NCBI GenBank assembly: GCA_033439765.1
Contig: JAULSN010000004.1
Span: 5,342,001-5,406,000 of the forward strand
Length of the DNA: 64,000 bases
From: Lasiosphaeria ovina
Lineage: Eukaryota > Ascomycota > Sordariomycetes > Sordariales > Lasiosphaeriaceae
Direction: 5' to 3'
The position numbers and the translations under genes are program-made. Below, piece after piece: positions 1-64,000 of this stretch; position 1 is the first letter of the stretch; each line of letters opens with the position of its first letter. The notes under the pieces are model-generated. The model had not been told where the DNA came from. It searched no databases and saw only the letters and a list, made by a program, of their open reading frames with translations.

Positions 1-1434
1 TTTCCTGGGCCTCTGCTTCACTCTCCCGGAGTCTTGACGGAAAGTCAGTACGACGACCTCAAGGAGTTCATGCGGGATCGCGAAGGGCCTCTTAAATCTG
101 CGGTAGACAACCTCGAGTCTATCATCCCAAAGGTTGTTCACATGCACAAGAAAAATGGGAAGCTCGTAATCGGGGACGAGTTTTGGCACGCGCTGAGGGA
201 TCTGGTCCAAAAAGACGACTCCGTTTTCACACTCGACGGAAAGGGCGACATCTCCGGCCGGCAGTGGAAAGCCATTGAAGGCCGGCTGAAGAGTTCTGGC
301 CTTCTTTCGGGCTCTGGCTCGACTAAACTGTCACCCGAGGATATCGAAAAAATTGTGGAAAGACACCCGTCACAGTCTTGGGACAATTGGCTGAAGGCCA
401 ACAAGCACAAAGTAGCCAGCCTCCTGGACCAGAATCTGGAAGAGCGCCTGGAGAAAGCCGAGAAGGCCGTCTCCAAAATGGTTTCTACTGACGACATTAA
501 GGATGTCGTGGTGACCAAGAAAGAGTTTCTCAAAGAGCTGGAAAAGAACATGGTCCAACACAAAAACGAGATCAATAGCCAGGTGGATGATCTCAGGTCG
601 TCAATAAAGAATCTGGCCAGCGAGACCCGCAAGTCTGCCTCTTCAGAGGGGCTCACAGAGGAAGAGCTCAAGCCCATCATCGAATCGGTCGTGAAAAAGG
701 CGATTGGCAATGCCCGGCTCAAGGCTGCTGCGCAAAGCAACATTGCCGATTTCGACGCCGAGCTGCAGCGCCGTGTCAACCATTTCAGCACAGGAAACGG
801 CGCGATGATAGATCTGTCGCTGACATCCCCGACTTGGCAGCTACCCAGGCCCCTCATCCCCACTCGGAAGTGGTTCAGGGCGATGCGCGCGCAGCCGCAG
901 TTCCAGCCCGAGAAGTTCGCAGCGCTGACGAGCTGGGAAGAGGCTGGGCAGTGTTGGTGCGCGGGCATCGTTGGCAAGAGCAACACGCGCATCCCTGCCG
1001 ACGTTGGCATCAAGCTGTCGCGCTACGTGATCCCGCAGAACATAGTGGTCGAGCACATCGACCCGGCGGCGACGGTCGACGCGGCCGCCACGCCCAAAAA
1101 CATGGAGGTGTGGGCGCTGTTCGACGAGCACGCGCGCGCCGAGCGCCTCAAGGACTGGATGGCCGTCAACTTCCCCGCGCGCACCGCCGACCCGCTGTGC
1201 CGTTTAGGGTTCGTGCTCATCGCCACCTTCACCTACGACCACCACCCGGCCGACCGCGGCGTCCAGATCCACCGCCTCTCCCCGGAACTCGCCGCCATCA
1301 AGGCCGCCACCGACCACATGCTCGTCCGCGCCGTCACGAACTACGGCGCCGACCATACGTGCTTCTACCGCCTACGCATGTACGGCGAGGAGCAGCCTGA
1401 CCTGGACCAGGAGAAGAGGAGCAAGGAATGGTGA
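1..1434 (+). CDS. SUN-domain protein, 3' part (5' end outside window)
   Basis: The reading frame is open from base 1 to the TGA at 1432-1434, and its first possible start codon in the window is a TTG, so the gene begins upstream. About 477 residues are visible. The first two thirds are charged and helical, rich in Lys/Glu, as in the lumenal coiled coil of Sad1/UNC-84 proteins. The last 200 residues match the SUN domain: an FSTGNG motif followed by ALIDLSLTS-like strand residues, a WCAG segment, and a C-terminal NYGADHTCFYRLRMYGE block that corresponds to the family's conserved end. SUN proteins sit in the inner nuclear membrane and bind KASH partners across the lumen. The transmembrane segment expected upstream is not in the window. 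It is convergent with DBP4, about 600 bp away. The domain call is firm; which fungal SUN paralog it is cannot be told from this fragment. Confidence 0.88.
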   Translation, partial: FPGPLLHSPGVLTESQYDDLKEFMRDREGPLKSAVDNLESIIPKVVHMHKKNGKLVIGDEFWHALRDLVQKDDSVFTLDGKGDISGRQWKAIEGRLKSSGLLSGSGSTKLSPEDIEKIVERHPSQSWDNWLKANKHKVASLLDQNLEERLEKAEKAVSKMVSTDDIKDVVVTKKEFLKELEKNMVQHKNEINSQVDDLRSSIKNLASETRKSASSEGLTEEELKPIIESVVKKAIGNARLKAAAQSNIADFDAELQRRVNHFSTGNGAMIDLSLTSPTWQLPRPLIPTRKWFRAMRAQPQFQPEKFAALTSWEEAGQCWCAGIVGKSNTRIPADVGIKLSRYVIPQNIVVEHIDPAATVDAAATPKNMEVWALFDEHARAERLKDWMAVNFPARTADPLCRLGFVLIATFTYDHHPADRGVQIHRLSPELAAIKAATDHMLVRAVTNYGADHTCFYRLRMYGEEQPDLDQEKRSKEW

Positions 1435-2028
1435 TGGTTTTTTTACTGCCGGGATGTAGGGAGAATCTATATACGCTTGCCTCATGTTCTGTCTACCTAG
1501 GGTTTTATTGTTTCGGGGAATTGGAGAACACCATTTTTGTTGGGTTTTGGCATCGGCATTGGGGAGGGCTTTGGTGTTGGCGTAGGTGTTTTTTGGTTCT
1601 AGCCTGTTGTTCTTCCCTTGTTTACAAAGGCGTAAATATATCGGGATGACGGAAGGGGGAGAGGAGCATGGAGTTGTATGTCGGATTGTAAAGGAAAGAA
1701 ATGAAGGAAGGGAGAGACGAACAAAGGAGAGCATAAAATGAACACGGGTGAAATACCCGACTATTGCCACACTTGGGTTTTGTTCGTGTAGCCGTCGGTG
1801 TTGTTTGACCTCTTACATGTACTATATTCCCTTGGTAAGGTAATTAAACCTGAATCAGAGGAAGTGTGGGCCTGTGTCCTTTTCCGGAAATATTCATGGT
1901 ATTGTTTATAAAAATTTTGATCCCCGACAAAAGGAAACCTGTAACCGCTTTACAATTACGTCTTGGTCTAACAGCAGTAAATCCAGAAGCTAGCCCAGCA
2001 CACAAAGCGCCTACATAAACCCCCGTCT
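1435..2028. other. 3' intergenic region between convergent genes
   Basis: It holds the 3' flanks of the SUN gene and DBP4. Only short shadow frames are present, and no other feature is seen. Confidence 0.6.
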
Positions 2029-4552
2029 CTAGTCTTCCAGCAAGCCAGTAGCCAACGCCTCGAGATCCTGCAGATTGTCGGGCTCGTGGTCCATCTCAAT
2101 GACCTTCTTGCCGTTTTTCTTCTTGTTCTTGGCCGCGAGCTGGGCGCGCTCGTCGTCCGAGTCGTCCTGGAACCACTTCTTAGCCTTCTTCTTTGGCGGC
2201 TCGTCGTCGCCGCCGTCACTGTCATCCCTGTCCCTGTCATCGAGCATCGGCAGCGACCTCAGCAGCGCCAGGGGATCCTCGTCCATCTCGTCATCGTCGC
2301 TATCACTGACCAGCCGGGCCGACTGCTGCTCGAGCTGGGCAAGCTCCTCGCCACGCTCGCGGGCCTTTGCGCGGTCGCGCTTCTCCCGCCGCCGGTCCTT
2401 GGCGGCCTGCTTGTCCTCGACGTCGGCCTCGCGGACCTTGGTGGCCTCGGTCTCGACGAACTGCTCACGCAGGCGCGCGGCGGGGCCCTCCTGCTTGAAG
2501 TCGTCTTCGTCCTGCAGCTCGTACAGCGAGTGCGCATTGCCGTCGTCGTCAAACACCAGCTTGGTCGGCTTGTCCATGAACTTGAGCAGCTTCTTTTTGG
2601 ACTTGAGCAGCTTCTCGCGCCGGTTGGAATCGATCACCAGCTCCGACTTGCCCAGCTGGATAACCTTGGGCATGCCCTGGTCTTTGGTGCCATCCTCGGC
2701 CGCCTTGTCCAGGTCGTCGTCGCCCAGCACTCGCTTGACCGCGAGGAAATCTTGCTCGTCGTCCTCCCCGCCGTTGTTGTTCTCGTCGTCATCGCCCAAA
2801 AGCTTCCGGTAATGGCTTGACAGCACGTCCTGGTTTTGCCGCTCGGCCATCTTCTGGTACTTGGTGCGCACCTCGTCCTTTTTGGATTTCTTGCCCTCGC
2901 CGCCCTCGTAGTCGCTCTCGGACCCGCTCGACATAGCCTCGCGCGACGCGTTCTTTAGCCTCTTGACGTCCTCTCCCTTCTGGAACTTAATCTGTGGTGC
3001 TCCGGCCAGACCCATGCTCGCGGCGAAGGCGTCCAGATCCAGCTTCTTGAACTTGAAGACCTCCTTGTCTTTTTGTAGGTAGATTGAGCGTGTGTAGGAT
3101 ATGAAGGCCTTTTGGCCGAGGTATTTGAGATCGGGCGACTGGAAACAGAGACTCTGCAGCTGGTCTGTGATGCTCTTTTTCTTGGTCTCCTTGACGTTCA
3201 CCTTTTGGATAGGCACCTTTTTGTGTTCGAGCCGCTTCAGGAACGCTAGCTCCGTAGGCTCGAGAAACAAGACAGCCTTGCCTTTGCTTTCGTACCTGGC
3301 CGTTCTCCCAACGCGGTGGATGTAGGTATCGGCGTCCTCGGGGCAGTCCGCCTGAATGACCCAGTCCACGGCGGGGAAATCCACGCCTCTCGCCACGACG
3401 TCTGTCGCAAAGAGGCAGGCAAATTTTGCCGCGCCAAAGCGTGATGTGACTTCGAGCCGCGCCAATTGCTTTTGCCGCCCGTGAAGATGCAGCAGCGAGA
3501 TGCCTGGCTGCATGCGCTTAAAACTCTCGTACGCGAATCGGACCTGCTTGCCCGAAGATAAAAACACGATGATCTTGCTCTTAAGATTGGCCCGTAAGAA
3601 ACCCCACAGCGTCTCCAGCTTTTCCGCCAGCGGCACGACGATATAATGCTGCTGTAGGTTTGTGGGGGTCGCCGATGTAGCCTCCTCGTGCACCGACACG
3701 TACTCGGGATCCTTCAAGCTCAGGCGCGCAAGGTCGGACACCCTCTTGCTCTGGGTAGCGCTGAACAGTAGGGTCTGCCTGTCTTTGGGCAGATGGTCGA
3801 CAAGCGCATCGACCGCCGACTGGAACCCCAAGTCCATGATGCGGTCGGCCTCGTCCAGTACCAGGATCTGCAAGTTATCGACGTCGAAACCGGCCGTCTG
3901 GTCCAGGTGCTGCAGCATGCGCCCAGGAGTGCAGACCAGAATGTTCATCCTCCCCAAACGTTCGGCCTCTTCGCGTAGGCTCTTTCCTCCAATGACTAGG
4001 CCGGCGGAGAAGGTGTGTTTTCGGCCAATTTTCCTCAGGACCTCGAATATTTGGACGGCCAGCTCTCGGGTCGGGCTGATGATGAGGGCACCAAGGCCGT
4101 CGAGCTCGGTCCATTGTGCGCGGTAGAGGGCCTCAAGCACGGGGACGAGGAAGGCCAGCGTCTTGCCGCTACCGGTTTTGGCGGCGCCGAGGATGTCTTT
4201 GCCCTTTAGTGCCAGGGGGATGGCGACTTTTTGGACATCGGTGAGGGTCTCGAAGTGGGAGGCGCGGAGGCCGGTAGAGGTGGCAGAGCAGAGAGGGAGG
4301 TCGGTAAAGCTCTTGATGTCTGGCGACTTGATATCCTAGAGATTGAGGTGGTCAGAAATTGGGCTCGGAGACAACGAGTAGCAGGACAGAAGGCGCTGGC
4401 AAGAAAACCCCACTCCCACTCACAAGTTTGTCGACGGCCTTCCGCAACTTCTCGACATCGTCCTGGCCTCTTTTCCTCTTAAGCGACCGAGCTTCGGTGT
4501 TGGCCTTGGATGGCTTGCCACGCGCGGCGGCGCTTTTGGCACCAGGCGCCAT
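2029..4552 (-). CDS. DBP4: ATP-dependent RNA helicase DBP4 (HCA4/DDX10 type)
   Basis: Two exons: 4552-4424 and 4335-2029, joined in phase 0 across an 88-bp intron (donor GTGAGT, acceptor CTCTAG), giving 811 residues. The start ATG at 4552 gives an MAPG N-terminus followed by a basic [10 protein letters not shown] stretch, as in fungal Dbp4. All helicase motifs are visible: motif I TGSGKT at about 97-102, SPTRELA, TPGR, DEAD at about 204-207, SAT, and HRVGRTAR. The long C-terminal extension is acidic and lysine-rich and holds a conserved [16 protein letters not shown] block. Dbp4 acts in the nucleolus in early 18S rRNA processing and release of U14 snoRNA. The length matches the family (about 770-820), and no lesion is seen. 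Confidence 0.95.
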
Positions 4553-7325
4553 GTTGTCTTTGTTCGGAGCGTCGTTCGGAATCTGCCTCCCGCTTGTTCC
4601 AGCTGCGATTGAGTATCTGGGAAAATTTTGGCGGAGTGCGATTCTGCCATTCATGTTGCCCCACTCACTGCAAACGTGCATGCCGACCCGACCAGCGGGG
4701 TGCCCGTTGCAGACGGGGGTTAGGGTTGGCTTCTGGCCATCTCCACTTAACATGATAACACATCACTAGCACCTTTCGAGCCTAGCATTCGCATCTATTT
4801 TTCATTACACAGTAGATGTGTTTCAGAATGTCAGAGGTAGGTACTGGCAAATATTCTGAGCCGTGGCTTGGATCGATACGAAGCGTCTTCAACAATTAGT
4901 CTTTATGAGCTAGACTTAGCAGTTCCCGAATGTCGATGCCTCACTCCCTCTCCGTACCGCTTGTGCTGTTGTCTGTTCACAGCAGCATAGAAATCCGCCC
5001 AAAGTAGACTCAGACCCGGAATGTCGCGGTGAGAGGGATGCTTTCTTTCGTCCACGTCCACTCTAGGAGCGACTTCCACGGCTAGATCTATCACCAAAGT
5101 GAAATGACTTGATTATAGGTACCATCACCACGCACACACTACTTTGTATATTTCGTATGACCCGGAGGTGAGTATTCCCCAGACCGTGGTTCTGCTTCGC
5201 TGGGCGAGAAACGGCCATGAGCGTGGTGGTTTATAACAACAACATCGTTGCCACCCTTGTTCTTGGATACCCTGACGTTGGCATAGTGAGAATTGCTCTG
5301 CGAGCCACCCACGCCGGGCCCTGGAGCTGGGGAGGGCCTAGGGGCCGGGGAAAGGGCAGGAGTGCTGCGTTCCGATGTTTTAACCCAGTAGCGCGATGGC
5401 TCAGTCTCGCTATGACTAGACCTAACTATTGTTAACGAACTCTTCATCTGTTATTGCCACGGACAAACGACGGGCTAGCTCAGAGGGCTTACATCGAAGA
5501 AAAGACTTGCGGTTCGGTGCTCGGGGCTGTATTCCTGGGCGGCGAGTAGGGACAGAGACAGTGAGAGATGGCTGCGACCTAGTGTCACATACAACGGCAT
5601 GTAAAATAGGGCACAATTGTGGTTGTATTAGAAAGAAGAAAGGAAGGTGGGCGTGCCCTGCATACCCTACTTTATGCGGTGTTCAGGTCATAATAACCTA
5701 GGCCGCAGGCGCCTAGTATATTACGCCACCAATGCAACCCACCGACACTTTCCGACACCTACTGTGTAGTCAATCTTTCCCGAATGGCGAAAATCATGAG
5801 GTTTTAGTCCTATCCTCACTGTGGCTGCATTGCTTTGACCCGGATGCTGCATTGATGCCTGACTGTATCTGAGCCTATCAGCACCCAATCCCTCCCAAAG
5901 TTGCGATTTCTCATCTGCAATGGTTCCGCGTGCCACGGAGGCCTCCACCATCATTCGGAGCCTTGTCCCGCGTGTCCCGCAACTCATCTGGGACTCCGTT
6001 AGACCGCGCAGTAATGAAAGTGGTATTTTGGAGTTTTGGACAGCTGTGAGCCGATTTCGGGATTGCAGTACAGTCGACCGGAATGGCACAAAACCGAACC
6101 ACCATACAAGTGCCCAGACTGAGTCTCAACATCATACCCAAAACGAGCTAATTACATTTCAAACCATGCTTAACCGTGTCAGATTCAGGGTGTGCTTGGT
6201 CATGGGTATAAGCCATTTCACTGTCGTGATAAATCAACCGTGGAAGTTCCTCCTTCAGCTGAGGAAACAGATGAAAAATATAAAATATAAAATAAATATA
6301 TTTCAAACCGTGGTGAATTGCGTGACATTACCACCCTACTTTCCGATATGGTCAGTCAAAACCATCTTGTCTCTACTACAGTGCCCGCCGAGTCTTACGT
6401 GAAACTTCGCGGACAAGTTACGCTGTCGATATTCGGAACTAAAGTCACGACCCAGTGCTCCACAGACAAACATCAGAAACATCAAGAACTAGCTGTCTAA
6501 CAGCAGCGGCCCAACTAACCCCGAAGAGGCCGAGTCATTCAATGCTTCGGATCTCATCATCCCGGCCAAGTCGCAAAAGTCTACTATCCGCCGCTTGACA
6601 GAGTAACACCTCCTTGTTCCAACCAAGGGTCTATTCGGAGTTTTGCGCAAAGCCCACCCGCCAGATGTCAACGGCATTGTTTTCAAGAGAACACTCCAAG
6701 GCAGTGATGACCAAGTTGACTCGGTCGCGTCTTTCATAATATTCGCCAGTGCTACGGTCATGCCGATCGCCCCGTTGTAGATACTTGCAGCAGTGGAAAC
6801 CATATACCAGCGACTGGCCACTGTCACGGCTTTCCTCGTCGTCTTTCTGGTCATCCTCACCTGAAGGACTCTACCAAAGCCGTTTGAGATTCTTGCCGCT
6901 ACGGCTGGGTGAGTTTGCAAATACAACTATGAAGTGCCGTAGTGTTAACCCTTCGTCACTCATAGGTATTCCGCTGTCCTTGTGGTATTTCTTCAAACTA
7001 GAATTGGCGCATGAGTGGTTCATATAGTTAAGTGGGTCCGCGTCACATATCAGCCTGTTCAGGAACTTGGTAGGGCGATGCATTGACAAGGGGTGGCATG
7101 ACTTTGAGAGCCTGAGATTCATGCGGGGCTGGGTCTGTAGGCATCCATCAATACAATTTGAACTAGGCTCCAGTTCCAGGCAACAAACAGGCTCACTGGT
7201 CACGCTGCTCCCGCTTCCTACATAGTACATACGAAGACGGCTTTCTCCCCAAGGTTCCTCGCCTGGTCATTCTCCTCTGCGGCAACATCCCGAACACGCG
7301 GCACCAGGGAAACAATACTAGCACG
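4553..7325. other. Gene-poor 2.8-kb stretch
   Basis: No gene is supported with confidence. On the minus strand between 5139 and 5616 two abutting open frames (one Pro/Ser-rich, containing NNGGNDVVV-like codons in an adjacent phase) look mildly protein-like and could be the eroded end of a gene. Minus-strand frames at 6489-7230 are also open but match no family I recognise. It includes the promoters of DBP4 and of the gene at 7326. Confidence 0.4.
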
Positions 7326-8516
7326 ATGCCCAGAATTCAACGCAACTTCCGCTCGGCCCCGAAGCAGTCGGATGCTCAAAGACAGGAACGGGAAGATAGG
7401 ATCGCTCAAAACCAAGCGGAACAAACCCGATGGGAGAGTCTCCACCCCACCGAGCGACTCGCCGAAGACGGCGCGAAACTTCGGAAAGATATTGAATCTG
7501 ACGACCACATGTGCGTTATCCTCGAGATATCAGCGTCGAATTACTCGAAGTGCCGCGCTGGCAGAGATTGCTTCTACAATCATCACAGGGGCAGCTACGC
7601 TAATATTGAGACCGAATTCCGCATCCGCGTCAATGGCGTGTGCGAACGGCCTTCATACTGGCGAACAACGCATCATTTCTATCATGTCCTCTGCTTCGTC
7701 ACCATGATGGATGTGGAGGAGCTGATCCCGTCCAAGAAATTTGCTTTTGAACCCGGGCTGAACTGGGGGCTCATGGTAAGGAAATGGGTAATGCACCATG
7801 GGCGGGTCAACCTGGATGTGTTGGCAAATTTTATTGATGACATGGCGCAATGGATCGAAAAAGGCGAGAACACAGCACCTTTGGCAGCAACCAGTGACGG
7901 CGGGACAGACGGCCCTGGAGGTACAGAGACTAACCTTGAGGCTACCCGGGCGACAAAGCCCGTACTCCAGAACTATGTCACTGACGCCGAGGACGGGGCA
8001 AACCTCTGGGAGCTCGTGAATCACCGCCACATCTGGGAAGGAACACCAAGACTCATCTTCCCTGCCGCGGACGGCCCGAAGGCCTATGGGCCCTTTGCAG
8101 AGGCCTGGGACGAAGATCCGCCAGCAGAACGGAGCGGTGCTGGTAACGAGGAGGGTGACACGGTTGGCGCCAAAACGCCCCCAAACGAGAGGCGTGTGCA
8201 CTCCCTGGGTCAATTCTTGCGCGAGTATTGGGACCTAATGCAGACTGAGAGAAGAAAGGCGGCGGCTAAGGCGGCACGAGATGTCGAGGCTGGCATGTCC
8301 CGAGAGAGGAGCAATAACACTTTGAGCGATTCGGGAGACAGAAAGGTGGTTGGGAGCACTAACGATGAACAAGACGACAATGGCAGCAGCAGGACGGACG
8401 GAGGAGGGCCACGGAAGAGAAGAAAATTGACAGATCAGGACAATGCAGGGCCAGAAGCCGAGTTGGAGACGGGAGGGGCGGTGGCTACCTCAGAACTGCA
8501 ACCGAAAGAAGACTGA
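7326..8516 (+). CDS. Hypothetical protein with PARP-finger-like Cys/His cluster
   Basis: Single exon, 396 residues, ATG at 7326 and TGA at 8514-8516. I recognise no named family. Residues about 55-130 hold the most structured segment: a C-x5-C pair (KCRAGRDC), an FRIRV strand, then an HHFYHVLCF box with H-x2-C spacing. The order and spacing recall PARP-type zinc fingers, in which two cysteines are followed about 30-50 residues later by H-x2-C. The rest is charged. The C-terminal 130 residues are low-complexity, with Arg/Lys-rich patches such as PRKRRKL that could be a nuclear localisation signal. It stands alone in a gene-poor region, which suits a lineage-restricted gene. The zinc-finger reading is an inference from spacing only. 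Confidence 0.6.
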   Translation: MPRIQRNFRSAPKQSDAQRQEREDRIAQNQAEQTRWESLHPTERLAEDGAKLRKDIESDDHMCVILEISASNYSKCRAGRDCFYNHHRGSYANIETEFRIRVNGVCERPSYWRTTHHFYHVLCFVTMMDVEELIPSKKFAFEPGLNWGLMVRKWVMHHGRVNLDVLANFIDDMAQWIEKGENTAPLAATSDGGTDGPGGTETNLEATRATKPVLQNYVTDAEDGANLWELVNHRHIWEGTPRLIFPAADGPKAYGPFAEAWDEDPPAERSGAGNEEGDTVGAKTPPNERRVHSLGQFLREYWDLMQTERRKAAAKAARDVEAGMSRERSNNTLSDSGDRKVVGSTNDEQDDNGSSRTDGGGPRKRRKLTDQDNAGPEAELETGGAVATSELQPKED

Positions 8517-8639
8517 TGATGATGCGAGGGTGGCGAAATATATCCATACACTGAAATCTGTACTTATAATAGGAGCATGTCCGTATTTATTTCATCACCT
8601 TCAAACTTGGGAAGTATGAGTAAACTGTAAGGCGTCTGG

Positions 8640-9725
8640 GTTCAAGAACGGAGCCATTGCACCGCGAGGCGTTGGCAGCCAGACGAGCTCCACCTTCACC
8701 ACCGTCTTCAACGTCGCCGAGATCAAGTCTGCCGTCAAGGGTCTCGCCAACGAATTCAGCGTGGACTTTTTCGAGGCACCATACAAGACCTGTGAAAACG
8801 CAACCGTCTTCGGCGCCAAGGCCGGCGGCGGCAAGTTCAACAAGGACTACCGTGTCCTCCTCGAAAGCGGCATCTATGCACGCGAGCGAGGTGGTCCTGA
8901 TGGCTTGATCTACTTCATCTCTGACCTACTCTAGGCGAGCCGGGAAAATAAATCCCTAGCCTACGGCGGCATGTTCTACACATATAACGACTTAAAAATC
9001 GCCCTGGCACAGGGCATTGTCATCCTACCACTCGTCAACCCCGACGGCGTCACCTTTGACCAAGCAACCGACTCATGCTGGCGCAAGAACCGCAACCCCG
9101 CCAGCTCCAAACCCAACGATCCAGCCTCCATCGGCGTCGACCTCAACCGCAACTTCGCCCTGGTGTGAAACTACACAAAGTACCTAGCCCCCGGCATCGA
9201 CTCCGCCTCCACAGACCCAGCAACGAAATCCTCTTCGGCACCGGCCCCCTTTCGGAGCCCGAGACCCGCAACGTCGACTGGACATTCGATCAATCCCCAA
9301 CCTAAGCTGGTTCCTCGACTTGCACTCGCCCGCTAGCGTGGTGCTGTACGGATGATGCCACGACTCGAACCAAGCACGTGACAAGAAGATGAGCCTCGCT
9401 AACGCCGCCTTCGACGGCTAGCGTGGCGTCGTCCCTGACGACCCCTCCAAACGCCTTGTGTACAAAGAATACATCGACCAGAAACGATGGGATACACTGA
9501 GCATCACAGCGCTAGGTGTAGCAGGCGCCATGACGAAGTTCGACCGGCCGGCCGTACAACGCGATCCAGGCGCCGCATTTGTATCCCACGTCCGGCTGCT
9601 CGGCTGACCACAGCCACTGGCGTGCGCTGCAGGATCCGAGGAGGAAGGATGTGTATGGGTTTGGGTTTGAGTTTGGGTTCTGGGCTGCTCCGGAAGTTTG
9701 GCAGACACATGGCTGCTTCGGGTGA
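8640..9725 (+). pseudogene. M14 zinc carboxypeptidase pseudogene
   Basis: The hallmarks of metallocarboxypeptidases appear in order but in broken frames. A GIYARERGGPD box (zinc ligand His replaced by Tyr in the HxRE position) lies near 8868-8900, then VNPDGV, CWRKNRNP and GVDLNRNF (9010-9155), then FGTGPLSEPETRNVDW (about 9230-9285), then a WFLDLHSPASVVLYG box (about 9310-9350), then a C-terminal FGFEFGF stretch near 9660. Lesions: TAG at 8932-8934, TGA at 9166-9168, a frameshift near 9220, a second frame change near 9300, in-frame TGA just after VVLYG, TAG at about 9419, and a further frameshift near 9540. Family members here are secreted or vacuolar exopeptidases of about 400-500 residues. 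No functional product is possible. Several stops fit tryptophan or glutamine codons changed by C-to-T or G-to-A transitions. Confidence 0.88.
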
Positions 9726-10472
9726 GAGGGCGACGGGCATGGCCGGCCCTTCTTATTAGCGGGACTCCCTGCTGGTGGTGTCGCTGAGGCTGGCTGAAGC
9801 ACCGCGCAGACCACAACAGCAGAGGCGTTGGTAGCGCGGCTCTTGTGCGAGCTCGAGAGACCCCAGAGCGCCAATACGTTGTCGATCCTAGGGCTCGAAG
9901 CCTGAGCTGGTGGTTAGCTGGATTTATCAGCAGCGCGAGGGGCTGATGAGACGCATGAGAAATATTGGTGGCTGCTGATGCCAGTCGGGCAGGCTTGACA
10001 ATAAACTGGATTGGTTAACGGCAACCTGTAAAGTGTCTGATACGTAAGCACAATGCATAATCTGCCCCACACACAAAAAAAAGGTACTTGATTTACAAAC
10101 TTCGTATGGCTAATTCATCAGAAAAGCGCAGGCTTCTATCAGACGTGGCGGGGTGGCAGCCATTGATTGGCGTGTTCTTTTTAGCACAACCGCGATACAG
10201 CGTTCAGCCCTCGTAATCTAACGAATCTCAGCTGCAGATTTTGGCGGCTAGCGAACATAACAGTCGGAAGTAATAGGCCAGCAAACAACGCTACACCCAA
10301 ATAGTCGGAGCAGAATAGACACAATACTACCAGCAAACAACACCACACCCAACTAATCGGAACATGCGCTAACAACAGAAATGATCCCGCACGCTCCAAC
10401 AACATAGTTTTCCTCTGCCAGCTATTTGCTAAGACTCCGTTGACGAGTATCAACAGGAACAAGCGTCTAGTC
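9726..10472. other. Intergenic stretch with a short tandem duplication
   Basis: No gene is seen. It includes the imperfect 52-bp tandem repeat listed separately and a run of adenines at about 10072-10082. Confidence 0.5.
10278..10381. repeat. Imperfect 52-bp tandem repeat, two copies
   Basis: Two adjacent copies both begin CCAGCAAACAAC (10278 and 10330) and share CACACCCAA and TCGGA blocks at matching offsets. The second copy carries several substitutions. Seen directly; no function is implied. Confidence 0.7.
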
Positions 10473-11899
10473 ATGAACATTACTCTTACAGTCCCCGAGG
10501 GTTCTACGAATCATGGCGACCCGGGTTTACTCTGCTCTCCCCCAAAGTGGTACAGCTATGTCGTTTTCTTCGGCACGAATTACTTCTCCCACGCCGCGAC
10601 TGTAGTTTCACTGCCTGGGCAAAGCATCCAAGAAACGATTATGGTGTTGATATCAGCCCTATTTCTACCTTCATCCGGGGTTGCACGGGCGATCGATGTC
10701 ATTTTGTCTCATCCTATCACCTTCAAAGATCCGTTGCAACGCGCAATGAGAGCGAATGCATTATGCATGGTTGTTAGGGATGAACATATCAATTCACGGA
10801 TGAACAAGGTATTGCGTCTGAGCCAACGCCAGCGCCAGGCAGCAGGAACTCCGGACCAAGAAGCGCAACGTACGAGTCAAAAATCTGCCCCCACGATGGA
10901 GAACGCCGGTCCAGAACCGCCGCTAGGAATTTTACAGTTAGTGGATTGGCATCTCTGCCCCTCTTTCCTTTCCTTTCCTTTTTTTTTTTTTTTTTTTTTT
11001 TTTGGCGCTCGTTTATCCTTAGCCGTTATGTCTTTATACATTTTCTGACTTGAACTAGTCCTTCACGAAGTGAAGAACTAGACTGGTGGGGGTACCTAGT
11101 GCCGCCCGTTCACAGCGGTGCCAAAGTCCACGGCCAGCAACTGCTCCCAAAGGGGTATTCTCTTGCGATCGTCCCCGATTGGACTGTGGTGAAGTTCGAC
11201 AATCCTCAAGATTCGAATGAACAAGACGGGATAAAATACTCGAATGCCGAGTTTGCTTGCAATTACAACATTCCTAAGCTGTTGGTCAGTTTCATACAGG
11301 CAGCTTGGGCTATTATCACGTTGTATCAGACTCGTGGAGACCAGATCGAGCAGTACGGCTTCGCTGCATTCGGCTTAACCGTTGCGCCTTTCGCATTCAT
11401 GTCCGTTGTCAATATTATCGCCAATGCCAGCACCCCTGAATATCCTACGCTATATCTCATTAAAACACCATTGATGAAAGAAGCTATTAAGGAGCATGGC
11501 AGTTTCGATGGAGTGGTTGGGACAGTGGATCACATCTCAACGGTCGATGCGAGGAATAAGTTGCTCAATAGCAAAGGTTTTTCATATTGGTCCTTTCTTG
11601 CTCAGTGTGTTTCTCTGGCAATGGCATTTATTCCGCTGGCAATTGTTGGCAGCTTATCAGGTTTTCGGAAACAACATAGCACCGCTCTCGAGCAAGGCTT
11701 TACAATAGCATGGCTAGGTGCCGGGTGTTTTTTTGGCTTATCCGGTCACGAAACGATCAAAAACATTTTCAGGGAGGGAGATGACGAGGAGATAATTTCG
11801 ATTTTGTCGATAGTGCCTCTCATTGCACCTGGGATAGGGGGAATGGTTATTGTAGGGAAAATGTTTTCCGAGTTTGGCACATGTACTCGCTTAAATTAA
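10473..11899 (+). CDS. Fungal multi-pass membrane protein (unknown function)
   Basis: Two coding blocks are clear. The first starts at ATG 10473 (MNITLTVPEG) and is open to 11048. The second is open from an acceptor-like CCTAG at 11098 to the TAA at 11897-11899. Block one holds a hydrophobic segment beginning WYSYVVFFG and an ANALCMVVRD box. Block two opens with PPVHSGAKVHG and LPKGYSLAIVP, then about five hydrophobic helices (for example FIQAAWAIITLY, FAFMSVVNIIANA, LAMAFIPLAIVGS). This motif order occurs in a fungus-specific membrane family of unknown role. The join between the blocks is unresolved. It contains a run of about 24 thymines at 10981-11003 and no convincing donor, so either a long intron or an insertion is possible. 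The gene may or may not still be intact. Confidence 0.65.
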
Positions 11900-14157
11900 G
11901 CTTTGGGACTGAACATGGCTTTGGCACATAATTGATTAGCTATTCGGCGGTGTGGGTCGTCGCGCGGCTCAACCGCCGGGGGCTATGACTTGAATTCTCA
12001 TTTTCAATGACATGTGAGGGACATGTGGAGCAGTCATAGGATGCTGCGGTCCTGTGACAAAATGTCGGTGAAGCGTAATGCATGGCTCAGGCCTGATGCA
12101 GCCTTGCGCCGAGAGACTTTCTGGCCGCTCATTTGTGTCGAGCATCTGAAACTACGGGCAAGTGCACCACGAATAATGGCGTCTTGAACATCCCCAACCC
12201 CGGCTACTCCGGCAAGGTTCTCGAGCAGCCAGCTACAAGCATCGAGGGCTCATGCCCCAAGGCTAGTGGTATTCCAACTTTCGATGGCGCTAGTGGCGCC
12301 TCCCAGTCGACTCCTTCTGATGCCCCCGAGAAACCTCCGGTTAATTCTTAGGCAGGATGAGATGGAACCATAAGGCAACTAGATAGACGTTGGGTAAAAG
12401 CTAGGGCCCCATGGTTACTAGCTGTTGGTAACGTAACGCCCCTCTTTCGCGCTGCGTTGGACGACCAGTTATACTTAGTTCTAGGACTGAAACACAAGAT
12501 GAGTCGAACTGTTAATTAGAGATAGGACCATGCATGAAGGACTGCGTTAGCCACACCTCACAGACATCAGACAAGGCCCATATTCTGGAAATTGGCCATA
12601 TTCTGGAAATTGATCTTGATAATCTCTTCCCTTTCTGCGTTGCCGATATCGCATTGGCGGTCTTTTGGCCATCAATTTGACCAACATCACGGAGGCAGAC
12701 ATCGTGCTCGTTGGAGCTCAGAAACAGTATGACACATGGTCAACTCATCCTCAATGCCTGTGGACAAGGAGACAAAGCCTAGGGTGCTCGGCCCATAGTC
12801 GTCAGGGCTGGCTGCTTCTCCCTGCGTGTCAAATCCCAACTGCTCAGCAGACTATAGACACCGATAAGAAGGCTACCCAAGCCTTGGGACACGGCCGACG
12901 AATGGATCAAGGTAGACCGGGAGGCTGGGCGGGTTTTATTCGGCTCTGAAAATTGTGCAAGAATAAAGAACATAACGTGCGTGATAAGCGAGTTGAACAC
13001 TTTCTACCACCCTACTACAACCATCCTGAATTATAAAAGAGAATTGTAAGGAAAGAGCACCCCAACCCATACACTCCCTGACGCGCGCGTACCCTGTGCG
13101 CGCACACCACCCGTCACCAGCTGGCCAAGCCACCAGAGCCACACTATGGCACCACGCTTCCACAGCACACACGAAACTTGGTCTCCCAACCCTGTATATA
13201 AGCAGCGGCCCTCGCCCACCTTCCTTTGCGAGGGCCACGGTCTATATACCTAGTTGGTGGTTCCATCTAGCATGTGCTTGCGGAGTCTTGGGATGCTCTT
13301 TCCTTACAAACGGCCACTTGTTAATAGCATCTTGCTAGTATACAGCTCGTACTATTACTAGCAAAAAGTATAACGCGGACAAATAGAGGCATTCCTACAG
13401 CGGCGGTGGGATAGATTAGTGCCTGTAAAGTTGTGAATGTTCAGGTGCCCCAGTTCTGTACCCCTGCTCTCATACGAGGACCGTTTTTGGGCTCCGGTAA
13501 AAGTTGCACCTTTGGGGAAACTGTGATGGGCCAGTTGATCGATCCAGCTTTTAGCCGAAGCTGAGCCGGGGCTGATCTGGGCTGAGAAAAAGCGGCGAGG
13601 GATCATGTGGTGAACTTGACCGGTTTGGGAAGGGAGTTGTCGGTTTTTGGGGTCATGAAACAGAGAGGCCTCTTATAGAATAAAATAGCCCCAGCATAGA
13701 TTATCAAAGCCGTGGTCCTTCTTACATAGACACAAGCCACCATCATAATTTGCTGCGGCGTAGATAGCTTGATTCGCTGGATGATGGATCCACCAGTCCA
13801 TGGATTGACCATGGATCGATGGATCCATCGTTTGGTAGACTCTAGTCAATCAAGCTTCTTTCACCACATTCCGAGTACGCCAACAATGGTGCCCACCAAC
13901 AGGCAGCTGAGCCGTTATGCCAATTCAATTGTCCTGTGATTGTTATTTGCTTAAGACCAAAGTGAAAAGAATGGACCCAGTGACATCCCTGCATTGGGCG
14001 GCACCCGCATCCATGGATCTATCAACCAAGGATAGAGACCACGGGAGTGATTGCAACGCCTCTCGATGAGATTGAGCATCCAATAATCTCACGGGCTACA
14101 TTAATTCCTTCTAGCACGGTCTGGTGTCGCTGTATCAGTTTTACTTGCCCGTATATT
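11900..14157. other. Gene-poor 2.3-kb stretch
   Basis: No gene is supported. It contains short direct repeats at about 12580-12612 (CATATTCTGGAAATTG twice, 19-bp period) and a palindrome at 13817-13830. Scattered open frames of 60-100 codons show no recognisable domain. Confidence 0.5.
13817..13830. repeat. 14-bp perfect palindrome
   Basis: CGATGGATCCATCG is self-complementary. It lies in a short cluster of related ATGGATC words at 13785-13830. No function is inferred. Confidence 0.6.
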
Positions 14158-15419
14158 CTACCACCCAGAGTCCGAGTCGCTACCTGAGTAGTCGGACTCG
14201 GTGAACTCCGAGTCAGACTTGCTCATCATGGAGTCGTTATCAAAGTCGGAGTCGTCAAAGTCACACAGCCCCTCATTCGAGCCGTCACTGTCGCCAACGT
14301 CAGCCCACCGTGAGACTATGCTGGCTAGAAGCACGTACCTCGTTATCTCGGCCATGGCCTGCCAATCAGTAGGGAGGCTATTCTTGACACCGATGGACTG
14401 GGCTGCATCGCGCAGTCCCCTCCAGAACTGCTGAATGTTTGGCTCTCTGAAACGGTATCGCGGCCAGCTGTGGAAGTTCTACGAGGGATCAGCTTCACTC
14501 CAGTCAACAAAACAAGGCGCAGACTCACTTGGCTCATGCAGAAATGGGCAAACGCCAGCACAAACGCAATCCATCGCTTCGTCCGGACCGGGCCTCGCAG
14601 ATCCCTGCCCCCGCGGAACTCGACGGACCCCGACTTGCCGTCCAGCACATTGTCAAAGTTCCACAGCACGTAACGGTCCTTGCTCGACCCCGTGCGGTAC
14701 TGCATCAAGTCGCGGATCTGGCGCCGCGAAGTCGTCCGCCGGATCGTGTCCCAGAGCTCCACCGGCGTCACGTCGTCGTCGTCGGCGATCTCCTGCAGCG
14801 CGGCCGAGTGCTCCGAGTTCGGCTGGCAGTAGTGGTTCTCGCGGCGGTACCAGGGCAGCAGCCGCAAGACTTCCTCTTCGTAGTAGATGACGCCGAACGC
14901 AAGGCCCTGCAGCTGGGCGACGGTGAAGCGCTTGGACGGGGACGGGGACACGTGCACGTGGCTGCCGCAGAGGCGCGAAGAGTCGGGCATGCGGAAGACG
15001 CAGTTCCACGCGTTCCAGAAGGTGTCGATGTCGCGCTCCCAGCAGTATGCCGAGTCGAGGATGTGGGAGACGGCCTCCAGGGGGACTAGTGGGAAGGTCA
15101 GTGGACGGATACTAATGATGGGATCCGCTCGCTTTCAACCCATCATATTGCCAGCATGCAAAGGAAAGACAAGAAAGGACTGACTTAGAGGATGATCGGG
15201 GTTCCCAAGCGAGCCGTCCTTGGTAATCCACCACTTGTCATAATGCTCTGGATGCTTGGCGTAACTCCCGTCAAGCCTGTCGGCAGCAGCCCGGGCCCCT
15301 CGGGAGCGGAGCTCGGCGGCGAGCTTCTCATAGTACACGGCTCGTCCGGCCCGGTACTGGACCTGGTGAGGCGCCGCGATGAGCTCGATCTCAACACCGA
15401 AGTTGTATGAGTCGCACAT
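14158..15419 (-). CDS. Amidoligase_2 family enzyme, copy A
   Basis: Three exons: 15419-15185, 15085-14529 and 14478-14158, giving 370 residues; introns of 99 bp (donor GTCAGT, phase 1) and 50 bp (donor GTGAGT, phase 0). The protein carries the signatures of the glutamine-synthetase-fold amidoligases: FGVEIEL (8-13), TKDGSLGNPD (66-75), EAVSHIL (82-88), a CGSHVHVS box (118-125), and WNFDN followed by GSVEFRGGR near 220-235. In this fold the acidic residues of GVEIE and the His/Arg boxes bind Mg-ATP. The predicted reaction is ATP-dependent joining of a carboxylate to an amine. The C-terminal 45 residues are an acidic Ser/Asp tail (SDSDSGW end) absent from copy B. It is divergent from GGCT-like copy A with 1.1 kb between them. 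Substrate unknown. Confidence 0.85.
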
Positions 15420-16541
15420 TGCTTGTACGGGTGTGAGGAAATGAAAAGGACAAGCGAAGCAGAAGATGGACTTGTATTTCGTTCTCGAAAAAGGCGGGCC
15501 GTGACACGGCCTATCTCCATGGCCATGGCTAAGGGCTGTTATAATAATGTGGCATTCCGGTCAAGCTGGGCTCAGAGGACTTGAAGCCTCCCGCCATGCT
15601 GACAGTCTCCAACGTGGCTACCCCCAAGACCAACCGCCCCGGCAAGGCTCTGGGCTCGACTAGAACTAGATTGAAAAAAGGGGGTTTCAGTAATCTGAGG
15701 TGGAGGTACTTGTGAGACTTCATGTACACAAGGCTCTCGCACTGTGCTGGGAGCCTATCAGCCCGAAGCCCGAACACATGATGCAGAATCTCTGGGGCTG
15801 CCGCAAGTGATTGGAGAAGAAAACTAGCCTGCAGGATAAGCCCAACGCTAAAGTCAAACAGCATTTATGTGGTCGGGGCAGCACACCGTGACAGACGCCT
15901 ATTGCCTGATACATACTCTGGGCAGCAGCAGCTACCTTATAGGTATTGGGCGCAACCCTCACCGAACATTTAGGTTATGACAAGTCATTGCGTGGCGGCA
16001 TGAGCACGCAGTGGGGGCGGTCGTGGCTTTACCTGTGGGAACGATTGGTTCCTTCCGCGCATAGCTCGAGATGACGCTTGGCTGTCAGTTTGGTGTGCCC
16101 TACGAGACGAGGCCGCTCTGCAGTTTGCATCAGACGTTAAATGGCCGGAGGTGTCGGTCAAGGCCGGAATTCGCCGGCAGTCCGACCTGACGGCCGCCCA
16201 TGCGCATATGCAGGACACAGCCACTGTTACCTAGGTTGAACCGGTTTTGGGCCTTTGGTGCAACCACAAGCAATGCCTCACTAATGTGGGGCCGTTGGGT
16301 CATGACATTCGCACCTTTCCCAAACCAATTATTCCCCCTTCAACCCACCCGGGTAATTATTCCACACAACACACTACACACTACAATCGCCTCATCCCAA
16401 CCCAACTCAACTAATCAGCCAAGAGCATCACCTAGTCCGCCCGGAGGAGGGAGAAGAAGAAGAAGAAGAAGAAGAAGAAAAGAACAACCCTCAGGCAGCC
16501 TCATCGAAGAAAAAAAAAGAAGAAAAAAAAAAGAACCGAAA
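15420..16541. promoter_or_regulatory. Shared divergent intergenic region, cassette A
   Basis: This 1.1-kb region separates the starts of amidoligase A (-) and GGCT-like A (+) and must hold both promoters. An in-frame ATG at 16200 would extend the GGCT-like protein by 114 residues through a low-complexity basic stretch; I treat that part as 5' UTR. No specific factor site was identified. Confidence 0.45.
16449..16532 (+). repeat. Purine-only (GAA)n-type tract in the 5' leader
   Basis: An almost pure A/G stretch runs just ahead of the start codon at 16542. It includes about nine consecutive AGA/GAA units, then runs of adenine. Such tracts are prone to slippage and are common in fungal leaders. 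Confidence 0.75.
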
Positions 16542-17531
16542 ATGGGCACCCGCCTCTACTTCGCCTACGGCAGCAACCTCTCCCTGGCCCAAATGGCCGC
16601 GCGCTGCCCGCAATCCACGTTCCGCGGCCGGGCCGTGCTGCCCGACTTCCAGTGGCAGATCAACCAGCGCGGCGTGGCCAACATCGTGCCGCGGGCAGGC
16701 AGCAGCGTGCACGGGCTGGTGTACGAGCTCGGGGCCGGCGACGAGAAGCGGCTCGACCGCAACGAGGGCGTGCGCGCCGGCTTCTACAGCAAGGCACTAC
16801 TGCCCGTCGTGCTGCACGCGGCCGCCGACGCGCTGCAGATGCGCACGGCGCGCATCGTCGCCATGGGCGGCGCCGCGGCCGTCGTGCGCGACTTTGACAA
16901 ACTGGTGGGACTAGGAAGCCGCCCGCGGGCGAGGTTGGAGCCCGAAGTGCTCGTCTATGTCAGCGAGACCTACGTGCAGACGGGCGAGGCGCGGGATGAG
17001 TATGTGGATCGCATGAATAGGTCGATGGAGGACGGGGTTGCCATGGGGATCCCCGCGGCGTTTTTCCTGAATGCCGTGCGCGAGTATATCCCGAGCCGGC
17101 CAGCTCCAGCTCCAGCGCCCGCGCCGAGCCCGCGCCCTGCGTACCGGCCGCAGCCGAGGGAGAGGTCGCGGCCGCCGGTGGCGGTGGAGGCGATGGAGAG
17201 AGAGGTGAGGGAGAGAGAGGTGAGGGAGAGAGAGGCGAGGGAGAGAGAGGCGAGGGAGCGAGAGAGAGATTGGGATGGTGATTATGAAAGAGATCACCCC
17301 CGTGCTCCCGATGGGTACACGTACAGAAGACCTACGACACTGGGGAGGAGGACCGGTGGGGACGACGCATACGAGTACGAGTACGAGTATGAGCATCCAC
17401 GGCGCCCACTGTCGCGGACGGCGAGGGACTATGTCTATACTTCCTACTATGCCGGCACTCCGGTCGTTCGGACGGTGTCGCCAGATGCCAGCCAGTATCC
17501 CGCCAGGGGCCGCTGGAGCTCTGCGCTCTAA
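16542..17531 (+). CDS. Gamma-glutamylcyclotransferase-like (GGCT/AIG2 fold) protein, copy A
   Basis: Single exon, 329 residues. The ATG at 16542 was chosen because it places the glycine-rich loop at residues 6-13 (YFAYGSNL), as in the family and in copy B. The LDRNEGV box supplies Glu75 at the position of the catalytic general acid/base of gamma-glutamylcyclotransferases. QINQRGVANIV and a YVSETYV strand are shared with copy B. Enzymes of this fold release 5-oxoproline from gamma-glutamyl amines or peptides. The cyclotransferase part spans about 1-185. The rest is a low-complexity tail: Pro/Ala repeats, then about six REVRERE-type repeats, then a Glu/Tyr run (YEYEYEYE). It faces amidoligase A divergently and is convergent with amidoligase B. 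Confidence 0.85.
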   Translation: MGTRLYFAYGSNLSLAQMAARCPQSTFRGRAVLPDFQWQINQRGVANIVPRAGSSVHGLVYELGAGDEKRLDRNEGVRAGFYSKALLPVVLHAAADALQMRTARIVAMGGAAAVVRDFDKLVGLGSRPRARLEPEVLVYVSETYVQTGEARDEYVDRMNRSMEDGVAMGIPAAFFLNAVREYIPSRPAPAPAPAPSPRPAYRPQPRERSRPPVAVEAMEREVREREVREREAREREARERERDWDGDYERDHPRAPDGYTYRRPTTLGRRTGGDDAYEYEYEYEHPRRPLSRTARDYVYTSYYAGTPVVRTVSPDASQYPARGRWSSAL

Positions 17532-18041
17532 CTTCGGGTCGTCTTGTCAGACTTGTCTCACATGTATACGTTCTTACTTCTAGCATAGATTAAGCGTTTC
17601 GCTCTTCTCTCTCGCCGGCGGGCCTGGGTGTAATGTGACTGAGGACTGCAGGTGTTAGTTGTCTTCTTTTTCCCGTCTCCCGCCGCGGGTGCTCAGGCCT
17701 AGTCTTCGTCGCACTTCAGACATCAAATATTCAACGTGTCTTCAAATTCATTCAGCTCCATCGGTAGATATCTAAACATGGCTTCTTGTTCTCGTGTCTA
17801 TCTGACTTAAGTGGCTTCATCCTTCTGTTCCTAGTGCGCACTATGGTACAGGTACAAAAGGAAGATCAGGCACTCAGCAGGGAACATAGGGACATAATTA
17901 TCTCCATAACCCAAGGTTGGCCCTCCCAAAACTTTAAAACCAATCACCACTAAACATTTCAATAGCGAGCGTTCATAATTCATATGGTCATGTCTCTACC
18001 CAAACTTGGCTCTCTCAAAACAGATCACCCCAAAACATCTC
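17532..18041. other. 3' intergenic region between cassettes A and B
   Basis: It lies between the convergent ends of GGCT-like A and amidoligase B. Nothing else is seen. The junction of the presumed duplication should lie here. Confidence 0.5.
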
Positions 18042-19154
18042 TCAGACGGACCTGTTGAAAACATCAGCCACGCTGCCTGCTTATATCCTTCCAAGATGGT
18101 ACACTTACGGCAGCGTTTCGTTCAGGACACCAAACTTCTTGGGCAAGAACTCTCCCATGCCCAGCTGTTGTGCGGCCCTCTTGATTTCGGAATACAGGGC
18201 CGCAGTGCTCCCGGCGGAAAGACCGTTGGTGGCCAAGTCGTTCTTCAAGGGTGTTAGTCAGGTTGCGGGTCACCAATAACCAGCTTGAGTGGGGATGAGG
18301 GAATGAAACTCACCATCCGAAGCATGGCGTGGATGAAGGCCACGGCAAAGGTCATCCAGCGCTTCGTGCGCACCTCGCCGCGCAGGAACCGGCCGCCGCG
18401 GAACTCGATGGTGCCCGACTTGTTCGCGGCGACGTTGTCGAAGTTCCACAGCACATACCTGCTGTTCTGCATGATGTCCCTCAGCGCCTCGGGCGTGGCG
18501 GCGCTCCTGATCATGTTCGCGATGAGGACGCGGTTGCCGCCGGCGCGCTGCAGTCGGAACGAGTTCTTGCTGTTGGGCTTGCAGTACGCGTTGTCTTGGC
18601 GGTAGGCCATGAGCAGTTCCATGACCCGGTCCTCGTACACGACGATGCCGTACGCGATGGTCTTGAGCTCGGCGAGCGTGAACCGCGCGTTGCGGCCCCG
18701 CGACACGTGGACGTGGCTGCCGCAGGTTCCGGCCCGCTGCGGCATGTGGAAGACGGCCCGCATGGCGTCCCAGAAGACGTCGATCTCTTGGTCCCAGTCT
18801 GCGGCCGTGTCGAGAATGGGTGAAACGGCCTCTGTGGGAACTAGGCGGAGACGTTAGTACATGTGTCTGGAGGGGGGGAAAGGTAATCACTTGAACATGG
18901 TGGAACTCACTGAGGTTGTCCGGGTTTCCGAGAGAGCCATCCTTGGTGATGTACCACTCGTTGTAGTTGCTCGATCGCCACTCTCTCTGCGTCAAGTCGT
19001 TGTGCTGTGCCTTCAGGCCTCTGTTCCGGAGGGCCTTGGCCAACAACTCGTAGTACAGGGCATGCTTCTCATGGAGCGGCGGCCTGATCTTGTGTGGTTC
19101 CACCAGCACCTCGATCTCAACGCCGAGGGTGTATCGTGGGGTGGGGCCGGCCAT
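18042..19154 (-). CDS. Amidoligase_2 family enzyme, copy B
   Basis: Exons 19154-18911, 18840-18314 and 18242-18109 or -18105. The first intron (70 bp, GTGAGT, phase 1) and second (71 bp, GTGAGT donor, GACTAAC branch, phase 0) sit at the same codons as in copy A. The frame can end at TAA 18107-18105 (302 residues), or splice through a clean 57-bp intron (GTAAGT to CAACAG, 18108-18052) into a 10-nt exon ending TGA at 18042; both give almost the same protein. Signatures: TLGVEIEV (10-17), TKDGSLGNPD, EAVSPIL, CGSHVHVS, and WNFDN...GTIEFRGGR. The ATG at 19154 was preferred over one 20 codons upstream because it matches the copy A start. It lacks the acidic tail of copy A. Divergent from GGCT-like B. 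Confidence 0.84.
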
Positions 19155-20254
19155 GGCGAAGAAAGAAAGAATATAACAAGAAATACTATAAGACAATAAG
19201 GGGGAGAATGTCAATGACGTTGGTATCGGTAGAGTTAGATGGTCAATCGCCCTCCGCGAGACTTATGAAATGCTCAAGGCCGCCGAGACTTTGATGTAAA
19301 AAGGGGGGCGCTTCGACATATAGCTCAGCCCAACCTACCTCACGGTACGGAGCCTCGGGCAAAAAGATAGGGTCGCCCATCGCAGCGAGCAAGTCTTGAA
19401 CTCCCACAGACGTACCAAACAGCCTACCAGGTGTCGTCCCAGCGAGCTGGTGGGCAAAGCTTAACCATTTCTGGAATACGGCGTGCTGAAATGGGAAGGA
19501 ATTGAGGAGCTATTCTTTTTGCCCAAGCCCCCCGTAGCGGTACGGACGCCAACTCATCTCACAAACTCGTGGCACCATTTAATGCATCTCTAATCTTCAG
19601 CTCCCCAGCCCTGAATGGGGTTGGCGTGGGCTATGTCAATGCGAGGCCGCCAAATTCCATTTTGTGTGGTGGAACAGAGCCCGAATCATAAGCCTAAGGT
19701 GAAGGGTCCAACCATCGAGCCTGCCACACCTGCCTGATGTCCTCTTAAGGTTCCTTGTGACTCAAAACCCACTCTGGGGCGCGGCTTAGTGAGGAGCTAT
19801 TTCGGGTCCCCGGCACATCGGTTTCTCGGGTCGTGGGATACAGCCAAAAGAATGAGTGACCGCTATCCAATGAAAGGCGAGGCGGTCGGCTGTCCTCGCT
19901 GCTGCCTGGCGCCCCTGGTGGTGGGGGTTTCCTGGAGCCCGTCACAGTCGATTGTTGGATAATTACGCACTGTGAGGCTCTGGTCGCACCTCCCTCGACT
20001 GCCAGCTCAGGCGCCTTTGCATTAGCGGCCTGACGCCGGGCCAATCGCCTCCATTGGGCCGCGCTTCGGGTGTCGGTCTCCAAAGGGGGATCGGATTCTC
20101 CTCACTCCCGTGGTGTCGATTTCCCCAAGTCACCATTTCATCGTCGCGACGATATTACGATACTGCAACATTTTGATTTTGATCCTTCGCTGACAGCCTT
20201 CCTTGTTCCTGAACAACCCTACGACCCAAAAAGACCCACAACAACCACGGCAGA
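19155..20254. promoter_or_regulatory. Shared divergent intergenic region, cassette B
   Basis: This 1.1-kb region lies between the starts of amidoligase B (-) and GGCT-like B (+), the same arrangement and almost the same length as in cassette A. No long similarity to the cassette A spacer is obvious by eye. No gene is seen in it. Confidence 0.45.
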
Positions 20255-21548
20255 ATGGCATCTCGCGGCTCTGCCGGCGGCAGCCTCTACTTCGCCTATG
20301 GCAGCAACCTTTGGATCAGCCAGATGGCCAAGCGCTGCCCCGAGAGCTCCTTCAAGGGGAAGGGCACGCTGGAGGGCTACCGGTGGCAGATCAACCAGCG
20401 GGGCGTGGCCAACGTCGTCAAGGCGCCCGGCCAGTCCGTCGAGGGCCTCGTCTTCTCCGTCACGGCGTCGGACGTGAGGACACTGGACCGCAACGAGGGG
20501 ATCTCGCGGAAGTTCTACGAGCGCCAGTTCCTGCCTGTCATTCTCGAGGAGCACCCGCTCCTCGCGAACCAAAAGACGGCTCAGGTGGCGCGGTGGCTGG
20601 AACAGAACCGCGACGACAAGGACGTCAAGATAATGTCGGGCGCATTCGAAGAGCGCTACCCTGCCGTCGTCTACGTCAGCGAGAAGTTCAAGGACGACGG
20701 GCCGATCCGGACCGAATACATCAAGCGAATGCAAAGCGCCGCTGCCGACGCCATCGCCCTCGGCGTCTCCACCTCGTGGGTCAACGGTGCCATGGGCCGA
20801 TACATTAGCCCGGCGAAGGCCGAGCCACCGGCCGCGCCAGCCCAGACCCCAAGCCAGCCGACGGCGAGGTTGGACAGACTGGGCGAGGGCGGGACCCGCA
20901 GAAGCGCTGCCGCCGCCGGGGCGCCGTCGGGAGAAGATACGGCATCGAGCGGTAAGAAGCCCAGCAACAATCCGTCCTCCTTCCGGTGGCTGGGGTTTTT
21001 TGACATGTTTCTGCGCAGGCGCTGGAAGACCACCTCGTCAAGCTTCCGCCGCCGGCCTGCCCACGTACCAGTCCGACCCCATCAGCCTGCGAGACTTGCG
21101 AGAGGCGAATCGCAAGAACGGCGCCGACTCCGGCGTCGCGTTTCCGCCGACCATGCTCGAAGGCGTGAAGAGGTCGAGCGGGCTCGCGGCCCAAGACGAA
21201 GGGGATGAGCGGGTCTACCTCGTGTTCGTGTCCAAGAGGCTGCCCCGGAGTGGTGCGGATCCCGAATCCAACGGCGCCGTCAGGGTGCACTGGTCGACAA
21301 TGGATCTGGAGCTTGCGAACGAGCTGGCCATGTACCGTTTCCGGAGCCTGTGGTCGAGGATCTGCGCCGACTCGTTGGAAGGGGGATTCCCGCAGTGGGG
21401 GAGGGTGACCAGGGGCGGGCAGCGCGCTCCGGGGTTGAGCTGGGACCTGAGTGATGATGCGTGTCTGAGCCTCCATGGCTCGGTGGGGGAAACAACCAGC
21501 GCGACGGTTTGGGTTGAGCCGCAAACGTTGATTAGATCATGTACGTGA
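20255..21548 (+). CDS. Gamma-glutamylcyclotransferase-like protein, copy B, with extra C-terminal domain
   Basis: Two exons: 20255-20951 and 21019-21548, phase-1 intron of 67 bp (GTAAGA to GCGCAG), giving 408 residues. Without the intron the frame ends early in Arg-rich nonsense at 21208, while the second frame is open and protein-like to 21548, so splicing is well supported. YFAYGSNL lies at 12-19 and LDRNEGI puts the catalytic-type Glu at 81. Residues about 1-185 match copy A throughout (QINQRGVANVV, YVSEKF, TEYIKRM). From about 260 there is a second conserved-looking region (RVYLVFVSK, WSTMDLELANELAMYRFRSLW, DDACLSLHG, ATVWVEP) absent from copy A. Its pattern resembles a fungal C-terminal module of unknown role. 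Predicted to cleave gamma-glutamyl amides. Confidence 0.83.
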
Positions 21549-22185
21549 TGTCGAGTTAGACGTGTATTCTATCTCCCTACTGCAAGATTCCCTCGCCGGA
21601 GCCATCTATGCCTCTTTATGCCTTGTGCGGTTCCCTGATTGACATCCTCTGCAGCGCAACAACCCCATGAAACGGGCTCTAACCTGGCAACCACCGGCCT
21701 CTTCTCCTTATTCCTCGGGTGGGGGGCATACTTCTCCTGGAGAGCGCTCGCTGCCTGATTCCCTCCCTGGGCGTGCGCGATTCCTCAAATCACGGTTACA
21801 AGTTTCCTTTCGAGTATACTACCTTTATGTATTATTTGGTCTGGTCAAGGAGGGACGTCCACAGTTAGATTCATCACAAAATACTGCCCATATTTATAGA
21901 ATAACAGGGTTCGAGCTCTATCTTGCCCTAGTCGCAACCTCTGCACCTATTGAAGCGGTGGAAGCTCCGCCTTCCACAACAAAACAACAAGACAAACTCA
22001 AAGCGAGCCTCAAAGGTAGGGAAAAGTCATATCAGGTAGTCACAGTCTTGCCCTATGGCCATGTGCCGTCAGCCACACTGGGAGCTGAATCCTTTTGAAC
22101 GTTAATCCGAACTCTATCTCGCCTTGAGGTTGTTCACAAAACATTGGGTGCTAAGGGTAAATTGCGACTGATTCAACTCTCCCTA
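21549..22185. other. 3' intergenic region
   Basis: It lies between the convergent GGCT-like B and C2H2 genes. One open frame at 21667-22098 has no recognisable domain and is left out. Confidence 0.5.
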
Positions 22186-25100
22186 TTATCCAAACCGACT
22201 CAGAAGCATATCAACAGTCTGTCCTAATCTACGCCTTCGCTTGTTCTCGGGATCCTGAGCTCCATCATCCTTTCTCGTCTTCGTTGACGGTTCACCAGGC
22301 CCGTCCGGTGGACTGTCGCCAGAAGATGTAGAAGATTCACCATTTTGGCCACCGCCGAGACTGCTTGAAACAAGACTGGTGCCTATCCCGCTGTCGTGAA
22401 ACGACGTTTCCAGCTCGTCAATCTCCTCCTGCACTGGCTCGCCTTCCACCGGGTTGCCGTCGTCTCTCCAAAGCAGCGGGAACCGCCGGTTGTGCCCGAA
22501 AAGTAGTGCTCCGCGTCGGTTTTCGTCGACTCCGACAGGGATCTTAAGGTTCCTTCCGAGTAGCTTGGGAAACGATGAAGGGAGGAGGACTTGTACCCTA
22601 TCGTGTTTGTTCGGGGGGGATTTCTTGCAGTTGCAGGGCTCGAACGTCTTATCAGGAGCGTGCCAGTAGATGTCGTCAACAAGCCGCCATAGTGCGGTCG
22701 TCTTGGTTCCTCGCCGCTCAAGTATATCTCGTAGTTCGGAGACACACACGGCGAGAAAATCCTCTCCCTTGGGGACCTCGACATTGAGTTGGCATCCGAT
22801 ACATTGGGCTTGGGTTGCCGTCGGACTAGGATGGAACAGGTCGCCGAATCCGGACCCGAATAGTGTTATGGCGTGTATTTTCCTTGTGAAATCAACCCAC
22901 CCTCGTCCAGTGGCTCGGAGAGTGGTCACACGTGGCCAGATAGGGTCTTCGTCGGTTGCAATGTCCATGAAGTCAAAGCCTTCGAGCTGCCTGCGTATTG
23001 TCTTTTGAATTTTGAACCCAACACCGTCTTGTGTTGAAACGTCGGCCTGGTGGGCGATCATCTGTTCCAAGGCATCACAAATGCTTTCGACTCTATCCCG
23101 GAACGTGTAGTTGCTGTGTGTCTTGCTGATAACGCTGGACTGTAAACCGGCCTCGTTGATGGACGTCTCCTCCTTGGAGGTGCCGGGTTTTGCGTACAGG
23201 GGAAGGCTGATGTTGCTCTCGTTGGCGAGGACAAAGATTGACGCGGCCTTTCCAGCTCCAGATCCAGGTGCTTCTTGCAGCAACCGTTCATCATACAGAG
23301 ACAGACTCTTGAAATGGTCGTCTTTGTCATGGCTTAGAGAGCCCCTGACAAGATGCAGCAAGGCGCTGACTCCGTCGACCATCCAAGCCCTTCGGTCCAG
23401 CACGTCGTACAGCACGACAAACTTTTTTGATATCCATTTTAGGCGCATGATGTAGTCGTCGCGGCCGCGGATGTTGACAGCCTTATCCTTTTTTCCCAAC
23501 ACGCACGACACGCCGCCGGTGATGAACATGCCGCCCACAATGGAGACTTTCTCAAAGGCGCAACCTGGTTGCGGGTTCCGTAGCCCTGACCAATTGATTT
23601 TGTAGTTTGCCTCGCGGGTCCCTAGCCAGTCTCCTGTTAGCGGCCTGACACGATAATAAGCATTGCGCAATGCCTCTGATTTTCTTACCTGTGCGATTAT
23701 TGACATCCCCACACCAGCCAAGGATGTGCCTTGAAGTTTCCAAGTCAGACATTGTTAGGCTCTCGGGGTACACTCGTAGGAGATCCATCACTCTCAGGTC
23801 CGAGTACGAGATGTGGCCACCGTCAGCGCTGTCGTTGGAGACAAGATGCCAGAACACGAAGCCGTCCGATTTGCGGGTCGGGACAAGGATTGCCGAGTAC
23901 CCCTTGATCAGAATTCTTCCGCCAAAGATGCTGATTTTCCGGGTGTTTACCAGCTGCGCCAGAATTATGAGCGGTACTTCCATGCCGGTGCCCGGTTCAT
24001 CGCGGCGTGGTATACGATATCCTTGGACCAGGGTCGGGCTGCCGAAGAGCCCCGTCCAGCACTGACCCGGGAGCGTCGAGACTTCCTCGATGCGCCCAAC
24101 ACTGATGACGCTAGAAAGTTCCATCACCAACATTGCTCCCCAGGGGCTTTCAGAGGCCTCAGTGAACGGTGCAGCGATTTGTAGTTTACAAAACGGTGAA
24201 TGACAATCAATAGTGCCATCCGCTCTCGAGGCGCCTAGCGCAGTGTTAATCCACCCCAGGATCTCCCCGACTTCCGCTATGGTATATGCTGAGCCTTTAA
24301 CGGCTATCTCCAAGTTGGATTTGTCGCCGAAAGGCTCGCGAGTGGACTCTCCAGTACCAGGATCGAAATCGTGCGCCGCGCCAACAACCCGTGCGCGCAG
24401 ACATGTACCATCGAACAGTTCACCTGACCGGTCGGGAGATCAAAGTCAGCAAAGATCGTGAGGGCTCAGGGTTGGGAGATAGGAGACTCACTTTCACATG
24501 CATTCTCCCCTTTAAGCAGTAGCCTCAAGATATCAAGAACCGAGGGGCCGAAATCTGGCCACACAGTTTCAATGTATTGCTTGCATGTAGTCGCCCATGG
24601 CTGTTTAGTAGTTCCTGTGAGCACTAGAACTCTGTCTAGGGCCTCATATGGCGGTAAGGTGTATTCACGGGATAGAAACTCCTCCGGCCAACAAGCTCTG
24701 AATACCATGGACTGTGTGGGCGGTGGCGTTCCACGTCGCAGCACGGTCGCTTCCGTCTTGAAGCATAAAAAGATGGTGTCGCGGATCGACTTTTGCGGGT
24801 GAAGAGAAGCCCCATGTTTAGGATTGTCATCGGGTATTTCAAGGTTGCTCTCGTTGAGGGCTGAGTTCAGTAGCCACGAGAAGGCGGGCGACCGCAGCAA
24901 GACATCCCGGTATTCCTGGAGCTCCAGGAAGTCATCGGGCTCGTCTACCTCGGTGCTGTCGCCCCACGGGACGTTGTCTGGCGCTTCTGTATATCCCTCG
25001 TTTCTTTCCCAGAGACTGAGCTTGTCGGTGAGACTCATAGGCTCAGACACTACCGAGGTATTGTGGTCCACACTTGTTTCCATCTCTTCTTCCGCGGAAA

Positions 25101-26121
25101 ATGTATCGATCACGGCCCCGGCAATTTTGCTAGAGCAGGGTTTAGTCAGGATTTAGAGGCAAGGAAGCGATAAACACTCACTTCCTGTACTTATACACCA
25201 AATACATCAGACGCATCTCTAGCTCTTTGGAGGGATCGTGGCCGAGTTGAAACGCAAATGCTCTGAGCAGGTCAGGAAGCGCGGCGGATACGGCTCGCAG
25301 CCCATCCTCGGAAATACTGCGTGGGAACACAGCGGCAATCTCTTCGGCAAGCTCGGATATTTGCCGCTCTACTTGGAGGTACGAGGCCGTCGATGCGCTT
25401 GACGATACTAACTCTGTTGGCCGATATACAATAGTCGACTCTGTTCTCGCAGCCTGGAGGGATTCGCTACGTCCCCTTCGTTTCCACAATGGTTTGGCTT
25501 GCGATCCATAGCCGGAGTCTGTGAAAGTCTCTAAAGAGTGGGGTTCGGATAGCTGTTGAGCAAGCTGATCAGCAGCCGGAATCGTGGATGATACCTTGTC
25601 ACCCTCAACCACGCTGAAACGCTGTTAGATACAGGATCCACTTAGCCTTTGGGGTCATTGGGAACATACTGTCTCTGTTGATGCCTCGCAAGAAGATCGG
25701 GTCTATGAAACAATTTCTCGCATCCGGGATATGTGCATGCAAACCCGGGGGCTTGATGGCTGAGCTGATGGCGCCTGTGATAATTAGTTTAAACCCATCA
25801 GAATGCGGTTAAAAGAGGATTTGTGAAGCTTCCAGGTACCTCAAATGTTCGGCGCGAGTAAATGTCTTCCGAAAAGTTAGCTCAGGAGCATCGTGCTACC
25901 CAGACAGGGTAGTATCACGGGCATATAGCACTCACCTTCGCCGGCTTGCAAATGTCACAAACGTGCACAGGGATGCCCTTCTTCACCCTAGAAACACGCC
26001 CTGTAATTGGTGTAAGTCTCAATACCGCGTCTGCTGGCTTCATTGGTGCGCCTGGAAGAAGGAGGGGCGTCATATTAGTTCTAGAGCTGCTGGCACCCGA
26101 GCCGTAGCCTGTCTGATCCAT
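22186..26121 (-). CDS. Large fungal C2H2 zinc-finger protein (1,189 aa)
   Basis: Seven exons: 26121-25936, 25865-25840, 25774-25670, 25613-25182, 25129-24492, 24423-23689 and 23633-22186. The phases agree at every join and total 3,570 nt. Finger one uses C55, C58, H73, H77 (HVCDIC, then EHLRRHQLSH). Finger two uses C84, C89, H102, H106 (CTYPGCEKLFHRPDLLARH), and its last His codon is created by the exon 3/4 splice. The central region is unknown. The C-terminal half holds FVVLYDVLDRRAWMVDG, LEGFDFMDIATDEDPIWPR and WRLVDDIYWH, which mark a fungus-specific domain seen in many filamentous ascomycete proteins of unknown function. It ends with a basic NKRRRRLG stretch. Tandem fingers suggest nuclear DNA binding, but the large domain has no known activity. 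Confidence 0.82.
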
Positions 26122-27444
26122 CGTGAGGATGCAATGGGGCTCCTGTGACGGTCACTTGTGCTCGCCTATTTAGTTCACAACTGAAGCTATAGAACAATCC
26201 AAGGTTTCCTAGCGGGAAAGGTGCTCCCCGCGATTTTAAATGGGGCGGGCACGGGGGCGGTGTCATGCAGGTCGATGCATTGTGACTGAGGTACCTAAGG
26301 AGCCTATTTTATGTATGGGAGGAAGAAGTGGGTACAGCCCCCGGTACAGCCCCCCCGAGTCATTCTGTTAATTAGATGATCCAATGGTTGCGCGCCATCG
26401 TGTGGCGAGGGGCTCGAGAGGAAACAAGGGCCGTGAGCCCGATGTAAGGGTGCTGCTTGAGAATGGGGCAGGGCAATTACCGGGCTATCTTACATGCAAG
26501 CGACTATGAGATGGTGGCTATCACAGAGGTTCGAATGTAGTGTCCTAATTAGTTCTAAGCCTGGGCTGTACAGCAGCAGACAGAATTGCTTCAACTCTAA
26601 CCGATAGGACCGAAATCCGGCGCTCCTAAGGTGGTCCAAAATGAGTCCCTGTCTCGACTCAATAAAAGGTACGCAGCAGTGCCTCGTCTATGGACGCGTT
26701 GTCTTCAATTCCTGGTTCCCTCTAGTCGCTGAGGACTTGTCCCAACAGCCCTTACAGTGGGACCTGGGCATCTTTCCATGCCGCATAGCCCTCAAAGTCG
26801 ACGGATCCACGATTTTCCATACATTCGGGAGACCAGCAAATTCTAAGCTCTAGCTTCGTTCCTCAAGGCTCTTTTGGGGAAAACCGCAAGCAAAGCCTTT
26901 GCCGTGCCGGGCGTGGACAAGAGGTACTGTTGGAGATTTGGTTCTTACCAAGACCTGCAGCAAAACGCGGAGGGCCGGCGGTGCCAACTTTGCGGCATTC
27001 TATTCAGTCTCAGGCGCCAGGACGCTGTAGACCAGCTCATCCAGAATCTACATCAGGACCAGCAGCTCGACTTAGCCTTCAAGCTCGGTTACAGGGATTC
27101 GGACCTTCTGTTCCTAGACTTATTTCACCCCAGCCAGGCCAACGCAAGGCTTTTAAGTTCACTAGTCAGGGTGAGGAAGAGTGCATGTCAGTGGCTATCT
27201 TTCCGGCAATCCCTTAGCAGCTAATATCTTGGTGTGCCACATCTGGATTCGTCTCAGATAATGGGCTGTTATGTTACATCCTCCATGGCACAGACCGACT
27301 GAAATAATTACCTCAGGCGGTATATAGTCTGACAAATGATTCTATCTCAATGCCACGGCAAGGAGACTCACTGCCACAGCAACAAATATCCCCGGGAAAA
27401 ACCGCTACACACCAGTCACCCCCGGACCTCGATAAACAGCCCGG
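26122..27444. other. Gene-poor stretch upstream of the C2H2 gene
   Basis: Open frames on the plus strand at 26641-26853 and 26874-27224 are protein-like in length (70 and 116 codons) but match nothing I recognise. They could be a young or decaying gene. I give no function. Confidence 0.35.
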
Positions 27445-29586
27445 TCAAGCTGTCTCAAAAGTCTCCTCACCCCAACCGTAAGCCCTAGCCAAGCGCCGCG
27501 CGTAAACCGGAACCAGATATCCCTCGATATGCGACCCATGTGGCCGATGCATCGTTAGTGGTTTCTGCGTGTCCATGGTCTGCGGCGGAAAGAAGGTAAA
27601 GACCGATCCGAATTTCGGCATGAGCGAGAACCCAACCTCAGTCATGGCCGCCGTGAATGCCGTCCAGCTGACGGAGCCGCGAGCAAGGGACTTGTCAAAG
27701 AGCGCGGAAAAGACCTGGGCCGTAGATGATCCAACCTTGAATTTCGGCAGGGCCTCGTTCGTTTTGTCGTTTTCAGCCGCAGTTGCACCCTTTTTAGGAG
27801 GCAAGATATCAAAGACGGTCGTGGTCGAAGGTCTGGTCTTTTCCTTCTCCCGACGCTGCTGGATGCGCTCCTCGGGCTGCTCCGGGATGACAAAAGGCTG
27901 CAGCGCTGGCGGCTCCACCTTTGCTAGCTTGGCCTTTAGCTGTTGATACTGCTGGTCAAGGTCGTCTAGGCAATCCTGGATCAGGTCCTGATACAAGAAG
28001 CCCAACTTCGTCCCGGCCTTGGCCACGATAAACTCATCCAGCTTTTTAAGGGCGCCTTCGGTCATGCCAGGTTCTAAAAGATTGTCGATCGGGACCGCGA
28101 AATCGCGAAGATCAACTTCCTTCTTGAACTGGTCCAGTTCGGCCTCGAGATCCCGAGACCGCGACACAAACATCTGGCCTTTCTTGCGAGAGAGGGATGG
28201 CATTGAGATGGTGGGGGATAAATCCGAGATGAATCCAATGATGATGGCCAAATTTCCTAGAGCCTCGGTCTCTCGCTCCTCGAGCTTCTCTCGCTCCTCG
28301 GGATGCGAGTTGTGCAGGTCGCTCAGTTTCTTGATCCAGTCGACGGCCTTGGCGGCGGTTGTTTCTGGCTGGCAAAGTCGAAGCATGTAATGCAGCTGAG
28401 GGTCCGACCTGGTTAGGTCCTCGACATTCCCCTTGATCGTCACGCGGGCATTGCCAGCCTTGTCGTAGACACCAGACACGCGCTTGAACCACTTCATACC
28501 CGAGGCGGTCTGCACATTGCGCTTGAAGGCCTGCTGGGCACGGGCATACTCCAAGTGGCACATATTTGACAGTTCTTGCAGAAGGATGGGCCGATAAGCC
28601 TTGTCTGGGTTCGAGCTGAGGAGCTGGAGGAGCTGGTCGATGTATCTCCAGATGGCAGATGCCTGCACCACGTTGTGAATGGCGCCAAACACGGCGGCGC
28701 TGATGTACTTGTCCGTGTGCATGCCCATTAATCGGCCTTTCTCATCAGGGACAAGTTCCGGCCGACTGTAAAAGCAGAAGTTGGCGTCGTGTGCCAAGAC
28801 AACAGGCTCTGATGACACAAGACTCAGACGTTCCTCGAGAGCGGCTCGCCGGTCCTGAGCTGTGGTAGTCAGGTCTGGCAGTGACAGTTTAGCTGGTCTA
28901 GGCTGGATATTGAGCTTCGACAATGCTCCAGCCAGCGTTGTGTCGGGCTTTGGCGGCTTGTTCGTCTGCTGCTTTCTCGTCTTCGAACCCTCGTCCAGGA
29001 TGTCGTCGATCATGATGACGAAAGTTTGCAGTAGAGTACTCTGTCTCTGGAGGACCAATTCGCCATGGGACTGGGGAATGCATAGGCCAGCCCTGATGGC
29101 TGGAGCAAATCCTGCCATTGTCTGCTCCCTCTCCTTCATAATCCTGACGGATCTGCCGTAGGTCTCATCGTCGAGGAAAAAGGTGAAGCAATCCTTGAAG
29201 CTATCAATGTGGCGCAGCCCTCTGTTCTGGATCATATCGGCGATGAGATCGCAATCGCCTGGGCCCCCGTTGACGCCCTCTGCATATTGCTGCATGAGAG
29301 TAGAGGAAGCGCGATACTTGAGAATATCGAGGAGGAGATCGGAGTCGGCAGCTGTGATGTCGCGCAGATTCCATTCTGGAATGAACTTGTGCACATTTCC
29401 GAGTGATCGGTCAAGGCTGTGCTTGAGGACGGCGCCGTCTGCTGCCCCGGCCTTCATGCATCTTGCCCGCTGCTGGCTGTCAAACGAGCGCCAAAACTTG
29501 ACGATCGATGGGCCATGCTGCTTGTACCGACGTGCCAGGTCGTCGTGTAGCTCGCGTATGACATCGCCGTGGCTAGGTTCACTCAT
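27445..29586 (-). CDS. Fungal hypothetical protein with HicA-like C-terminal region
   Basis: Single exon, 713 residues, ATG at 29586. The first 600 residues are mostly helical and charged (for example RRYKQHGPSIVKFWRSFD, HDANFCFYSRPELVPDEKG) and belong to a fungus-specific family with no assigned role. The last 95 residues read VFSALFDKSLARGSVSWTAF, AAMTEVGFS, a KFGSVFTFFPP strand, HRPHGS, then ARRLARAYGWGEETF. The order of a W-x2-F-x3-M helix, a G-S strand, a P-H pair and a terminal R-R-L helix resembles the small dsRBD-like fold of HicA proteins, seen at the C-terminus of many fungal proteins. That link is an inference from pattern; the catalytic His of active HicA enzymes cannot be assigned with confidence. 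No introns, and promoter upstream of 29586. Confidence 0.7.
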   Translation of the reverse strand: MSEPSHGDVIRELHDDLARRYKQHGPSIVKFWRSFDSQQRARCMKAGAADGAVLKHSLDRSLGNVHKFIPEWNLRDITAADSDLLLDILKYRASSTLMQQYAEGVNGGPGDCDLIADMIQNRGLRHIDSFKDCFTFFLDDETYGRSVRIMKEREQTMAGFAPAIRAGLCIPQSHGELVLQRQSTLLQTFVIMIDDILDEGSKTRKQQTNKPPKPDTTLAGALSKLNIQPRPAKLSLPDLTTTAQDRRAALEERLSLVSSEPVVLAHDANFCFYSRPELVPDEKGRLMGMHTDKYISAAVFGAIHNVVQASAIWRYIDQLLQLLSSNPDKAYRPILLQELSNMCHLEYARAQQAFKRNVQTASGMKWFKRVSGVYDKAGNARVTIKGNVEDLTRSDPQLHYMLRLCQPETTAAKAVDWIKKLSDLHNSHPEEREKLEERETEALGNLAIIIGFISDLSPTISMPSLSRKKGQMFVSRSRDLEAELDQFKKEVDLRDFAVPIDNLLEPGMTEGALKKLDEFIVAKAGTKLGFLYQDLIQDCLDDLDQQYQQLKAKLAKVEPPALQPFVIPEQPEERIQQRREKEKTRPSTTTVFDILPPKKGATAAENDKTNEALPKFKVGSSTAQVFSALFDKSLARGSVSWTAFTAAMTEVGFSLMPKFGSVFTFFPPQTMDTQKPLTMHRPHGSHIEGYLVPVYARRLARAYGWGEETFETA

Positions 29587-30829
29587 CGTGCTGTCTGTCT
29601 TGCTCGAGTGATTTTAATGCGTTGCTATGATGCCAAGGCAGTTTGGCGTTGTGGGGTCAAGGCAGCCTCCCAATTCTACGGTGGTTATGTTTGTAGAAAT
29701 TTTCCCTGCATGGAAAGATTTACCCCCTACCAGGAGCCAGGTACAGATCACATCACTGTACGTAATCACAAGACCACCCCGCCCCAAAGCCCACACGTAA
29801 CTTTGATTGGCCTTGAAAACCACCGGATTGGTATGTGCACAGTGCGAGTTAAGGCCAGCCGACCAGCTCACCTTGATCTTATGCCAGAGTGGAAGACTGG
29901 CCCCGGTACGTGGAGGCCTACTCTGTTGGCCCGGTAAGGGCGGCTAACTATATTCCATGATTTGACACATTCTTGCGCTGTGTTGTCTGCAGTGCCCTGC
30001 CTCAGCTGAGTGAGTCACGACTCCTCACGAAGGCCTCGCGGCCACTCATTCTGTTGCCGCCCTACTTCTAGGGTTGCACAGTCTTCCCGTAGGTTGACTG
30101 CCTCTGCAGAGGGTGGTCGGTATGACACCCGTCCACTCTGCGGCAGAGACACATATGAGCTGCAGGGGCTGCGTGAGTGCGAATGGCTTGGTCAGCCGGA
30201 CAACATGTGAGTTTGTTTGCCCTCCGTCGTCATTTCCCTTTTTTCCCCCAGCCTCTCGAATGTGCATCGATAGGAGCTAACTCCTCGAGTCCACACTGAC
30301 GGAAGACACGAAACACGTCTGATAACGATTCCCCTCGGGTAGAGAGGATGATCTAGTCCCATTACACGGAGCTACCGTTTCCCGAGGACGCAGAGGGCTT
30401 AGCGTCCTTCCTAGCTATTTACGTCAGGAAGCACCAACTAACTATTTAGATGAATCATCTCGTTGCCCTACCTAGGTAGGAATTGACTGAATGCATGTCG
30501 AGATATTATTATTTGTTCCCACAGTGTGTATCAATCAGCCAGCGTGACTCGGCGATAGCTAAAGGTCGTCAAATCAAGGTAGGAACACACACTAGCTCCT
30601 CAGATACCTTTTTTACGATACACCCGGTATAACCGAAACACCAAAAATAGAAGAATCCATCCATCTACTCCCCATTCACCCATCCCGTCCCTGGAAAGGC
30701 CAAATTGCATATCGTGGAACCAAACACGTTTCCAAAGAGTGAGCTGGTTGCATTTTTTACTATATATTTTAACCTAAGGTAACCCAAGGTAACCCAAGGG
30801 TGAACTGAAAGTGGCCTAATTGGGTTCTC
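29587..30829. other. Gene-free 1.2-kb stretch
   Basis: Only short frames with no domain are present. A short AACCTAAGGTAACCC-type direct repeat lies at 30771-30800. No gene is seen. Confidence 0.5.
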
Positions 30830-32180
30830 TCACGCCCTCTTAATTAGTCTAGGTCCTAATAGGGTAAGTCTTGTGGAAACAAAACATACCGAAGTTCCAA
30901 CCACATAATCCGCCGAACTCTCAGTCGTCCCGGTCACGGTGAACGGGCGCGTGGGGTAGGCGGTATACGTAGTCAGGGGCGTCGGCGCAGGCGTAGCCAC
31001 CGGCAGCGGCCCGTCACAAGGTAGCTCTAAGTCGGTAGCAGCGCGCGAGACGACATACACATCAGTACCATCCTGACCGGGCTCCCAGAACAGCGTCCTG
31101 CGCTGGACGGCAATCTCGCAGAGCTGTGCCTTGGCCGGCAGGCCCGCGGGCTGCGTGACAGACCGCGGCCGATCAGCATCGACAGCAGGCTAGCCGTCAT
31201 AGCCGTGGCCTTGCTCGTGCCGCCGAGCTTAAGCTGCCAGGCGTTGAGGCCGGCGATGGACGGCTCGACCACGTTGTGGCCAAAGTTGTAGATGTCGATG
31301 AAGCGGCTCCGCGGCCTGGGATGGCGTGTCTGGAACTTGGAGAAGGACGACCGCGCGCCGCGCGCGTCGCAGGACCCCACGGCAATGACGTGGCCGCTGG
31401 TGCCGGCGTGGAGTGTCGGTGTGAAGTCGTCGATGTTGGGAGAAGATGAGGTCTGGGGCTATCCCGGCGGCGGTGGTGGCTTGATGTTTCCCACGGGCAC
31501 GACGAGGTCAACACCAACGCTGCGGAGCTGGTCGAGGAGATTGGCGAAGATGCCGCCTTGGGTTATCTTTGACAGTTTTATCGAGATCGACATGCTGAGA
31601 ACGGCTCGGTGGTCGTTGTTGCTGGGTCTCATCTGCTCCGTAATCACTGTTTCAAATGCCCGGATGTAACTGTCGGCGTTGCCCAGGTGGCTAAGGATTA
31701 TGGGCACGAGCCGAGCGTTGGGGTTGACACCGCTATACTTGCCGGCAATAAAGGCGCCGCACTGCGTGCCATGGTAATCGGGTCGCGGGGGGTGAGGGGG
31801 GTGGGTTAGATGGATCAGAAGGGTCCCTCAGGGTCCTTGAACTCAAGCAAGTAGTTGCCGCTTGACCGTTCACCTGTCCAATTTGGCAATTGAACCCCTG
31901 AAAGTTGGTTCTCTGCCGTAGATCTTGAAATTCCTAGCCGCATACATAAGTAACGTTAGCCGTCATGTCAACGAGTGGTAAATCGGAACCTGGAGCACCA
32001 ACGAACCTCGTGGTCGTAGTTGAATCCATAGTCTATCAAGTACACGGCCACCTCAGCTGTTGCGCCGTCTGTGAAGTAGTCTCTGGATGGTCGCTTGCTG
32101 GGCCATAGCCCGGAACCCCCACACCTTGAGATCGGGCAGATTGTACTCGGTGATTAGTAGACCGTCCTCCTGTGCTACGC
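30830..32180 (-). pseudogene. Subtilisin-like (S8) serine protease, degenerate
   Basis: All three triad boxes of subtilases are readable on the minus strand: Asp in VYLIDYGFNYDHE (codon 32033-32031), His in YHGTQCGAFIAG (31773-31771), and Ser in LGGTSKATAMTAS (31215-31213). His and Ser lie in one frame but are separated by an in-frame TAG just after a PPPPPG stretch near 31458. The Asp lies in another frame, and a frame change just upstream of it (near 32070) and another near 31160 disrupt the ends. Some changes could be introns (a GTTCGT donor follows the Asp box and a GCTAAC...GGCTAG acceptor lies at about 31937), but not all can be resolved that way. The N-terminal part stops at a junction with the next feature, so a signal peptide is missing. 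A decayed secreted endopeptidase is the likeliest reading. Confidence 0.7.
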
Positions 32181-33714
32181 CGCACACGACCCTGTCGGCA
32201 GTGGTGGTGGCTCCGGGGGCGGTGGCGCGTCTGAAGGATCATGCGCCAACTCGGTGTCACATCCAAGCAACAGCGGAACCAATACAGTGACGCTGGCCCT
32301 GTGCTCGGCCTCGTGCTGCAGCGGCGGCGCAGCCTTTGAAAGGGCCACAATCGGGTCCTTGGGTGTCTGCCACAAAGCCAACGCTGGGTTCAAGGGCTTC
32401 ATGCAGGCAGTCGGGTCCGGCCTGCTCGGCAACAACCTGCACATCTGGGCATTCACGGACTCGGCATGCGGCGGCAGCTCAAAGTTCGTGATGGACCTGT
32501 CCAACAACCCGACATACTACCCGGGCGGCACGGCCGACACCAACACCTTCTCTAGCTTCATGGTGGTGGCGGGCTTGCGCTCGTCGCCTGGCACTGGCTC
32601 GTCATGCGGCGGCAGCAACGGGCCGGACCAGCCTTCCAAGACGAACGACAACACCTTGTCTCTCGAGTTTTTTAGTGCCACAACGCCATTGATGGAAAGA
32701 CGATTACAAGTCTCGCCCAGGCGCCAGGAAGCGGCTTGTTCAGCCAGGGCATCCATCTCTGGCTATTTACGGGTGCCGACTGCACAGGAACGATGCGGGG
32801 CATATCGCTGACGAACAATGGCGGTTGCCAGCTTCAGGGGGGGCAGTTCAAGAGTTTCTTGATCGACACAGGCGCTCTCAGCTCCGGCCCTACCTCGATT
32901 CTGGGTAGTTCCGGCGGGAGTACCGGCGGCAGCAGCGGAGGGAGTAGCGGAGGAGGTTCTTCGTCGCCACCGGCACAGTCCTGGCCCCCCGTGGACCTGG
33001 ACAACCTGCCCAACGACAAGGTCCGGCTGGTCTTCTACGACTCGCAGGACTGCAGCGACAACTGCTGGATCAAGGGCGCCGTCGACTTCGACAGCGTGGC
33101 CGCGTCCTTCGACCGGACCAACACGCCCTCGCCGAGCCAGTGCTTTGAGTTCACGGCCGGCTTCGGCTCGCTCGAGGTGGCCGTGGCCCCGAACCTGGAG
33201 AACATCCCGTTCATCGTGCAGGGCTACTCGACGGCGGACTGCACGGGGACTTACACCTTTATCCAGTTCCCATCGCCGCAAGGATGCGTCCCCGGCAGCG
33301 GCGGCACCTTCTTGACCTATCGCATCGCCAAGCAGAGCTCGTCCATCGCGCTGGGCATGGGCTCCCAGGCGTCCATAATAAAGCCCCACTACGCCGCGTG
33401 GTTCGAGGGCACGGATGCCTGCGCCAGCGCCATCGTCGTGCCCAACCAGTTCACCGACGTTTGCAATGTCAACGGCGGCGGCAGCGGAAGCCAGCCGTTC
33501 GACCTCAACTTCTTCGGCGACGTGCTGTCGATCGATTCCGAGGCACAAGCATAGGATGGCAACCTGAGCGGTCTGCGGGTGACGGGCTGCGATGGCTCCG
33601 CGGCCGAGCCCAATCTTCACATTGTCAGCGATGTGGGCGGCTTGTGGACTTGTCAAAGAGCAACCGACACAAACACGGCCTGCTTCTCCGAGATTGGTCA
33701 GCATCAGAAACAGT
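32161..33714 (+). pseudogene. Modular Cys-rich secreted-type protein, truncated and broken
   Basis: One protein is spread over two frames. Frame one runs from about 32161 (two TAG codons lie immediately upstream, no ATG) to about 32678 and begins with a Gly/Ser linker. After a one-base shift near 32678 it continues in the frame ending at TAG 33552-33554; coding-like sequence continues in the same frame past that stop to TAG at about 33714. Repeating modules are visible: GSGLLGNNLHIWAFTDSAC and GSGLFSQGIHLWLFTGADC align, each about 130 residues apart, separated by Gly/Ser-rich linkers (GGSTGGSSGG). Many paired cysteines suggest an extracellular protein, but no signal peptide is present. Family not recognised. 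The missing 5' end, frameshift and early stop indicate a pseudogene. Confidence 0.65.
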
Positions 33715-35180
33715 AGGTTTGCTCGGGCAATTGCGTCAACTGTCCCATATAAAAAGGATCAGTCGGCGAAGAAGAATGAATGGGGTTACGGAATGATTAC
33801 AGGGGTTTGGATTCCTGAGAGGAGCGTATCCGTACTGAGGTGCTTAATGACGAAAATAAGGAACTTGAGCGACCAACGTCCAAACAGTGGAGACATCGTG
33901 ATTTTGGGTTGTGTGCCGCGTAATCAAAGTCCCGCCAAGCCACGATCCCTATGTGATTGTGGGAGATTCGATCCCTCAAGGCGCACTCGTGGTACGTACT
34001 TCTTGGCCCCCAAAGAAACACGAAGAGTTGCTTGGCTCTCCGTTCTAGTGAGGGGTATGGAAATGAAATGAATTTCGAAATTCAGCCCGGAGCCTGCAAA
34101 TCCTTTCATTCAGGGCCGCCCTTGAAATTCAGGTAAATAGTAGGGGTTATTTTCAGTGGATCCTACATATAGTACTTCGTTGAATTCGAGTAGTAAAAGA
34201 AGCCATTCCGGGCTGTTGGAACGAAGTTAACTTAAAATTGCTTGGAAAGTGGGTCTAAATGCAGGTGAAAAAGCGGGTACGAACTGGGTGATGGAAAATG
34301 GGGCGGTTGAAATGATGATTTTTGGCTGCATATAACCCTAACCCGAAGGTTCACCTCCTTCCCATTCGGGTATAGTTGAATAGCATGAAATTCTGAATTG
34401 TATTCACCCCAAACCCCGAGGGGGTGCATTAAAACTACCCATCACTACTCTGTTCACCATGCACAAATATTTTAAGGGTTAGGGTACTACCGGTGATGGT
34501 TCAGTTTCTTGAGAAACTGCTGGGAGCCTGCTTCTGAACATGCATGCATGGCCCCCAATTCAAATAGCCAACCGGAAATAAACTAAGAGTCCGCCTTGGG
34601 GAACTAGGGCATAATTATAAAGGGACACTTGTGAGTGGCCGCAGTGGACTTACCCTGCACATAGTGTTGTGCCGCAAACTCGGTCAAAGGCTCGAAACCA
34701 GCCTTTAGATGCACGAAGCTCAATACGTTATTGGTGTGGGGTGGGTCTGCCTGGCCTTTCCGCTTTGCAACCACATGAGGAGCTGACGACGCCCCGGCCA
34801 ACCGGGGCCAAGTGCTGCAGGTCGCAGCGCAAACGCCTCCAATCAACATGGTCGCTGAGTGTGTGATAGACACTAATACCACCACCCAACGCCCCTGAAT
34901 CCTCCCAACTTTGACTGTCACCCTTCCACAACGCCTGTCAACCCCGCTTAAAAATCAATCCAGTTCCCCCTCCCATCTATGGATTTGGCTGCCACCTATT
35001 TAATGCCGTTCGCGATAGGTGAACTTGCCGATTCATCATCATTCACTTCGAAAGCTATTGATCACTACACTGCATGATTGCACATCTTCCATCTCATTCT
35101 CTTTGGCCATTTTGGCTTTATGAATATTTAATCTTCAAATTGATTCCCTTCAGTCGCGACTTGCGATTGGCGACAGCGAC
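33715..35180. other. Gene-free 1.5-kb stretch
   Basis: No gene, tRNA or long repeat is seen. It includes the promoter of the gene starting at 35181. Confidence 0.5.
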
Positions 35181-37284
35181 ATGATGGCCCGCGCCTTGGA
35201 TATCTCCTCGTTTTCGCTCCCAAATACAGATATGTCTCTGCCAACCGACCAAGAACCGCCCCTGGTAATGCCAGACCCGGGCCACTGTGGCGGACATGAT
35301 TATTGCGGTGTTCCATGCACATTCGAGTGGCAGCATGTGCTTCCATTGTCATCTCAGGATACTGGCGGGCCGGGGGTAAGATGCAGCCCTCTCCTTCCGA
35401 TGCATCTATCCCATCATCTGTGTAATTGCTCTCCGTGGCTGCGCCAGACTAATTAAGACTTATTCCTTAAACGAACAGGTCATTGCCAGCTTCCTCGGAA
35501 CGGGCTGGCTAGCAGTCGCCTTGATCGTCATCTACTACCTGTTTGCCTTTGATCCCAAACAGCTCTCGAGAGCCAGCAAGTATGCAGTCGTGAATCCCGT
35601 CGACGTGGCCGTCACTGGCCTGGCCAGACGTGTCATTCCATCGTCGTGGTTCGGTTCGAGGTGGAATGCTTTCGTCAAGGCAAGTCTAGTCCCTAAGCCC
35701 GACAACTCTTTTGCTGTATCTGTCGTGCTGACCGTCTGCCGCAGGCGATTCTCACCATCTCCGATGTCCAAACCCTCATGGGTTTCGCTATCGCTTTCAC
35801 CGCTATTTTCAACCTCTGGAGTGGCATTTCGACCTATCACTTCATGCTCATAGTCCAATGTGTCTGGTTCTCCCACGTTGCCCAGCTCACCGGGCTCGCC
35901 ATCCAGCGATACCACCCGAGATCCGCCACCGCGGCATACACCAGGCTCTTGTTCACGCTCGTCCTCACAGGACTGCTTGTCACGGGCATAGTCGGCACCT
36001 TCTTCTACAACTGGGCCTACCAACGGCACACCGGCTTCACGTACCCCGACTACCGCGCTCTTGCCAACATTGCCGGTGGATCAGCCAGCCTCCCCGGCTC
36101 ATATGCCGTCTGCTTCTGGAACACGGCTCGCAACATTCAATGGCACCAGGCCTCTTCCGCCTTTGCCTACACGTTCAATGACACTGCTGCCTACGGATCG
36201 GGCATCACAGCCATCGTTCTCGTCGTGGTGAACCTAGCAGCTCGCATCATCAGAATTCCGATCCTCGAGGACGCCATCACGTCTGCCCGTCAAATGTTGA
36301 GCAAGTCGTGGAGGTCCCTGTTTGCCGGAGTCTCTGACAACAGTCGGCCGTCTGGCTTGATTCAGCGTCTTGTCCTCTCGGTCGGCTTGAGTACTCTCTT
36401 CACGGCCAGGCTACTCACCGACCTGCTCCTGTCCACTCTCACAGAGGTATATATTCTCTCATCGACCGTTCTGTTTTTCTTTACTTGGCTTGCTTGCTAA
36501 CCAACTCGGCTTTGCTAATTAGATCTACTGGGTCCTCATCCCCGCCATCTGGGGCACCATCACCCTTCTCCGCGCCCACGACATCATCTCACCCGGTGGC
36601 TCCGAGAAATGGGCCTACGCGCAGGTCCTGGCGTGGTTCGTCCTCGGCGCAGTCGTCCTCGTGACCGTCTCATATTTCTTCAAGCCCTCCGCCACCACCG
36701 CATCCGACCTACCCTCCCACAACAACCCCGCCGAACCTGCCAGCGACGAGGGCGACATCCTAGAACAAGGCAGCGCCGTCCCCGCCGCCGCCGCCGGCCC
36801 CAATAACTTCATCGACCAAGCCCTCACGTTCCTCGAGGACGACGACAAGAAATCGTCACCCCCGGCATGGATGCCCGCCGCTCTGTCCCTGGCTCTCTTC
36901 CAGGTCGCAGCCATCACCGCGCTCTTCTTCGACAAGTACTCGGACATCGTCCCCAACGCGGCGACGGGCTTGGCTCTCTTCGTGGCCGTCCCGCTCCTGG
37001 TGGGCGTGCCCGTGTCGAGCTATGTGTTCATTCTCTCCTGCGTGGCGTTTCAGAGGAATCAGTCGTCTGGTGGAGCGAAGGGGCCGTGGGTCGTGGCGAG
37101 CGGCGCGATCGTCGGCTCAGGGCTGCTGTATCTTTTGGTGCTGCAGGTGTCGTGGAATGGGCCTCAGATTGCTGGGTTGGTGTTTATTGGCGTGGGCGGT
37201 GCGATTGTGCTAGTGAATCTGGCGGCGCTGGTTGTTGTGCTGGCGGGCAGGCGCCGGTATGGGCCGATCAGCTTGGGGAACTGA
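35181..37284 (+). CDS. Fungal polytopic membrane protein (unknown function)
   Basis: Four exons: 35181-35375, 35479-35679, 35745-36446 and 36523-37284, all joined in phase 0, giving 619 residues. The second intron (35680-35744) starts GCAAGT and ends CCGCAG, a GC-AG intron. No GT donor nearby preserves the frame. The soluble N-terminus (about 65 residues) is followed by at least nine hydrophobic helices, for example VIASFLGTGWLAVALIVIYYLFAF, FAIAFTAIFNLWSG, LLFTLVLTGLLVTGIVG, VLAWFVLGAVVLVTVSYFF and GSGLLYLLVLQVSW. A motif WNTARNIQWHQ lies mid-protein. It resembles a fungus-specific family of uncharacterised plasma-membrane-type proteins. An alternative start at the ATG at 35232 would shorten it by 17 residues. 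No lesions. Confidence 0.78.
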
Positions 37285-38265
37285 GCGAGTGCGGTGCCAG
37301 CCAGCGAAGGAGCCGGTCGTCACTCCATAACCCTTTGAGGCTGCGGGCTGAGTTTGCAAATTGTTCCAGTATCTCCTGTGATGAACGAACAACCGTTTTC
37401 CTTTTTTCTTTTTTTTTAGTCTAGCATTCTGAGGTTTTCATAATCAGATAGGTATCATTCATCGTCTGCACTCGAGCGTCTAATAAACAGTTTAGCTTGC
37501 CTTACTCTTGGTAGTAGCAGATCTCAATACTACCCTCGATTTACCTGTCGATTCATTTCGAGCGATTCCTAGCAGTCACTCGCGGATTTTGTATCCGGCG
37601 TGCCTCCCGAGTGAAGAGAATTTGATGGTACCCTAATGTCCGCAGAGCTAGGTTCCGTTTTGTGGAAGTGTCCGAACGGACACGCCATGCAATCCCTAGC
37701 GTTGTAGGCTCGTCTAAGGTCCAGATTCGTTCTCGTCGGAGAGCAAGGCAGTGGCGTGGATAGATAAGACATCTCATGTTGATTTGCCTGCTGGCAGGAT
37801 ACGCGGTTGGCCCTTGAGGGATTGACCGAGGGGCATGCCTCTCCATGCTGATTTTCAGCCTCGCGAGTTGGGTCGCTCGGGGGGTCGGAACTCCCAGGCC
37901 GAGGGGTTGTATTAAATGCACGGCCCGGAAAGCCGTTGGAGGAAGGGCTGGCCCGAACCGAGAGAGATGCCCCTTTTCACTTCACATTCCCGCCCCAGAG
38001 GCATATCTCTTCTCTAAAATCACATATCTAGGTATCAAGTCATACTCGCGGAGTCTTTGCGGTGACAATGGTTTCGGCGGCGCTCTGGTTCGCGGCTTTT
38101 CTCTGAGCCTCGGGGGAGGGCGGGTGGTCCATAATAAATTTTCCCACAATGATGGCACTTTGCTGAAGGCGCTTTGTGGGTTATGGCGCCAGGATGCCGG
38201 AAAGAGGAATTGGTGTCCCAGTACACAAAAACGTGGGTCCGGAGAGCACATCTAGTCAATAGGTT
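37285..38265. other. Intergenic region left of the transposon
   Basis: No gene is seen. Open frames at 37553-37921 and 37845-38255 lack any recognisable domain. Confidence 0.45.
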
Positions 38266-38275
38266 TAAAATAATA

Positions 38276-38345
38276 GAGGCAGTCTATTCGGAACAGTAAC
38301 GACCGTCTTCCCGGACAGTAGTGTACAAAAAGTGACATGCGCGCT
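38276..38345 (+). repeat. Left terminal inverted repeat of the MITE
   Basis: About 70 bp matching the reverse complement of 39063-39140, with one substitution, one single-base indel near position 18 and small length differences in the A-rich part. Confidence 0.9.
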
Positions 38346-39062
38346 GGGACCCGCCCATGAAAAATCCACTTTTTGCACTAAGAAAAGCGCTAATTCCTGG
38401 GACGGAACCAGTGTAACCAACTTCAGATTAATTACCAATTAGCCACATGCGCAGTCGCACCACAGTTGCACCACAGCTACGTCGCCAACGTCGCCAACGT
38501 CAACATACTTCCAAATGCGGTAATTAACACTCAGGGCCGTAGAATTCGCTCAATCGTTCATTTCTGTAATAAATTCCGAAGCTTCCTTCGTTGTTGTTGC
38601 TTACATAACATGCCCAAACATGTAATAAAAACCTGCCCTGCCCAGGCACCCTCAAGATCGCTGCTTTGTTGCGCTTCAAGGGCTGCAGCCAAAGCCCTCG
38701 TAGTAGAGATGCTCGGGCGCGGGCTCTGGTGCGGGCACGAGCGCGGGCGCGGGGGGAGCTGTATCGTCATTCTCACCGGCCGAAGGCGTGCGCGCGGCCA
38801 TTTCTATCGCTAGTTAGTCTTGTCGATTGAAAATGAAGCGGCGCACCTACCTGCGCGACAATAAAATCGTGTTGTTGTTGTGTTGTGCGATTGACAGTAT
38901 TGTGGTGAGAAGGTTTTGGTAGATTTGGCGATGGCCTCAATTGCAGGTAAAAATTAGCCCGGGCGCAGGGCAGGGTGCCGGGCACGCCATCTGAAGAAGC
39001 GTTCAATCCGAACTAGGCTTTTTTACGTGTAAGATCCGATTTTGGCTGTGCTAGTGTTTTGG

Positions 39063-39140
39063 CGCCTTGGCGCGCATGTCACTTTTTTTTATATACTACT
39101 GTCCGGGAAGACGGTCGTTACTGTCCGAATGGACTGCCTC
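39063..39140 (-). repeat. Right terminal inverted repeat of the MITE
   Basis: Partner of 38276-38345. It abuts the right copy of the 10-bp target duplication at 39141. Confidence 0.9.
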
Positions 39141-39150
39141 TAAAATAATA

Positions 39151-39886
39151 TATATATAGGTATATTGAGACCGTCCTCCTGGCCCTCCTGGGAGGCTTCT
39201 TAGGAGGATTCCGAGCTCATGGTTAGGCCATTGGCCGTGTGATGAATAACAGAGCTATTAGACTTCTCGTCTCCGCTCTCTCCGTCTCCTTCCTCACTCG
39301 GGTCCACCTCTTCATTTGCCGTCTTCTCTACTGGACAGGGTCTGGTGGATGTCCGAATGGGTTTCCCATCTAGGTACCTCCGGAGCTACAGGGGAACTGC
39401 GGCCAATCAGAACATAAACGCTGTGCCCGGGCTTCCATCATCCACGGTACCCAAGGTACCTAAGTACCGAAATACTCGACACATCGACTGCAAAGACACC
39501 TCTACCTAAACATCACGTAGGTGAGTTGGGGAGCTCCTTCCGTTTTCGGATGATATTGGAAGTTCATCTTCCTCCTTCATCTGCCTTTTTACCTTATGGG
39601 TCCTCCTCCTGGGCTCCTAATCTTCTCACCTCAACCTTTCATTTCACACCTTCCTTCCTCACACATCTGCTTCGCCCTCAACACAACGCCTCACACTTAT
39701 ACATTATCTTCACCTACCTGAATTATTCCGCGAGCGTTCGATATCCTCATCATTTTGCAAGCTTTGAGAGCAATTTTCGCCTCAATAAGTAGGCACATTT
39801 CACGCGCGCACTCTGCACACCCGTCATCTCTAGCATCCCGTGCGTCACCTCTCGGCCAGACAACTGGACATGAACAATCCCACGAG
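39151..39886. other. Intergenic region and 5' leader of the SNF2 gene
   Basis: It holds GGTACC-rich words (about 39440-39470) and pyrimidine-rich sequence (39535-39720) typical of fungal promoters. The frame of the downstream gene is open back to 39755 but contains no ATG before 39887. Confidence 0.5.
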
Positions 39887-42800
39887 ATGAATGAATTCAT
39901 CAGCCGTGGCACCAGGATGGAACGCCCGGGTCACATTATCAATGGCGACGACGATCTGGATGGCAGCCTGTATGAAATCCAGGATGACAGCCAGGATGGC
40001 AGTCAGAGTGACAGCGATGATAGCCTCTTCGTACACCAATCGCGGGAGTCGGCAAATAAAAAAAGAAAGCGGACGACTCACCTCATCGATGAACCGCAGG
40101 TCAAATTCCGAATAGATTCCCGAAATAGTCAGGGCAATTTGGATAGGAAATACGAAGACGACAGTGAATATCAAGACGGCCCTGATAGTGTTGCATCCGA
40201 AAATCAAGAGTCGCAGCACCGGGGACTTCTTGAGAAACAAGTCAAACAAAAGCCAGTGTCAAGAGCTACAAAAGCAAATTCCGATACTAACGTCACCCGT
40301 TTCAACGAAGGCAATGTCGAAGACGCCCAAGACAGACTGGAACTTCTCTGTGTTCGGAAACGACAACTTGAAAAGCGAGAACAGAACAAAACCTTGACTT
40401 CTGCAGACGTGAGCCAGATGAAGTCTATTTTGCAAGAGATGGAAGAACTTGAGCAGAATTTGGAGCAACCAGCATCCCGTGAAGCAGCAGATGGTTATTC
40501 GACACCATGGCTATCAAGGCTCTTGTCCAAAAACATGAAGAGTCCGCGACGCAAGCCTTACATTAATAAAACAGGTCGGACAGAAAATCTAGCGCGAAAG
40601 CGAAAACACATATCACCAAAAAATACTTCAGCAGGTAATGCTCCCAAGAAGCTGAAGTTGGCCAAGCCACAGAGTGCGAAGGCCGCCACGCAAAAGTCCA
40701 GCAGAGATCTAGGGGACTTGCTCAGAAACGAAAATATCGTTGAAGCAGGGAAGGATATCGCCAATTTAGATGTCATCAACGGTCTTACAGCCGAGAATGT
40801 CAGGCAACAGGAAGCACAAATCAAGGCCCTCCAAGCTCAGAATCCGAACGCAGACCCGAAAAGGATCAGGGGCGACTTGAACATGATCAAAATGGCTAGG
40901 GTCGCGTTCGGCAGATCAAAGTACAAAATTCAAGGCGCCGAATACATTATCAATCCAATTGTGACCCCTCTCCACGCCTTTCAATTTGCAGGGGCGGGCT
41001 GGATGGTGGCAAGAGAGATGTCGGACAGCACCAAAGGGGGCATCCTAGCAGACGCAATGGGCATGGGCAAGACCATCGAAACGCTGGCTTGTATTGCGGG
41101 CAATCCTCCAACCAGTGAGGACAGAAAAAACGGGATAACCAACACCCTTGTCGTGGTGCCGGGCAACGCAGTCAGTCAATGGGTCAACGAGGTCCTCAAA
41201 CATTACAACAAGGCCATGGTAGTCACCCATTACAAGTCATCAAACAAACTGAACTTGGAAATGCTGAAGCAGTTTTCGATTTGGTAAGTGCGATTATATC
41301 CCTCGTTATATTGGTTTTCTAATAATTATTCCTTAGGATTGCGAGCTATGAAGAGATCAATGGGCAATATCCTTCAGAGAAGGCTATTAGAAAAGATGCA
41401 GGTGATGAAAATTTGACAAAGAACGAATGCGATAAGCTGAGACCTAAATATCTGGGGGAAATATTCACCATGAAGTTTTTTCGCGTCGTTCTTGACGAGG
41501 CCCATTCTATCAATAACTACGCCACGAAGAGTCCGTCATTATCATCCCTTCCCACCGTCCTTGTCTCTCAAGCTAACCGATTAATTATCACGATATAGAA
41601 AGCAAAGCCTGTCTGGCGCTGGATGCAAAGTATCGCTGGGCAGTGACAGGCACTCCGATTCAGAACAACATCATGGGTAACATCAAATAGGAGGCTAGAA
41701 TCTCTTGTTCATCAGCTAATGTTAACTATTAATAGAAGTCTATCCATATTTTCATTTCCTGAGAGTCAAGAGATCAGAGACGCCCAAAGCTTTCCACAAA
41801 GCGTACGGTCGCGACATCGATGAGGTAAAATCCTATAAAATACATCATTTATCCCCGTGCTATTAATATTTAATTAGACGTAAGCTAACTTCACAAAGGT
41901 TGTTGAACTTGGAGGGGTTGCCTTGATTCTGAATGAAATAATGCTCAGGAGGTATGTTTGAACCAAGGAACTTCTAAGTATTTGATTCGTACCTAACGTA
42001 TTTATTTGTATAGAAAGCCTACCGTCTTTTTGGGCCATGCTCCTTATGAACTCCCCAAGGGTCATATTCTTGAGCCCATCAGGGTTCAACTCTGCAGAGA
42101 AGAGACCATTATCTACAGGTTCGGGCATTCCCAGGCCAACGTCTTAGGCCTCGAGGGCTTGGAAGTTGTTGACAAAAACATAGGCTCATTGAAGACATGT
42201 TCCGAAACGTTATCATGAGGAACTATCAAACGGCCGAGGCAAAACCTCGACAAAGTTGGCTCAACTATGAGCTCCGGCTCCGACAGGCAGTGTCCCACCC
42301 ATTCCTTCTGGAGAACGTGCTCAAGGGTCTGGACATGGAAGATATCGAGTGGTTGATGAAGCGGCTGGCGACTGTCCGAAAACCAGGCTCTTTCATGAAA
42401 CAGGTCGGCCGGTGGTGCGAAGAACAATTCAAGATTATCAACCCCGAAGACCAAAACAGCGAGAACGGCATTGGCGAAGACAACGATCCATATGCAGAGT
42501 TCGACATGACGCCGCAGCTGGATTTGATAAAAAGAAATAGGACAGCGGCAGATGATGACCACTTCTGCTTCAGATGCGGCTGTCCTCCGGACGACCCCTA
42601 TATTCCTCCGGTATGTCTGAATAACCTCCCCAGTTACTGTTTGCATGGAACCTGAAGACTAATGATATATACAGTGCAATCATGCTTTCTGTCGCGAATG
42701 TATCCGAACCTACATTGTGTCGGAAACACGACTCGGGACTGAATATATCCGCTGCCCATTGACGCGCTGCCGTACGATTATCCTAGATATCGAACAATTC

Positions 42801-43872
42801 CTGGACTTACCTAGACCTACAAACAGCCAGGTACCATCTCGAAAGGCTCCGTCCCTGTTTTCTTTTGAGGAGCCACGACAAAAAAGACGGCGATGGCAGA
42901 ATAGCTCTTCGCCACTGAAGACGCTTCGCGGTTGTGGGGACGATCTGAAAGGAATCCAGCCGAAGAGCAGTCCCAAGCAAGGGACATCGACGTTTCTGGC
43001 AACCGCTGACAGAAACACCTCCCATCCCATGACCCCAAGTGCCAAAATCGCTATGGCTAGAAGCATGGTCGTCCAATGGTGCTCAAAGTACCCAACGGAC
43101 AAGATAATCAGTAAGTCACTCAACTCACCCATCTGATGATATTCTCGGGTTCTAATATTTCTTCTCAGTTTACACGCAGTTTGTCATTCTTGGCCGGATC
43201 ATTGGTCGGGTTTTGCAGGAAGAGGACATTGGCTTCCTCTATCATTTTGGCAGCATGACGCAACATCAAAAGGATGAGGCGAAATCGGAATTTAAAACAA
43301 ATCCGAATGCCAAAGTCATGGTAGGTGCTACCAATGTCAATGGACCAACCCTAATTTTCCCTCGTATCAACTAACGCATATTCTAGGTTGCTTCTCTCAA
43401 ATGCAGCAACGTGGCTCTGAATCTTGAGTGCGCAAACAGGGTCATCCTCCTCGACCTCTACTGGAACCATACCACTGAGCAGCAGGCCTTTGGCCGTGTT
43501 TTTCGCATGGGCCAAAAGAAAGAGACATATTTCGCCAGAATCATGGCAGAGAACACCATCGATGAGCGATTGTACAAGCTCCAGTGTGAGAAGATGGAAA
43601 TGATCGGCAAAACAATACTGGATTTCGATCCATCAACCATCACATTGACAGATGAGGATATCATCGGGTTATTTGGGCGCGTGGTAAAGGACAAGAAGGG
43701 GAATATCATACGCCTCGATCCCTATTATACAAGCGATGACGACGGAGACAGCTCCAGCGACAGTGAGGCCGAGCCTGGAGACTCGGACAGCGCGGATGAT
43801 GTTGGAAGCATCTCGATCTCCAGTGATAATGGGGCCAACTATGGAGACTCGGACAGTGCAGATGACGAGTAG
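39887..43872 (+). CDS. SNF2-family ATPase with RING finger (RAD16/RAD5-like)
   Basis: Ten exons: 39887-41283, 41337-41530, 41599-41676, 41736-41824, 41899-41951, 42014-42118, 42184-42610, 42675-43110, 43169-43320 and 43387-43872. All phases agree, giving 1,138 residues. Helicase motifs: Walker A in DAMGMGKT at about 388-395, DEAHSIN in exon 2, TGTPIQNN in exon 3, and the motif VI block QQAFGRVFRMGQKKE in exon 10. A C3HC4-type RING lies between the helicase halves (CFRCGC, then CNHAFCRECI, then CPLTRC, about 767-805), the arrangement seen in Rad16, Rad5 and HLTF-type proteins. The first 330 residues are acidic and Lys-rich. Family members are DNA translocases that act in repair or chromatin, some as ubiquitin ligases. 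It is probably one of the expanded filamentous-fungal homologs, not the true Rad16 ortholog. The acidic Ser/Asp tail contains two near-identical GDSDSADD repeats. Confidence 0.85.
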
Positions 43873-44756
43873 CTAACAGGGTTCCGTTGACGATGCTCTC
43901 GGAGCATGCATCTCGAGTCCCCCTCCCCGAGACTACAGATTTAATTCAGGGGATGACATGTCCTCGACAAAGAAACAAGAGGACAGCATAGCCTGACGTT
44001 TTCTCAACGCCTCATTTCACGGCACAACCGAATTTTGCAACGGAGTTTTCCAGCCCATCACTACATACATCATTCCGAAGCCACGGTATTTTTCAGTCTT
44101 TTTTGGTTACCTCATTGAGGGTTCGCGGCGGTATTTACGCACCTGCGAGAGATAGCGAAATCTCATTCACGACACAGGCGATTTGGCAAGGGGATTTTCT
44201 GGCCCTTTCCTTGGTCTACGCGGAAACTTGGAGCATAATAATGATCATATCATTCTTGGCTCCCATTCCCAGTAGACAGAGATAAATAGTCTAGATAGAT
44301 TTCATAAAAAAGAAAAGCCAAAAAAAAAAGTAATAACTGTAACTCTGGCGGCTACCTATGACCTTGACTGTGAAGATCATGGTATTACAATATAGGTAGG
44401 CATGTAGGTATGCTTTATGAAAGAAAGACGGTACGAAAGGGGGGCCATCATAGGCATAGAATAGTAAAATAAATGATGCATTAGTTCAAAAAGCAAATGA
44501 CGCCCTTTTGGCACACTGGCTGGCTGACTGACTGACTGACCGAGACCGCCCGTCCGTCAAAGTGTGCCGTGCTTTTGCTGTCAATCTATCCATACATACA
44601 TGCAATGCTTGCACACCGTCCCGAGTCTGCCTGGCTGTTTGTGTTTATGCCTGCCTCTCTGTTTTTACAGCCCCTTTCTCTTTCCATTCCGCCCGCTCGC
44701 CACCCACTCGGCTTTCACTTTCACCACCATCTCACACCCGCTGGCTATCTAGGTGT
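43873..44756. other. 3' intergenic region
   Basis: It lies between the convergent SNF2 and CEF1 genes. It contains a GACT(4) microsatellite at about 44524-44540 and an A-rich run at 44309-44331. No gene is seen. Confidence 0.5.
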
Positions 44757-47263
44757 CTAGTAATGCCCCGCCGTCACCCCATTCTCGACGGCAGCCACCC
44801 CGTTGGTGCCCTGATGCGGCTGCGACGCCAGCAGCTCGTCGAGCTCGAGCTTGGTGCGGCGGTACAGGTCCTGGGCCTCGCGCTCGCGGGTGCTGACGAA
44901 GCCGACCTCGACGCGTAGGGCTGCCAGCCGCCGCTTGATGGCGGCCTGCTCCGACGCCTGCAGCACCGTGAAGCCGGCTAGGGCGGAGCGGGCCGTTTCG
45001 AGCGCGTCGTGCGCCTCGCCCATCTTCTGCCGCAGCCCCGCCGCCCGCTTCTTGTACCCGCCCAGGTGCAGGTTCAGCTTCTTCTCGAGCTTATTGCCCT
45101 TCTCAGCTGACTCGAGGACCGTGTCGATTGTTTCCTGCAGGATAGGGGCGGTTAGTTTCCATCAGCTCGGGGGGTAAGAGGGGGAACAGAATAACGTACC
45201 TCAAGTGCGGCTTGCATGGTAGCGAGCACTTGTCTGTCACTTTCGTCATCGTCGTCGTCGTCATAGCACCCGAGACCAAGGAGAAGAGCATTCTTGTTTT
45301 TGCTGGCCTTCTCCCACGCCGCCTGCATCTGCTCAGACTGTGGCTGGTATATGCTGCTCTCCATAAGAATCTGCAGGCGGGCCTGGGCGAGCGCTGCGTC
45401 GTCGATGGTGGGTATATCAACGAATTCGCTGTGCGAGCCGTTTGCGGTAGGGGCACCGGGAAGCGGGTAGCGGGCGGCATCGTGGGCCACCAGGAGGGCG
45501 GCCTCGCGGGCAATGAGGGACTCAGCCGGGTCTGCTGACGACTTTGACGACGAAGTGGCCTCCTGCATGAGAGCGTCGTAGTCAACGGCGACGGGCCGCG
45601 GCAGGTCCCGCTGCATAACCTGTGTACGGCGTTTTCGCTCGAGCAGCTCGCGGGCCTCGCGCAGCTCTCGATCACGGCGGTCTCGGATGGCAGCGTCCTC
45701 CTCAAGCTCCTCAGTCGTCTGCACCTCGGGCTGGTCGCCTTCTGGCAGCTCCAGCTCCCATTCGGTTTCCTTAGGCTTAGGCAGGCTAGCCAGCCCCTGC
45801 TTGAGCTGGTGGCGGATCGACAGCTCACGCATGCGCGCGTCGTTGGGCGTGCCGCCGACTATGGCCATGTCGGCATCACCGGAAGCGTTGAGTGCGAAGC
45901 TGTCGCGCGGCGTACGCAGCGGCGTCTGGCCAACGTGAAGAGGTGTAGCCCCAACTCCCGCAGCGCCCGACCGTAACGGCGTGGCCAGCGGGTTTGGCGT
46001 CGACACGACCTGTCTGCGCGGCGCGACCGAGTCGAAGCCCGTCGAGCCGACACCTTCGTGGAGTGGGGTGTTTTCGCCACCCAGCAGTGAGGATGTTGTT
46101 TGTGTTAGAGCGCGAATATTCCGGATTTCGTTGGCGATGTGGTCCTCTTGGGCGGGCGCCATGGGCGTGCGGATGGGTGCCCCCGAGTTGAGTGTCGAGT
46201 AGCTCGTCACCAGCCCCCGGGTGGCATCGTTGTCGCTCTCTCGGGCCAGCGTGTTGGCCCGCTCGCCAATCATGCCCATCTTGACGATTTCCTCGAGCTC
46301 GCCGTCGCTCACCTGGGGGGCGGGCAGAGCCAGCGCCCGCCGCTTGCTGCTCTGCTCTGCCTCGCGCAGCTTTTGCAGCTGGCCGGCCTTGAGAGCAGCC
46401 TGCAGAGATGCCGAGGGCCCATCCTTGTCGTTCTTCCGGCGCTTACGGTCTGCGTCCTCGTCCGGCTCCCCTTTGCGCTTGTTCCCGACCTGGTGCTTCT
46501 TGGGATCGAAGTTGGCACGCTGGTACTCGTTGCGCGAAATCTCCTCGTTCGTGTCGTAGAATCCCGGCACGGCCTTCTTCTCGAAGGGGATGTCGGCATT
46601 GTAGTCCATTTGCCCGGGCTTGCGCGTCGTCACCTTGATGTTGATGCCAGCCGTCTTGAGCTCGCGGCGCTTCTGCAGCGAGGCCAACCGGCGCGACTCA
46701 TCCTGCTGGCGCTCGCGGGCCTTCCGCTTGGCTTTTTTACCCTGTGTGTTGGCCAAACGAGCGCGCGCCTCGCTCAACATCTCCTTCTCGTCCTCGTCAA
46801 GATCGATGGTATCGGGGCGGGCTGGCTTGGTCTCGGGGTCAGGGTCGACCTCGCCGGGCCGCAGACGGCGGACGTCATCGGCAGAGGGCGCTTGGGCTTC
46901 GCCGCCGTCGGGGCCTGTGAGGCCGAGCGATGACTCTTCGCGCTGCTCGGCCTCGTCGAGAAGGCGCTGGTATCGCTCTAGACACTGGTTGGCGGTGCGG
47001 CCGACGATGGGGGCGATGGTGCGCCATTGCGTGGGCATCAGCTTGGCCAGGTGCAGCAGCTTCTCGTCCTCCTCCTTGCTCCATTCTGTTTTCTTGATTG
47101 TGGGGTCGAGCCATTCGTTCCATCGCGCCTTGCACTGCTTGGGCGTCTTGCGGGCGAGCAGCGACGAGACGCGCGCCCACTGGTTCAGGCCATACTTGCT
47201 AACCGACGCCTTGAGGATTTCATCCTCGATGTTGGTCCACACGCCTCCCTTTACCACGGGCAT
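44757..47263 (-). CDS. CEF1: Pre-mRNA-splicing factor CEF1 (CDC5-like)
   Basis: Two exons, 47263-45200 and 45134-44757, phase 0, intron 65 bp (GTACGT to CTGCAG), giving 813 residues. The N-terminus, [19 protein letters not shown], is the near-invariant start of CDC5. Two Myb repeats follow (about 7-56 and 59-107; [41 protein letters not shown]). Then come the conserved [17 protein letters not shown] and [11 protein letters not shown] segments, Thr-Pro-rich repeats (TPLHEG, TPLRT), and a C-terminal coiled coil encoded mostly by exon 2. Cdc5 is a core scaffold of the Prp19/NineTeen complex and binds RNA and DNA in the catalytic spliceosome. It shares a 700-bp divergent promoter with BRE2. Confidence 0.96.
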
Positions 47264-47962
47264 CGTGGCGGCCTTGGCGCGTGCTTCGGTTTGGGCGCGA
47301 GTGTGAGTGTCGTTGGGCGGGCGCTGCTTTTTGGTGTTGAGGGGGTTCGAGGTTCGGTTGTCGACGTCAAAAAAATAATTTGGCGATGCTGAGCGCTCGG
47401 CACGTCTGCTGTAGATTACCGTTGACTGGCCTGCAAGTGGCGTAAGGCTGGGCGCAGAACTAGCTGCAGTTTAGGGTTGCCTGGCTGCCCCTGATTGGGC
47501 CGCGGGCTTGAGCCCCAGCTTTCCCAACCCCTGCAGATCGCGTCGCTGTGGGCGCGGCTGGTCGCAACCTAAGCCATCCCTCCGACCTTATCCATCTATC
47601 GGCCCAGTACTTGAAGGAGCGAATCTCTTCAAGTCGGCGTCCGATGCACCAGTGATACCGCCGTTCTTGTTAGGCTGGATTAGCATACAAGTGTTCACGC
47701 GTCGCAGAAATGCGCATTTGAGGCGGACGTTCAATTGCTGTGAGTAGGTACCGATTCACTGACTTAGCTGCAGCTTGCTTGGAGCTGTTCCAAAGTCCAA
47801 TTGACTTTAAGGTCACAGCCAGCGCATCCCGAACACTGCAGTGGCCCTCATTTTCCGTCCCTTCTTTCTGCATCTCGCTGACGCACCAAAGTCAAGGACC
47901 TGCGCTTAGCTTAGATCTTCCGAAAGAAAGTTTGAGCTTGCGCCAGTTTCCGCTCACCTGCA
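47264..47962. promoter_or_regulatory. Divergent promoter region CEF1/BRE2
   Basis: About 700 bp between two start codons of nuclear housekeeping genes transcribed away from each other. No specific factor site is assigned. Confidence 0.45.
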
Positions 47963-49829
47963 ATGGCAACCACGACGGCATCCCCTCAGAGGGAGCTCAC
48001 GCCTTCGGGCCTGGCTTTCTCCTCGGCCATCCCGCAGAAGCGCATCCTCGAGGATGACCACACCCCGGCCGTCCCGTCGCCCCTCAACCCCGAAGTCAAG
48101 CCCGTTCCAAAAGTTCAAGTCCAAGCCCCCGACGACGGCTCCGCCATGCGTGAGAAGCGCACCAAGAAGGACTCACTCAAAAAGCGAGAGGCCAAGGGCG
48201 GCGCTGGCGGCCCCGACAGCTCGAGGGCGACACCCGATCCCAAGCACCCGCAACATCAGCAGCCCAAAGACACCCCCCCAGGCGAATTGGCGCCTATGCG
48301 CTATAAGCTAGCGCCGCCAAGGCCGTCCGATTTCGAGCAGTCGCGCGGCCCCGTTTTCCAGAGCCACCACGAGGTGCAGGACCCTGACGATAGGACCATC
48401 GAGTTCTTCGAGACCTCTGAACAGTAAGTCCCCATCAGCTGCGCCGGTAGTAGACGGCAGGCGCGTTCTAATTCACATGTTCCATGGCAGTGTCTACAAC
48501 AAGAAGAACTTCCACTACACCCACTGCATCGCCGACCCTGCCTTCCCGTCCATGTTCTACTACCGCCAGACCGAGCCCGCACCCTATGGCGCCCACTTGA
48601 ATTTCGAGGACGCCGCGGCGCATATGTACTTTGACAAGGCAGGCAAGCATGTCACCTCCGATAAAGGCTTCAGGATGACGCGCGCCAACGTCTCGGTACG
48701 GGAAGGGCGCTGGTACTGGGAGTGCCGAGTGACGCGGGGCCTCCTGAAGGAGCGTGCTGCGGGCGACCCGGAGTCGCACGGCCATATCCGTGTTGGGTGG
48801 GCACGGAGGGAGGCATCGCTGGACGCCCCGGTGGGGTTCGATGCCTACAGCTACGGGATACGCGATGTGGCCGGCCAGAAAGTTCACATGTCGCGACCTA
48901 GAGACTTCTTCCCCCCGGGGGAGGACCTGCGTGAAGGCGACGTGATCGGGCTCGAGATCCAACTGCCCTCGGAGCAGCTCCACCGCAAGGTCGTGCAGGG
49001 CCAATACAACCCGGCCGTCGACCTGGCCGAGGACGAGTACGCACGCAGCGGCGGGGCAGCGCGAGGCGCCGGCGAGCCCGCGCCAAACATCATCCGCGAC
49101 CGCATCCCCATCCGATTCAAGGCACACATCTACTTCGAGAAGATTGACTACCACACCACCAAGGAGCTCGACGACCTCATGAACCCGTCGCCCATGAACT
49201 CGTCTGGAACCAACGGCTCCTCGGAACCCCCCAACCCTCACCACCCGATCCCGTCACTACGCACCCTGCCCAACTCACACGTCAAAGTCTACAAGAACGG
49301 CGTGCTAATGGGAACGCCATGGACAGACCTGCTGGCCTTCCTCCCACCCGCGTCCAAACTCTTGCAGCAGCCCGGCGGGCGCGAGTGTCTCGACGACGGG
49401 TCGCTGGGCTACTACCCAGCCGTGAGCGTATTTCGCGGGGGCGCGGTCGAGGTGAATTTCGGGCCGCACTTCTGGTACCCGCCACCAGGCCTCGAACTGC
49501 CGCTCGACGACGTCGACATGCTAGATGTCGGGGCGCTGGAGCTGCCGCCTCCTCCGCCTGTGTCTGGGCCTGGACCCCAGCCGCCGCCGAGGAACCTCGT
49601 GTCGCTGCCGCCGTCGGCCAAGCTGCGGCCTGTCGGCGAGCGGTACGACGACCAGATCGTCGAGGATATTGTCTACGACATCATCGACGAGGTCGGCTTC
49701 TGGATGCAGGACGGCGGCAAAACCGTGGTGGACCGCTCCGGCAAGGACGGCAAGGCGGGCGAGGCCGTTGGCGTGGGCGTGTTGCCCGGCGGGCGGGAGG
49801 AGATTAAGGAACTCGTGCAGGATGATTGA
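47963..49829 (+). CDS. BRE2: COMPASS subunit BRE2 / ASH2L homolog (SPRY domain)
   Basis: Two exons, 47963-48423 and 48491-49829, joined in phase 2 over a 67-bp intron (GTAAGT to TGGCAG), giving 599 residues. After a Pro/Lys-rich N-terminus, the second exon opens with VYNKKNFHYTHCIADPAFP and a SPRY core (MTRANVSVREGRWYWECRV, HIRVGWARREASLDAPVGFD, YSYGIRD, PRDFFPPGEDLREGDVIGLEI) typical of Ash2/Bre2. In metazoan ASH2L and yeast Bre2 this domain binds Sdc1/DPY30 and RbBP5/Swd1 and stimulates Set1 methylation of histone H3 Lys4. A second SPRY part (HVKVYKNGVLMGT, GYYPAVSVFRGGAVEVNFGP) follows a low-complexity insert at about 395-420. Complete by length and motifs. Confidence 0.93.
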
Positions 49830-50430
49830 GACAGGATCGAAATATTGCTGGCTGGTAGTTTTGGAGGCACGGACGCGCGCACGGTGGCAGAGGACAGCCG
49901 GCCCTTGGCATAGGATCATTGATACCCATTATGGAGACGAAAAGAAAACGAAGAAAGATATATCAAATAGAGCAGCGCATGGCAGCGAGAAGCAGTAGCC
50001 CAGAGAAACAAAGTCTAACACCTGGAAAGTCTCTTCTGGGCCAATCTATCCGTCAAGACCGTGTTAGTCTATTATCTTGCACACCACAGCATAGACAGAC
50101 GTGTTTAATAGTCCGAACGATACGGATATTCTTTTGTTAAAGCATGGCGTATTACTATTATTATCTATGGAGAAATCACAAAACCCTGTCATCGACGGAC
50201 GACTGAAGAAGCTTGGCTCGTCAAGCGCCATTGATCAAAGAGAAAGAAATCCCCGAGGTAGAAAGTGAAGTGAAATAAAATAGCAGGAAAGAAAAGCCGG
50301 GGTATCGTTATTCGTCATGTCCTGTCCTGTCCCGTCCTGTCCCTCATCATCTGTCATCCGTAATCTCGTCCCATTGCAACTAGCTTCCGCTCCAATTTTC
50401 GACACACACACACAACCTGCTCTGCCGTCG
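49830..50430. other. 3' intergenic region
   Basis: It lies between the convergent BRE2 and membrane-anchor genes and contains short CCTGTCC repeats at 50318-50343. No gene is seen. Confidence 0.5.
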
Positions 50431-51651
50431 CTACTTTTTGCCTGCCTTGGCGAGCTTGGGCGATGCAACGGCAGCGGGCTCTGGGGATGCCGGCGTAGTG
50501 AAGATGGCCGGTGTCCCGCTGGGCGGCGCGGGCAGCGCGGGGTCGTCGGGCAGCTCCTCGATGCGGCTGGCGCCGTCGATGGTGCCGGTGGCCAGGTCGG
50601 CGTCGGACTTCTCGCGGTCGAGGCGCACCTCGCGGCCGCGCTTGTGGCAGTACCACAGGACGAACAGCAGCAGGAACAGCGCGACGCTCCAGATAACGTT
50701 AGTGCCGATAAAGGCCGGCCACCGCAGCTTGAGCGCGTTCATGATGCCCTTGAGCATGCTGACAACGGCGCCCGGCTTCGTCACCAGGTCCATCAGGTTC
50801 TTGGGATGCAGCAGGCGCTTGGCCGCGCCCTTGATGCCCCCGTCGCTCTTGGACTCCACGCCCTGCGCCTCGGCCGCCACCGCCAGCAGCTCCGGTGCCA
50901 ACGACGACGTCAGCTTGTCCGGCAGCTGCATCACCAGCTTCTTGAGCGACTTGGGCAGCTTCTCGTACTGCTTCGCGATGGCCCCGTCGCGGTCCTGTAC
51001 GAGTGCTGCTAGGTCGCGCCCCGCCGTCGGCACCCCGTTGACCAGGTCTTTGAGAACAAGCGTGAACTTGCCCACCAGCTCCGACGAGTCGGCGCTGAGC
51101 GAAAAGGCCTTGTTGTTGCGCGCCGCCAGGTTCAGGTCGTCCAGCACCCGCGACAAGTCGTCACGCTCGCGGTCGACTTCGGGAATCGGGACGGCTAGCT
51201 GGTTGTTGTTGTTGCTACTGCTGCTCGAGAAGCGCTGCTTGGCAGCGGACGTCGCGCCATCTTTGCGCCGGCGGATTGACAGCGAGAGCCGATTGAGCAC
51301 GTTCTTGTTTTCTTTGCCCTTGGCGGCGGCGGACGTAGCGGAAGCAGTGGCGGGTTTGAAGCTCTCGCTATCGCTATCCCACGTCAGGTCGGGCGTCTTG
51401 ACGCGCGGCGGCAGGGGGGGCCGCGATCCTACGTCGTCGTCACTATAGTTGTCGGTCGACGACGTCGTCAGGCGCTCGAGGAACTGGGCGTCGTCGTCGC
51501 CGAGCAGCTGGGCCGGGGTTGCAGTGCCGCCGACTTTGGGGCTCGGGCTCGGGCTGGCGGCGGTGGCATTGACCGCGCTTTCGTCCTGCTTGGCCTTTTC
51601 CTTCTCCGCCTTGTTCTTCTTGTATTTCTTGTAGGCAAAAATCTCGAGCAT
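50431..51651 (-). CDS. Conserved fungal membrane-anchored protein (unknown function)
   Basis: Single exon, 406 residues from the ATG at 51651 (MLEIFAYKKYKKNKAEKEK). The frame is open 43 codons further upstream but has no ATG there. The N-terminal half is Ser/Asn-rich and basic (LSIRRRKDG, poly-Ser, poly-Asn). A conserved helical region follows (QYEKLPKSLKKLVMQLPDKL, HPKNLMDLVTKPGAVVSMLKGIMNALKLRWPAF), then one strong transmembrane helix (IWSVALFLLLFVLWYCHK) at about 325-342 and a short Arg/Lys-flanked cytosolic tail. I know this as a conserved filamentous-ascomycete family without assigned function. One membrane pass near the C-terminus suggests tail anchoring to an internal membrane; that is an inference. 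Confidence 0.78.
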   Translation of the reverse strand: MLEIFAYKKYKKNKAEKEKAKQDESAVNATAASPSPSPKVGGTATPAQLLGDDDAQFLERLTTSSTDNYSDDDVGSRPPLPPRVKTPDLTWDSDSESFKPATASATSAAAKGKENKNVLNRLSLSIRRRKDGATSAAKQRFSSSSSNNNNQLAVPIPEVDRERDDLSRVLDDLNLAARNNKAFSLSADSSELVGKFTLVLKDLVNGVPTAGRDLAALVQDRDGAIAKQYEKLPKSLKKLVMQLPDKLTSSLAPELLAVAAEAQGVESKSDGGIKGAAKRLLHPKNLMDLVTKPGAVVSMLKGIMNALKLRWPAFIGTNVIWSVALFLLLFVLWYCHKRGREVRLDREKSDADLATGTIDGASRIEELPDDPALPAPPSGTPAIFTTPASPEPAAVASPKLAKAGKK

Positions 51652-52210
51652 GGCTGCGGTTTCTGTTCCTGTCAAAGAACTGAGAGGCGGCGGTCCTTGC
51701 AGGTTTCTGTGTGCAGGTTGAACTGGAAGGCAATCAAGCTGGAAGTGGGGGCGGGCGTTGAAGGACTGAGGTCGCGCCAATGATGAATTTAAGGTACGGC
51801 TACTAACAGGGCAGGAGGCCCCCCGCCACTCGCGACTGCGCCTTCTCTTTTAACGCTGGCTTTCAGCTGGTGTTTCACCAGTGGTCATTTGCGCTATTAA
51901 TCTACTCCGTAGCCCGACTGTGCAGATAGTTGGCCATCTTACAGCGGCAGCCAACAATCTTGGCCCAAGTTTACCTGCTTTTCTTACCGATTCCCAAGCT
52001 TGCGCCACACTTTTGCTGCACCGCCACATCTGGTGATGTCATTGTTCCTTGCGGACCTCGTTCTAGATCTCAGCCAGCGCGCTGATCGCTGGGTATCATA
52101 ATCCGTGCAAGGCTGCTTTTACAATGTAAAGCGCCAGTAAACAAGACCCCTGAAATCGATACAAAAGTACTCCGTACTAGGAAATTCCGTATCCGTAACC
52201 CCCATCCCGA
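51652..52210. other. Intergenic region
   Basis: It holds the upstream region of the preceding gene and the 3' flank of NSE1. No gene is seen. Confidence 0.5.
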
Positions 52211-53194
52211 TCAATCCTCCGCTTCGTCATCATCTACAACCCGTTCGCTCCGTCTCCCGCCGCGACGGCCGCGTCCCTTCTGGAAGCCCGACCGCGACGT
52301 CACCGCTCTCTCGCCCACAAAGTGCTTGCCGTCCCACTCGGTGTGGCACTTGGGGCACTTCTTGTCCCTGTGCAAGCGCCAGAAGGCGTCGGTGCAAATG
52401 TCGTGGAGACGCACCGTGCAGTCGCGCTGGGAGCAGCGCTGCCCGTAGGTCAGGATCTCCTTGCAGGCCTCGCAGAACTTGATGCGCTGCCACTCCTCGT
52501 CCGAATCCGGGTCATTGTACGTAGCCATGAGCCAGCTCATTAGCTCCATGAGGGGCTTGGGGCTGAGGCTGTAGAAACCGTCACGGCTCTTCTCCAGCCA
52601 GCCCTCGGCCACCAGGCTCGACAGCAGCGTCAGCACCTCAGAGTGCTTGAGTCCGCGTTCCTGTGGTGCTGCGGACGAGCCCTCGCCCGCGTGTTCGCCG
52701 TCGCCGTCCCCGTTGGCGTGCCCTGCTGCCATGCTCTCGCGCCGCGGCGGTCGCGACGCCTTAAGCGCTTGTGCTTCGTCGACTGCCATCACCTCCATAC
52801 GTGGCGTGTTATACTCGTCGAAAATGGCGTCGAGCAGCCGCTTGAAGTAGGCCACCTCTTCTGGGGTCAGTGTCGTGGCCATTTGTGTTGACGGGTCGCT
52901 GTGGGCATTGACGAAGGCCCACACACGCTCGCCGCCCGACTGATGCTTCATGTTAAGAATGTCATAGTCGAGTGTTGACACAGCTTCTCGAGCTGTCCGC
53001 ACGTAGTTCTCGAAGTCGGCCATTGTGATTGACTGCACACCCACGGGCTGCCCGTCGGCGACCGTCTTGATCTTGACCAATATCTTTTGTGCTTCGGGGA
53101 AGGTCAGGGTGCCCCGGGCCATGAATGCCTGTATGAACGCGCGGTTGGTGTCGTTATACCCGGCAGGTAACGGGGGCTCCCACTCGTCGTCCAT
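52211..53194 (-). CDS. NSE1: SMC5/6 complex subunit NSE1 (RING-like E3 ligase)
   Basis: Single exon, 327 residues, ATG at 53194. The N-terminus (YNDTNRAFIQAFMARGTLTFPEAQKIL) and the winged-helix part (GLKHSEVLTLLSSLVAEGWLEKSRDGFYSLSPK) match Nse1. The C-terminal variant RING at about 239-287 has ordered ligands: CEAC, RCSQRDC, HDIC, and CPKC followed by W. Nse1 pairs with the MAGE-type subunit Nse3 to bind DNA, and with its RING acts as a ubiquitin ligase in the SMC5/6 complex during recombinational repair. An insert rich in Gly/Asp/Ala (about 158-180) and an Arg/Gly-rich, acidic tail are low-complexity. Complete. Confidence 0.93.
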   Translation of the reverse strand: MDDEWEPPLPAGYNDTNRAFIQAFMARGTLTFPEAQKILVKIKTVADGQPVGVQSITMADFENYVRTAREAVSTLDYDILNMKHQSGGERVWAFVNAHSDPSTQMATTLTPEEVAYFKRLLDAIFDEYNTPRMEVMAVDEAQALKASRPPRRESMAAGHANGDGDGEHAGEGSSAAPQERGLKHSEVLTLLSSLVAEGWLEKSRDGFYSLSPKPLMELMSWLMATYNDPDSDEEWQRIKFCEACKEILTYGQRCSQRDCTVRLHDICTDAFWRLHRDKKCPKCHTEWDGKHFVGERAVTSRSGFQKGRGRRGGRRSERVVDDDEAED

Positions 53195-54916
53195 GTTGGA
53201 GTTTTCTCGCTTGTCGTTCTTTCTTGTAGGATTGCCGTAAGATGCAAAGTTGAAGAGGGGGGGTCGCCTAATTGAGGCCAGTTGGCAGTTGCTTTTAAAA
53301 GTTCGGTTTGTAAAAAGGCAAACAGGAGCGGGAAGACAAACGACGCGACGCGTTTTGGCAAGGCTCCGATGACTTCATTCGCGGTGCGGGGCAATTACAG
53401 TGCTTGGGGTGGAAGGCGTACTGCGGGGAGCAGGCCCAGTGACCACCGGACACTCTGGGGCAGGAGCCGGGGGTGACAGGCGGCTCGCTTAACGTTCCAA
53501 GGTTCGCTCCTTCCTTACCTGAGGCTTCAGCGATTGCCGGCTCCCGAAAAGGAACCTACACTCCAATCCCTGAATGTTTGTTAGCGGGGGACTTTCCAAC
53601 ATTCAGGGATTGGAGTGACACTCCGAGAGGCAAAAGCTAGTAAGGGCGGTAGGTCCGCCTTTCGACTTGCGCTATCGATTTCCGAAGACAGTAGCCTCTC
53701 CACAGTCCACTTTCCCTTTCCTCACACAAAGACACAATGCGATGCGACGCAGCCGAAGATGGATGCAGCCCGCGACGCAACAGGAAAGGCTTCACTCCCG
53801 TGTATGTGCCTCCAGGTCGCGGTTGGTGTCGAATTTTGAGGTCGGCCAGTCTGGATTTCGCACCTTCTGCAGCGAGGGCATGACGACTCTTGTTAAGATG
53901 GTGTGGTGGATGTAAGGGTGCTTCGGCTTCGCGGGTTCAATCCAACTCGAGAAATCTGATCGCTTAATTCGGAGGAGCTGCAGCATTTGACCATTTGGTG
54001 TCAAGGTGGTGTGGTGAATGCATGATGCGGCCCTGCCTCGCTTCTGTCGAGATCAACATGGCGACCAACGGTTCCCTCCCGTGGTTGCTGATGCTCTCCC
54101 GAATGCTTCACCGGGCCCAGGTGCTACCCGCTCGCCGATCTGGTCCTAGATCCAGATTGCAGATCGGTTCCGTCCTGCAGAGAGAGAGGCTCTTTCCAGC
54201 TGGACCTTAGCCAGGGTCACATTCGCCATGCCTGCGAAGTTGCGGCGAGCGGAGATTGCGACACATTCGGAAGAGCAGAGCTAGGCGAAAGCTTTTCAAG
54301 CCTGTCTCTCCAAGCTCTGCCGCCAAGTTACGACACTACTTATGTACGTCGGCCTCGTGCCACGTGTGAGATATCCCCTAGTGGAGAGACAAGAGACGGT
54401 TTTGGGTGACATCGAGGCCGGTGGGCTGCCAGAGCTAGGGCAGTCCAGGCTTGTCGTCAACCCCCTCGAGCCTCGGTGCGATCAAGCTGTGTGTCCTCAG
54501 GCCTCGCCCTATCTCCTTAGTCCAAGGCCCACCAGCCGTAGCTGTATCTAGTTCGAGAGGGGGCGGAGATGTCCCATGGCTTTCCTCAGTTCCTGCCTGC
54601 GCAAACCACTCGCTTCCCTAGCGTCCCCGGTATTTACTTCATACCCGTCTTCGCTACCCCGTACCCTGCACGCTACCTCCTTGGTGGCCTGTCTTGGCGA
54701 GCAGATCGTCTTTGGTGCCTGCATGGCCCAGCCCCATCCCGTCCCACTCTTCCGCTCGAACCGAGCCATGGCAAACATCTACAGTCCCCCTCTCCCCAGC
54801 CCGAAACGTGTCCCTCGGGGCCATCCTGCCGGTAACATGTTTAAGTATTGCCCTGCCGCCCTTGTGCCGCCCCGTTTTCCCCGTCCATTGTATCCTCTGG
54901 AGACACCAATACCACC
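53195..54916. other. Divergent 1.7-kb intergenic region
   Basis: It lies between the starts of NSE1 (-) and the membrane gene at 54917 (+). It contains the 20-bp inverted repeat listed separately. No further gene is supported; open frames such as 54576-55085 cover the next gene in other frames. Confidence 0.5.
53559..53617. repeat. Perfect 20-bp inverted repeat (hairpin), 19-nt loop
   Basis: The arms CACTCCAATCCCTGAATGTT (53559-53578) and its exact reverse complement (53598-53617) flank a 19-nt G-rich loop. There is no obvious target duplication. Confidence 0.9.
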
Positions 54917-56147
54917 ATGGGTGCCCAGTTGCCCTCGAAAGCTGTCGGACAGGCCGCCGGCATCCTCGTTTACAGCTTCGTTCGTTTGGCCTGTAGCCTC
55001 TTCTTGGTCTGGCTGGTGTGGACTCACAACGAGCGGAAGAGCTGTAAGTGAACCCGCATTCGTCCCTCCCCTAATATTATGCTAATAGGTTCTAGATATT
55101 GCCATGCTTGGATTCTTCATGTCCCTCAGTACCCTAGCATCGATCGTCCAGCAGATACATACCATAGTGTCTTGGAGGGATGTCAAGACGGATCAACACG
55201 AGAATATGCTGGCAAACGAGGGGGAATCCGGAGCTTCACGTCACTGGCGCCTCTACTGGGCTCGACCGCGTCCTCTTCTACATCCGTACGTCTCCTTTGC
55301 CTTGCACTTCCTGTCATGTTCTACCCGGTAGCCCAGAATATTATACGTACAATGTCGACGCCCTACTCGTGCTCTGCTGGTCCGTCGAGCTTGCATATTC
55401 CATCTACCAGTTACGGGGTAGTAGGCTTTCCCGATTCCACGGTAGTATAGTGGCCAAATCGGCAGCTGTAGTTCTGCCCGCCGTCCAGATGATTCTCCTT
55501 CAACTCAGTGGTGGCGTCCAGGAAAGCACAGCTGGCTTCATTATCTTGGCCGACTTTATCAGTACGCGCCCACTCCCAACTAATGGGTGCCCCCTGCTAA
55601 CATCCCCAGTGATTGCAAGTTTCGCTGTCGGGAGTCTTCTCTTGCTCGCCATTCTCGGCAAATATGTGCACACAAGATTTGCTCTGCTTTCATGGACTGT
55701 ACGGTACGGCCGGCAATCCCAGGACACAGACGATGGCAGCGCAATGGCGAGCAATGGCGGCCAAGCAAGGCCTGCGCGGCGCACGAACATATACGACAGG
55801 TGGCCCGTCATTCGCTTCACGATAGCCTTTGTTGCTCTCAGGTGAGACCTCGCGCTACATCTCGGCGTTTTGAGCTAACAATGGTGTCTAGTCTTTTCGA
55901 GCTCGTCGTCATTGTGTTTCAGCTGCACGCCGCCAGCAACAACAACCGGGCGAACATCCCAAAGGAGCCAGACCTGAGCGCTGCCAAAGGCCAGCCCGAC
56001 TTTGCTCTCTTCGTGCCAGGCCCAGGCGCAAACCTCCTGACCTTTGTCGTGTTTGGTACGACCCGCTCGTTTCGCGACTACATGTGGACGCTCTTCACTC
56101 CCAAACAGGTGCAAGAAAAGCGGTTGGCGAGGAGGAGGGCCAGGTAA
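54917..56147 (+). CDS. Fungal polytopic membrane protein with frameshift and early stop
   Basis: Five exons: 54917-55043, 55096-55285, 55337-55561, 55610-55841 and 55892-56147. Splice sites are clean (GTAAGT, GTACGT, GTACGC, GTGAGA donors), but exon 2 is readable only if one base of a five-G run at 55220-55224 is ignored: ...ENMLANEG runs in one frame and NPELHVTGASTGLDRVLFYI in the next. This gives about 342 residues with seven or so hydrophobic helices (ILVYSFVRLACSLFLVWLVW, IAMLGFFMSLSTLASIVQQI, YYTYNVDALLVLCWSVELAYSIYQL, IASFAVGSLLLLAILGKY). The TAA at 56145-56147 is followed, in the same frame, by 64 more coding-like codons (DVEAGDSGIKLQKLD, RDDDEWPIILKSP) up to TAA 56340. The family is fungus-specific, of unknown role. 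Either a fresh pseudogene or sequence errors; a 36-bp intron could also bypass the TAA. Confidence 0.7.
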
Positions 56148-56342
56148 TCGGCTTCCCGGAACAACGCCATCCCCGCCAGCCTCCCTCCCCAGGACGTAGA
56201 GGCGGGAGACAGTGGAATCAAGCTCCAGAAACTCGACCAAGGGGAAGAGACACAGCTGGGAGGAAAGCGCGACGACGATGAGTGGCCCATAATACTGAAA
56301 TCGCCGTCACCGGCACTGTCGCCGGGCTCGAATTGGAGATAA

Positions 56343-56894
56343 AGATTTCTCAGAGGAGGAGGAGGGAAGGTGTTTTGAAGGCATCCACGTTATGCTGGGC
56401 AGCGTGGCGGCAACCCCCTAATGGCTGAAGAACTTAATTATCATTTAGACACGACGCATACGAAGGAGCAATACACGAATGATACCCCTTTTTAACCACA
56501 TCGAGTTCATGTCCCCTAATGTCAAGACTAGTATGTTGTGGCTTAAAATCAGAGCCCTTACTCTATGCCCCGATATGATATCAATAGCAAGTATCGAGGG
56601 AGGAGCAATAGGATGCCGGCGGTGATTTTATTCGTCAACGCCCCCCGTTTCGTATAATCTTCCTTTCATAGTGCATTCCTACCCACTAAGATAGTGACGG
56701 TGGAATTGGCGATATGAAGCCCCCCTTCAAGTCGTGTCTTTTATCCTCTACTTGTTCCAGACCGACATATACACCGGTGTACTTACTTGTATGTATGAAG
56801 CTACCCGACTATATCCCCCCCTGTATCTCCGTGTGCCCTTCCGTGCATGCATCATTCATAACAAATCATCATCGCTTCATACCAGTCCCGGCCT
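56343..56894. other. 3' intergenic region
   Basis: It lies between the convergent membrane gene and the transporter gene. Nothing else is seen. Confidence 0.5.
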
Positions 56895-58801
56895 TCACTT
56901 CTTGATGCCCAGCCTAGGCAGCTTGACCTGCACCAGCAACAACAAACTCACGACGGCCAGCAGCGCGCAGCCGAGAAACGTCAGGCGCAGCGAGGCCTGG
57001 TAGCTGTGGACGGCCTGGTCGCGATAGACAGGATCCAGGTCGCGGATGGCCTCGACGGACTTGCGCACGAGGGCGACGACGGCGGCCTTGTCGGGGCCGT
57101 CGTCGACGAAGCGCTCGAGGTAGTGCCACAGGGCGTTTTGCAGGACGAGCGACGTGCAGGCGACGCCGACGACGGTGCCGAGGCTGCGCCACAGGATCAG
57201 CGAGCTCGTGACGACGGCTTGGTCGTCCCGGTCCGACACGGCCAGGATTGCCATGAAGGTGCCGGGGAACTGGAACCCCTGGCCCGCCGCCGACGGGACC
57301 AGGCACAGCAGGTACAGCGCCACGGGCCAGCCGCGCTGCATTGATGATAGGCACAGCGTGCCGACGACGATCAGCCCGGCGCCGAGCACCAGCGGCCATT
57401 TGAGGCGGCGCGTGTACGTGATCAGGAACCCCGTGGCCACGCCGGCCGTTGACGCCACGGCCGACGACACGACCAGGCTGAGGCCCGACTCGGTGGCGCT
57501 CGTCAGGAGCACGGCCTGGAAGAAGATGGGGCTGGCGAGAGGGAGAGAGAATTCAGTCAGCAGGGGTCAGTGAGGCAGGCGGCCGTAGCGGATTGAGATG
57601 CAGGACGCGGATGCCTTACACGTTAAAGTTGATGCCGTTGGCTATGAAGGCGCCGATGAAGTTAGAGAAGATAAGATTCGTGAACGGGACCTTGAGAATC
57701 AGGCGCATGGGCATGATGGGTTTGAAGGCGTGGGTCTCGACGTAGAGGAACAGGGGAAACAAGACGACAAAGACGACGAGCGAGCCGATGACGAAGCGGT
57801 CGGACCCTAACAAGACTAGATTTAGCATGGGGGTTATTCCAAAAAAGACCCCATTGACCTTGACCATGCCACTTACATGGGAAGACATTCCCACCGAGGG
57901 TCTAGATCTCAGTTAGCCAGTGTGTCACTCTTCTCCATCTATACTTCACCATCAGACAAAAAAGGGGGGAGGGGAGGACGTACCAAGCCAAGGATGAGAA
58001 ACGTCACAGAAGTCGACAAGAGAGCCGAGCCCGTAAAGTCGAACCGCTTCAGGGCCTCTACGATGTCCTGCTTGGCCTTGTTGTACAAGCCAATGTTGTC
58101 GGGGATGGTGAAGACGCAAATGACGAACAAGACGGCAAGCAGGGGCACCTGGCAGCCGAATTCCCATCGCCAGCCCAGGTAGTCGGCCATGACGCCTCCG
58201 AGGCCGGCGCCGAGCATGGCGCCCACGCCGTAGGCCATGTTGATGTACGACTGGAAGGCCCCACGGATTCTGTCTCATTTACTCATGTCAGACAACCGCT
58301 CTCGCTCTCATGTCAAGACATGTGTAGATAGACGCAGGAACGAAACAAAACAAGAAGGAGGGGGATGGGGAGGCGATTAGAGAACAAAAAAAAAGTGAGA
58401 GGACATACTCGATCGGCACCATATCGCTAACCATGATACTCCCCAGCGCCATCTGGCCGCCAGCACCGAAACCACAAACGGCGCGCGCGACAATAAAACT
58501 CGTCATACTCCCAGCAAGAGCACACCACAGAGTGCCAACAAGGAAGACGCCGGTAGTCACAATGAAGGGGATCTTACGACCCACAACATCAGACAAACTG
58601 CTAAGCAGGGGCTGGAAGCTGGTCGAGGTCAGCAGGAAGGCCGTCGACAGCCACGAGGCCGTGTTGCTGCTGCCAAAGTAGGACGTGATGACGGGGTGGC
58701 TCGACGCCATGATGGTGCTGTCGAAGCACGCCACAAAGTACGTCACCTCGATCTGCACAAAGATGACCCAGAAGCGCGCCGGCGAGATGCCGCCGAGATA
58801 G

Positions 58802-58859
<58 letters not shown>

Positions 58860-59352
58860 TGTCGCTCTTGACGCTGATCCCGTGGGCCGAGCCGGAGTCA
58901 GCGTCAGAGTCATCAGCGTCAGCGTCGGCGGGGCCTGCTGAGGCGGCCGGCGTCAAGAGGAGAGGCGTCTCCTCGTCGGGCGGTCCTCCACTCTCACTCG
59001 CAACAGCACGCACGCCCGAAGAGTGCAGGGGCCCGGGACTGTGGGGACTGGCAGCAGAGTCTCGCCGGCGTTGACTACGTGTGCGAGCGCGGGTGCGGCT
59101 GTGTGTCCGCGTGTTGCGCAGCATGCTGTACTCGACCGACTCGGACTCGAGCATCACGGGCCCGGCGGACTGCACGGAGCGCGAGAGCAGCAAGTCGAAC
59201 TCGTTGGGGTCCATGTCCTCGCCATCGCTAGACTCGCCGTTGCTAGACCCGCCGTCTGTGGATTCATGGTCGTTCCGGCGTCTCGGCCGGGCAGCCGGAA
59301 TGGCGGCGGGCCCGGATCCCGAGATGGGCTTCGGACTTGACTGGGACGCCAT
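56895..59352 (-). CDS. Major facilitator transporter (VBA-like, DHA2 group)
   Basis: Five exons: 59352-58409, 58269-57984, 57901-57877, 57806-57620 and 57531-56895. The phases agree, giving 692 residues; exon 3 is only 25 nt and encodes TLGGNVFP. The cytosolic N-terminus of about 185 residues is low-complexity: acidic, Arg-rich, and with a Ser-rich run. Then come about 14 helices with the facilitator signatures LSDVVGRKIPF (loop 2-3), ARAVCGFGAGGQMALGSIMVSD, GVGAMLGAGLGGVMADYLGWRWEF (motif C-like) and a FPWSDRFVIGS loop. A PIFFQAVLLTSATESGLSLV segment and a C-terminal QVKLPRLG resemble fungal vacuolar basic amino-acid transporters of the Vba group. Substrate and membrane are inferred. It could also be an exporter. 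Confidence 0.88.
58803..58865. repeat. (CTG)n/(CAG)n triplet repeat inside the transporter CDS
   Basis: About twenty CTG units, with a few TTG/GTT variants, read as AGC/AAC codons on the coding strand. They give a Ser-rich tract with a few Asn in the cytosolic N-terminus. Confidence 0.9.
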
Positions 59353-60338
59353 TGGCTCTTCTTTCTCCCTGTCTCGTCGCAGCGTGTTTGGTTTGCAGTC
59401 TCAAGATCCAGTAGAAAAGAGACGGCGGCCGGGGCCAGGTAAGTCGGTACCTAGCCCCGACTGGTGCGGAACTGGGCCCCATTTCTAGGCCGGCGAGCAA
59501 GCTGCAACCCTTGTCTCAGATATTTACTGCGTACTCGACTCGCTCTCGTATGAGCTTACTTACCCGTCCCCGCCTGGGAAAGAGCTGCTAGCTGCAATGT
59601 CGCCATCCGCCGTGGGAGCCATGGTTCATGGTGGTTGCAGTTGTGGCTGCCGGGGAAGCGCGAATGACTCCTTCGGCAAGCAACCTCGTCCGGAGCTATC
59701 ACCGATTCGGCCACAGCAGTTTTGGAGACCTGCAGCCATCTATCTCCTCATTGATTAACCCCAAGCACGTCAGAAAGACCACGAAGCATGGCTCGCGAAC
59801 CACCGCGGTCATTATATAAATCGGCGGTCCGCTGCGGCTTGTAGATGATTTATATTGATGGTCGATTCCTCCCGTCACCTCATGTATGACATGGCATGGC
59901 GCCTATTTCGTCAAACGCCACACAGCTGCCCCAGGGCAAACTACTAGGGGGACATGAACAAAGGAACGATAACGCAATTGCAGGGTTGGAGAATCCTTGG
60001 CCCCGACCCGCAGAGCCATTGATAATGAGATTGGAGTGCATCTTCCGGTTAACGCCGATTACGGGGCGGAAGTCGATGGTATGGCCGATTCTCGGTCGAG
60101 GCTGCCAGTCTCACCCCATCTGCACCAAGGGCAACCGAGGCTCGTATCTATGCATGAAGCCTCCCTCGACGTCTAGACCCCCGTTGGTGGCCAACTCTCG
60201 TCTCATCCAGCAGCCAGTTCTAGTTCTAGACTCCCAGACATGCGTCTCTAGACCAAACACGCCCCCAACGCTGAGCCTTCCCCGCGATTTACCCCGGCTT
60301 GCCGTAAACAGCATGCGCTGATGCAACTCCAATGAAGC
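59353..60338. other. Intergenic region
   Basis: It holds the transporter promoter and the 3' flank of the hexokinase gene. No gene is seen. Confidence 0.5.
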
Positions 60339-62123
60339 TCACCTGCTGGTGCTTGCCAGAGCCGAGGGCACCAGAATCCCTGCCCCCGTGATTCCGCCGT
60401 CGTGGCAGGGGCTTAATGAGATGCGAACGGGAGCCTGTCCACCAAACCTAACGTCCAATATTTCATCGATAAATCTCTGCGCATCAGCCAGATAGTTCTG
60501 AAAGTACTGTATGCAGCCCCCAGTATAGCCGACTACCAGCTCAGTAATTATACCAGGCCCCGATGCCGGCCCCTCTGGTATCTCTTCCGCACACTGGAGA
60601 AGCCCAACAGTCGAAGCGGCGACGATGCCAGCTGCTCGCACTTCGATCGCATGCGAGATACGGTATAGGGCATTGGCTAGGTGTGGTGTCCACTGGAACG
60701 AGTCGGGATCATCTACCTCCGGGAACTCGCACATGAGCTGAACCACGGTACTTCCTTTGGGGCTCCCAGGGTGGAAGTGGCTGATGAAGGTCGTCGTCAG
60801 ACCGAACCTCTGGCGCAGCTTCTTTGGCAAGGCCTCGACGGGTTGACCCAGCGCTTGGATGTAGTCGAGAAAGATAAGCCGTGCAAGCTCGCCGAGGTAT
60901 CGGCCAGCCGTCATATACTCGAGAGGTTGAAAGCCGGGAGCTTCGCCTGCTTGATCGAGCTCCTCGTCCCAGCGGCTGATGAGACCAAACCGGCGCAAGG
61001 GCGGCGCTGACCCATTGATACTCCACTCCGTGTTGACTGCGATCTTGACGTCTGCCGCGTCCTGGCCAGGCAGAACACTGATAGAGGCGGGCCGCTTGCT
61101 CGGGTGGAGGCTGCTCAGCTTCAGTGGTATGGTAGCGTTGCAGCCGGTGCCAACTATAAGACCCATGGCGGCTTTCTGGTAAACCTTTGCTGGATACTGG
61201 TATTTGAAAGACACGAGCGTGGACACGGCATCGTTGGAGATGGCCGCGATCTTAATGGGTGGGGCCTCGGCCGTCCGGTGCTTCTCATAGCCCCTGATCA
61301 GATGACCACCAAGATCTAGGTTGGATGTGATAGCAAAACCCTTTCCCATGGCCATAAGCGTTGCTTCGGACAAGGAGCTCTGTTTCATTGGAAAGCTGAA
61401 CGTGACGCCCATGGGTAATGCGTCCACGGGAGAAAGACCAAAGGCTGTACATCCTTTGCGCACCACCTCAACGATCCGGTGGCCAATCCATGCGAACAGG
61501 CTTTCCGAGTTCTCGTTTTTGAGGTGATCTTGAATGGGCCATGAGTGCTCCAAGAGGCGTTCTAGTTGCCTAGGATGCGAGTCCTCCTTGACCCGGCCAT
61601 TAGCCTGGGATCCGGCTGCCGATCCGGTATCTACCGAGGAAGCATTGTCGTAGCTGCCGAACAGCTCAACGAAGGCAACCCGCAGGTTCGTGCCACCACT
61701 TGCTGCGAGATCAGGAAGCAGTTCTTGAGGTAATGACTTGGGATTGGTTCTCTTACATGTCTATAGCAAGAAAGCTGAGCAGCGCCGTCGAGTCAGCATC
61801 GCGTTTCCAAGCGGCAGCAGTGTCGAGGCGGCCCATGCAAGATCCTCCCGAACTGCATGATCTGCAGCCGGCTCGCAGCACGGCTACTCGACAAGTTTCC
61901 GAGCGGGAACAGTGGAGATGCCGACTTACCGGCCTTGATCGCCTCCTGTTGGGGGCGTCAGGATGGACTCGGAGATGGGGGTCGGCAAGAACTGCTCCAA
62001 CGAGTCCGCCGACAAACTCCGGTATGTGGATGCCAGCTCTCGCGAGAGCCCTTCGATGAGATGAGAATTGACCTCCAGCGGCTTCAGAAATTCGTCGAGG
62101 GTGGGGACGGTGGTTGGCGCCAT
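60339..62123 (-). CDS. Hexokinase family protein, atypical
   Basis: Three exons: 62123-61930, 61774-61757 (18 nt) and 61698-60339, all phase 2, giving 523 residues. The micro-exon encodes the start of the phosphate-1 motif, which is completed after splicing as FLAIDIGGTNLRVAF (66-80). Other boxes: GVTFSFPMKQSSLSEATL, KIAAISNDAVSTL (where true hexokinases have NDTVGT, the Asp being catalytic), GLIVGTGCNATIP, and GGCIQYF near the C-terminal helix. The catalytic-type Asp is kept, but the usual TFSYP and NDT-x-GT residues are altered, as in the regulatory hexokinase-like proteins of filamentous fungi (the Aspergillus HxkC/HxkD group). It may be a sugar sensor or regulator with low catalysis. The CDS ends at AGG-TGA, which also reads as a GTGAGC donor, so a further 3' exon cannot be excluded. 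Confidence 0.88.
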
Positions 62124-63473
62124 TGCAAGTCAACGCTTACTCGGGCCAGGACAGGGCAAGGAAGGCAGGCAGGACCGCAGTGTCAAATATATCCAGTAAT
62201 GCCTTTGTAGTAGGAAAGTCCGATGTTGTGGTCGCTGTTGTATTCGCCGCACTTCGCACTCATATCATGATCGCGTAGACTAGGTATAAAACAGGCAAGG
62301 AAGGCGCATGCCAAGGAGCTGCTGGGGGGTTTGTTGGTAACACGCAACAGAGAAAAGATCAGAGGCAGTGGTGTGCTTGGTTACGGCTGGAAAGAATCGC
62401 CAGTCTAGGAAAGAGTAGTCGCAGTCGGAGTTGCTAGTTTCCGTCTTTTGGTCTGATCTGGTCTGGTTGACTTTCAATCTCAACGGATGTCACGTATCAT
62501 CACGAAGGGGGTCACCCAGTCAAAGGGAGGACGGACGGGCCACAGGGAAAGAGCAGGTCTGCCTCACTGGTGGGTCGCAACGTGTTTGGGTGCCTCCTGC
62601 CCTGCCGCCGCTGATGCCAACGGCAGTAGCGGGTGATCACCGCTCCTCCCTGGCCGGCCCCAAAACGCTGTGCCCCACGATACCGAACGAAAGAAACAAT
62701 GAGAAGGGCGATGTGACGTAAATTGCGTGACGACGCCCCATTTCCATTTCAATGTATGCGCGACATGCGAGGCTACCCTAGAATATGGGAGCTGACCCCT
62801 AGACAACCGAGAGCTCTATAGAATTTTGTTCGTTTTGTGTAGAGAGCAATACCGCAGCGCGCCGCCATTGGTGATTACCCTCCTAGCGAGCCCCAGTCGC
62901 AGTGCGGGCGAGTTTGCGCCATCGCGGGAGATATCTTTGCGGCCCGGGCTTTTAATACTCCAACCGCACCCAGCTGATGTGGGGAAAAGATGGAAGGTGC
63001 CGAAGAGTAGAGAGCGACCTTTTTACTTCTATTCAGGAGAATTCCATCGACTTAATAGCGAAGGGAAAGTTTGTAGTCGTCTAGGAAGAGACTGGTAATG
63101 GAAAATTACCTAACTCATGCATCGCTCGTTGGGCTATAATTTCATGTTACTGAGCTGTATCAGCGTGTTAGTGCAGTGCAATACCAGACCTGTATTACAC
63201 GACGTTTCCGGTAATTGAGGTTAGCCTGACAAGGCTCGGTTACATGGGCCAACGCCTTTCGCGAGGACGACGACGCCATCGCAGAGCAAACCAAAACAGC
63301 AAGCGAACGAACGAACGAACGAAACAAGCTTCGCCGCAGCTCGCCGCAAAACCCCACCCCGACCATCGATCTTGACAGCACATCTTTGCGCCCAGCAAAC
63401 GCATAACAGCCCGTTACTTAGCAGCGAATATTACAGTATCGAACCGAAACCCGTAACAAGACCACAGCCGGCG
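62124..63473. promoter_or_regulatory. Divergent intergenic region, hexokinase/GILT
   Basis: 1.35 kb between the starts of two genes. It contains an ACGA(5) tetranucleotide run at about 63306-63325 in the leader of the downstream gene. No other gene is seen. Confidence 0.45.
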
Positions 63474-64000
63474 ATGGACGAGAAGCACCCGCAGCAGCCG
63501 CAGGAGCAACAGCACCAGCAGCAAGCGCGCTCCATGACACCACTCGTCCGGCGGCGGCCCCTGCTGGCCGCGTGTCTCATTATCTGGAGTTTAATGGCAT
63601 ACGGCTGCTACCGGGGGTGGACGCAGCCGCGCGTGGTGGACATACTCCCGCTCCAACCAGCTGGAGACTATCTGGTCCCGCTAGAGGCGCACATTATGAG
63701 CAAGTGCCCGGACGCGAGGGTAAAGTTTCTCCCCTGTCTAAGACCTATCGTTGTTGTTGCAAGCATGTCATTCTGACGTTGGTCGTGTCCCCTTTTTTAT
63801 AGGATTGCTTGGAGCAGCTCATCCTACCCGCGATGGAGCAGGTCGCTGACCTCGTCAACTTCACCCTGTCCTTTATCGGAACGTAGGTCGAGACGCTTTC
63901 GTTCCTTTGCATAACCTTTCTTGCAAGACCCCAGAGTCCAGCCGACTGACGCGCTTTGCCTTTCTATCTAGACCTACAGAGCACAATGATGGCGTTGCCT
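63474..64000 (+). CDS. GILT-family thiol reductase, 5' part (cut by window end)
   Basis: Exons so far: 63474-63719, 63803-63882 and 63972 to the window edge. Donors are GTAAAG and GTAGGT, acceptors TTATAG and TATCTAG, and the frame is kept. The first exon encodes a Gln/Pro-rich start, a single hydrophobic helix at about 29-47 (LLAACLIIWSLMAYGCYRGW, a signal anchor), then VPLEAHIMSKCPDA. Exon 2 continues with DCLEQLILPAMEQVADLVNFTLSFIG and exon 3 with TPTEHNDGVA. This series is typical of fungal GILT homologs, where the KCPDARDC motif occupies the place of the redox CxxC. GILT proteins reduce disulfides in acidic compartments. The single anchor suggests a type II membrane or vacuolar protein. 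The rest of the gene lies beyond the window. Confidence 0.85.

What the first reader, a model, noticed from the sequence alone, without database searches (positions are those of the whole stretch)
14158..21548. Tandemly duplicated amidoligase / gamma-glutamylcyclotransferase cassette: a candidate make-and-break amide-bond system
Seen: four genes alternate amidoligase(-), GGCT-like(+), amidoligase(-), GGCT-like(+). Each pair is divergent across an almost equal 1.1-kb spacer. The two amidoligases share both intron positions and phases and all motif boxes (GVEIE, DGSLGNPD, CGSHVHVS, EFRGG). The two GGCT-like proteins share YFAYGSNL and the LDRNEG box with the catalytic-type Glu. Known: Amidoligase_2 (PF12224) proteins have the glutamine-synthetase fold of ATP-dependent carboxylate-amine ligases; GGCT-fold enzymes cleave gamma-glutamyl amides to 5-oxoproline. 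Inference: one partner attaches gamma-glutamyl (or a similar acid) to an amine, peptide or protein, and the other removes it, forming a reversible tag or a detoxification or storage cycle. Retention of both partners after duplication argues that they work as a pair.
Basis: partly seen in the sequence, partly recalled or inferred. Interest (0 to 1): 0.9.

Follow-up and report, generated by a model that had tools for sequence, protein, structure and literature searches.

The report
Fungal amidoligase–cyclotransferase four-gene cluster
A filamentous fungus carries two neighbouring copies of a gene pair, one gene looking like an enzyme that makes a glutamate-type amide bond and its partner like one that breaks it; the pairing recurs in other fungi, in bacteria and in phages, so the two very probably work together, but what they act on is unknown.

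Summary
Confirmed. In Lasiosphaeria ovina four intact genes lie as amidoligase-1 (-), GGCT-1 (+), amidoligase-2 (-), GGCT-2 (+), with divergent spacers of 1122 and 1100 nt. The amidoligases share three introns (phases 1, 0, 2), one more than reported.

Adjacency is not chance. 44 of 98 contigs with a fungal amidoligase relative also carry a GGCT relative (matched by exact contig length); two of each share a contig in 7 other fungi. Of the 30 best PF12224 loci fetched from 398 Bacillota genomes, 24 have a GGCT next door, and the bacterial GGCTs most like the fungal one are mostly those in such pairs.

The pair itself is therefore already known from Firmicutes and phages. What appears new is the duplicated, divergent, intron-bearing version conserved in fungal genomes. 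Some amidoligase-1 orthologues also end in a CaaX box. A make-and-break cycle (ligase adds gamma-glutamyl, GGCT releases it as 5-oxoproline) fits fold, motifs and pairing, but substrate and direction are untested.

The parts
14158..15419 (-). AmL1: Amidoligase_2 (PF12224), 353 aa, exons 15185-15419, 14529-15085, 14339-14478, 14158-14287 (introns phase 1, 0, 2); acidic Ser/Asp tail
   Evidence: Exact reproduction of P0049; PF12224; motifs GVEIE, CGSHVHVS, EFRGG read in the sequence
15420..16541 (.). 1122-nt spacer between the divergent start codons of AmL1 and GGCT1
   Evidence: Direct reading
16542..17531 (+). GGCT1: GGCT/AIG2-type cyclotransferase, 329 codons, YFAYGSNL and LDRNEG; low-complexity C-terminal tail
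   Evidence: PF06094 E=2.3e-7; P0241 is 100% identical over residues 1-180
18042..19154 (-). AmL2: Amidoligase_2 (PF12224), 304 aa, exons 18911-19154, 18314-18840, 18109-18242, 18042-18051 (introns phase 1, 0, 2)
19155..20254 (.). 1100-nt spacer between the divergent start codons of AmL2 and GGCT2
   Evidence: Direct reading
20255..21548 (+). GGCT2: GGCT/AIG2-type cyclotransferase (residues about 7-187) plus a second, unassigned alpha/beta C-terminal domain (about 256-402); 408 aa, exons 20255-20951 and 21019-21548

Best explanation
It is a conserved two-enzyme amide cassette, present here as two ancient neighbouring copies. The amidoligase is a small glutamine-synthetase-fold ATP-dependent ligase that activates a carboxylate, most likely the gamma-carboxyl of glutamate, as an acyl phosphate and joins it to an amine (small molecule, peptide or lysine side chain). 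The GGCT partner recognises the gamma-glutamyl amide and expels the amine again by ring closure to 5-oxoproline. Together they give a reversible gamma-glutamyl mark or protecting group on an amine. Shown: gene structure, intact active-site motifs, folds (modelled for AmL2 and GGCT2), duplication, and the recurring pairing in fungi, Bacillota and phages. Inferred: glutamate as the acid, the direction of each reaction, and that both act on one and the same bond. Unknown: the amine, and the biological role.
Against: No substrate, no biochemical data, no expression data. The folds allow other chemistry: the GS superfamily also holds the depupylase Dop (listed), and GGCT-fold proteins include non-enzymes (recalled). 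The pairing does not say whether the enzymes oppose each other or act in sequence. Amidoligases also occur alone: 0 of 9 other amidoligase loci in this genome have a GGCT nearby, 6 of the 30 Bacillota loci have none, and a Porphyromonas phage amidoligase has no GGCT annotated in 8.7 kb. GGCTs too: 6 of the 35 best bacterial matches, including the top two, have no amidoligase in flanks of up to 1.5 kb.
Confidence: 0.5

Rival explanations
1. Sequential rather than opposing: the ligase attaches an amino acid or amine to a gamma-glutamyl-bearing intermediate (or protects it), and the GGCT performs a later trimming or cyclisation step in the synthesis of a small molecule, as in the BtrJ/BtrG protect-deprotect steps.
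For: LUZ24-like phages have amidoligase, a second COOH-NH2 ligase, a glutamine amidotransferase, an ATP-grasp enzyme and a GGCT in one cluster, more like a synthesis pathway than an on-off switch.
Against: The window's pairs stand without such extra ligases, and none is annotated beside the three gut-phage pairs opened. No biosynthetic core gene was recognised in 12 flanking frames scanned, but 8 of these 12 had no family at all and other frames were not scanned, so this is weak.
Confidence: 0.2
2. Glutathione-type metabolism: the YbdK-like ligase makes gamma-glutamyl-cysteine or a gamma-glutamyl amino acid, and the GGCT degrades it, forming a gamma-glutamyl amino-acid cycle.
For: Nearest solved folds of the ligase are YbdK and plant glutamate-cysteine ligase; [quoted passage not shown] a planctomycete phage has amidoligase, glutathione synthase and GGCT together and its authors propose amino-acid metabolism (PMC10945688, passages).
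Against: Fungi make glutathione with other enzymes (recalled); ligase-YbdK identity is only 13%, so substrate cannot be transferred.
Confidence: 0.12
3. Protein tagging/untagging: the ligase puts glutamate or a peptide on protein lysines and the GGCT or the ligase itself removes it (Pup/Dop-like logic).
For: PafA and Dop appear among the weaker Foldseek matches of the ligase model (E 0.026 and 0.084); a CaaX box in 8 of the 34 amidoligase-1 clade rows suggests action at a membrane.
Against: No tag gene was recognised in the four-gene stretch, though none was searched for specifically; a GGCT releases 5-oxoproline, which fits one glutamate, not a peptide tag (recalled chemistry).
Confidence: 0.1
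4. Chance neighbours or a domesticated phage/bacterial remnant without joint function.
For: The same two families travel together in phages and phage-like bacterial loci.
Against: All four genes open, three of them with canonical GT-AG introns; catalytic motifs kept in most fungal relatives; two amidoligases and two GGCTs on one contig in 7 other fungi, of Sordariales and Xylariales (orders recalled from the names); an intron-free AmL2 protein exists in a source labelled lgn (P0001), which I take to be a read assembly and hence a hint of transcription (inference).
Confidence: 0.04

Closest known systems
Amidoligase_2 (PF12224) - AIG2/GGCT neighbourhood of Firmicutes and their phages (recalled from Iyer et al. 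2009 and the Pfam text; examples in passages of PMC3485107, PMC11318856, PMC5513430)
   Same: Same two Pfam families side by side; the fungal proteins hit the two PHROG families listed together there; fungal GGCT2's best bacterial matches are mostly GGCTs of such pairs
   Different: In the 24 paired bacterial loci both genes lie on one strand, ligase first; here they are divergent, the pair is doubled, three of the four genes carry introns, and the locus is a fungal chromosome
LUZ24-like phage cluster (COOH-NH2 ligase, amidoligase, glutamine amidotransferase, ATP-grasp, GGCT)
   Same: Amidoligase and GGCT in one cluster
   Different: Three further enzymes there; the amidoligase is only remotely alike (PF12224 E=8.4e-5)
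BtrJ/BtrG of butirosin synthesis (recalled)
   Same: A ligase adds gamma-glutamyl, a GGCT-fold enzyme removes it as 5-oxoproline
   Different: BtrJ is an ATP-grasp enzyme, not a glutamine-synthetase fold
YbdK and the GS-like enzymes GmaS and 1-naphthylamine GS
   Different: 12-13% identity and longer proteins; whether their genes neighbour a GGCT was not looked at

Membership tests
Amidoligase_2 (PF12224) | Score over Pfam's gathering cut-off | tested here: met
   AmL1 41.5 bits (hand-joined model), AmL2 56.2 bits against 22; PF12224 precomputed for P0049 and P0001
Amidoligase_2 (PF12224) | Glutamine-synthetase-type ligase fold | tested here: met
Amidoligase_2 (PF12224) | Active-site boxes (GxExE, GxHxH, ExR) | tested here: met
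   Present in both window proteins; 91, 88 and 95 of 98 relatives. Their equation with GS catalytic residues is recalled
Amidoligase_2 (PF12224) | ATP-dependent amide formation | not testable with these tools
   No assay
GGCT/AIG2 (PF06094) | Score over gathering cut-off | tested here: met
   GGCT1 31.8, GGCT2 37.1 bits against 22.8
GGCT/AIG2 (PF06094) | GGCT fold and catalytic Glu | tested here: met
GGCT/AIG2 (PF06094) | Release of 5-oxoproline | not testable with these tools
   No assay
Bacterial/phage amidoligase-GGCT pair | The two genes adjacent | tested here: met
Bacterial/phage amidoligase-GGCT pair | Same strand, ligase upstream of GGCT (as in the 24 paired loci) | tested here: not met
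   Divergent in the window; orientation in other fungi could not be seen
Pup-type protein tagging | A small tag protein encoded with the ligase | not tested
   No targeted search was made

The most novel reading that the evidence does not exclude
A eukaryotic reversible gamma-glutamylation system: a conserved four-gene, two-isoform writer/eraser cluster of filamentous ascomycetes, taken over from or shared with bacteria and phages, in which one writer branch is tethered to membranes by prenylation and each writer has its own eraser.
Probability: 0.25. Interest if true: 0.85.

Novelty: new variant of a known kind. Interest (0 to 1): 0.55.

Why it matters
Amidoligase_2 proteins have been predicted ligases without a known substrate since 2009 (recalled). 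A pair found together in fungi, Bacillota and phages, with two isoforms in fungi that can be cultured, makes the question directly testable: delete the GGCTs and look for the conjugate that piles up. If the cycle exists it would be a new kind of reversible amine modification in eukaryotes.

Tried and rejected

Limits: co-occurrence by contig rests on exact equality of contig lengths printed; the contigs themselves could not be opened, so orientation in other fungi is untested. Only the best 120 rows of each search were listed (156, 157 and 188 found). P0205 was dropped for want of a contig length. The amidoligase tree used 98 of 120 rows (at least 240 aa), the GGCT tree 91 of 224, chosen because they share a contig with an amidoligase or another GGCT, plus a few extra. 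Bacterial GGCTs were found with a profile of my own from phage and fungal GGCTs.

Literature: no paper that describes the pair in fungi was seen in the listings; most listed papers were not opened. Iyer et al. 2009 is not held and may mention fungi.
Full report
What is there. The window is contig C27:5342001-5406000 of a 51.7-Mb assembly. C27 is 5,987,086 bases long, the contig length given for Lasiosphaeria ovina proteins P0049, P0121 and P0241; P0121 and P0241 are 100% identical to the window genes over the searched parts, and P0049 and P0121 are reproduced exactly from window exons. So the organism is L. ovina, a sordarialean ascomycete (order recalled). Exact splice models give AmL1 15419-14158 (-), AmL2 19154-18042 (-) and GGCT2 20255-21548 (+); GGCT1 is a single frame 16542-17531 (+). 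Start-to-start spacers are 1122 and 1100 nt.

Duplication. AmL1 and AmL2 share three introns with phases 1, 0, 2. In a quick tree of 98 fungal amidoligases, AmL1 falls in a clade of 34 rows (SH-aLRT 98) and AmL2 in one of 41 rows (94, below the tool's star). In a quick tree of 91 chosen GGCTs, GGCT2 falls in a clade of 45 (99) and GGCT1 in one of 38 (98) (several long branches meet, so deep joins are unsure). In 7 other fungi one contig carries two amidoligases and two GGCTs, in 6 of them with each of the four clades represented in the trees; in the seventh, Diplogelasinospora, P0003 was too short for the tree and is taken as AmL2 by its 88% identity. So the doubled unit predates the split of Sordariales and Xylariales; Fusarium contigs with AmL2, GGCT1 and GGCT2 and a Colletotrichum contig with AmL1, AmL2 and GGCT2 make the same probable for Hypocreales and Glomerellales (orders recalled from the species names). 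In Oculimacula and Boeremia an AmL1-type ligase shares a contig with a GGCT2-type partner, so the simplest history, one AmL-GGCT unit copied whole, is not proven.

Adjacency in fungi. Contig lengths printed for 120 amidoligase rows (98 distinct lengths) and 224 GGCT rows (201 distinct) share 44 lengths: 6 of 27 amidoligase contigs under 10 kb, 8 of 12 at 10-40 kb, 15 of 29 at 40-400 kb and 15 of 30 above. With about five GGCT genes in a 40-50 Mb genome, a contig of under 40 kb would hold one by chance well under 1% of the time (inference; L. ovina has 5 PF06094 places). Locus tags are consecutive in FGADI_3414 (GGCT2), 3415 (AmL2), 3416 (GGCT1); E0Z10_g8702 (GGCT1), g8703 (AmL2), g8704 (GGCT2); IL306_004485 (GGCT1), 004486 (AmL1); VTL71DRAFT_1168 (GGCT2), 1169 (AmL1); and CTRI78_v006382 (AmL1), 006384 (AmL2), 006385 (GGCT2) fits with one gene between. 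This matches the window's order. In the window's own genome 0 of 9 other amidoligase loci have a GGCT nearby.

Adjacency in bacteria and phages. Three gut-phage records opened out of the 50 that match fungal GGCT2 each have a PF12224 gene one or two genes upstream of the GGCT, two of these annotated only as hypothetical. Against this, a Porphyromonas phage amidoligase has no GGCT annotated in the 8.7 kb opened. A scan of bacterial genomes with one gut-phage ligase gave 11 loci, one of them the query itself; 11 of 11 have a GGCT directly downstream, but they are close relatives of one query. A less biased draw of 398 genomes of the phylum of a Lachnospiraceae genome (Bacillota) has PF12224 in 34, with 53 places; of the 30 loci fetched, 24 have a GGCT in the 1.5-kb flanks and 6 have none. 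Fungal GGCT2 as query matched 68 places in 52 of the same 398 genomes; 34 of 68 lie within 2 kb of a PF12224 match, 29 of the best 35 and 5 of the other 33; 25 genomes have both (hypergeometric p 4e-18, not corrected for kinship). Six of the best 35, including the top two, stand without an amidoligase. So fungal GGCT2 resembles most the bacterial GGCTs that pair with amidoligases, and the pairing is old. In a tree with bacterial and phage ligases the 28 fungal rows form one group (99/97), so AmL1 and AmL2 split within fungi; two phage rows have very long branches, and the direction of any transfer was not tested.

Literature. Passages read by term search only: PMC3485107 (amidoligase Orf22 and AIG2/GGCT Orf23 adjacent in a C. 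difficile island), PMC11318856 (prophage regions 13-alpha and 13-epsilon with amidoligase PHROG 2443 and GGCT PHROG 2520), PMC5513430 (Arthrobacter phage genes 97 and 98), PMC3890496 (LUZ24-like phage), PMC10945688 (planctomycete phage with amidoligase, glutathione synthase, GGCT and glutamine amidotransferase; the authors speculate on nitrogen use), PMC3158057 (amidoligase domain enriched in Sclerotinia/Botrytis), PMC8982410 (an Epichloe amidoligase absent in 4 of 12 asexual strains), PMC12756093 (substrate classes of GGCT-fold enzymes), PMC8430323 (BtrG named as partner of BtrH). No text on the pair in fungi was seen in the listings, most of whose papers were not opened.

Mechanism. The most economical reading is a gamma-glutamyl writer and eraser. 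The ligase fold and boxes call for ATP and a carboxylate; a GGCT partner makes glutamate the likeliest acid, because GGCTs act on gamma-glutamyl compounds (need for a free alpha-amino group recalled). What the amine is cannot be told. Eleven of 120 amidoligase rows have Cys at the fourth position from the end, against 0 to 5 at the twelve other positions counted; eight of them, all in the AmL1 clade of 34, end in CaaX-like boxes by my reading (CVIL four times, CTIL, CVTM, CVVM, CCIM), in rows named Hypoxylon, Nemania, Rostrohypoxylon, Fusarium, Penicillium, Boeremia and Xylaria and one unnamed. The other three (P0009, P0034, P0089) I set aside as likely mis-predicted or cut ends; the script's own stricter pattern also gave eight, but a partly different eight. 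L. ovina has none. This hints at a membrane site for one branch. The flanking frames scanned showed no recognised biosynthetic gene, but 8 of 12 had no family at all.

Verdict. Real, conserved and functionally coherent; as a pairing already known in prokaryotes, as a doubled fungal cluster not seen described in the library searched. New variant of a known kind; interest 0.55.

Noticed in passing
P0053, P0055, P0056, P0059, P0064, P0070, P0084, P0095 (relatives of window 14158-15419): C-terminal CaaX-like boxes (CVIL x4, CTIL, CVTM, CVVM, CCIM), most after an acidic Ser/Asp tail, in 8 of 34 amidoligase-1 clade proteins; absent in L. ovina. Suggests prenylation of one amidoligase branch.
   Followed up: partly
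about 21087-21530: GGCT2 has a second alpha/beta domain (residues about 256-402, pLDDT 59-94 by blocks of ten), recognisable in Fusarium and Xylaria relatives, with no Pfam or convincing fold match and no other copy in this genome.
   Followed up: partly
   Followed up: partly
L032-L037, L039, L042: A further frame downstream of the bacterial amidoligase-GGCT pair matches the amidoligase profile, but the three examples printed lack GxExE; perhaps a degenerate, regulatory or structural partner.
   Followed up: partly
P0262 (Amanita phalloides): A 465-aa protein with what look like three successive GGCT-like repeats (YFAYGTDM, FGYGSNM, YFAYGKHM).
   Followed up: no
16542-17531: The database GGCT1 of L. 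ovina (P0241, 324 aa) is 5 residues shorter than the window frame (329 codons) within an Arg/Glu repeat; no splice model explains it.
   Followed up: partly
2029-4335 (-) and 1-1434 (+): Flanking genes: a DEAD-box helicase with an SPB4-type C-terminal extension and a Sad1/UNC domain protein.
   Followed up: no
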